From contig JAAWNF010000007.1 of NCBI GenBank assembly GCA_022798795.1, positions 1 through 35,289 on the forward strand: a stretch of DNA of 35,289 bases, in the 5' to 3' direction. The position numbers were made by a program, and so were the translations under genes. The first letter of the stretch is position 1. Every line of letters starts with the position of its first letter. Below the pieces are notes generated by a model, which had not been told where the DNA came from, searched no databases, and was given only the letters and a program-made list of their open reading frames with translations. Shown piece by piece: positions 1 to 35,289 of the stretch. Source of the DNA: Bacilli bacterium. GTDB taxonomy: Bacteria > Bacillota_I > Bacilli_A > RF39 > UBA660.

Positions 1-130
1 TCCTGTTGGATTTGTTCCTGTTGGTCCTGTTGGATTTGTTCCTGTTGGTCCTGTTGGATTTGTTCCTGTTGGTCCTGTTGGATTTGTTCCTGTTGGTCCC
101 GTTGGATTTGTTCCTGTTGGTCCTGTTGGG
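1..130. repeat. 24-bp tandem repeat encoding PTGTNPTG
   Basis: Five nearly perfect copies of a 24-base unit start at 1, 25, 49, 73 and 97; the last has a T-to-C change at 100. A partial copy starts at 121. The unit is a whole number of codons, so copy-number changes keep the frame of the minus-strand gene. The array continues off the left edge, so its true length is unknown. Confidence 0.95.
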
Positions 131-1083
131 TCTGTTATATTATCATCTTTACTTGGCTGAACCACTTTCTTATAATCGCATCCTTTATGTATACAATTAT
201 ATACAGTAGAACCATCTTCCATTTCAGTACCATTGTCTAATACATGTTTTCTCGTTGTTTTCTCTCCACATTCATTACATTTTAAATTTTCAATTTTTTC
301 ATTATAAGATGTAATTACATTTTGACAATCATCTAATAAAACTGTTGTTTTCTGATATCCACATGAATTACATGTACTTACCCCTGTTTCATTATGTTTA
401 TTGTCATTCACATAAGCATAAGTTACTATTTCTTTTCCATATGTATGTGCTTGTGTTTCTTTTTTACCACACTCACACACTCTTTGTTCATAATATGCAT
501 TTATTGCAACCCAATCTCCAAATTCACACTCATGTTCTGGCGCTTTTTCTTCTTGTTTTACTCCTTTGTTATCTTCAGTTTCATTTGGTTTGGCCACTAC
601 TGGTTTTGTTGATTCTGGTTTTTTATCTTCTTTTTCCTCAATATCTGTATCTATAAATTTTGCTATACAGCTATCTTCGTGTTCTAATTCTGTACAAGTA
701 CATCCTAACTCATCATCATCACAAAGACAATCTTCTTCTGTACATTCACAACTTTTCTTTTCAATACTTGGTTCCTCTGGCTGTTTTATAGTATTACCTG
801 GTTCTTCTTTTCCACCCTTTATATTTTCATATCCTGGCTTCTGTGAAAAGTCACTATCTTCTACTTCTTGATTTTGTAATAATGTACATCCACCCCAAAT
901 TCCAGCACATAATGTAATAGATAAACCAAGTGCTGTTAATCTTGGATGTTTTTTAATCCACGCAATTATCCCTTTTTTCTTTTTTTCCTCTTCTTCAGTT
1001 ACTACAACTTCTTCTATCTGAGGTTCTACTATTTGTTCTGGAAATTGATTTCTATTCAATCCAAATCTTTTTTTATTTTTCAT
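1..1083 (-). CDS. Membrane-anchored Cys-rich protein with collagen-like repeats (partial, runs off left edge)
   Basis: An uninterrupted reading frame of 361 codons starts at ATG 1081-1083 and is still open at base 1. A strong ribosome site (AAGGGGG) lies just upstream. The N-terminus is charged (MKNKKRFGLNRNQF) and cytoplasmic-looking. One hydrophobic segment follows at about residues 45-67. After it come an acidic linker, a Cys cluster (about 107-138, with CEC, CLC and CTC pairs), and zinc-ribbon-like CxC/CxxC pairs at roughly 185-315 (CECGKKE, CNSCGYQ, CNECGEK). The visible C-terminus is the 8-residue repeat PTGTNPTG. The protein is probably anchored in the membrane with its C-terminal part outside. 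The Gly spacing alternates 3 and 5, so it is not a strict Gly-X-Y collagen. The family is not recognised. Its own promoter separates it from the upstream operon. The true C-terminus is outside the window. Confidence 0.75.
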   Translation of the reverse strand, partial: MKNKKRFGLNRNQFPEQIVEPQIEEVVVTEEEEKKKKGIIAWIKKHPRLTALGLSITLCAGIWGGCTLLQNQEVEDSDFSQKPGYENIKGGKEEPGNTIKQPEEPSIEKKSCECTEEDCLCDDDELGCTCTELEHEDSCIAKFIDTDIEEKEDKKPESTKPVVAKPNETEDNKGVKQEEKAPEHECEFGDWVAINAYYEQRVCECGKKETQAHTYGKEIVTYAYVNDNKHNETGVSTCNSCGYQKTTVLLDDCQNVITSYNEKIENLKCNECGEKTTRKHVLDNGTEMEDGSTVYNCIHKGCDYKKVVQPSKDDNITDPTGPTGTNPTGPTGTNPTGPTGTNPTGPTGTNPTGPTGTNPTG

Positions 1084-1116
1084 TTCTTTTCCCCCTTCAA
1101 CATAATTTCATTTATT

Positions 1117-1144
1117 ATTATACATAAATTTCAGTTTTTGTCAA
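1117..1144 (-). promoter_or_regulatory. Sigma-A promoter of the collagen-like gene
   Basis: On the minus strand TTGACA (1139-1144) and TATAAT (1117-1122) are both perfect hexamers with a 16-base spacer. Transcription would start near 1110, about 27 bases before the ATG at 1083. It separates this gene from the operon to its right. Confidence 0.75.
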
Positions 1145-1182
1145 ATAACTTAAAGTTTAAAAAAGTCAACCTCTACTGCTGA

Positions 1183-1770
1183 CTAATTTAAACTTTGTTT
1201 TAATGAAGTATATACCGTTTGATTATGTTCTAACACAGAATACAAAATTTGATATTGATTCTCCAATGAAATATCAAATTCTATAAACAATCTTTTGATA
1301 TCATCTACTTCACTCAAATAAGTACGGCTATTTAAATCTTCTAATTTTTCTAATAATTGTTTAGATTTATCTTGTTCTAAAGTCCCTTTATCACGTTTTA
1401 ATATTGGAACTATCATATTTTTCTTTTCTTGTAACAGTCTTAAAAAGCTTGCAATTAATTGTTTTTGGTCTTTTGTTATATCTATATGTACATGCTTATC
1501 TCGTATTCCTGCTACTAAATACCGTACTCCAGATACTCTATGAATGAGAGCCTTTTCTTTTTCATCTTTAAACAAATGCTCTAAATCTTTCAATTCATTT
1601 TCATCTATTTCCAATAATGATTCTAATTCATTTTCATTAATCTTGCCAAGTAAACTATTCAATACTTCTACAATAAAATGAAGGTCTTCTTGCTCCGCTT
1701 CCTTTTTTCCCAAAACTTTAATATGCTTATCTAGCAAATTAATCAATTGCTTTTTTATTTCATCTTTCAT
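1183..1770 (-). CDS. Hypothetical all-helical protein, third gene of an operon
   Basis: This 195-residue protein is not recognised. The start at 1770 (MKDEIKKQ) is preferred because AAAGGGG sits 6-7 bases upstream; an upstream in-frame start would lie within the preceding gene. The sequence is soluble, very rich in Lys, Glu and Leu, with no membrane segment or Cys motif, and is predicted to be mostly alpha-helical. It follows the 98-residue gene by 13 bases and is presumably co-transcribed with it and with the 553-residue gene from the promoter at 3771-3799. If those two form a toxin-antitoxin-like pair, this would be a third component, but nothing in the sequence proves that. Confidence 0.7.
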   Translation of the reverse strand: MKDEIKKQLINLLDKHIKVLGKKEAEQEDLHFIVEVLNSLLGKINENELESLLEIDENELKDLEHLFKDEKEKALIHRVSGVRYLVAGIRDKHVHIDITKDQKQLIASFLRLLQEKKNMIVPILKRDKGTLEQDKSKQLLEKLEDLNSRTYLSEVDDIKRLFIEFDISLENQYQILYSVLEHNQTVYTSLKQSLN

Positions 1771-1783
1771 TTTTATGCCCCTT

Positions 1784-2080
1784 TTAATTTCCATAGCACG
1801 ATACATATTTAAGCAATAAATGATAAGTTGCATAATCTTCTTTTTTAAATTCTAGATACTCTAATAATTGTTCCTCACTAAAATCTAAAAAGTCAGCAAC
1901 ATCACCTAATTGAATATCTTTTTCTTCTATTGTTGTTAAAATTTCTTTTACCATATCAGTATACAAAGCATGCAATTCTACTTCATATTCTTCTGCTCCA
2001 CTATTTAACATTTCTTGGCATTCCTTTAAAACCTCAGTTCCTTGTTTTCTTTGTTGTAAACTCATAATAAAATTTTTCAT
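1784..2080 (-). CDS. Small helical protein, possibly HTH-like; second gene of the operon
   Basis: A 98-residue soluble protein with a good ribosome site (AGAGGTAAGG). It starts 5 bases after the stop of the 553-residue gene, so translation is likely coupled. The C-terminal half (about residues 48-95, EILTTIEEKDIQLGDVADFL onward) has spacing like that of an XRE-type helix-turn-helix of HigA antitoxins: short helix, a DVADFL turn region, then a SEEQLLEYL recognition-like helix. That resemblance is by eye and weak. The toxin-then-antitoxin gene order of higBA would fit the RelE-like domain of the preceding gene. The function is otherwise unknown. Confidence 0.65.
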   Translation of the reverse strand: MKNFIMSLQQRKQGTEVLKECQEMLNSGAEEYEVELHALYTDMVKEILTTIEEKDIQLGDVADFLDFSEEQLLEYLEFKKEDYATYHLLLKYVSCYGN

Positions 2081-2085
2081 AAACC

Positions 2086-3747
2086 TTACCTCTTTTCTGC
2101 CATATCTTGCATATCTAAATACGCTGCTTCACTTCCAAGCAACATAGTGTTTCTTGTTCCATGTTGATTCCATCTACGTTGCATACCTTTTTCCTGTCTT
2201 TGAAATAAGCAATGACGTAATCTTAACTTATCTTCTACCCATGAAGAATATCCATTTTTTTCAGCTAAAAGCGCTATTACAATATAAGTATTTTCTGCAA
2301 AAGGTTCAAAGAAGATGTGAACACCCTTTTCTGTAAGTTCCATAATTCCTGGAATTGGGCTTTGTTTCGCTTTCAAACGGTATGCAGGGTCTCCAAATTG
2401 TTCTAATGTTTGAAGTAATCCCATAGCAATTCCATATTGAGATTCATTTAATTGTTTCTTAAAATCTTTTTCAATTAAAGAGTCTCCATCTTCTGTTTCC
2501 AATAGCAACAACTGAATTTCTTCACCCTCTACAATTTTTTCTTTCTTTTCCTCTTCTTTATTTTCATTTTTTTCTAAATAATTAGACATTGTTTTTAAAA
2601 GTTGTTGCGCTTTTCCTAATTCTTCCTTTAATGCACGAACTGTTTTTAAATCACTATCTTGTTCTCTTTCTTTTATATCTGCTATTTGTTCTTTTAATTC
2701 TATGATTAAAGAATTCATAATTTCACTAAAATTTGGCATATGACAATTTGGAAGCGCACTATGAATTGCTGGAATATCTGTTGAATCGATTTCTTCTAAT
2801 GCATGTAAGTAAAGTTCAATATAACTTTCCTTTGCACTATTTACTTCTGGCTCTACTAGCAATTCAGAAGACTGTATTTCTTCTTCTGACTTCTCATCAT
2901 CTTCTATTGATTCATAAACATCTGCTGCAGTTGATTCTACTACTTCTTCTGGTTCTTCTTCAAATGAAATTTCTTCCATTTCAACATAATCTGGTTCATC
3001 CTTATAAAAATCTGCTACTTCATCTGATTCAACAATATCATCTGGTTCAATCATAGACACAACTGGAACTTCTTCTTCTTCTGCTTCTGGAACAATTGCT
3101 TCCATAACAACTGGTTCTTCATCTTCTTCTTCAAATGAAATTTCTTTTGGCTCTCTTCTCTTTGGTGTTTTTTGTGTCATCTTTAATTTCAATAACTCTT
3201 GAATTGCCACATTATTATTTTCTAGTACTTCTGTTAAAAGAAGTACCTTTTCATCAATACTTCCATCTGTTCTATCTGATAAATCTAATAAAAGACTACA
3301 ATCCTCCATTGTAATATATTGATTTTTATTAGATTTTTCTAATACAGCTCTACAATTTTTTATTGCATTTTCCTTTACCTTTTTTCTCTTTCGATAAACA
3401 TCCAAATAGTGATCTGATATATCCTTAATCAAAGTCTCTAAATTTGGTCGCTCTATTTCAATTTGAGGCTTTACTACTTCACCATATTTTAAAAATCCAT
3501 CATATACATATTTTATTCTAAACAGTTCTTCTATTCTCACTTTTACTGATTCAGGGTAAACAAGTTCTAAAATCCGATGAACTTCTCCTCCATCTGCATA
3601 AAAAATTCGAAATGGGTCATCGTGCACCAATTCTAAAAACTTTTCAAATAATTTTTTATCCTTTTCATTCCATTTGGTCTCAGTTTGCTCTTGATTCAGC
3701 TTGTTTATCTGTTGTTGCAAAATTTCTGTTGTTTTATTTGCTGTCAT
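2086..3747 (-). CDS. Large acidic protein with a RelE/HigB-like C-terminal domain
   Basis: A 553-residue soluble protein, first gene of a three-gene operon, with ribosome site AGGTG 7 bases from the ATG. Residues 1-195 are helical and charged. Residues about 195-305 form a very acidic low-complexity segment with two EISFEEE copies. Residues about 330-400 look like a coiled coil. Residues about 411-515 follow the pattern of RelE/ParE-superfamily toxins: a GDSLIEKDF start, a helical pair, GIMEL, a central HIFFEPFAENTYIVIALL strand pair, then KNGY and a basic tail. Such toxins are normally about 90-120 residues, so this would be a greatly extended version. Catalytic Arg/His/Tyr residues cannot be assigned with confidence. 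It could equally be a structural protein that has recruited the fold. Confidence 0.7.
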   Translation of the reverse strand: MTANKTTEILQQQINKLNQEQTETKWNEKDKKLFEKFLELVHDDPFRIFYADGGEVHRILELVYPESVKVRIEELFRIKYVYDGFLKYGEVVKPQIEIERPNLETLIKDISDHYLDVYRKRKKVKENAIKNCRAVLEKSNKNQYITMEDCSLLLDLSDRTDGSIDEKVLLLTEVLENNNVAIQELLKLKMTQKTPKRREPKEISFEEEDEEPVVMEAIVPEAEEEEVPVVSMIEPDDIVESDEVADFYKDEPDYVEMEEISFEEEPEEVVESTAADVYESIEDDEKSEEEIQSSELLVEPEVNSAKESYIELYLHALEEIDSTDIPAIHSALPNCHMPNFSEIMNSLIIELKEQIADIKEREQDSDLKTVRALKEELGKAQQLLKTMSNYLEKNENKEEEKKEKIVEGEEIQLLLLETEDGDSLIEKDFKKQLNESQYGIAMGLLQTLEQFGDPAYRLKAKQSPIPGIMELTEKGVHIFFEPFAENTYIVIALLAEKNGYSSWVEDKLRLRHCLFQRQEKGMQRRWNQHGTRNTMLLGSEAAYLDMQDMAEKR

Positions 3748-3770
3748 CTACAATCACCTACCATATATAC

Positions 3771-3799
3771 ATTTTAACATACTTTTTTAAATGAAACAA
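3771..3799 (-). promoter_or_regulatory. Promoter of the three-gene operon
   Basis: On the minus strand TTGTTT (3794-3799), a 17-base spacer and TAAAAT (3771-3776), preceded by TG as an extended -10. The start would be near 3764, about 17 bases before the ATG at 3747. The AT-rich bases 3800-3914 upstream hold no gene. Confidence 0.55.
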
Positions 3800-3914
3800 T
3801 ATATAAAAAATATAAGAAATGAAAAAAAAGGCGATTTTTATTATCAAAATCTAAACAAATTTTAACAAAAATCAACAAATTTCTTTTTTCTTATCAATTT
3901 CTTATCAAATAAAT

Positions 3915-3937
3915 AAAAGAAAGCAGTGCTTTCTTTT
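3915..3937 (-). terminator. Terminator of the CotD-like gene
   Basis: A near-perfect palindrome (AAAAGAAAGCA, one base, TGCTTTCTTTT) whose inner bases would form the loop. It overlaps the TAA stop of the coat gene (3936-3938). The T-tract on the minus strand is short and interrupted. Confidence 0.55.
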
Positions 3938-4193
3938 AGAATCCAGAACAACCGCCACAATCAATATTGCATACTTGATTTTCTTCTGAGCAAGTATATT
4001 GTGGTGTATAAGTGTGTTTATAGATATGTTTGTTAATTACATGTGTATGAATTGGACATACATGTGGAACTTCATGATAGAATTCTCTTTCGATGCATTT
4101 ATTGATAGCTGGTTCTACAATTTCACGATTACAACAATCCATACCATTTTGTGGCATCATCATATCTTGACAACATCTTTTGTTAAATAACAT
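3936..4193 (-). CDS. cotD-like: CotD-family spore coat protein
   Basis: An 85-residue protein with the composition of inner spore coat proteins: ten Cys, and a His-rich core at residues 39-61 (HEVPHVCPIHTHVINKHIYK and on). The core follows the VPHxxPxHTxxxNxHxxxH pattern of the CotD family. Paired Cys near the N-terminus (RCC, DCC) and a CGGCSGF tail could be cross-linked in the coat or bind metal. The ribosome site AAGGAGG is perfect. It is a single-gene unit with its own hairpin terminator. The candidate promoter has a sigma-E/sigma-K type -10 (CATACTATA) rather than a sigma-A one, which fits expression in the mother cell. No signal peptide, as expected for a coat protein. Confidence in the family is good; the precise layer is inference. 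Confidence 0.8.
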   Translation of the reverse strand: MLFNKRCCQDMMMPQNGMDCCNREIVEPAINKCIEREFYHEVPHVCPIHTHVINKHIYKHTYTPQYTCSEENQVCNIDCGGCSGF

Positions 4194-4215
4194 ATTTATT
4201 CCTCCTTACCTAATT

Positions 4216-4224
4216 TATAGTATG
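4216..4224 (-). promoter_or_regulatory. Candidate sigma-E/sigma-K -10 element of the coat gene
   Basis: CATACTATA on the minus strand, 22 bases upstream of the coat-gene ATG, matches the sigma-K -10 pattern CATAnnnTA and partly the sigma-E pattern. The -35 is less clear; a CAC/ATA-containing stretch lies within the neighbouring terminator. Assignment is by pattern only. Confidence 0.4.
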
Positions 4225-4231
4225 CATGAAA

Positions 4232-4267
4232 AAAAAGAGTGAATATGATAAAATCCTAACTCTTTTT
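4232..4267 (-). terminator. Terminator of the PIN/partner operon
   Basis: AAAAAGAGT (4232-4240) pairs with ACTCTTTTT (4259-4267) across an 18-base loop, 19 bases past the stop of the gene at 4286. Read on the minus strand the 3' arm ends in a T-run. The upstream part of the coat-gene promoter lies inside this structure. Confidence 0.6.
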
Positions 4268-4285
4268 ACTTTTTGTATTTATAAA

Positions 4286-4825
4286 TTATCTTCCATTATA
4301 TCCAGCTATCGATACAATTGAAAAAATATCAATTTCTTCTTTTAATAAACTGGTTAGTATCTTTCCAAACATGTATGCATCTTCTCTATTTGTTTTTTCT
4401 TGATACATTAGCAAATGCATTAAAACAAATAAAAAATCATATTTATATTCTCCAAACTTATTTAATACTTTAAAATGTGTTCCATTGAAACATTGCATAC
4501 TATCTTCTATAATCTTAGTTAAAGCTTCGACATCATTGCTTTTTAAAGGCTTACAGTTTTCCCAATTTTTTTGAACAATTCTTAAAAATTTTTTCATCAA
4601 TACTTTATTTCCCTGTAACTTCATTAAACTATCTACTACCCAATGAATATGCTTTGGCGTTCTTATTCTCTTACCTTTTTCAGAATATTTAATGATAATA
4701 TCATATGGAGAAAGTTTTCCTTGAAATACATATATTTGATAATTATCATTATAATTAATATCTATAATTGATGTTTTTGCTTTTCCGTTTCTCACCACTA
4801 CTTTCTTTCCTTTTTCTATTTTCAA
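4286..4825 (-). CDS. Hypothetical partner of the PIN-winged-helix protein
   Basis: A 179-residue soluble protein starting at TTG (4823-4825), chosen because AAGAGG lies 7-8 bases upstream and no better in-frame start exists. It follows the PIN gene by 21 bases and ends before a terminator, so the two form a two-gene operon. Notable segments are SPYDIIIKYSEKGKRIRTPK (about residues 39-58) followed by HIHWVVDSLM, a basic patch with conserved-looking His and Trp that may contact nucleic acid, and a helical C-terminal half. I do not recognise a named family. The pairing suggests a regulator, antitoxin or cofactor of the nuclease, but this is inference. Confidence 0.7.
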   Translation of the reverse strand: MKIEKGKKVVVRNGKAKTSIIDINYNDNYQIYVFQGKLSPYDIIIKYSEKGKRIRTPKHIHWVVDSLMKLQGNKVLMKKFLRIVQKNWENCKPLKSNDVEALTKIIEDSMQCFNGTHFKVLNKFGEYKYDFLFVLMHLLMYQEKTNREDAYMFGKILTSLLKEEIDIFSIVSIAGYNGR

Positions 4826-4846
4826 AATATACCTCTTCTCACTTTC

Positions 4847-5824
4847 TTATTCTTTAAAATTTCTAATGGCCCATTTTCCACGAGAAATCTGTCGAAACAA
4901 GTCTACTTTTTTATTAAAGTTTTCTGTATCACTAGAATACTTTTGTAACATACCTCTAATTGTAGCTTTCATATTTTTATTTGTTTTCTTTTCAGGATAC
5001 TTTTCTGATATCACAGAATCTGCTGCTTCATAAATCTCTTTCAATGGTGCTTCTCCACCCAAATTTAATAATGCATTATAAATAATATTTACCCAATTTC
5101 CTTTTTCTTTTAATGTTCCATATTCTAAAAATTCTTTTTCTACAATTAAATTATTTTCAAAATCTTCTAATGTTTCAGATGGGATTTCACCATTTAAACG
5201 GACCGCTTCTGATATTGATTCTACAATTATCAATTGATGATTTGTTTTTCTTTTAAATTCATTTGCCAAAAAATTATAATTCTCTTTATATGTACCATCT
5301 CTACTAACAACAATCAAATCATTCTTTGAATAATATAATAATGTTTCCCAAATAATTTCATCACAACAAGTTGTTTTATTACTGGTTGGTGGATTACCAA
5401 TATATTTTCTTTTAATAGCCATATCAATAATTGCTTCATTTCTAGGACACATATTAGTTCTTATCTTTGAATACAAAGTATATATTGGGTCTCTATCTAT
5501 TTCCTTTATTAGCTGCATACATTTCTCCATCATTTCTTTTATGGATTCATTTGCTGCCTTTATGGATTTTGAATATTTATCATAAGATTCTAAAGTAGAT
5601 ATAAAATTATTATCATAAAAAGAGTTTTTCTGTCTACTTAAAACTTCAATAAATTCATTTATAATTCGTTCTCTGTTCCTAAAAAATTCATCATCTGACT
5701 GTTCTGTACAAATTAGAAAATCTTTGTACTTTTCTATATCATTTATGATATCTATAATATTATCTTTATTGTTGGCACGATAAAAATCTAAATATATATT
5801 TGTATCTATAAAAATTTTATACAT
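4847..5824 (-). CDS. PIN-domain ribonuclease fused to a C-terminal winged helix
   Basis: A 325-residue protein. Residues 1-190 form a PIN-like fold: FIDTN (D7) at the N-terminus, acidic residues at 43-57, CCDEIIWETLL (D155) and VVSRDGTY (D176). These are the positions of the metal-binding acids in large PIN (DUF4935/PIN_8-type) proteins. Residues about 244-322 look like the winged helix often fused to restriction endonucleases: ATIRGMLQKYSSDT then RGKWAIRN. The combination suggests an RNA- or DNA-directed nuclease with its own nucleic-acid binding domain, used in defence or as a toxin. The ribosome site is modest (AAGAGAA). The downstream partner gene is in the same operon. No methyltransferase or other restriction gene is nearby. 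Cellular target unknown. Confidence 0.75.
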   Translation of the reverse strand: MYKIFIDTNIYLDFYRANNKDNIIDIINDIEKYKDFLICTEQSDDEFFRNRERIINEFIEVLSRQKNSFYDNNFISTLESYDKYSKSIKAANESIKEMMEKCMQLIKEIDRDPIYTLYSKIRTNMCPRNEAIIDMAIKRKYIGNPPTSNKTTCCDEIIWETLLYYSKNDLIVVSRDGTYKENYNFLANEFKRKTNHQLIIVESISEAVRLNGEIPSETLEDFENNLIVEKEFLEYGTLKEKGNWVNIIYNALLNLGGEAPLKEIYEAADSVISEKYPEKKTNKNMKATIRGMLQKYSSDTENFNKKVDLFRQISRGKWAIRNFKE

Positions 5825-5874
5825 CTATATTTCTCTTAGTTCTATTTTAAGCTTTATTTATCAATATCAAGATT

Positions 5875-6960
5875 TTATTTTTGATAAAATAATTTGCTAA
5901 TGCCTAATAAGGTTTTTTCTATCTCTTTCATTTTACCAACAAAATCTTTTTTTTCTTCTGTCATATTTTTTTGATGAACATCAAATAACGAAACATTCAA
6001 ACTCAAAGCTTTAATATAATAATTTTCCATTTCCTCTACTGTAATTTCATTGTTGCAGAAAATTTCTCTAATTTTAGCTTTCATAGAATTCAAATATCGA
6101 AATAGTTCCTGTTGTTTCGGATTTGTAAAATTTGTTGTTCCAATAAAACAAATGGTGAGTAATAACATAGGATGAAATAATGTTAATAATGTTATCATAC
6201 CCTTACTAAAAACAAAAATACTTGGAAGTAATGGATATAGGAAAAATGCAAATAAATAATAAACAATCCATACTACTATTATCTTTATCCATGAAATTTT
6301 ATTATGATTTAAAAATAATCCAATCATAATCCCAAACATAATATAAGAAGCACACAAAAGTAAATTTTCTATTTGTACACTAGGAAACATCAAAATATAA
6401 TAACATAAAATAGTAATACTAATAAACTGAATGTTTTTCCTTTTTTCTAATAATCCATATTCTTCACTAATTCTATTTTTTAATTTGGCAAATGCTTCTG
6501 GTATTACTTTACTAAAACGCATACTCATTTGAAACTTTCCTTTTAATTTTCGAATGGGTATTTCTTTTCTTTCCTTGCTATTTTCTAACAAAAATGGATT
6601 TAAAAATTTGACAATTTCTTCTTCAAATTCTTCTAAGTCATAATTAGAAAGTTCAAACATATCTTCCTTATTCCATTTTAACATATATCCATTATACTCA
6701 TCTTTATAAATAGTATAAAAATCTTTTTCCACAAGACCTAATAAAATAAACCAAAATGTTTTATCAGTAAAACGACCATTTTCAAAATAATGTAATACAA
6801 CTGGAGATATATGAGTAAATAAAACATCTTTAAAATCGGACATTTTTTTGCTTTCTCGTCTTTTTTTCATTACAAAAACTATCATAAAAATCAAAAAAAG
6901 ATGTGCTAGAACAATTTGAATTATTTTAATTTCTGCACTTTCAAATACAAACTCTATCAT
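5875..6960 (-). CDS. DUF2207-like membrane protein
   Basis: A 361-residue protein. One N-terminal membrane helix (about residues 12-31) is followed by a cytoplasmic domain (about 38-170) with the pattern of the C-terminal half of DUF2207 proteins (FTDKTFWFILLGLVEKDFYTI, FLNPFL, then LKNRISEEYGLLEKRK). A group of membrane helices at about 177-276 comes next, then a helical tail. The large extracytoplasmic N-terminal domain of typical DUF2207 proteins is missing, so this is a short form. The ribosome site (AAGGAG) overlaps the ffh stop region, with 11 bases between genes, so it is probably co-transcribed with ffh. A role in membrane-protein handling is only suggested by that linkage. A weak inverted repeat at 5857-5888 may end the transcript. 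Confidence 0.7.
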   Translation of the reverse strand: MIEFVFESAEIKIIQIVLAHLFLIFMIVFVMKKRRESKKMSDFKDVLFTHISPVVLHYFENGRFTDKTFWFILLGLVEKDFYTIYKDEYNGYMLKWNKEDMFELSNYDLEEFEEEIVKFLNPFLLENSKERKEIPIRKLKGKFQMSMRFSKVIPEAFAKLKNRISEEYGLLEKRKNIQFISITILCYYILMFPSVQIENLLLCASYIMFGIMIGLFLNHNKISWIKIIVVWIVYYLFAFFLYPLLPSIFVFSKGMITLLTLFHPMLLLTICFIGTTNFTNPKQQELFRYLNSMKAKIREIFCNNEITVEEMENYYIKALSLNVSLFDVHQKNMTEEKKDFVGKMKEIEKTLLGISKLFYQK

Positions 6961-6971
6961 TTTTTTACTCC

Positions 6972-8279
6972 TTAAAATGGCATTTTTAGTTTTCCACTTT
7001 TCATCTGTTTCATCATCAATTTCATTTGGTCAAACTGTTTTAATAAACGATTAACCTCTTCCACAGTTCTGCCACTACCTTTCGCAACTCTCTGTTTTCT
7101 GCTCGCTTTTAATATTTCTGGATTTCTTCTTTCCTTTGGTGTCATTGATAAAATGATTGCTTCTATATGCGCAATTTCTTTTGGGTCAATATGAACATCT
7201 TTTGGAATTGCTTTTGACATTCCTGGAATCATTTTAATAATATTTTCAAGTGGACCTAGTTTTTTAATTTGCTTAAAAGTCGCTAAAAAATCTTCTAAAT
7301 CAAATTTTCCACTTTCCATTTTTTTAGCAGTCTTCATAGCTTCCTCTTGGTCTATTACAGATTCTGCCTTTTCTATCATAGACATTAAATCTCCCATGCC
7401 TAAAATACGAGTTGCCATACGGTCTGGATAAAATTCTTCTAGTCCATCCATTTTCTCACTTACACCAATAAATTTAATAGGAACATGTGTTAAATGTCTT
7501 ACCGATAAGGCTGCTCCACCTCTTGTATCTCCATCTAGTTTTGTAAGAATTGCACCAGTTAAGTTAAGTTCGCTATGAAATCCTTCTATTACATGAATTG
7601 CATCCTGTCCAGTCATACTATCAATTACAAGTAAAATTTCTTCTGGATGGATGTTGCTCTCAATATTTTTTAATTCTTGCATCAATGGTTCATCAATATG
7701 AAGTCTTCCTGCTGTATCGATTAAAACATAATCAAATCCATTTTGCTTTGCATATTCTATAGCATTCTTAGATATTTGAACAGGGTCACCTTTTCCTTCT
7801 GTATAGACTTCGATAGAAAGTTCACGTCCCAATTGTTTTAATTGGTCGATGGCTGCTGGACGATAAACATCACACGCTACCAATAATGGTTTTCTATGAT
7901 ATTTTTTACGTAACAATAAACCCAATTTCCCAATTGTTGTTGTTTTTCCGCTTCCTTGTAAACCAACTAACATTAAAGTTGCTGGATGTCCTTTTAGATT
8001 TAAATCTTCTTTATCTCCACCTAGTAAAGCAACAAGTTCATCTTTTACAATTTTGACAAACACTTCTCCTGGTTTTAAACTTTTTGCGACTTCTTCTCCA
8101 AGAGCTTTTTCTTTGACATTATGAATAAACTCTTTTACTACCTGATAGTTAACATCTGCTTCTAATAAAGCGAGTCTTATTTCTCTTGTAATTTCACTAA
8201 TATTATCTTCTGTTATTTTTCCATAGCCTTTCATTTTATTAATGGCATTTTGTAATCTATCTCCTAAGTTTTCAAACAT
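6972..8279 (-). CDS. ffh: Signal recognition particle GTPase Ffh
   Basis: A 435-residue protein that binds signal sequences and 4.5S/scRNA, and pairs with FtsY for co-translational targeting. N domain at residues 1-95. The G domain shows the P-loop GLQGSGKT (106-113), CDVYRPAA (136-143), DTAGRL (188-193) and TKLDGD (246-251). The Met-rich M domain (about 300-435) contains IKMIPGM (348-354) and the RNA-binding SRKQRVAKGSGRT (393-405). Length is normal for the family. The ATG at 8279 (MFENLGDRL) is chosen over the in-frame GTG at 8288 because that GTG is part of the ribosome site AGGTG. A terminator (8342-8365) lies upstream, so ffh seems to have its own promoter; a TATAAT-like sequence is present at about 8297 but no good -35. 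Confidence 0.97.
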   Translation of the reverse strand: MFENLGDRLQNAINKMKGYGKITEDNISEITREIRLALLEADVNYQVVKEFIHNVKEKALGEEVAKSLKPGEVFVKIVKDELVALLGGDKEDLNLKGHPATLMLVGLQGSGKTTTIGKLGLLLRKKYHRKPLLVACDVYRPAAIDQLKQLGRELSIEVYTEGKGDPVQISKNAIEYAKQNGFDYVLIDTAGRLHIDEPLMQELKNIESNIHPEEILLVIDSMTGQDAIHVIEGFHSELNLTGAILTKLDGDTRGGAALSVRHLTHVPIKFIGVSEKMDGLEEFYPDRMATRILGMGDLMSMIEKAESVIDQEEAMKTAKKMESGKFDLEDFLATFKQIKKLGPLENIIKMIPGMSKAIPKDVHIDPKEIAHIEAIILSMTPKERRNPEILKASRKQRVAKGSGRTVEEVNRLLKQFDQMKLMMKQMKSGKLKMPF

Positions 8280-8341
8280 GTGTATCACCTATTTCAATTA
8301 TATAATAAGAAAAAGAAAAAAGCTATCTTTTATTTTTAAAG

Positions 8342-8365
8342 AAAAAAGTCCAAACTTTTTTGGAC
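8342..8365 (-). terminator. Terminator of the ftsY-ylxM-HerA operon
   Basis: GTCCAAA (8348-8354) pairs with TTTGGAC (8359-8365) over a 4-base loop. On the minus strand it is followed by six Ts (8342-8347). It lies 40 bases past the HerA-like stop. Confidence 0.85.
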
Positions 8366-8404
8366 CCTTTTTCTATATTAATATAAAGAATACTTCTTAA
8401 ACGA

Positions 8405-10174
8405 CTATCCATTGGGATTGTTTACTTGCCATACATTTGAAACATTACAACTACTACTAGATGGTTCTGGAGAAGGCATTTGCATTTTTATAATCATTGG
8501 AACTTTAAACGCTTTTCCAAATGCAACACAAGTTCCTGGTTGTAAACTCTTTTGTTTTTCAATAATATCTGCACTGATATTTGGAAGCATCTTTTTAATA
8601 TAATCCAAATCTCTTGGATGTGTCATTTTAAATATGATAAAGTTACTACATTGTGAAATAACGGTTTCAGATATTTCCACAGGTCTTTGAGAAATTAAAT
8701 TGAATATTAATCCATACTTTCTTCCTTCTTTGGCAACACGCTCAAAGATATTATAACCAAGTAAGAATTTATCTGTATCATTTTGCACATAACGATGTGA
8801 TTCTTCTAAGAAAATATGGAATGGAATTGATGCTCTATTTTTTAATCGTTTTGTAAAGTCAAATAGCATTTTTGTATAGATTTTAGTCACAACTTTTGCA
8901 AAACTATCATCTACATCTTCTAAATTAAAATTGATGATTTGAGCTTTTCTTCCATCAGGTGTGGAAACCAAACTTGCAATATAATTTTCCACAGTAATAT
9001 AATTTGGATAATTAAAATAACGTGCATTTTCCCCAATCACTAATGAATGCAAACGAACTTTTAAAGTAATCGCTTCTCCTGATGTTTTCTCATTTCTAAG
9101 TAATCCTTCTGAAATCAAAGTAAACTCCAATGCTTTTTCTAAATCATTCAAAGTATAAAAATGATCTCTTTTTACTTCTAAAGTTTCTAGTTCATCTTTG
9201 ATAAAGCTAGATACATAATCTGTCATCAAATTACTTTCAGGAAAATTACCTGCTGTATCAATCACAAAACATTCTCTAAATTTACGAGTATATCCAACTC
9301 CTTGTACAGGGGCTTCTAAATTAAATTGTTCCGTTCTACAAGTCGCTAATATAGCAAAAACATCGTTTCGTTTACTTGCTGAAGTTTGATTTGTATAAAG
9401 AATTGTCATAATTGCTTTTGCTATCAAATGATTTTTATAACTATTAGCAACACTCTCATCACTAGAAAAAATAGCTACCATTTTAAGCATTCTTTCAATA
9501 ATTGGGATTTGTGAATGGGTTTCTGCTCCTAGTAATAACGCCATATCATCAACATCTAATAACCAAAGTGGAATACGAAGTTGTAAGCTTGGGTCATTTG
9601 TATGATTGGTTGTATAAAATTTAAAATTATAATTTGGATTTAATGTTCCAATTGTTCCAAATGCATTATGGTATTCTCCATACGCATCAAAGATAAAAAA
9701 GTTTGATTTGTATGGTAAAAAGCTTGGATTATTGAATACATTTTGAAGCAGTCGTGCTACACCACACGATTTTCCGCTTCCAGTATTTCCAAATATTGCC
9801 ATATGATTACTAAATAAATCATTGATATTTACATAAATTGGATATTCATCATACAAAGGACTTACTCCAAGTAACATACTTCCCTCTTTTGGTGCTCCAA
9901 CAATAAGGCCTAGTTCTTCTTTGGTAATTACTCTAATCTTTGCTGACAAAGTTGGTTTTCTAATAACACCTCCAACAAAATGGTTGTCTACAATTTCTCC
10001 TAAAAATCCAACTTTAATTAATTTTTCACTAATATCTTCTACTTCTCCTAAGATTTTCTTTTTTTCATCTTCAAATACAACATGCATATTCATAAGATTT
10101 GTTGCAACTGGTGTTCCTTCTGGTATTTCAATATGTGCAACATTATCACTAATATAAACGATTCTTCCAAACAT
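8405..10174 (-). CDS. HerA-like (DUF87) hexameric ATPase
   Basis: A 589-residue protein of the HerA/FtsK superfamily of DNA-translocating ATPases. An N-terminal beta-rich region (about residues 1-110) resembles the HAS barrel. The Walker A GNTGSGKS is at 129-136, Walker B with catalytic Glu at HIFLEESH (453-460), and a sensor-like SQRP at 495-498. Length is typical for bacterial HerA. Partners of HerA are usually NurA nuclease or a Sir2/nuclease effector; none is encoded here. Instead the gene sits 9 bases after ylxM in the ftsY operon, with ribosome site AGGGTG. It may act in DNA repair or in membrane/DNA handling; the SRP linkage could be accidental. The C-terminal tail (SPEPSSSSC and on) is low-complexity. 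Confidence 0.88.
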   Translation of the reverse strand: MFGRIVYISDNVAHIEIPEGTPVATNLMNMHVVFEDEKKKILGEVEDISEKLIKVGFLGEIVDNHFVGGVIRKPTLSAKIRVITKEELGLIVGAPKEGSMLLGVSPLYDEYPIYVNINDLFSNHMAIFGNTGSGKSCGVARLLQNVFNNPSFLPYKSNFFIFDAYGEYHNAFGTIGTLNPNYNFKFYTTNHTNDPSLQLRIPLWLLDVDDMALLLGAETHSQIPIIERMLKMVAIFSSDESVANSYKNHLIAKAIMTILYTNQTSASKRNDVFAILATCRTEQFNLEAPVQGVGYTRKFRECFVIDTAGNFPESNLMTDYVSSFIKDELETLEVKRDHFYTLNDLEKALEFTLISEGLLRNEKTSGEAITLKVRLHSLVIGENARYFNYPNYITVENYIASLVSTPDGRKAQIINFNLEDVDDSFAKVVTKIYTKMLFDFTKRLKNRASIPFHIFLEESHRYVQNDTDKFLLGYNIFERVAKEGRKYGLIFNLISQRPVEISETVISQCSNFIIFKMTHPRDLDYIKKMLPNISADIIEKQKSLQPGTCVAFGKAFKVPMIIKMQMPSPEPSSSSCNVSNVWQVNNPNG

Positions 10175-10183
10175 TTTATCACC

Positions 10184-10477
10184 CTATATCCATTCCTCTA
10201 TTTGTTCTTTTATATTTTTATCTAAATTTTCTATAATCTTTCTAAGATTACAAGCTTTTTCATACAGTTTTAATTTTTCTTCATATTCTAATAATTTTAA
10301 AGTGGTTTCTTTAATATTCTTATGAACGGCATTTCGGCTAACTTCATAATTTTCACTGATTTCAGCTAATGTTAAGTTATTGAAATAATATTCTTCAAAG
10401 TAAAGTTTTTGTTTTTCTGTGAGTAGTTCCCCATAATAATCATATAAACAATTTAAATATATTCCTTCTTCTAGCAT
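10184..10477 (-). CDS. ylxM: YlxM-family SRP-associated HTH protein
   Basis: A 97-residue protein of the YlxM/p13 (UPF0122) family, a sigma-region-4-like helix-turn-helix protein encoded next to SRP genes in Firmicutes and implicated in SRP assembly. The family start (LYDYYGELLTEKQK, residues 11-24) and the HTH (LTLAEISENYEVSRNAVHKN, 35-54) are clear. The gene overlaps the ftsY end by 7 bases and is followed 9 bases later by the HerA-like ATPase. In many Firmicutes ylxM directly precedes ffh; here the ATPase gene and a terminator stand between them. Confidence 0.93.
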   Translation of the reverse strand: MLEEGIYLNCLYDYYGELLTEKQKLYFEEYYFNNLTLAEISENYEVSRNAVHKNIKETTLKLLEYEEKLKLYEKACNLRKIIENLDKNIKEQIEEWI

Positions 10478-11457
10478 GTTTCATCCTCTACAAAATCTTT
10501 AAATAATCCATAAATATATTTTTCAATATCAAATACTTGTAAGTCGGCCTCACGTTCTCCAAGTCCTACAAATTTAACTGGAATTCCAACACTTTCTTTA
10601 ATGGCTAGTACAATTCCCCCTTTTGCAGTACCATCTAATTTGGTTAAAACAATCCCTGTAATATTGGTTATTTCTTTGAAACTTTTTGCTTGACTAATTC
10701 CATTCTGTCCTGTTGTTGCATCTATCACAAGTAATGTTTCATGGGGTGCTCCTGGAATTAATTTTCCGATTACTTTATTAATTTTATCTAGCTCATTCAT
10801 TAGATTTACTTTATTTTGTAATCTTCCTGCAGTATCAATCAACACAACATCATAAGATTCGTTTTTCGCAATTTCTAATCCATCATACATAACACTAGCT
10901 GGGTCTTTATTTTCAGCACCAATCACTCTTGCTCCTGTACGATTTCCCCACTCTTCTATTTGTTCTACTGCTCCTGCTCTAAAAGTATCTCCTGCAATCA
11001 ATAGTACTTTTTTTCCTTCCTTTACTAGTTTGTGGGCAATTTTTCCAATCGTTGTTGTTTTTCCTACTCCATTTACGCCTACAAACAAAACAACAGTTGG
11101 ACCTGATTCACTATAATGAATTTTATTTACAATGACTTCATTATTTACATAAATAATAAACATTTCATCCACAATAATTTCTTTTAAATCTTCTGAATCT
11201 ATAATATTTTCATGTTTCACACGCTTTTTTAATCTATCAATAAAAGTCATTACTGTTTCGACACCAATATCTGCCATAATTAATATTTCTTCTAATTCTT
11301 CAAAATATTCATTGCTTACTTTTTTATATTTTTTATTTAATAGAGTTAATTTTGATACAAAATCATTTCTTGTTTTTTCTAATCCTTTGTCATAAAGCTC
11401 AACTTGTGGCTTATTAGACGTCTTAAATACATTTTTAAATTTATCAAATAATCCCAT
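10471..11457 (-). CDS. ftsY: SRP receptor GTPase FtsY
   Basis: A 328-residue receptor that docks Ffh-ribosome complexes at the membrane. The N domain (about residues 20-105) precedes a G domain with GVNGVGKT (127-134), DTFRAGA (157-163), DTAGRLQ (208-214) and TKLDG (272-276). The acidic A domain found in E. coli is almost absent, as usual in Gram-positives; only a short amphipathic start (MGLFDKFKNVFK) is present, which probably serves as the membrane anchor. The ATG at 11457 is preferred over the in-frame GTG at 11475, since AAGAAGG lies 8-9 bases before it. First gene of the ftsY-ylxM-HerA operon and divergent from the RNase J gene. Confidence 0.97.
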   Translation of the reverse strand: MGLFDKFKNVFKTSNKPQVELYDKGLEKTRNDFVSKLTLLNKKYKKVSNEYFEELEEILIMADIGVETVMTFIDRLKKRVKHENIIDSEDLKEIIVDEMFIIYVNNEVIVNKIHYSESGPTVVLFVGVNGVGKTTTIGKIAHKLVKEGKKVLLIAGDTFRAGAVEQIEEWGNRTGARVIGAENKDPASVMYDGLEIAKNESYDVVLIDTAGRLQNKVNLMNELDKINKVIGKLIPGAPHETLLVIDATTGQNGISQAKSFKEITNITGIVLTKLDGTAKGGIVLAIKESVGIPVKFVGLGEREADLQVFDIEKYIYGLFKDFVEDETC

Positions 11458-11509
11458 TTTGAAACCTTCTTTCACTATTCTTATTTTACACGAAATAAAA
11501 TGATATTAC

Positions 11510-11538
11510 TAGACAAAATAAGAAAAAAAAGTTATAAT
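11510..11538 (+). promoter_or_regulatory. Sigma-A promoter of the RNase J gene
   Basis: TAGACA (11510-11515), a 17-base spacer and a perfect TATAAT (11533-11538). Transcription would start near 11545, giving a leader of about 38 bases. The minus-strand promoter of ftsY must lie in the same 125-base gap; a candidate TAAAAT is at 11483-11488 without a clear -35. Confidence 0.7.
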
Positions 11539-11582
11539 GATAAAGTCTAATTTCAAACGAGAAAAAAGAAAGGAGAATTGAA

Positions 11583-13268
11583 TTGAAAAGTTTTGACGAA
11601 AAGGATACCAAAGTGTTTGCTCTTGGTGGCCTTGGAGAAGTTGGAAAAAATATGTATTGTATTATGCATAATGAAGAACTTATTATTACGGATGCAGGAA
11701 TTACATTTCCTGATGATTTAATGGGAGTTGATTACGTAATTCCTGATTTTACCTTTTTAAAGAAAAATGAAAAGAAAATAAAAGGGTTATTTATTACACA
11801 TGGTCACGAAGACCATATTGGAGGTATTCCATTTTTATTACAAACTGTGAACATTCCAGTAATTTATGCACCAAATCAAGCAGTCGGGTTAATCAAAAAG
11901 AAACTAGAAGATAGAAACATACAGTATAAAAATATTGTTGTTTATACAGAAGCTACAAAAGTAAAATTTAAAACAATGGAGGTCGAGTTCTTTAGAACAA
12001 CTCACTCTATCCCAGATTCTCATGGAATTTGTGTACATACTCCAAACGGAACAATTGTTACTACAGGAGATTTTAAATTTGATTTAACGCCAATTGGACC
12101 AATGGCAAATTTATCTAAAATGGCTCAAATTGGAGATAAAGGCGTTACACTACTTTTAAGTGATAGTACAAATGCTTTAAATGAGGGAATGAGTGCAAGT
12201 GAATCAAAAGTAGATGCTGCTGTTTCTGATATTTTTAGTAGACATCATGGAAGAATTATCATTGCAACATTTGCTTCTAATATTTATCGTTTAAAACATA
12301 TTGTAGATACTTGTAAACGAAATGGCAGAAAGATTGCGATTTTTGGTCGAAGTATGGAAAACAATATTGAAATTTCGATTCAAGGTGGATATATCAAAAA
12401 TAAAGATATTTTCATTTCACCAGAAGAAGCCAATCATTTGCCTCCAAATAAGGTATGCTTACTTTGTACAGGAAGCCAAGGAGAGCCACTAGCTGCGCTA
12501 TCTAGAATTGCAAATGGAAGCCATAAACAAATTAAGTTACAACCTGATGATTTGGTAATTTTCTCAAGTAGTACGATTCCTGGAAATGCACTTAGTGTTT
12601 CTAGGACTATTAACAAGTTATATTTAAAAGGTGTTGAAGTTTGTACCAATACATTATTAAATGATATTCATACCTCTGGACATGGTAGTGAGGAAGAATT
12701 AAAATTAATGTTACGTTTAATCAAACCAAAATACTTTATGCCATTCCATGGAGAATATCGAATGCTTAAGAAGCATGCTGATATTGGAGTTGATTGTGGA
12801 ATTCCTAGAGAAAATACTTTTGTTTTAGGAAATGGTGATGTACTTTCTATTTATAAAGGAAAAATTACCAAAGCTGGTACAATTCAAGCTGGAGATGTTT
12901 ACGTTGATGGAAATCGTATTGGTGATGTTGGAAATGCAGTTTTAAAAGACCGTAAGATTATGGCCAATGATGGAATTGTTGTTGTGATTGCAAATATCGA
13001 TACCAATCATCATCGCCTTTTAGGTAGACCTAATATTACAACAAGAGGATTTGTTTTGGTCAATGATAATTTAGAGCTTATGAAACGTTTAGAAGAAATT
13101 AGTAGAGATGCAATTATAACAAAATTAAAAAGACAAATTAATTATTCTGAAATTAAAACTGAAATTATGACAGCTCTTACCAATTACATTTTTGATGCAA
13201 CAGGTAGAAAGCCAATCATTTTACCCGTAATAATGGATATAAAAAAAGAAGAGAAAGCAGTTGCTTAA
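11583..13268 (+). CDS. rnjA: Ribonuclease J
   Basis: A 561-residue metallo-beta-lactamase/beta-CASP nuclease with 5'-3' exonuclease and endonuclease activity, central to mRNA decay and rRNA maturation in Bacilli. The zinc motif HGHEDH is at 73-78, and further ligands are in TTHSIPDS and TTGDFKFD. The beta-CASP region (ATFASN, SQGEP, FSSSTIPGN) follows, with HTSGHGS and PFHGEYRM toward the C-terminal half. Length matches RNase J1. The start is a TTG at 11583; AGGAG lies 7 bases upstream. Only one copy is in the window, so J1 or J2 identity cannot be decided. The last 4 bases overlap the convergent nrnA-like gene and no terminator separates them. Confidence 0.96.
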   Translation: MKSFDEKDTKVFALGGLGEVGKNMYCIMHNEELIITDAGITFPDDLMGVDYVIPDFTFLKKNEKKIKGLFITHGHEDHIGGIPFLLQTVNIPVIYAPNQAVGLIKKKLEDRNIQYKNIVVYTEATKVKFKTMEVEFFRTTHSIPDSHGICVHTPNGTIVTTGDFKFDLTPIGPMANLSKMAQIGDKGVTLLLSDSTNALNEGMSASESKVDAAVSDIFSRHHGRIIIATFASNIYRLKHIVDTCKRNGRKIAIFGRSMENNIEISIQGGYIKNKDIFISPEEANHLPPNKVCLLCTGSQGEPLAALSRIANGSHKQIKLQPDDLVIFSSSTIPGNALSVSRTINKLYLKGVEVCTNTLLNDIHTSGHGSEEELKLMLRLIKPKYFMPFHGEYRMLKKHADIGVDCGIPRENTFVLGNGDVLSIYKGKITKAGTIQAGDVYVDGNRIGDVGNAVLKDRKIMANDGIVVVIANIDTNHHRLLGRPNITTRGFVLVNDNLELMKRLEEISRDAIITKLKRQINYSEIKTEIMTALTNYIFDATGRKPIILPVIMDIKKEEKAVA

Positions 13269-14209
13269 TCTTCTTTTTTTACATATTGTTTTGGAGACTT
13301 TGTTAATAAGTTATGTAAAATATTTAAAACTTCTTCATAAGTTGTACCATAAAATCTGCCTGAGCATCTATTTTCATGCCCTCCTCCATTGCAAGCTGTT
13401 GCAAATTCTAAGATATTAATATCACAATCTTCCATTTTTTTAAACTTTATAAAAAAATTATTTTGAATTCCAATCACAAATATACTTACTGGAAATTCAC
13501 AAGTTGGTTTTGTTAAATCATCAAATCTTGGATGTTTTATTAAAGATGTTATATCATTATCATGAAATAGAACATATCCTTTAACCCTAGGAATTCCTAA
13601 CTCTAACGCTTCTACTCTACTATATAATTCTTGTTGTTCTTCTGATAAGCTACAAACTCTTTGGATTGATTCTATTCTATCTGCTTCTTGTAATCCTAGT
13701 TTACTTATCATTAGATTTGTGTTGGAAGATACATTTCTTGTTAAACAAGCTGTATCTGATAAGATTCCCATAAATAAGTTTTGAACAGTTTCAAATTCTA
13801 ACAAGCTTCTATCTAATATTTCTACTAATATTTCACAAGTAGAAGAATAAGTAGGCTTTATTGTTCGATTTTCTACTGGAATATCTAATTCTTTCCGATT
13901 TTTATCATGATGGTCAACTAAAAAGCGACTTGATTTTGAAATCGTTGATATTAATTCTGCTCCATAGGTTCTATCTTCTTCATTCACATCACAAACATAG
14001 ATAGAGTCAAATGTTATCCCTTCTACGTCTTTGAGAGAATAATATTGAATATTTCCAAATAAACTATCTATATTTTTAGATTTTTCTAAAATTAAATAAA
14101 CTTCATTTTCATTAGAGATTTTTCTTAGATATGTTGCTAAACTGCTTGAAGAACAAAGTGCATCATAATCTGGATTTTTATGAGTAATAACTGCTATTTT
14201 TCTTTTCAT
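13265..14209 (-). CDS. nrnA: DHH-family nanoRNase/pAp phosphatase (NrnA-like)
   Basis: A 314-residue DHH-DHHA1 phosphoesterase. The N-terminal motif THKNPDYDALCSS stands in for the usual HxNPDxDAxGS. The second Asp motif is in VCDVNEED, the DHH signature is VDHHDKN, and the DHHA1 substrate motif is CNGGGHENRCSGRF near the C-terminus. NrnA proteins degrade 2-5-nt RNA fragments and dephosphorylate pAp, the last step of RNA turnover. The ATG at 14209 follows AAAGGA; an upstream in-frame start at 14248 has no ribosome site. It is transcribed toward, and overlaps, the RNase J gene. Confidence 0.88.
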   Translation of the reverse strand: MKRKIAVITHKNPDYDALCSSSSLATYLRKISNENEVYLILEKSKNIDSLFGNIQYYSLKDVEGITFDSIYVCDVNEEDRTYGAELISTISKSSRFLVDHHDKNRKELDIPVENRTIKPTYSSTCEILVEILDRSLLEFETVQNLFMGILSDTACLTRNVSSNTNLMISKLGLQEADRIESIQRVCSLSEEQQELYSRVEALELGIPRVKGYVLFHDNDITSLIKHPRFDDLTKPTCEFPVSIFVIGIQNNFFIKFKKMEDCDINILEFATACNGGGHENRCSGRFYGTTYEEVLNILHNLLTKSPKQYVKKED

Positions 14210-14260
14210 AATAAATTCCTTTCTTTTTGTAAGAATACATTTTATCAATCAATTAGCTTT

Positions 14261-14289
14261 ATAATACATAAAAATTTTATTTTTTTCAA
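14261..14289 (-). promoter_or_regulatory. Sigma-A promoter of nrnA
   Basis: On the minus strand TTGAAA (14284-14289), a 17-base spacer and TATTAT (14261-14266), about 52 bases upstream of the ATG. Its -35 box overlaps that of the divergent promoter at 14283-14311. Confidence 0.65.
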
Positions 14290-14311
14290 GTCTTATAACA
14301 TTTTTTATGAT
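14283..14311 (+). promoter_or_regulatory. Upstream promoter of the glycosyltransferase gene
   Basis: TTTTCA (14283-14288), a 17-base spacer and TATGAT (14306-14311). It would give a leader that includes the AGGAGG site at 14342-14347. Its -35 shares five bases with the divergent nrnA promoter. Confidence 0.5.
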
Positions 14312-14332
14312 ATAAAGAACAACTATTTGATA

Positions 14333-14362
14333 TTGACAAACAGGAGGAAAACCATATATGAT
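14333..14362 (+). promoter_or_regulatory. Second promoter overlapping the ribosome site
   Basis: A perfect TTGACA (14333-14338), an 18-base spacer and TATGAT (14357-14362). Transcripts would start near 14369, downstream of the AGGAGG, leaving only about 10 bases before the ATG at 14380. Better hexamers than the upstream promoter, but it would make a nearly leaderless message. Confidence 0.45.
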
Positions 14363-14414
14363 ACTAATGGGTGAAATTTATGAAAATATGTGTATATGCA
14401 ATTGCAAAAAATGA
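14358..14414 (+). CDS. Possible 18-codon leader ORF upstream of and overlapping the glycosyltransferase
   Basis: ATG at 14358 lies 10 bases after the strong site AGGAGG (14342-14347). It opens a frame of 18 codons (MILMGEIYENMCICNCKK, stop TGA at 14412-14414), out of frame with the glycosyltransferase whose ATG is at 14380. Translation of the short ORF would run through the main start codon, so it could couple or reduce main-gene translation. Whether it is translated is not known; its codons could be chance, but the best ribosome site in the region serves it and not the main gene. Confidence 0.35.
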   Translation: MILMGEIYENMCICNCKK

Positions 14415-15471
14415 AGCAAAATTTGTTGAAAGATGGATGGAGTCTATGAAAGAGGCAGATGAAATTTATGTACTTGATACAGGCTCTACAGATAATACAG
14501 TGGAACTCCTAAAAAGTTGTGGAGCTCATGTTAAAGTAAAAAAAATTGACCCTTGGAGATTTGATGTTGCTAGAAATGAATCACTCAAATTGGTTCCTCA
14601 AGATACAGATGTTTGTGTTTGTACTGATTTAGATGAAGTATTTGATAAAGGTTGGAGAAAGCACTTAGAAAAAGCTTGGAAATCAGATACTACCAAAGCA
14701 AAGTATACAATCAATTATCGCTTTGATGAATATGGAAATCCTGCTGGAAGCTTTTATTGTGACAAAATTCATATCAGAAATGGATATCAGTGGACTCACC
14801 CAATTCATGAAGTATTAACTTCAAAAATTGAGAAAGAAAATATTATTATCATAGATGGAATCACTTTAAATCATCATCCAGATAACACTAAATCAAGAGG
14901 TAGTTATTTGCCTCTTCTAGAACTAGCAGTTAAAGAAAATCCAGAAAATGATAGAGATACTCATTATTTGGGAAGAGAATATATGCATCATCAAAGGTGG
15001 AATGAAGCCATTGATACTTTAATTAGACACTTAAATTTAAAATCTTCTACATGGAAAGAAGAGCGCTCTGCTTCTATGAGATATATTGCACGTTCTTATA
15101 AAGAATTGAACCGTTTTGAAGAGGCTAGAATGTGGTTAGACAAAGCGATTCAAGAAACTCCTCATCTAAGAGACCCTTATGTAGAAAGAGCACTATTAGA
15201 GTACAAATTAGAAAATTGGAAAGAAATAGAAAAATATTGTTTAAAAGCATTGGAAATAACAGACCATCAAATGCTCTATATTAATGAACCTTTTAGTTGG
15301 GACCATACAATATATGACTTGTTATCTTTAAGTGCTTATTATCAGGGCTATTATCAAAAATCTTTGGAATATGTAAACCTTGCACTTGAAATATCGCCTA
15401 AACATGAAAGATTACTCAATAATAAAAAATTAATAGAGAATAAAATAAGAGAAATTGAAGAATCTGTATAA
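14380..15471 (+). CDS. Family 2 glycosyltransferase with C-terminal TPR repeats
   Basis: A 363-residue cytosolic protein. Residues 1-180 form a GT-A (GT2-like) domain: YAIAKNEAKF near the N-terminus, VLDTGSTDNT (31-40) and the metal/nucleotide motif CTDLDEVFD (81-89, a DLD form of DxD), then HPIHEV. Residues about 185-345 hold several tetratricopeptide repeats (for example WNEAIDTL, FEEARMWLDKAI, YQKSLEYVNLALEISP). This architecture is found in SunS-like and surface-glycan or protein glycosyltransferases. Acceptor unknown. The ATG at 14380 has only a weak GGTG site; an in-frame GTG at 14371 is an alternative. It has a good terminator directly after the stop, so it is a single-gene unit. Confidence 0.88.
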   Translation: MKICVYAIAKNEAKFVERWMESMKEADEIYVLDTGSTDNTVELLKSCGAHVKVKKIDPWRFDVARNESLKLVPQDTDVCVCTDLDEVFDKGWRKHLEKAWKSDTTKAKYTINYRFDEYGNPAGSFYCDKIHIRNGYQWTHPIHEVLTSKIEKENIIIIDGITLNHHPDNTKSRGSYLPLLELAVKENPENDRDTHYLGREYMHHQRWNEAIDTLIRHLNLKSSTWKEERSASMRYIARSYKELNRFEEARMWLDKAIQETPHLRDPYVERALLEYKLENWKEIEKYCLKALEITDHQMLYINEPFSWDHTIYDLLSLSAYYQGYYQKSLEYVNLALEISPKHERLLNNKKLIENKIREIEESV

Positions 15472-15499
15472 GTATTAATAAAACATTAATACTTTTTTT
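15471..15499 (+). terminator. Terminator of the glycosyltransferase gene
   Basis: AGTATTAAT (15471-15479) pairs with ATTAATACT (15485-15493) over a 5-base loop, followed by a T-run to 15499. The hairpin begins on the last base of the stop codon. Confidence 0.85.
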
Positions 15500-15544
15500 C
15501 AAATATCTAGGATTTTTTATATTTAGCAAGATATTATATTTTTA

Positions 15545-15659
15545 GAGGGCGAAGAAATACCTTTTATTTGTCAAGTTTATATATTTTCTTTTTATTCATA
15601 ACTCTTTTCTAAAAAATTCTTATTCAATTAAATTTTCCTTATACCCTTTATTCGCTCTC
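15545..15659. repeat. Imperfect terminal inverted repeat in an intergenic region
   Basis: GAGGGCGAA (15545-15553) is an 8-of-9 match to the reverse complement of TTCGCTCTC (15651-15659). The AT-rich interior has no open reading frame. Just inside each arm a related sequence appears in direct orientation (ATACCTTTTATT and ATACCCTTTATT). Could be a small element remnant or chance. Confidence 0.35.
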
Positions 15660-15661
15660 AA

Positions 15662-15693
15662 AAAAAGATACAAGTTCTTTCTTGTATCTTTTT
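15662..15693 (-). terminator. Strong terminator of the M60/cohesin operon
   Basis: AAAAAGATACAAG (15662-15674) pairs perfectly with CTTGTATCTTTTT (15681-15693) over 6 bases. It overlaps the stop codon of the cohesin-like gene. A-T runs on both sides make it bidirectional. Confidence 0.9.
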
Positions 15694-16507
15694 AATCTTT
15701 AAATTTTCTTGTAATCATAGATATTAATGTTATTAATAACATTGCTATTACAACAATACCAAACATCATTTTCCAATCAAAACTTTTTTTGACTTTTTCT
15801 TCTTCTACTTTTTCTGGCTGTTTATTATCATTTGGCTTTTTATCTGTATCAACTTTGTTGTCATCCTCTTTTTTTTCTTCCTCATCTGTTTTTTCTTCAG
15901 ATTCTTCTTCTGGATTTTTTTCTTCTGTTGGTTCTTTTTCAAATTCATCTTTGGAAGGCTTTTGATTTGGTTTTGATTGATTTGGTTTATCTGTAGATGG
16001 TTTTTCTTCTTCTGGAATTTCATTATTTACTTGATAAGTAAATTGATTATTTCCACCAATTTTTAAATCATTTTTTGCAATGGATATATAATTAGCATCT
16101 ACAATAGAAAGTGATGTTATCTCCACTGTATAATTAGCGGTTTCTCCATTTACACTTTTAACTGTTAAATTTCCTACTTTTAAATTTCCATTTTTGTCTA
16201 CTAAATTTCTTGTATTATTTCCTGTTGCTAAATAAATTTTGACAATATGATTTGTTTCATCATAAGTGTAACGTTTGGTAACTGTTGTTGCAAAAGATGT
16301 ATTCCAATTAATTCCTGTTACTTTTACATTTGAAGAAACTTTTAGAGTCAAATCAATTGCTCCTACATATCCTTCTTCAAAATTTAAATTAATTTCTACA
16401 TTTCCATTTTTATTAGAAACTGGCTCTAATACTGTTTCTGCTTTAATCCCAGATATTCCAGAAAGGAATAAAACAATACTGAAACCTATCCATAATAGTT
16501 TTTTCAT
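15692..16507 (-). CDS. Membrane-anchored protein with a cohesin-like domain
   Basis: A 271-residue exported protein. A signal peptide (residues 1-23, cut after IKA) is followed by a beta-rich domain (about 24-160). That domain follows the type I cohesin pattern: GNVEINLNFEEGYVGAIDLT at the start, VKVTGINWN, a central DETNHIVKIYLATG strand and KVGNLTVKSV, then ITSLSIVDANY. Residues 163-240 are a Pro/Glu/Lys-rich wall-spanning spacer. One membrane helix (about 246-266) and a short basic tail anchor it; there is no LPxTG motif. The gene begins one base after the stop of the M60 gene, whose product carries a dockerin. Docking of that enzyme here is an inference from this pairing. The cohesin call is by pattern; another Ig-like fold is possible. 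Confidence 0.72.
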   Translation of the reverse strand: MKKLLWIGFSIVLFLSGISGIKAETVLEPVSNKNGNVEINLNFEEGYVGAIDLTLKVSSNVKVTGINWNTSFATTVTKRYTYDETNHIVKIYLATGNNTRNLVDKNGNLKVGNLTVKSVNGETANYTVEITSLSIVDANYISIAKNDLKIGGNNQFTYQVNNEIPEEEKPSTDKPNQSKPNQKPSKDEFEKEPTEEKNPEEESEEKTDEEEKKEDDNKVDTDKKPNDNKQPEKVEEEKVKKSFDWKMMFGIVVIAMLLITLISMITRKFKD

Positions 16508-16508
16508 A

Positions 16509-19500
16509 TTAATTTGTTCCTTTCGTTGTATCTACAATTTCCATATCAGGTAAGCTATCATAACTTGGTAAATTTGTTACTGTTAAAGAGGTACTTGTTA
16601 AACGTTGTCCTTCTAAAGTAACTGCATCATTCACACGATATAATCTTGCTCGGATATTTGTTCCTACCATTGTCTTATAAGTTTCCTCATCTACAACATA
16701 GAACCAAATTCCATCTGCTATTTCAGTTACATCATTTTGGTCTGTTAAGTTTGCAAATAAGAAGTTTTCTCCATCATAGATTTTATTTTCATCATCTGCA
16801 TCTACAAGTAACATTGCATTAAAGGCTGGATTTCCTCTATAATTTCCTTTAAATACAACTGAACCTGCTGGGATTGGGTCTTTTCCTTCTTCATAAACAA
16901 ATGGTTCTTTTAATTTTCCAATTGTATTATTTGATAAATCAACATTATCTCCTGGAGGAGCAATAACATCAATTTCAGCTCCACTAATTCCATTCTTATT
17001 TCCAACTGCTTCTATTTTAACATAAGAAATATCATTATAAGTCCATAACTGATTTCCACCTGTTGTTCCCTCTTTATCAAAGTAAACAATCTCAGTATAA
17101 TTGTTCTCTTCTGTTAAATGGAATGTTCCAGTTTTTGCTAATGTCCATGAAGAACCATCTTTACTCACATACACATTGTATTTAGAAATCGTATGTTCCA
17201 TTAATAGTCCATTTTCTAATGCAGCCTGATATTTGATACCAGATAAAGGCATTTTTGTATTTAAATGAATTAAAATATAAGCATTATCTGTATCTGGTTT
17301 TAGTTCTACTTTATTATTTGTATAAACTAATTTTGAAACTTTTTCAGTACCTTTAAAGTAAGTACTTGTATCATCATCAATCAAATGATTGATTGTCAAT
17401 TTACTCATATCAATTGTTTCGTCTTCATTGTCAACAATTTCACCTGCTGCTTTGGTATTTGAACTAATTGTAAAATTATCTTTTTTTACACTTCCATCAT
17501 GCGCTACTTTTACTTCGTCTAAAACATAAGCTTCTGTTTTGTTTAATAAATAATCATAAGCAACTATCTTATAAGTAATAGCTCTATTATTCATAGCTCC
17601 AATCTGGTCTGTAAAGGTATTTTCTGTTACAAAAGCGATTGGTTCGCCATTACGAATAATTTCATAACCTAAGATATTTCTATCATCTTTATCGACATTA
17701 AATGATAGTGTAAAACGTTTATTTTTATTATCTGCTTCTGTCATGGTTGCTTCTACTTTTGTATCACTTGACATAGGGCTTCCACCCTCTAAACGATATC
17801 TTCTGGCTTCATCATTAAAATACCAAATATCCCTTGTCTCTTCTGGAAACTTTGAAGCATATTCTATTGCTGCTTCACTTGGTGTTAGTCCCCATTTTTT
17901 AAAGAATGGAACTAAGTTTTTACCTGATGCTTCACTTGCATACATTACAAGTAAATCATCAGAATTTCCAGATAACGCTTTTGTTCTTGTTAAGTGATTT
18001 ATCCTAGCATAGATAGAATTTTTATCTTCAAATGTTTTTGTATCATCATATGCTAGATGTAATTGCCAATACATTCCTAAATTTACAAATACATTGCTTG
18101 GTTTTCCTAGTGTATTAGAAGTTACTTTTTCATAAATTTTTGGATAAATATTACTTGTTTCTAATCTTGATTTATTTTTATCATTTGCAGTTTGTGCAAG
18201 TAATGCATAAATATTATTGGTTACTTCAGCATAGGCCAATTTACCTTGATTAATTTGATGTCCGATTTCATGACTAATTCCCCATCCAAAATATCCATTA
18301 AAAGAATCTTGATAAGTTGTTCCATGTAATAATCCACTGATAGAACCATATCCAATTCCAACATGAAGACCTCCTGCATACATGAATGCTCCATCAAACA
18401 TTCTCATGTAACGAATATTAATTCTAGATGCTGGTGCTTGGTCTTTTACATCATTATAAATTTCTTCATTGCTTGGAGTTTCTGATAAACCTTTATGACG
18501 ATAGAACATAGATACCATTTCATCAAATGCACTTGTTGTTTCGTTCACACGATTTACTTTTTCCTCCATCGTACTTAATCCAGAAGCAATCGCATTTTTA
18601 ACCGCTGTAGCTGGGAATGAAAGTAATCCTTTCTCTGTTACAATTTCTGTAGAATTTAATACGCTTGTTCTTTCATTAAATGTAAGACTTTGTTCACTAT
18701 AAAGTTGTGGCAATTTTGATGTATACGTTTCTAGTTCTTCGATATAAGTTCTAATTGCATTTATCTTATCATTACCAGATAATCCGTGTACATCTAAAAC
18801 TGGTATTTTAGTTCCACCACTCACACGAATTTTAATCTCTGAACCTACTGTACTGCTTGGATATCTTACATAAACAGAACCACCACGTTCTTCATTCATA
18901 CTTCCAATTTTTGGAACTTCAATAATATTTTGCCCTACTTTTAAATTGGCTACTGTTTGTGTCCATACATTGGCTTCTGCATAATATTGTGTAAATACAA
19001 TTTGTGGCATAACTTTATTTTTTGTACCTACATAAACAGTAATTGTTTCACCAGCACGAGCTGCAATACCAAGAGGTTGATAGTCACTAATACTCATTGC
19101 AAATCCCAAATGACCATTTCGATTGTTACTGATTGTCTGGTCTACTGTCATAACTTCTCTAATCGCTTTATCATTCAATATTTTTCTTGCATAATCTAAC
19201 TCTTTTAAAAGAGCTTCACGATTTGGATGGTATTCCCCACTTGCTTCTTCTTTTGTGTTAACTCTCTCCTCTAAAGCTTTTATAGTTTCTTCTGTTACTC
19301 CATCTTGTAATTCTAAGTGTAAATCGTCTTTATAAATTGCTTCAATATCATCTTCTAAAGGATTATACTCATAAAATTTAATTTCTCTTAAAGCGTTATT
19401 TCCATTTGCTGTATAGTTTGCCAAACAAAGTCTAATTTTACTAGTATTTACTTTATTTTGTAATAATACTTTATAGTATTTTTGTCCATTTGGACTAGTT

Positions 19501-21572
19501 GCACTTGCAATACTAGCATTCACACTTTTTTCTTTTCCATTTTCATCATAGTACACTCTTACATAAAATAAAGAAGCACTATCATCTTTTGGAACTAAAA
19601 ACATTTGTGAAATTTCGAAATTTTGTTCAAATTCTACAACAATACCTACATTTGCATTGACATTATATCCACCAGTATCCCAAGTATCTGCTTGCCAATA
19701 ACTCTCATAGTCATTGTCTACTAATGAATAGATGTTTTCTGCTGGATAATTCTTTCCTATTTTTAATGTTACAGATTTAATATAATCTGTTTTTTCAGTA
19801 CCATTTGGTCTATTAATTAATCCATAATTATAAGTATCTGGCATTATGTAATCTTTTGTCGTACCAACTGCAATATTTGATTTAGGTCCTTCTCCTAGTT
19901 CATTTGTTCCACTTACAGCAATTTCATATTCTGTACTTGGTTTTAAGTTTCTAAGTTGATAACTAGTTGTTGTAATTCCTGTAATTTTTGTAAATTCTGT
20001 TTCTCCTTTCACACGGTAATAAATATTGTATGTTAATGTATCATCCATTTTTTTATAACCAATATTAAAACCAGCATAAACAGAATTTAAAGTTACCATA
20101 TCTACCATTGGAGGCTTTCTAGTTGGCTTTGGTATTACTTTAATAGAATCTGTACATCCACTCTTCCATTCTCCATTTACAGATTGCACACATACAAGAT
20201 ACTCACTATAATTTTTAAGTCCACCTACTGTAAATTCATCATATGTAGTTTGATAAACTGTATTTTTTACAATTTGGTCTTTATTCATTTCTTTTACTAT
20301 AATTTCATACCCTGTTACATTTGGAGCATGATTATAAGAAATCTTAAAAGATTCACTTAATTCTTCTATTTGAACGTTTGTTGGTCTATCTACACTTGGA
20401 GTGGGAACTTCTGTATAAACGTTGTTTAAAAATTCCACTTTTCCAATTTCTGCTAAAGTATCTGTAGAAGATTCTTTAATTTTAATGGTCACTTTTTTAA
20501 TCGCAATTTGACCTTTTAAGTCAATCACAATTGTATTTGGACTCGCTTTATCTGTAAAAGTATGAATATCATTTAATACTTCAAAGTTCTTTTCAAAGAT
20601 ATGTTCTTTTCCTTTTTCATCTGTTACTACAATTTCTAGTTTTTCTGGTACATTTGTTTCTCCAACTTCTAAACGAAGTTCACTGGTATCCACTTTGTCT
20701 TTTAAATTGAGTGTTAAAACGGCTGGATTTGTTTCTGTAATTTTTCCACTATCACTAGCTGTTACAGTTACACTTCCATCATCTGTCAATAAATCAGATA
20801 AAGTTCCACTTCCTCCTACCATTTCGATTTTAGTTTCATCTAAAATAGCGGTTGTATCTACTATTGTTGCATTCTTTTTTGTTCCACTAATAATAGCAGT
20901 AATATAATTTAAATCTGCAATATCAACATTGCCATCACGATTTAAATCATAAATGAAAGAAGATTCTCCAAAATGAGCAATTAAATGGTCAATGTCAGAA
21001 TCATTAATTACACCATCACCATTGACATCTCCTACTTCAAACATTCCCTTTTCGTTTGATAAACTAATTCTTTTAGAATAGTCATCTAAAGTAACATTAG
21101 TCTGGTAAGATTTATAACCATTTCCAAATAATTCTAAGGAATATGTTCCTCTTTTTAATCCATAAACTGTAATTCCATAATACATAACTGGATTTTCACT
21201 ATCTATTCCAGTTAAAATATTTCCTTCTTTATCTAATTTTCGAATTGAAACAGTTACAGATTCACTTCCTAAAGTGTATTGTTTATTGATAATATTAGTA
21301 ATTCCATTTAAATCAACTTGCATACTTGCGCCTGTTTCATCTTTTAAATAGAATCCAATATTTGAGTTTTCTACATTTTCGATTGGTAACGGAAATTTCA
21401 AATCAATTTCTAAATTTCCTTTTGCATCTACTTTTTCATTATGAACTGCAACTTCATTTTCTACTGTTTTCACTTCATTTTCAAAAGTTTCTAAAAGTGC
21501 AAAACATGAAGGTGCTAAAGAATGCATCGCCATACAAAAACATAAAATATAACTTATCAATCTTTTTTTCAT
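16509..21572 (-). CDS. Secreted M60-family (mucin-type) metallopeptidase with dockerin, FN3 and CBM-like domains
   Basis: A 1687-residue exported enzyme. The start at 21572 (MKKRLISYI) follows AAAGGAG by 8 bases and opens a signal peptide (about 1-28). In order: an Ig-like domain (about 35-170); a dockerin (179-230) with two calcium loops, DVNGDGVINDSD and DLNRDGNVDIAD; a beta-sandwich (about 240-390); two fibronectin III domains (about 395-485 and 488-573); an F5/8-type carbohydrate-binding-like domain (about 575-740); and the M60 peptidase (about 805-1200). The zinc motif is HEIGH (1100-1104) with E1115, and AGGLHVG precedes it. C-terminal FN3-like and F5/8-like domains and a final domain (about 1545-1687) of unknown role follow. 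M60 enzymes cleave O-glycoproteins such as mucins. There is no anchor of its own, so attachment may rely on the downstream cohesin-like protein. Confidence 0.92.
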   Translation of the reverse strand: MKKRLISYILCFCMAMHSLAPSCFALLETFENEVKTVENEVAVHNEKVDAKGNLEIDLKFPLPIENVENSNIGFYLKDETGASMQVDLNGITNIINKQYTLGSESVTVSIRKLDKEGNILTGIDSENPVMYYGITVYGLKRGTYSLELFGNGYKSYQTNVTLDDYSKRISLSNEKGMFEVGDVNGDGVINDSDIDHLIAHFGESSFIYDLNRDGNVDIADLNYITAIISGTKKNATIVDTTAILDETKIEMVGGSGTLSDLLTDDGSVTVTASDSGKITETNPAVLTLNLKDKVDTSELRLEVGETNVPEKLEIVVTDEKGKEHIFEKNFEVLNDIHTFTDKASPNTIVIDLKGQIAIKKVTIKIKESSTDTLAEIGKVEFLNNVYTEVPTPSVDRPTNVQIEELSESFKISYNHAPNVTGYEIIVKEMNKDQIVKNTVYQTTYDEFTVGGLKNYSEYLVCVQSVNGEWKSGCTDSIKVIPKPTRKPPMVDMVTLNSVYAGFNIGYKKMDDTLTYNIYYRVKGETEFTKITGITTTSYQLRNLKPSTEYEIAVSGTNELGEGPKSNIAVGTTKDYIMPDTYNYGLINRPNGTEKTDYIKSVTLKIGKNYPAENIYSLVDNDYESYWQADTWDTGGYNVNANVGIVVEFEQNFEISQMFLVPKDDSASLFYVRVYYDENGKEKSVNASIASATSPNGQKYYKVLLQNKVNTSKIRLCLANYTANGNNALREIKFYEYNPLEDDIEAIYKDDLHLELQDGVTEETIKALEERVNTKEEASGEYHPNREALLKELDYARKILNDKAIREVMTVDQTISNNRNGHLGFAMSISDYQPLGIAARAGETITVYVGTKNKVMPQIVFTQYYAEANVWTQTVANLKVGQNIIEVPKIGSMNEERGGSVYVRYPSSTVGSEIKIRVSGGTKIPVLDVHGLSGNDKINAIRTYIEELETYTSKLPQLYSEQSLTFNERTSVLNSTEIVTEKGLLSFPATAVKNAIASGLSTMEEKVNRVNETTSAFDEMVSMFYRHKGLSETPSNEEIYNDVKDQAPASRINIRYMRMFDGAFMYAGGLHVGIGYGSISGLLHGTTYQDSFNGYFGWGISHEIGHQINQGKLAYAEVTNNIYALLAQTANDKNKSRLETSNIYPKIYEKVTSNTLGKPSNVFVNLGMYWQLHLAYDDTKTFEDKNSIYARINHLTRTKALSGNSDDLLVMYASEASGKNLVPFFKKWGLTPSEAAIEYASKFPEETRDIWYFNDEARRYRLEGGSPMSSDTKVEATMTEADNKNKRFTLSFNVDKDDRNILGYEIIRNGEPIAFVTENTFTDQIGAMNNRAITYKIVAYDYLLNKTEAYVLDEVKVAHDGSVKKDNFTISSNTKAAGEIVDNEDETIDMSKLTINHLIDDDTSTYFKGTEKVSKLVYTNNKVELKPDTDNAYILIHLNTKMPLSGIKYQAALENGLLMEHTISKYNVYVSKDGSSWTLAKTGTFHLTEENNYTEIVYFDKEGTTGGNQLWTYNDISYVKIEAVGNKNGISGAEIDVIAPPGDNVDLSNNTIGKLKEPFVYEEGKDPIPAGSVVFKGNYRGNPAFNAMLLVDADDENKIYDGENFLFANLTDQNDVTEIADGIWFYVVDEETYKTMVGTNIRARLYRVNDAVTLEGQRLTSTSLTVTNLPSYDSLPDMEIVDTTKGTN

Positions 21573-21601
21573 TTCATCTACTCCTTTACTATCCTTAAGA
21601 T

Positions 21602-21631
21602 ATTGTACCATAACTTCCATTTAAAGTTCAA
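21602..21631 (-). promoter_or_regulatory. Promoter of the M60/cohesin operon
   Basis: On the minus strand TTGAAC (21626-21631), an 18-base spacer and TACAAT (21602-21607), preceded by TGG as an extended -10. The start would be about 21595, giving a short leader with the AAAGGAG site. Confidence 0.6.
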
Positions 21632-21721
21632 TCCTAGAAGTATAAAATTCGACAAATTATTAAAAATACAATTTATTATATGCACTGAAGTTTTAAAAAA
21701 GACAATTCAAATTCCTATAAA

Positions 21722-21750
21722 TAAAAAGCTCATAACTATATGTTATGAAC
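21722..21750 (-). terminator. Terminator of the HD-valS operon
   Basis: TCATAAC (21730-21736) pairs with GTTATGA (21742-21748), followed on the minus strand by GCTTTTT. It overlaps the valS stop codon (TAG, 21736-21738). Confidence 0.75.
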
Positions 21751-24294
21751 CTTTTTTAATAATTCTAATTCATGTTCTTCTTTTTCTAAATCTTGTCTTT
21801 CTTTTTCTACAATATTAGCTGGTGCTTTAGAAACATATCCTGGATTTGACAACAATTTTTTTCTTCTTTCCGTAGAAGCCTCTAATCGCTCAATTTCTTT
21901 TAAGGCTTTTTCTTTTTCCTCTATTTCATTCGCACTGCCATCATAATATAGATACGCTGTATGTCCCATATAAGCAACTGCTATTTCTTTTAGATTTGAA
22001 AAATCTTGTGTTTCTTTTTTTATAAAACGGTCTTCTTCTATTTTTAATAATCGTTTTAAAATATTTTCTACAATGAGTAAATTATCTTCTTGGTATACAA
22101 AATAGAAATCATTTGGTATTTTATTTTCTAGTTTGATTCTTCTAATTTTTGTAATTAACTCAATTAATTCTTCTATAATTTCAGTTTCTTTAAAAGAATA
22201 TTCTTTTTCTATAGTAGGATAAGAATCAAGCATAATGGTATCTTTATGTACAGGTAACATTTTATAAATTTCTTCTGTTACATATGGCATAAATGGATGT
22301 AACATCTTTAAAATCCCTGTTAAAATTTTCAATAATACTTTTTTAGCTGTTTGATTCATATCAATTTTAGATAATTCAATATACCAATCACAGAAATCAT
22401 TCCATACAAAATTATAGATTTCTGTTCCTACTACATGAAATTCGTATATTTCCATATGATGTCTTACTTTTTCTATTAAATGTTCATATTTGTTTAAAAT
22501 CCATTTATCTGCAATTGACAAAGAAGAATTTTCAAACTTTGCATCCTTTACTTCTTCTATATTCATAAGAACGAATCTAGAAGCGTTCCAAAGTTTATTA
22601 ATAAAGTTCCAAGTAGATGCCACTTTTTCTTCATCATATCTTAAGTCCATTCCAGGAGCTGATGAAGTAGTTAAGAAAAATCTTAAAGAATCTGCTCCAT
22701 ACTTTTCAATAACATCCATAGGGTCTACACCATTTCCTAAAGATTTACTCATTTTACGTCCCATTTTATCACGAACTAATCCATGAATCAAAACATCTTT
22801 AAATGGTCTTTTCCCAGTAAATTCTAATCCTTGAAATACCATACGACATACCCAGAAAAAGATAATATCATATCCAGTTACAAGTACATTATTTGGATAA
22901 TAACGTTCCATCATATCTGTACTTGTTGGCCAACCTAATGTACTAAATGGCCATAGCGCACTTGAAAACCACGTATCCAAGACATCAGGGTCCTGTATCC
23001 ATCCGTCTTCTTTCGGAGCTTCCATTCCTACATAAACTTCTTCTCCCTTATACCAAGCAGGAATTCTATGTCCCCACCATAGCTGTCTAGAAATACACCA
23101 GTCATGACAGTCTTCCATCCAATGTGTTAATATTTTTTCAAAACGTTCTGGGACAAAATTTACTTTTCCTTCCGAATTTTGATTTTCTAATACTTGCTTG
23201 GCTAAAACATCCATTTTTACAAACCATTGTTTTGACAAATAAGGTTCTACAATGGCATCTGTTCTTTCACTATGAGGAGTACTATGTGTCATTTCTTCTA
23301 TTTTAATTAATAAATTTTCTTTTTCTAAGTCTTCTAGTAACGCTTTTCTACAAAGAAATCTATCCATGCCAACATACTTTCCAGCATTTTCATTCATCGT
23401 TGCATCAGGATTCATAACAACCACTCGCTCTAAATTATGTCTATTTCCAACTTCAAAATCATTTGGGTCATGGGCTGGAGTTATTTTTACGACACCAGTT
23501 CCAAACCCAGGGTCTGCATGAATATCTCCTATAATTGGAATCAGCTTATTTACAATTGGCAAAATAACTTTTTTTCCTATTAAATCTTTATATCGTTCAT
23601 CTTTGGGATTTACAGCCACTGCAGTATCTCCAAATAATGTTTCAGGTCTCGTTGTGGCAACTTCTAAATAGCGACTTTTATCTTCTAAATAATATTTCAA
23701 ATGATAAAAAGCTCCTGGATCATCTTTATAAATTACTTCTTCATTTGAAAGTGCTGTCATTGCTTCTGGGTCCCAGTTAATAATTCGTTCTCCTCTATAA
23801 ATATATCCTTTTTCATATAAAGTTACAAAAACATGTTTTACTGCTTCTGACAACCCTTCATCTAAAGTAAAACGTTCTTTTGTATAATCTAAGCTAAGTC
23901 CTAATTTAGCCCATTGTCTATGGATATTATCAGCATACTCTTCTTTCCATGCCCAAGCATGTTTTAACCATTCTTCTCTATCCATCTCTCTAGGCTTCAT
24001 ACCCATTTCTTTTAATTTTTTATCTACTTTGGCTTGAGTTGCGATTCCTGCATGGTCCATTCCAGGAAGCCATAAAGCATCATATCCATCCATTCTTTTA
24101 TAGCGAATAATAATATCTTGTAAAGTGGTATCCCAAGCATGTCCTAAATGTAAAACGCCTGTTACATTTGGTGGAGGTATTACAATACAAAATGGTTTTT
24201 TTTCTAAATCACCACTTGTAAAATATCCTTCTTTTTTCCAAGTTTCATATTTATTTTCTTCCACTTTTTTGTGGTCATATTTTTTCTCTAACAT
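21736..24294 (-). CDS. valS: Valyl-tRNA synthetase
   Basis: An 852-residue class I synthetase that charges tRNA-Val. The HIGH-type motif is HLGH (49-52, inside [14 protein letters not shown]). The CP1 editing domain includes [15 protein letters not shown] and the HDPNDFEVG segment. KMSKS is at 514-518. An anticodon-binding helical domain follows, and the C-terminal coiled coil typical of ValS (about 795-852, [10 protein letters not shown] within) is present. Length is normal. It overlaps the upstream HD gene by 7 bases, so the two are translationally coupled, and both lie under the T-box leader at 25026-25231. Trp codons here are TGG, which argues against a UGA-Trp code. Confidence 0.98.
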
Positions 24295-25010
24295 ATTGTC
24301 CTCTTTTCTATATATTTTTTTAGTTCCTCAAAATAAGGTTGAAATAACGGATTATTAAGTTTCCTTTCAAAGGTTTCTAAATAATGATTTTCTACAAGAA
24401 ATCTTAAACTTTCATCATAGTTAAAGTCAAAATGAAAACATAAGGTACGCATAACAAAATCATTTGAATTTTTAATATCTTTTGTATATACAATTCCATG
24501 ATTCCAAAAAGTATTTTCTATTTCTTTGGAAATTGGTTCTTCTGAAAAAGGGTATGAAATCATATTTAGAAACGCACTGATATAAAGAATATCTAATTTA
24601 TCCGAATCTCTTATAATTTTTGCTTGTAATAATTCTTGTTCTGTTAGTCCCTCTTCTATTTTTGGTTTATTGTGATTACAGATTGCTTTTTCAATGATTC
24701 TATAATATTTTGAATCAATTTTGAAATCCTCTATTAAACCATCTTCAAATAAAAGTTTACATCCATAGTCTCCATGGTCAATTGATTTTAAATCAACAAA
24801 AGTTTTATAGTTAGTCCATTGTTCAAATCTTCCAATATCATGTAATAATCCGATTACTTTTGCTAAATAAATATCTTCTTCAGATAATTGTAACTTTTTT
24901 GCTAGCATAATTGCTTTTTCCATGACTCGATAAGAATGTTCCCATTTGCCTTTAATTTTTTGGTCAGCTATGTCATACTTTTTTACATAATTATCAAATA
25001 TTTCTTTCAT
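24288..25010 (-). CDS. HD-domain phosphohydrolase
   Basis: A 240-residue soluble protein with the metal-binding HD pattern: EHSYRVM (H25), [10 protein letters not shown] (H57-D58), SIDHG (H79), CNHNKP, and a RDSDKLDIL motif that supplies the later Asp. Such proteins hydrolyse nucleotides or phosphate esters; the substrate cannot be read from the sequence. The ATG at 25010 follows AAGGA by about 8 bases; an upstream in-frame start would overlap the terminator of the T-box leader. It is the first gene after the T-box and overlaps valS, so its level should follow tRNA-Val charging. That may be a passenger effect or may point to a role linked to translation stress. Confidence 0.85.
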
Positions 25011-25025
25011 CTTGTTCTTCCTTTC

Positions 25026-25231
25026 AAAAAAAATCACATCCTATATAAGGACGTGATTTAACGTGGTACCACCTTAATTCATATAGAGAACTCTATATCT
25101 TTATTCTTTAACGCAGATATACGAATATTACTATTAACTCCAAAGCTACCTTCTATTATTTCTTTTATCTATTTTCACCAACCATAGACTCTCTTTAAAA
25201 AGAACATAATATACTCCTCTTTTTCAACGTT
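25026..25231 (-). promoter_or_regulatory. T-box riboswitch, valine (GUA) specifier
   Basis: The conserved T-box GGTGGTACCACG lies at 25062-25073 (minus strand), with UGGU to pair with the uncharged tRNA end. Stem I features are present: AGTA of the specifier-loop motif, AGAGAG, and GGTTGGTG of the distal loop. The candidate specifier is GUA (25147-25149), a valine codon, which agrees with valS downstream. The competing terminator AATCACGTCC/GGATGTGATT is at 25032-25058 followed by eight Ts. Uncharged tRNA-Val should favour antitermination and raise expression of the HD gene and valS. Confidence 0.92.
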
Positions 25232-25237
25232 TTCTAT

Positions 25238-25266
25238 ATTATAACCAAATTATATAAATTTGCCAA
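25238..25266 (-). promoter_or_regulatory. Sigma-A promoter of the T-box/HD/valS operon
   Basis: On the minus strand TTGGCA (25261-25266), a 17-base spacer and a perfect TATAAT (25238-25243). Start near 25231, directly before the T-box stem I. Confidence 0.85.
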
Positions 25267-25346
25267 TAGTTTTTAATTATTTCTTTTCAAAATATTCCAT
25301 TTATATAAAATTCTATTTTTATTCGGTTTAAAAATGTCTAAAATTT

Positions 25347-26720
25347 CTATAAATTTAATATATAAGGATTACTATTTGTTCCGTTTCCTCCTATTATTCT
25401 TATATCTTGATTCAAAAATAAGACTGGACGAACGCCATGGGCATTATTACTGTTATAAGCTGTAAAAAAGCTACCATTGACTACAAATATCCATACATTG
25501 TTTTGGTCGCCAGTATAAGGAGTTATGGTCCATTGGTTATAGTTTGTTGGAAGCATCCAATTATTACTTGTACAGGCATTATTAACAGAATTCAAATTTA
25601 TACTATCATTACAATAACTACTTGCATAAGCGAAATCTGCGACACTCATTAATCCTACGTTTCCAGTCCATTGTTTGGTATTTTCTGCACGATAAAAGTT
25701 ACTTCTCATCATATTTGAATTATCTATTCCTCCTATGTTCCATATATGATTTTGATCTACCGCATTCTGATATTCTGATGAGATACTATTCCAATATGTG
25801 CCATTAAGTGTTATATTTAATGTTCCAGGTTGATTCCAATCATTCAAATTTCCACCATTCCATGAAATCTTTCCTGTACTACCATAAAAATTATATTGCA
25901 TAATTTTCATTTTTCCATCAAATACGCCTATAATTCTAAACAAGTCTCCATTAAAACTGATATAGTTATTTGGGTCACTTCCTGCAAATCTTTTGTTTCC
26001 ATCCAAATCTGTTACAATAATTCCGTTTCTTCCTGGACTTTCCTTCATAATTTCATCCGCTGTTTTCCCAGTTTTTATCATTTTAAAAGTTCTTGTCAGG
26101 GATGCTATTTCTTCCTTTTCATATATCATACTACATTTAATACAATTTTCTCCTATTTTTAGTTCTGAGGTGTTTTTTATTTCTCTATTTTCATCTGATA
26201 AATTAACACAAGTAACGATTCCTTTTTGATTTTTTAGGTTATAGTAACTTCCTGGAATTGGACTATCTAGTCCTAATTCTATATCTTCTACACTACTTCC
26301 TTCTAAAATCATTGGAGATTCTATTTTACAAGTTTCTTTATCATAGTCTATGATATTAATACGATGTTCTTCTTCATTTTTTATTGCACACCATTTAAAG
26401 TTATGAATAAACATTTCTAAATTCCCATTCTTTTTTAATATTATAGTTCCACCTTTTGGCCTTGTTCCACTATATTTCAATTCCTTTTCTTCTTCTTCGT
26501 AAGAAAATACTTTATCTCCAAGTTCTTTATTATCTATGATATTTTCCATATAATATAATCTAACACTTTCCATGATTCCGTATGCACTTTCTTCAAACGC
26601 ATTTTTTTTCGCCTTTTCTATTAAATTTAATATTAGTGGTATTGATATTAAAGCCATAATGGCTAATATTATTATAACTGCTAATAATTCTATTAATGTA
26701 AATCCTTTTTCTTTCTTCAT
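25347..26720 (-). CDS. Prepilin-like surface protein
   Basis: A 457-residue protein with a textbook type IV prepilin start: KKEKGFTLIELLAVIIILAI. Cleavage would be between Gly6 and Phe7, with Glu at position +5 and a hydrophobic helix to about residue 33. Most pseudopilins are 130-200 residues, so the large extracytoplasmic part is unusual. The C-terminal half (about 245-457) has the pattern seen in many gut Firmicute surface proteins: FNGDLFRIIGVFDGKMKIMQ, repeated W/N motifs, GLMSVADFAYAS, NNWMLP, HGVRPVLFL, and NPYILN at the end. Paired Cys suggest disulfides. No pilus assembly ATPase, platform or prepilin peptidase gene is in the window, so machinery must be elsewhere. Role in adhesion or secretion is inference. 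Confidence 0.85.
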   Translation of the reverse strand: MKKEKGFTLIELLAVIIILAIMALISIPLILNLIEKAKKNAFEESAYGIMESVRLYYMENIIDNKELGDKVFSYEEEEKELKYSGTRPKGGTIILKKNGNLEMFIHNFKWCAIKNEEEHRINIIDYDKETCKIESPMILEGSSVEDIELGLDSPIPGSYYNLKNQKGIVTCVNLSDENREIKNTSELKIGENCIKCSMIYEKEEIASLTRTFKMIKTGKTADEIMKESPGRNGIIVTDLDGNKRFAGSDPNNYISFNGDLFRIIGVFDGKMKIMQYNFYGSTGKISWNGGNLNDWNQPGTLNITLNGTYWNSISSEYQNAVDQNHIWNIGGIDNSNMMRSNFYRAENTKQWTGNVGLMSVADFAYASSYCNDSINLNSVNNACTSNNWMLPTNYNQWTITPYTGDQNNVWIFVVNGSFFTAYNSNNAHGVRPVLFLNQDIRIIGGNGTNSNPYILNL

Positions 26721-26805
26721 CCTGATTACCTCTCTATTATTTTTATTATAGCTATTTTTCTTTTTCCTTTTTTATTTTGTAACTAAACTGCAACACATAT
26801 TCACT

Positions 26806-26834
26806 TATAAAAAAGAATGAAATCAATTTCATTC
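26806..26834 (-). terminator. Terminator in the gap between the two prepilin-like genes
   Basis: GAATGAAA and TTTCATTC (26815-26834) pair perfectly over 4 bases. On the minus strand six Ts follow. It lies 475 bases past the stop of the 27309-29063 gene, so it may end that transcript or a small RNA. Confidence 0.75.
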
Positions 26835-26879
26835 ACTAGTCTTATAAATACTTTTGCTATATTACAATTTCTTAAATAA
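26806..26879 (-). ncRNA. Candidate small RNA
   Basis: A promoter-like pair on the minus strand (TTTACT at 26908-26913, 17-base spacer, TACAAT at 26885-26890) would start a transcript near 26879 that ends at the hairpin at 26815-26834. That gives about 75 nt without an ORF. No known family recognised; the -35 has two mismatches. Confidence 0.3.
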
Positions 26880-27308
26880 TTTATATTGTAAACATATAGC
26901 TATCATCAGTAAAATTGTAGATAAATTTTCAATTTGCAAATATGTTTAATCACACTATTTATGAATATCCTTTTTGTGAGTTTCCTAAAAAACTACTAAC
27001 TTGATAAAAATCTTTCTACTCTTACTTATCATAAGGAAATCATTATTTCTTCTACTTGAGACAAAAAAATAACCTTTTTCCATTTATTTTTGCATATTCT
27101 TTTATACATTTCATTAAAGAATTATTATAAATCCTTACAGATGCACTTTCTAGGACCCATATGTTCTATCTTCCAACATATATTTTTCATCATACTTAAT
27201 ATTATAATGATTGATAATAGTTTTACTAATATAAATACCTTATTTTCAAAATCATTGCCTTGGTTTTTCTATTAATTTTATCACAATTTATTATTTTAAT
27301 CCCTATAT
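26835..27308. other. AT-rich intergenic stretch without a convincing gene
   Basis: Together with 26721-26834 this makes a 588-base gap. Frames on both strands are short, lack ribosome sites and look like shadows or degenerate sequence. One minus-strand frame (about 27140-27270) would encode a hydrophobic peptide (VFILVKLLSIIIILSMM) but has no usable start, so it may be a remnant. Apart from the candidate small-RNA promoter nothing else is seen. Confidence 0.5.
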
Positions 27309-29063
27309 TTAATAACTTGGAACAATTCCTACTCCATCAAAGTAATGAATATTTGCATCACACCATTGTTTAGTAGGCTCATTTCCAGCACCATAAATTT
27401 CTGTTAAATCAATAATAAACAAATTATCAACATAGGCTGTCTCTGTTGCATCCACTAAAAAATTTCTAATTTTCCATGTTCCACTATTTGGACTTTGTAA
27501 ACCTTGAATCGAAGATAACTTCATCCATTCTGCAGTCTGATTTGATTTTCGTGCAAATACAACAGTTCCATTTTCGGTATCACTTTGATACATTTCAAAT
27601 CTATCATCACTTGCTGAAAAAGTTCCAGTTGATAAAAATTCTACACTTCCATAATAAACGTGAGAGGCTATTGGTGATGAAGTATTTTGAGAAATCATAG
27701 AAGTTACTCCTGATTGAAACTGTAAAGACGAATTTCCTGATTTTGAAATATCTGAAACGATATTAGCATTTGACAGAGTCCAACCTGTAGTTTCTTCAAA
27801 ACCACTATTCTTCACTAAGTTAGTTGCTACTTTACCATTGTCAATAATGAGTGCCGTGATTCTAGCATATCCATCTCCACTATGACCCGTTTCGCTTTCG
27901 CCTGTTGGAGAAACCATTTCTTTATCTCCACCAATCATTTGCATATTAGTAAATTTATAACCTGAATAATGATAAGAACATTTTTCATTTGCACTTGCTT
28001 CTACACTTTCGCAAATTGGAGTAATATCAGTATTTGAGCGTATAGCAATAGAACCCCTATACCCTGATATATAAGAGGAACCTCCTCCAGCGTTTCCTTC
28101 ATAGCCTTTTTGACCGCCATAATATCCGCCTCCACCATTTGTAGTAGAACCAGATCCTCCAATTCCAAAAGTATATAAACTTTGAGTAGCTCCTTTTCCT
28201 ACAGTAAAGCCTGGATTTGTTCCATTTCCTACTCCATCTAAAGCATTAATTTCTCCTCCAGCTCCTCCTGAACCAGTATAATAGGCTCCACCTCCGCCTC
28301 CAGCTACTATAATTCTAGAAGTTAATGAAGTAGTATCGTTCCAAGTTGAAGTTATGTCTAATCTAATATCTGTTGCTCCTCCACCTCCTGCACAACCACC
28401 ATTAATTGTTCCATTAAAGGAAGAGTTTGGGCTTGTTGCAGAACACTCACTATCAACATGTGTAGGATGTTCTCCTACAAATATATGCAATTGAGTATTG
28501 ATATTTAATCCAATATTTCCTTTTACATAGGCGCCTTTTCCTGCATTAGTTCCGCCTCCTTCTGCTCCCCATAACTCCATTTGATACAATCCATTCGTTG
28601 GAACTGTAAACTGCTGTTTTTTTCCTGTATAAGTATATTCATATGTAATAGGGTCAATTACTTCAATTGTTCGCTCTTCTTCTATTATATTTCCTTGATA
28701 ATTCGCACTATAAGTTATAACATATGTCCCATTTTTAGTAGCATCAAATGTTGGATTTGATGTTGTTGTAATTTCTGTTTTAATGATGTTTCCGTTTTGG
28801 TCGACTACTTTTACATCATCTAATAAATCAAAAGAAAAATTACTTACCATGGAAGTATTAGCTAATAATATATCTTTATGGGCAAATGAAAAACTATATG
28901 TTTTATTTTGTGTTAAATCTGTCACAATTTCATTTTTTATTTTATCTAGTATCACTTTTCTATTTCCAAGTATTGCAAGAACTCCTACAATGAGCATTAA
29001 AAAAAGCAACAAAATAGAATACAACATACTGGAAATTGCAAACCCTTTTTCATTTAATTTCAT
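27309..29063 (-). CDS. Prepilin-like anchored protein with Gly-rich and phage-tail-like domains
   Basis: A 584-residue protein. The N-terminus LNEKGFAISSMLYSILLLFL is prepilin-like (Gly-Phe cut site and long hydrophobic helix) but has Ser instead of Glu at +5. An Ig-like region (about 75-135) is followed by a Gly-rich domain (about 140-400). This domain resembles the ALK/LTK-type Gly-rich fold: FTVPTNGLYQMELWGAEGGG at the start, GGGGA and GGAGG runs, and paired Cys. The C-terminal part (about 412-584) is a CBM4/9-like sandwich (NLVKNSGFE, WTLSN) ending in IYGAGNEPTKQWCDANIHYF, a tail common in phage minor structural proteins. The mix suggests domain exchange with phages and a binding role at the cell surface. 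Ribosome site AAGAGG is good. Confidence 0.83.
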   Translation of the reverse strand: MKLNEKGFAISSMLYSILLLFLMLIVGVLAILGNRKVILDKIKNEIVTDLTQNKTYSFSFAHKDILLANTSMVSNFSFDLLDDVKVVDQNGNIIKTEITTTSNPTFDATKNGTYVITYSANYQGNIIEEERTIEVIDPITYEYTYTGKKQQFTVPTNGLYQMELWGAEGGGTNAGKGAYVKGNIGLNINTQLHIFVGEHPTHVDSECSATSPNSSFNGTINGGCAGGGGATDIRLDITSTWNDTTSLTSRIIVAGGGGGAYYTGSGGAGGEINALDGVGNGTNPGFTVGKGATQSLYTFGIGGSGSTTNGGGGYYGGQKGYEGNAGGGSSYISGYRGSIAIRSNTDITPICESVEASANEKCSYHYSGYKFTNMQMIGGDKEMVSPTGESETGHSGDGYARITALIIDNGKVATNLVKNSGFEETTGWTLSNANIVSDISKSGNSSLQFQSGVTSMISQNTSSPIASHVYYGSVEFLSTGTFSASDDRFEMYQSDTENGTVVFARKSNQTAEWMKLSSIQGLQSPNSGTWKIRNFLVDATETAYVDNLFIIDLTEIYGAGNEPTKQWCDANIHYFDGVGIVPSY

Positions 29064-29101
29064 GTTAGTTACCTCTTATTCTTTTTATTTTTATTACTTT
29101 T

Positions 29102-29130
29102 ATTATAACAATAGATGAAAAAAAAAACAA
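29102..29130 (-). promoter_or_regulatory. Promoter of the Gly-rich prepilin-like gene
   Basis: On the minus strand TTGTTT (29125-29130), a 17-base spacer and a perfect TATAAT (29102-29107) with an upstream TGT (extended -10). The -35 lies in the terminator of rpmF. Confidence 0.55.
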
Positions 29131-29145
29131 CATTAATTTGCTGTT
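29117..29145 (-). terminator. Terminator of the yceD-rpmF operon
   Basis: AACAGCA pairs with TGTTGTT (minus strand, 29126-29145, one G-U pair) over 6 bases, followed by a run of more than eight Ts. It overlaps the rpmF stop. Confidence 0.7.
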
Positions 29146-29321
29146 TCTTCTGTTTTTACTACTTCTCTACCTTTGTAAGTACCACAGTTTGGACATACTC
29201 TATGTGGTCTAATATCAGCTCCACATTTTGTACATTTTGTAGTTCCATTTGCGCTAATTACATAGTGAGTACGACGTTTTCTACCTCTTGTCTTACTGAC
29301 TTTTCTAAATGGTACAGCCAT
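29133..29321 (-). CDS. rpmF: 50S ribosomal protein L32
   Basis: A 62-residue ribosomal protein of the zinc-ribbon form. The conserved start MAVPFRKVSKTRGRKRR and the pairs CTKCG and CPNCG are all present, so this is the zinc-binding and not the zinc-free paralogue. Ribosome site AAGAGGTG. It follows the YceD-family gene by 17 bases, the classic order in bacteria. Confidence 0.98.
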   Translation of the reverse strand: MAVPFRKVSKTRGRKRRTHYVISANGTTKCTKCGADIRPHRVCPNCGTYKGREVVKTEETAN

Positions 29322-29338
29322 GGTTTCACACCTCTTTC

Positions 29339-29818
29339 TTATAATAAATCTTTTAACTTTTCTAATGCTGGATTCTTATTATCCTTTTCATCAGTTACAA
29401 ATTTCCATCCATCTCCTTCTGCTTTTACAGAATAAGCATCTGGACTTGTCACTTTCATGGGAATTTCCATTAGTATATTTTCCCATATAATTGGTAAAAT
29501 ATCAATAGAATTTTCTATCTTTTTATGATTTTCATCAATTTCTTCTATTAATTCGTCTAAATTCCCAACAATATGAATATTAAGCGGAACAGAAACTGGT
29601 TTCAAAGTAATAGAACAAGGCAATGTCATTGTTCCAAATACTTCTATATCTAATAGAAACCCTTCCAATACATCTCTTACAATCTTTCCTTTTAAGATGA
29701 CTTTTAAAGGACTCATTAATTCTGTACTTGACATCAAATTCTCATCTATTTCATATTCACAATCAATTTCTATTTCATGTTCGATTTTATTTTTTAATCT
29801 TGTCAAATCAAATTCCAT
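29339..29818 (-). CDS. yceD: YceD-family (DUF177) protein
   Basis: A 159-residue protein of the YceD/DUF177 family, encoded just before rpmF in most bacteria and linked to 23S rRNA/large-subunit maturation. The central segment with GFLLDIEVFGTMTLPCSITL shows the family beta-rich core, with a single Cys in place of the usual Cys pair, and the C-terminus NPALEKLKDLL resembles the family tail (DPRxxxLKxL). The ATG at 29818 has a perfect AAGGAGG site 8 bases before it; longer in-frame extensions would run back through the promoter and are rejected. Confidence 0.87.
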   Translation of the reverse strand: MEFDLTRLKNKIEHEIEIDCEYEIDENLMSSTELMSPLKVILKGKIVRDVLEGFLLDIEVFGTMTLPCSITLKPVSVPLNIHIVGNLDELIEEIDENHKKIENSIDILPIIWENILMEIPMKVTSPDAYSVKAEGDGWKFVTDEKDNKNPALEKLKDLL

Positions 29819-29843
29819 TTTCAGTTCCTCCTTTTGCCATTTT

Positions 29844-29872
29844 ATTATACATAAAAGGTATCTAAAAATCAA
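29844..29872 (-). promoter_or_regulatory. Promoter of yceD-rpmF
   Basis: On the minus strand TTGATT (29867-29872), a 17-base spacer and a perfect TATAAT (29844-29849), 26 bases before the yceD ATG. Confidence 0.7.
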
Positions 29873-29886
29873 GTTCTTCAAAAATG

Positions 29887-29923
29887 AGAAAAACAAACTA
29901 ACCAAATTACGCAGCTAGTTTGT
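29887..29923 (-). terminator. Terminator of the sigF operon
   Basis: ACAAACTA (29893-29900) pairs with TAGTTTGT (29916-29923) across a 15-base loop that contains the sigF stop codon. On the minus strand five Ts follow the stem. Confidence 0.65.
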
Positions 29924-30572
29924 CTTTTAACTTCACTAATACTTTCTGTTCTTTCCTTGACACTTGAACTTGACTCATTCCAAGTACACTTGCAGTCTCA
30001 CTTTGTGTTTGGTCTTTCATATAACGTTCACAAATCAAAGACCTTTCTAATGGGTCTAATTTAGAAACTTCCTCCCGGAGTGCAATCAAAGTATTTAAAT
30101 CAACCCTTTCTTTTTTACCAATCGTATCATGAAGTGTAATCACTTTTCCATCTTCTTTAATTGGTTCATCGATACTTCTGACAGAATCTTTAGAATGAAT
30201 TGCTTCACTAATCACAAATTCTGGGACTTCTAAAAATTCCGCTAATTCTTGAAATGTTGGTTCTCGCATCAAGCGTTGAGATAATAATATGCTTGCTTTT
30301 TCAATTTTGAGAGTTAATTTTGTAATTTCTCTACTGATTTTTATCCCCTGATTTTCTCTCATAAATTTTTTCATTTCTCCAACAATATAAGGATATGCAT
30401 AAGTAGAAAATTTTGTACCATAAGAGGCATCATAATTATTATATGCGTTGTTTAAACCAATCCACCCAACTTGAAATAAATCTTCAAACAAAAAGGGAGA
30501 GCCTAACTGATGAGCAATTGAATAAATTAAATTTTGATGTTCATTTAAAACTGCATCTTTTTCATTTTCCAT
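29907..30572 (-). CDS. sigF: Sporulation sigma factor, SigF-like
   Basis: A 221-residue sigma factor of the SigF/SigG/SigB group. Region 2 contains FEDLFQVGWIGLNNAYNNYD and GTKFSTYAYPYIVGEMKKFM, region 3 starts at KISREITKL, and region 4 ends with KDQTQSETASVLGMSQVQVS, nearly the SigF signature. The ATG at 30572 is chosen for the AAAGGAG site 5 bases upstream. In Bacillus this factor switches on the forespore programme and is held by SpoIIAB until SpoIIAA releases it. Here the gene follows a SpoIIAA-like gene by 13 bases and no spoIIAB lies between. SigG is the main alternative, but the gene order favours SigF. Confidence 0.88.
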   Translation of the reverse strand: MENEKDAVLNEHQNLIYSIAHQLGSPFLFEDLFQVGWIGLNNAYNNYDASYGTKFSTYAYPYIVGEMKKFMRENQGIKISREITKLTLKIEKASILLSQRLMREPTFQELAEFLEVPEFVISEAIHSKDSVRSIDEPIKEDGKVITLHDTIGKKERVDLNTLIALREEVSKLDPLERSLICERYMKDQTQSETASVLGMSQVQVSRKEQKVLVKLKDKLAA

Positions 30573-30585
30573 AAACACTCCTTTA

Positions 30586-30933
30586 TCATGTTTCAAAAAT
30601 ATGAAAAGCGCTTAATTCATCATTTGTTTCATTCATATATTTTAATAGCCGGCTATTAATTATTTTTTGTTTTACAATTGTTTTTTCAACTCCACATAAC
30701 ATACTTTTTCCTTTGTTGTTCCTACAAAGTTCATAGTTATAAAAAAGGGTACTAATTCCTTTCATATCAATCGAAATTAGATGTTCTACATTGAATACAA
30801 TATTTCTAATTCCAGCTTCTTTTACCAGTTCTGTTACTTCTTTATTTAATTTATTCACAGTATCTTTAATAAGTTCTCCTTCAAGTCGTACAAATAAAAT
30901 TCCTTTTCTACATTCCATATTAATTTCTAGCAT
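30586..30933 (-). CDS. spoIIAA: SpoIIAA-like STAS-domain anti-anti-sigma factor with altered phosphosite
   Basis: A 115-residue STAS protein. It shows the SpoIIAA landmarks: LFVRLEGEL (13-21), IRNIVFNVEHL (42-52), and a CGVEKTIVKQKI segment (80-91) where SpoIIAA has its C-terminal helix. The phosphorylated serine loop of SpoIIAA (DSSG) reads DMKG here (56-59), so the usual serine is Met and its neighbour Lys. It is directly upstream of sigF with no spoIIAB. The stop is TGA followed at once by TAA. It may bind another anti-sigma factor, act without phosphorylation, or bind the sigma factor itself. Upstream, AGGAGCC and AGTAAAT with suitable spacing could be a sigma-H type promoter, but this is weak. 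Confidence 0.82.
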   Translation of the reverse strand: MLEINMECRKGILFVRLEGELIKDTVNKLNKEVTELVKEAGIRNIVFNVEHLISIDMKGISTLFYNYELCRNNKGKSMLCGVEKTIVKQKIINSRLLKYMNETNDELSAFHIFET

Positions 30934-31000
30934 ATCACATTATCACCTCGCTTATTTACTTTATCATGGCTCCTAAATGATTTCTATTCATTCGACAAAA

Positions 31001-32179
31001 TTAGAACTTTTTTTTCATCGCCACAATTCGACCTAGTAGATACCCAAAAAGAAATATAACAATATAAAATGGAGCTTCTAAAGATTGCTTTTTTATCTCT
31101 ACTTTTTGAAGCTTTGTCTTTTTCTCCAAATTAGTACTTTTTTCATTTTGACAAGATGCTACTCTAAGCTTTAAATTTTCTATTTCTTGCTTTAGAAATA
31201 TATTATCTTGTTGCAATAAAGAATTAACAGGATGTTCTTTTAAAAGGATTTTTTCTATTGGGACTTCTTTCAGCATAAATTTTTCTACAGGTACCTCTTT
31301 TGTTATAATAATCTCTTTTATTTCCGGCTCTTTTTTATGAATTCTACAAAAGAGTCGCTTCTTTTCTGTTTTTAAATCTGGATAAGGATAACCATCTATC
31401 ATAGTACTACTAAATTCTTTACTATACTCTCTTGTCTCCTTTTCATAATAACTCATACGTTCTTGATAACGATACTGTTCTGTTTTATAAACTTTCGTAT
31501 GCAAATTCTCCTCTATTTTTTCTAATGATGTATTTTCTTCTTCATATAAAATTTGATTTACCATCATCTTACGCTCTATAAAATTAATTTGTGTAGAGAT
31601 AGAAAACCATTGTCTTGTATAAGTTTGCATACAACTCGGTAAATTTAAATCATATAACCATTCAATTAAAAATGCATTTTCTTCTTCAGTTACATTGACA
31701 AGAGTCATTTCTACTTCTAATTCGTCAAAATAACAAGGTTCATCTAATTCTAAAATTATTTCATTCCTTTTTTCTTCCATTTTATATGATATCGAATTTC
31801 TTCCTTTATAAACTTGAATAGACGCAAATGTAAGATTAGAATTATTTATTTCAGATAGTCGAATATATTTAATTTTTTTAACTGACTGATAGTGATAAAT
31901 TGTTTTTTTCTCAACAATATCCTTCTCTATTGGATATTCATTTTGCCATTTTGACCATGGAGTAAACTTCCAAAATTCTGTCTTGATAAAATCTTCTGAT
32001 GGTGCATCTTTAAAATATCCCCCTTCTTTTTTTATTCTGAACCATTGATATTCCTTTTCCTCTTTGATTTCTAGTGTGCTTCCATTGATAGTAGGTACTG
32101 TTTCTACTTCTTTCCATTCCTCTGCTTTTACAGAATAAATGGGAATTAACATGAAAACAATTATCATTAACTTTTTCAT
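31001..32179 (-). CDS. Exported single-pass membrane protein of unknown function
   Basis: A 392-residue protein that I do not recognise. A signal peptide (residues 1-19, ending in VKA) is followed by a large extracytoplasmic part with a PWSKW motif near residue 74 and a Tyr/Lys-rich strand after it, a pattern seen in some Firmicute surface proteins. Three ten-residue repeats come next (KEVPVEKFML, KEVPIEKILL, KEHPVNSLLQ at 294-323), then a coiled coil (about 324-365) and a C-terminal membrane helix (about 368-386) with a basic end. The ATG at 32179 is preferred to the GTG at 32188, which is part of the GAGGTG site. No terminator separates it from the SpoIIAA-sigF genes 67 bases downstream, so read-through into them is possible. 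Confidence 0.72.
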   Translation of the reverse strand: MKKLMIIVFMLIPIYSVKAEEWKEVETVPTINGSTLEIKEEKEYQWFRIKKEGGYFKDAPSEDFIKTEFWKFTPWSKWQNEYPIEKDIVEKKTIYHYQSVKKIKYIRLSEINNSNLTFASIQVYKGRNSISYKMEEKRNEIILELDEPCYFDELEVEMTLVNVTEEENAFLIEWLYDLNLPSCMQTYTRQWFSISTQINFIERKMMVNQILYEEENTSLEKIEENLHTKVYKTEQYRYQERMSYYEKETREYSKEFSSTMIDGYPYPDLKTEKKRLFCRIHKKEPEIKEIIITKEVPVEKFMLKEVPIEKILLKEHPVNSLLQQDNIFLKQEIENLKLRVASCQNEKSTNLEKKTKLQKVEIKKQSLEAPFYIVIFLFGYLLGRIVAMKKKF

Positions 32180-32240
32180 TTCTTTCACCTCAAAAGTATT
32201 ATTCTATGTAAAAATTCAAAAGTACTAAATTTTTATAAAA

Positions 32241-32263
32241 AAAAGTGAAAAAATTTCACTTTT
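32241..32263 (-). terminator. Terminator of the PadR-HAAS operon
   Basis: AAAAGTGAAA (32241-32250) pairs with TTTCACTTTT (32254-32263) over 3 bases, with a T-run on the minus strand. It overlaps the stop codon of the HAAS-domain gene. Confidence 0.8.
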
Positions 32264-33617
32264 ACTTCATTTTGGCGATTGTATCAGAATTAGCTTTCAC
32301 AATGATTTTTAAATCTCCTAGTTCATTGTAATGATACCAACGTAAGTTTTTTAATTCTCTCATTATCATATTATATACTTTTCTTCTACTTGCTCTACTT
32401 ACATTTTGATGGATTGCTTTTAATCGATAAAAGATTATGCCATCCAACTCTTTTTCTTCTACATTCACTTCAGATATGAAATCAGAATAATACGAAACAA
32501 TAATTTGAACTTGGTTATCTTCTAGTGAATTATCCTCTTTTACCTCATAATCATAATTTGAAATATGAAAGGCACTACTAATAACATTTTTTTCATAAAC
32601 AAATTCTTTTTGAGTAAAAGAATTATCTGGTAAACCACGATAAACTTCAAAATCAGCAAGTGTACCAATACTAAAGAAACAACCAGATACAAAGACAATT
32701 GCACTTATAATTAAAGAATAACAATAAATTTTTTTATTTCCGTATAATAAATTATAAAATACTTTTGTAAGAAAAGTTAGAAATATAGCAATACCTAATA
32801 GCATCAAGAAAACGCCTAAAATTGGGACTCCTTCTATCAATAGGAATAATAAAACAGCTAACGCAATATAGCATCCAAAATCTACAAAATATAATGGAAA
32901 TACAGTACATAAAAATAAAAATGCTTTTAATATTTCAAGAGCAATTTTAAAACCTCCTGATTCTTTTGTTGTCTGATGTTCATTTTCCTTTTCTATTTTT
33001 ACTTCTTTGCTCTTACTTTCTTTTTTTTTTGCACTTTGTTTATTTGTTATAAAATAAGGTTTGAATACAATCATCGCAATAATAATACATACAATCAAGT
33101 AAATGAAACTTGTAAAACATTTTAAAATAATTTTGAAAATAGAATCAAAAGGAGGAAAAGCCACCTCAAAAATTCCTAATCCTAAACTTTCTATCAAGTA
33201 AAATGGAATTCTAAGTAATGAAAGTCCTATTAATAATATAATTGCTTTTATAATAACCTCAAATACCATTTCTAAAGTCCAATTTTGGTCATTATTCTTA
33301 AAATCTTCTATGGCATCTTGAGTCCAACCAGATAATTTTTCAGCTCCCTTTTTTATCAAACTTTCTCCTTCTTCTACAAACTCCTTTACTTTATCTTTCC
33401 CATTAGAATAGTCTGGATTAATTTTATAGGCTTTCAATATTTCTCTAGAAAGTTCCTCTACACTTCCAAAATCGGCTACCGCTTCTTCTTCACTACTTCC
33501 ATGTCTTATTTTTTCCTCAATTGTATCCTTATATTCGTTTAAGATATCCTTTCTTTCCTCTTCACTCAAAATCTGTAATTTTTCTTCTAATATTTTTAAA
33601 AATTTCTTTTTATTCAT
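32262..33617 (-). CDS. HAAS/DUF1700-domain membrane protein
   Basis: A 451-residue protein. Residues 1-62 form the HAAS (DUF1700) helical domain: FLKILEEKLQILSEEERKDI, then GSSEEEAVADFGSVEELSRE. A linker and several membrane helices follow (about 115-340), interrupted by a basic cytoplasmic loop (about 190-225). The C-terminal 110 residues are soluble and probably outside the cell. HAAS proteins are usually encoded with a PadR repressor, as here: the start overlaps the PadR gene by 8 bases. They are thought to act in envelope stress responses; ligand unknown. Ribosome site GAGGAGG. Confidence 0.87.
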   Translation of the reverse strand: MNKKKFLKILEEKLQILSEEERKDILNEYKDTIEEKIRHGSSEEEAVADFGSVEELSREILKAYKINPDYSNGKDKVKEFVEEGESLIKKGAEKLSGWTQDAIEDFKNNDQNWTLEMVFEVIIKAIILLIGLSLLRIPFYLIESLGLGIFEVAFPPFDSIFKIILKCFTSFIYLIVCIIIAMIVFKPYFITNKQSAKKKESKSKEVKIEKENEHQTTKESGGFKIALEILKAFLFLCTVFPLYFVDFGCYIALAVLLFLLIEGVPILGVFLMLLGIAIFLTFLTKVFYNLLYGNKKIYCYSLIISAIVFVSGCFFSIGTLADFEVYRGLPDNSFTQKEFVYEKNVISSAFHISNYDYEVKEDNSLEDNQVQIIVSYYSDFISEVNVEEKELDGIIFYRLKAIHQNVSRASRRKVYNMIMRELKNLRWYHYNELGDLKIIVKANSDTIAKMK

Positions 33618-33930
33618 GATTTTCCTCCTCTATAAATTTATTTACTGATGTGGCAAAATTACTCCAATTATTTTTTAAGTCCTCTGCTCTTTCTTTTCCT
33701 AATACAGTAATATGATAATATTTTCTAGGTGGTCCTTCTGTCGATTCTACTAAATATGTTTCAAAATATCCTTCATTTGTGAGACGCTTTAATAATGGAT
33801 AAATGGTTCCTTCATTCACATCAATAACTTTGCAAACTTGAGCAACTAACTCATAACCATAAATATCTTTTTTTGCTACAGATAATAATACAATGAGTTC
33901 TAATACTCCTTTTTTAAATTGCGTGTTCAT
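33610..33930 (-). CDS. PadR-family transcriptional regulator
   Basis: A 106-residue winged-helix repressor. The PadR signature is complete: GVLELIVLLSVAKKDIYGYE (8-27), VNEGTIYPLLKRLTNEGY (38-55), then the wing GPPRKYYHITVLGKE. The C-terminal dimerisation helix is short, as in the small PadR-s2 group. It is the first gene of a two-gene operon with a HAAS protein and probably represses its own promoter, which carries an inverted repeat. Ribosome site GAGGTG. Confidence 0.95.
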   Translation of the reverse strand: MNTQFKKGVLELIVLLSVAKKDIYGYELVAQVCKVIDVNEGTIYPLLKRLTNEGYFETYLVESTEGPPRKYYHITVLGKERAEDLKNNWSNFATSVNKFIEEENHE

Positions 33931-33946
33931 ATCTCACCTCACATTC

Positions 33947-33975
33947 ATTGTATACTAGCTACCTTGTATTGTCAA
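33947..33975 (-). promoter_or_regulatory. Promoter with candidate PadR operator
   Basis: On the minus strand TTGACA (33970-33975), a 17-base spacer and TACAAT (33947-33952). ATAC (33952-33955) and GTAT (33966-33969) form an inverted repeat across the spacer with 10 bases between, the layout of PadR-type operators. Binding there would block RNA polymerase. Confidence 0.65.
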
Positions 33976-34000
33976 GTACTGTTAAAATAAAAATAGCAAA

Positions 34001-34030
34001 TCATATATTTTTTTTCATTGTATATACTTT
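34001..34030 (+). promoter_or_regulatory. Candidate sigma-E type promoter of sigK
   Basis: TCATATAT (34001-34008) and TATACTTT (34023-34030) with 14 bases between resemble the sigma-E elements (ATA-containing -35, CATACAnT -10; two mismatches in the -10). The known dependence of sigK on sigma-E supports this. No sigma-A alternative is obvious. Confidence 0.45.
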
Positions 34031-34046
34031 ATTTAGGAGTGATTAG

Positions 34047-34745
34047 ATGTTTGATTTTTTTAAAAAGTTATTGAAAGACTTTCACTTTTTTACAGCTGCT
34101 TATTCAAATAATGTATTCCCAGACCCACTTTCCAAGGAGGAAGAAGATTATTATGTAGAACAAGCAAAATTAGGAAACGCTGAAGCAAGAAATAAACTCA
34201 TTGAACACAATTTAAGATTAGTAGCACACATTGTAAAAAAATATGACCATAGAAATGAAGATATGGATGACTTAATTAGTATTGGTACCATCGGTCTTAT
34301 TAAAGGAGTTGACAGCTATTCTTACAAGCATGGGACTAGAATTACAACTTATTGTGCTAGATGTATAGAAAACGAAATTTTAATGCATTTCAGGAGTGAT
34401 AAAAAAAACACTAAAAATATTAGCATTAATGATTCTGTTGGATTTGATAAAGATGGAAACGAAATCACTTTTTTAGATATTTTAAAAGCTCCAAAACCAG
34501 ATTTTGCTTTAGATTTACATTTAAAAAATAATATTAAACTTCTTCATCAATATTTTGATATTTTAACAGAACGAGAAAAAGAAATTATTATAAAAAGATA
34601 TGGATTAAATAATGAAGAAGCAATCACGCAAAAAGAAATTGCAAAAGAGCTAGGAATCTCCAGAAGCTATGTTTCTAGAATTGAAAAAAGAGCACTTACT
34701 AAAATGCTTCATGAATTTATCAAAAATAAAAATAACTGTGATTAA
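34047..34745 (+). CDS. sigK: Mother-cell sporulation sigma factor K (pro-form)
   Basis: A 232-residue sigma factor, very close in pattern to sigma-K. A hydrophobic pro-sequence (about residues 1-19) precedes YSNNVFPDPLS (about 19-29), equivalent to the YVKNNAFPQPLS junction where Bacillus pro-sigma-K is cut. Core motifs are IEHNLRLVAHIVKKY, DLISIGTIGLIKGVDSY, ARCIENEILMHFR and the region 4 sequence KEIAKELGISRSYVSRIEKR. The gene is continuous, with no skin-type insertion. Sigma-K runs late mother-cell genes, including coat genes such as the CotD-like gene in this window. Ribosome site AGGAG. Ends in a bidirectional terminator. Confidence 0.94.
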   Translation: MFDFFKKLLKDFHFFTAAYSNNVFPDPLSKEEEDYYVEQAKLGNAEARNKLIEHNLRLVAHIVKKYDHRNEDMDDLISIGTIGLIKGVDSYSYKHGTRITTYCARCIENEILMHFRSDKKNTKNISINDSVGFDKDGNEITFLDILKAPKPDFALDLHLKNNIKLLHQYFDILTEREKEIIIKRYGLNNEEAITQKEIAKELGISRSYVSRIEKRALTKMLHEFIKNKNNCD

Positions 34746-34766
34746 AAAAAGAGCCTTGCTCTTTTT
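34744..34766. terminator. Bidirectional terminator between sigK and the lipoprotein gene
   Basis: GAGC (34751-34754) and GCTC (34758-34761), extended by A and T runs to 34744 and 34766, form a hairpin with T-tracts in both directions. It serves both convergent genes and overlaps the lipoprotein stop. Confidence 0.85.
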
Positions 34767-35154
34767 ATTTACATTTATAATTTGCTGATTCAAGAACTTT
34801 TTTAACGTCATCATATTTCGCGTTATTTTCTGTTCCTAAAGATTTTGCATCAGCGCTTCCTTCTACTTTAAAGCCATCTTTTGTTTCTTTTATTTTGGCA
34901 TCTTTTACAGTATTTTCTTTTTCATATGATTCCATAATAGTTTTCTTTTGGTCTTTCATACTATCTGGTAATTTCACATCAACAGTTACATTCATAGAAT
35001 TAAGCTTATCACCTTTAAATTTAGCACTAATTGTACTTTTCATTTCCATTCCTAATGAATTAGCTTCAGAAGTACATGTTAAACTTTTACTACCACAACC
35101 TGTCATTGTTAGTAAAACAAGTAAAGATGCTGCTAACCATTTTCCTTTCTTCAT
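34765..35154 (-). CDS. Small secreted lipoprotein
   Basis: A 129-residue protein with a lipoprotein signal peptide: charged start MKKGKW, hydrophobic core, and lipobox TMTGC with the lipidated Cys at residue 20. The mature part (about 110 residues) starts with Ser/Lys and is polar and Lys-rich, probably a beta-rich domain (MKSTISAKFKGDKLNSMNVT) resembling small DUF1307/YehR-like lipoproteins, plus two Cys (27 and 128) that could pair. Function unknown. Ribosome site GAGGAGG. A TATAAT-like -10 lies at about 35177-35182 with no well-spaced -35. The remaining 110 bases to the right edge hold nothing recognisable. Confidence 0.82.
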   Translation of the reverse strand: MKKGKWLAASLLVLLTMTGCGSKSLTCTSEANSLGMEMKSTISAKFKGDKLNSMNVTVDVKLPDSMKDQKKTIMESYEKENTVKDAKIKETKDGFKVEGSADAKSLGTENNAKYDDVKKVLESANYKCK

Positions 35155-35289
35155 TTTTACACCTCCTCTATAACCATTATATTAACACTCTTTCACAAAA
35201 ATTTCAACTTTCTTTTTTTATCTATAATTTAAAATGGTAAATTTTTTATTTTATTATCTAACCCATTCATTTTATAAAGAAAAATTACA

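Follow-up and report, generated by a model that had tools for sequence, protein, structure and literature searches.

How can SigF be kept under control at a locus where its gene directly follows that of a SpoIIAA-like protein, with no spoIIAB in between? In B. subtilis, SigF requires an inhibitor to be forespore-specific. The question is raised by a gene pair in the window, that is, the whole stretch of 35,289 nucleotides that was analysed. The first-pass annotation had described a STAS gene followed by sigF after 13 bases, with spoIIAB missing, and a loop that reads DMKG and lacks the phosphorylated serine. Both readings hold.

The two genes lie on the reverse strand (-). The STAS gene (30586-30933) codes for 115 amino acids and sigF (29907-30572) for 221. 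The longest open reading frame of sigF has a TTG start and overlaps the STAS gene. The ATG at 30572 is preceded by the ribosome binding site AGGAG (30578-30582), gives the product of 221 amino acids and leaves a gap of exactly 13 bp after the STAS stop codon (30573-30585), so that there is no room for spoIIAB. sigF ends in a terminator-like hairpin with a run of T (29889-29927, -), which probably closes the two-gene unit; the scanned region contains one such element, where chance would give 0.7.

Several neighbouring genes deserve a brief description. The gene upstream of STAS (31001-32188, -) codes for 395 amino acids and matches no family over the cut-off; its product looks like a secreted coiled-coil protein and has a membrane helix at the C-terminus. 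Many RF39 genera have a similar reading frame some 67 bp ahead of the STAS gene. In the sister loci it is dacF that precedes spoIIAA, and the coiled-coil gene may replace it. A PadR regulator and a HAAS-domain membrane protein (32262-33930, -) lie between sigK and the STAS-sigF unit; in two relatives (L018, L029) sigK is found directly upstream of STAS. Further away, a protein of 1703 amino acids (16509-21620, -) combines peptidase M60, fibronectin type III, F5/8 type C and dockerin-like domains and may be a mucin-degrading surface enzyme. Another protein, of 584 amino acids (27309-29063, -), has an N-terminus like that of pilins and a glycine-rich ALK/LTK domain (8e-41), a domain that takes its name from animal receptor kinases. 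An 85-aa protein (3936-4193, -) has a weak match to the CotD spore coat model, slightly under the cut-off.

The STAS protein matches the Pfam STAS (8e-15), ant_ant_sig (TIGR00377, 4e-15) and spore_II_AA (8e-14) profiles, and scores 51.5 bits against the curated SpoIIAA equivalog TIGR02886, under its cut-off of 114.75 bits. Its AlphaFold model (pLDDT 95.8) has as top solved match the Bacillus SpoIIAA chain 1thn_B, from SpoIIAA-SpoIIAB crystals (TM 0.91). The fold is thus, by model and structure match, that of SpoIIAA. The phosphorylatable Ser58 of SpoIIAA, on the other hand, has no counterpart: in translation and alignment, the loop codons (30757-30768, -) read D56-M57-K58-G59 in place of DSSG. 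We take the phosphorylated Ser58 of Bacillus SpoIIAA to be the first serine of DSSG, and chain 1tid, presumably the S58A mutant of SpoIIAA, has the loop sequence DASG. M57 therefore occupies the position of Ser58, and K58 that of the second serine. A serine or threonine stands at the Ser58 position in only 4 of the 92 distinct loci, and a lysine follows that position in 57 of them.

Is the second gene indeed sigF? The best models for the sigma factor are SigBFG (2.5e-56) and spore_sigF (3e-55); against the curated TIGR02885 it reaches 187.5 bits, under the cut-off of 321.45 bits, as SigF proteins of RF39 are short and divergent. In an unrooted tree, which includes two B. subtilis sequences, the RF39 SigF proteins form a single clade (SH-aLRT 99) separate from other SigF and from SigG, and RF39 SigG groups with B. 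subtilis SigG (100). Taken by itself, the tree does not place RF39 SigF within the other SigF proteins, and the identification was made by synteny and exclusion. In the relatives, spoVAC and spoVAD usually come next after STAS and sigF, and in the sister families they follow sigF as well. In the window, yceD and rpmF take this place, so that synteny is given here by the upstream STAS gene and, in most relatives only, by the downstream spoVA genes. The second F/G-type sigma factor of the genome is SigG (G000:C51), with the N-terminus VDICGVNT; its gene adjoins a PRC-barrel gene on an 11.5-kb stretch that also carries ftsA, ftsZ, spoIIGA and sigE (names read from the sequences). The best match to the SigF model in most genomes, G000:C51 for example, was rejected as SigF because it is SigG.

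To find the missing kinase, we searched the source genome (1.36 Mb, 97.7% complete). No SpoIIAB was found over the profile cut-off; there were only weak matches, and those that we inspected are histidine-kinase frames. Two candidates were rejected: a 145-aa frame at a contig end (L004), which is the tail of a BceS-like histidine kinase before an ABC transporter, and a PF13581 match (L001), which is a NarL-type histidine kinase. The SpoIIE model found no PP2C phosphatase of its type in this genome at E<=10. The same is seen in the relatives. The named ones among them include the UBA660 genome and Pelethosoma, which places the window in the RF39 group. Neither SpoIIAB nor SpoIIE passes the cut-off in any of the 98 genera of the family, nor does SpoIIAB in any of the 193 genomes of the order. 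In the class, it passes in 40 of 198 genomes. Two short frames in relatives (G028:C10 and G014:C46) match the SpoIIAB model below the cut-off, at about 33 bits.

The residues at which SpoIIAA would meet its kinase have changed as well. We compared the RF39 STAS proteins with 28 SpoIIAA proteins of sister families; positions in this comparison run one lower than in B. subtilis numbering. By analogy with RsbV-RsbW (PMC7340262), Asp23 would be a position of contact with SpoIIAB. It is Asp in 93% of the sister proteins and mostly Asn or Thr in RF39, so that contact residues of this kind appear to be absent. Several Gly and Arg positions near the loop are also replaced. In SigF, the residue at Glu149 (B. 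subtilis numbering, position counted), which we take to be important for SpoIIAB binding, is Glu in 83% of the sister proteins as compared with 25% in RF39. With SpoIIAB and SpoIIE absent and both the loop serines and the contact positions gone, canonical partner switching cannot operate. The earlier claims that the sigma factor is SigF, and that kinase and target residue were both lost, are thereby borne out for the genome and the clade: we did not find SpoIIAB and SpoIIE elsewhere in the genome along with a second, canonical spoIIAA, and there was no sign that the sigma factor is anything other than SigF.

The gap is a property of the clade. Where the loci of sister families could be read, the order is spoIIAA (with DSSG), spoIIAB and sigF. 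In 89 of the 92 distinct related loci, sigF directly follows STAS, far beyond chance, and the two frames often overlap or touch. Of the other three, one (L011/L096, of a single genus) has metK between the genes, with sigF about 1.5 kb downstream of STAS; there is no sigF in the examined stretch of L095, and the stretch of L165 ends after STAS. Besides the main clade there is a side branch in which several genera have a STAS protein that is truncated or without the DxxG loop, and ten genera (L200-L209) have a sigF without a recognisable STAS gene. On the SigF tree ten changes of decay or loss of STAS are needed, at least five of them forced by the starred branches. As STAS decayed or disappeared on about ten occasions while sigF remained, it is not an indispensable switch in the side branch. 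In summary, the order RF39 has retained SigF and, in most members, a SpoIIAA-like partner, and has lost the kinase and the phosphatase.

What, then, does the STAS protein do where it is kept? In 22 close pairs its dN/dS is 0.02-0.26, below that of SigF in most pairs, and between the window and its 98%-identical relative L089 it is 0.03. In addition, RF39 STAS proteins have gained near-invariant residues, namely E7, R9, K10, G11, F14, R16, N48 and E106. The low dN/dS together with these residues argues that STAS in the main clade was repurposed and is not decaying. There are also SigF positions that are conserved in the presence of STAS and relaxed in its absence; they might mark an interface, although this comparison is confounded by descent.

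A strongly constrained protein with new conserved residues, encoded next to sigF, could also be the antagonist of a new partner. SigF would then be held by an anti-sigma factor that is peculiar to RF39, unrelated to the known ones and as yet unrecognised, and STAS or another protein would release it. The need of B. subtilis SigF for an inhibitor speaks for such a protein. On the other hand, the operon holds no candidate gene, Fin, a known anti-SigF protein, was not found over the cut-off in the 98 genera, and the repeated loss of STAS with retention of sigF is hard to reconcile with it. We think that this explanation is unlikely. A search for Gin/CsfB gave nothing over the cut-off, but its control matched no genome, B. 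subtilis included, so that this search carries no weight here.

Next, we asked what the promoter of the unit looks like. A putative Spo0A box, TTTTGTCGAA, lies upstream of STAS (30991-31000, -), directly past the stop codon of the upstream gene. It is an exact match, the only one in the whole window (0.07 expected), and is conserved in relatives: its core TGTCGAA precedes STAS in 79 of the 92 distinct loci, compared with 1.2 expected from shuffles. Downstream of it is an element that matches the consensus of an extended -10, TGATAAAGT (30958-30966, -), with an inferred function; in the relatives, TGnTAAAnT follows the core at a near-fixed distance. From its sequence, the arrangement looks like a SigA-type promoter, and the operon is predicted to be regulated by Spo0A. 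The loci with metK between STAS and sigF retain the box upstream of STAS. The core also precedes sigF in nine of the ten loci without STAS, and spoIIAA in many loci of sister families. The Spo0A input thus looks ancestral and retained, whereas the post-translational switch was lost.

Taken to the extreme, such a promoter could be all there is: SigF would be controlled purely by transcription and unregulated as a protein, and STAS would serve an unrelated task and merely still be in the operon. The conserved putative box with its near-fixed -10-like element and the roughly ten lineages that dispense with STAS are in favour of this. It is difficult, however, to explain in this way why the constraint on STAS is mostly equal to or above that on SigF and why its frame lies next to that of sigF, often overlapping or touching it. 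Moreover, the presence of spoIIR and of the sigma cascade implies an output of SigF that must still be timed. We consider purely transcriptional control rather improbable.

All of this presumes that there is a forespore. In B. subtilis, SpoIIR connects SigF to SigE. We found SpoIIR in 85 of 98 genera, including the source genome, which also has SpoIIGA, SigE, SigG and SigK; sigK lies in the window (34047-34745, +), intact, in one piece and over the curated SigK cut-off. SigG-grade matches are found in most genomes examined. The classical SigF-type promoter pattern gave no match before sigG or spoIIR. The element TGnATAAA-N16-CAnnTA precedes sigG in 12 of 27 cases and spoIIR in 6 of 8, with less than 0.1 expected for each; as the pattern was defined post hoc, these figures are optimistic.

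Potentially, RF39 could make no spores at all, and the locus could be a relic or SigF could serve another task. RF39 genomes are small, no SpoIIR match was found in 13 of the 98 genera, and the predictor SpoMAG, which sees spoIIAB in all predicted spore-formers, assigns RF39 MAGs a sporulation probability of 0% (PMC12536801). The sigma factors and SpoIIGA of the genome, the wide occurrence of SpoIIR and SigG and the spoVAC-spoVAD genes beside sigF in relatives all count against this. So does a survey that predicts spores for RF39 (PMC10868615). Indirect support for spores also comes from egg-surface transplants of caecal contents, in which RF39 was one of the taxa transferred and which, according to the title of the study, transplanted spore-formers and not other members (PMC7028958). 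A complete lack of spores therefore seems very improbable to us.

The best explanation overall, to which we give a probability of roughly one half, is that partner switching is gone, that Spo0A-driven transcription is the main gate and that STAS is a non-phosphorylatable accessory. Judging from the sequences compared here, spoIIAB would have been lost from the spoIIA locus, together with spoIIE elsewhere, in an ancestor of the sampled clade. Transcription driven by Spo0A~P would be the main gate for SigF, which would then drive spoIIR and sigG via the promoter type that they share. The retained STAS protein would be a phosphorylation-independent partner that damps or times the activity of SigF, most likely by contacting SigF or its polymerase through the new conserved surface. 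What this reading does not account for is the confinement of SigF to the forespore, for which transcription alone is no explanation. A more specific version, in which RF39 is an endospore-forming order without an ATPase anti-sigma factor and the former antagonist SpoIIAA has, in most lineages, come to regulate SigF directly and without phosphorylation, is tentative, and we would sooner bet against it. Of the idea that SigF control was rewired, one part stands, namely that canonical switching is gone. Of the three replacements named in the first-pass annotation, transcriptional control fits the conserved Spo0A box and the repeated loss of STAS, and direct action of STAS fits the purifying selection in the main clade; as to another anti-sigma factor, no known one was found, with Fin as the informative search.

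How much of this is new? One sentence in PMC10868615 (Microb Genom 2024) reports spoIIAB and spoIIE as reduced or absent in RF39 and proposes a different regulation. That study rests on gene presence calls; operon structure, STAS residues, promoter and selection are not covered, and sigF is unmentioned in its text. In the open-licence papers that we searched, we came across no account of this STAS-sigF operon, of its conserved Spo0A-box promoter or of the residue losses, and none of how STAS is under selection or has repeatedly been lost; the anatomy of the operon, the lost residues and the promoter appear to be new. Another study (PMC3533761) lists spoIIAA, spoIIAB, sigF and spoIIE as present in every bacillus and clostridium that forms spores. 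If our reading is true, a clade that has much of the sigma cascade and neither SpoIIAB nor SpoIIE would break such a minimal sporulation set, and predictions of sporulation that rely on gene sets of this kind would come into question. It would also be a natural experiment on cell-specific gene expression without the textbook switch. Given how small the two proteins STAS and SigF are, the question lends itself to direct tests in laboratory strains.

Finally, we compared the locus with known systems. Like the spoIIAA-spoIIAB-sigF operon of Bacillus, Clostridium and the sister families, it has a gene for a STAS protein of the SpoIIAA fold before sigF; downstream spoVA genes in most relatives and the upstream Spo0A box, which is shared with many sister loci, add to the likeness. 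The SpoIIE-controlled partner switch differs from it, since in RF39 there is no spoIIAB, spoIIE or phosphoserine and the positions of SpoIIAB contact appear replaced. The RsbV-RsbW-SigB system likewise has the gene of a STAS antagonist near a sigma factor of the SigB/F/G type, but an RsbW-type kinase was not found here and the phosphoserine of RsbV has no counterpart. RsbS of the stressosome, although itself phosphorylated by RsbT, offers a further parallel, as a protein with a STAS fold and a regulatory role that is not a substrate of a cognate kinase in the manner of RsbV or SpoIIAA.
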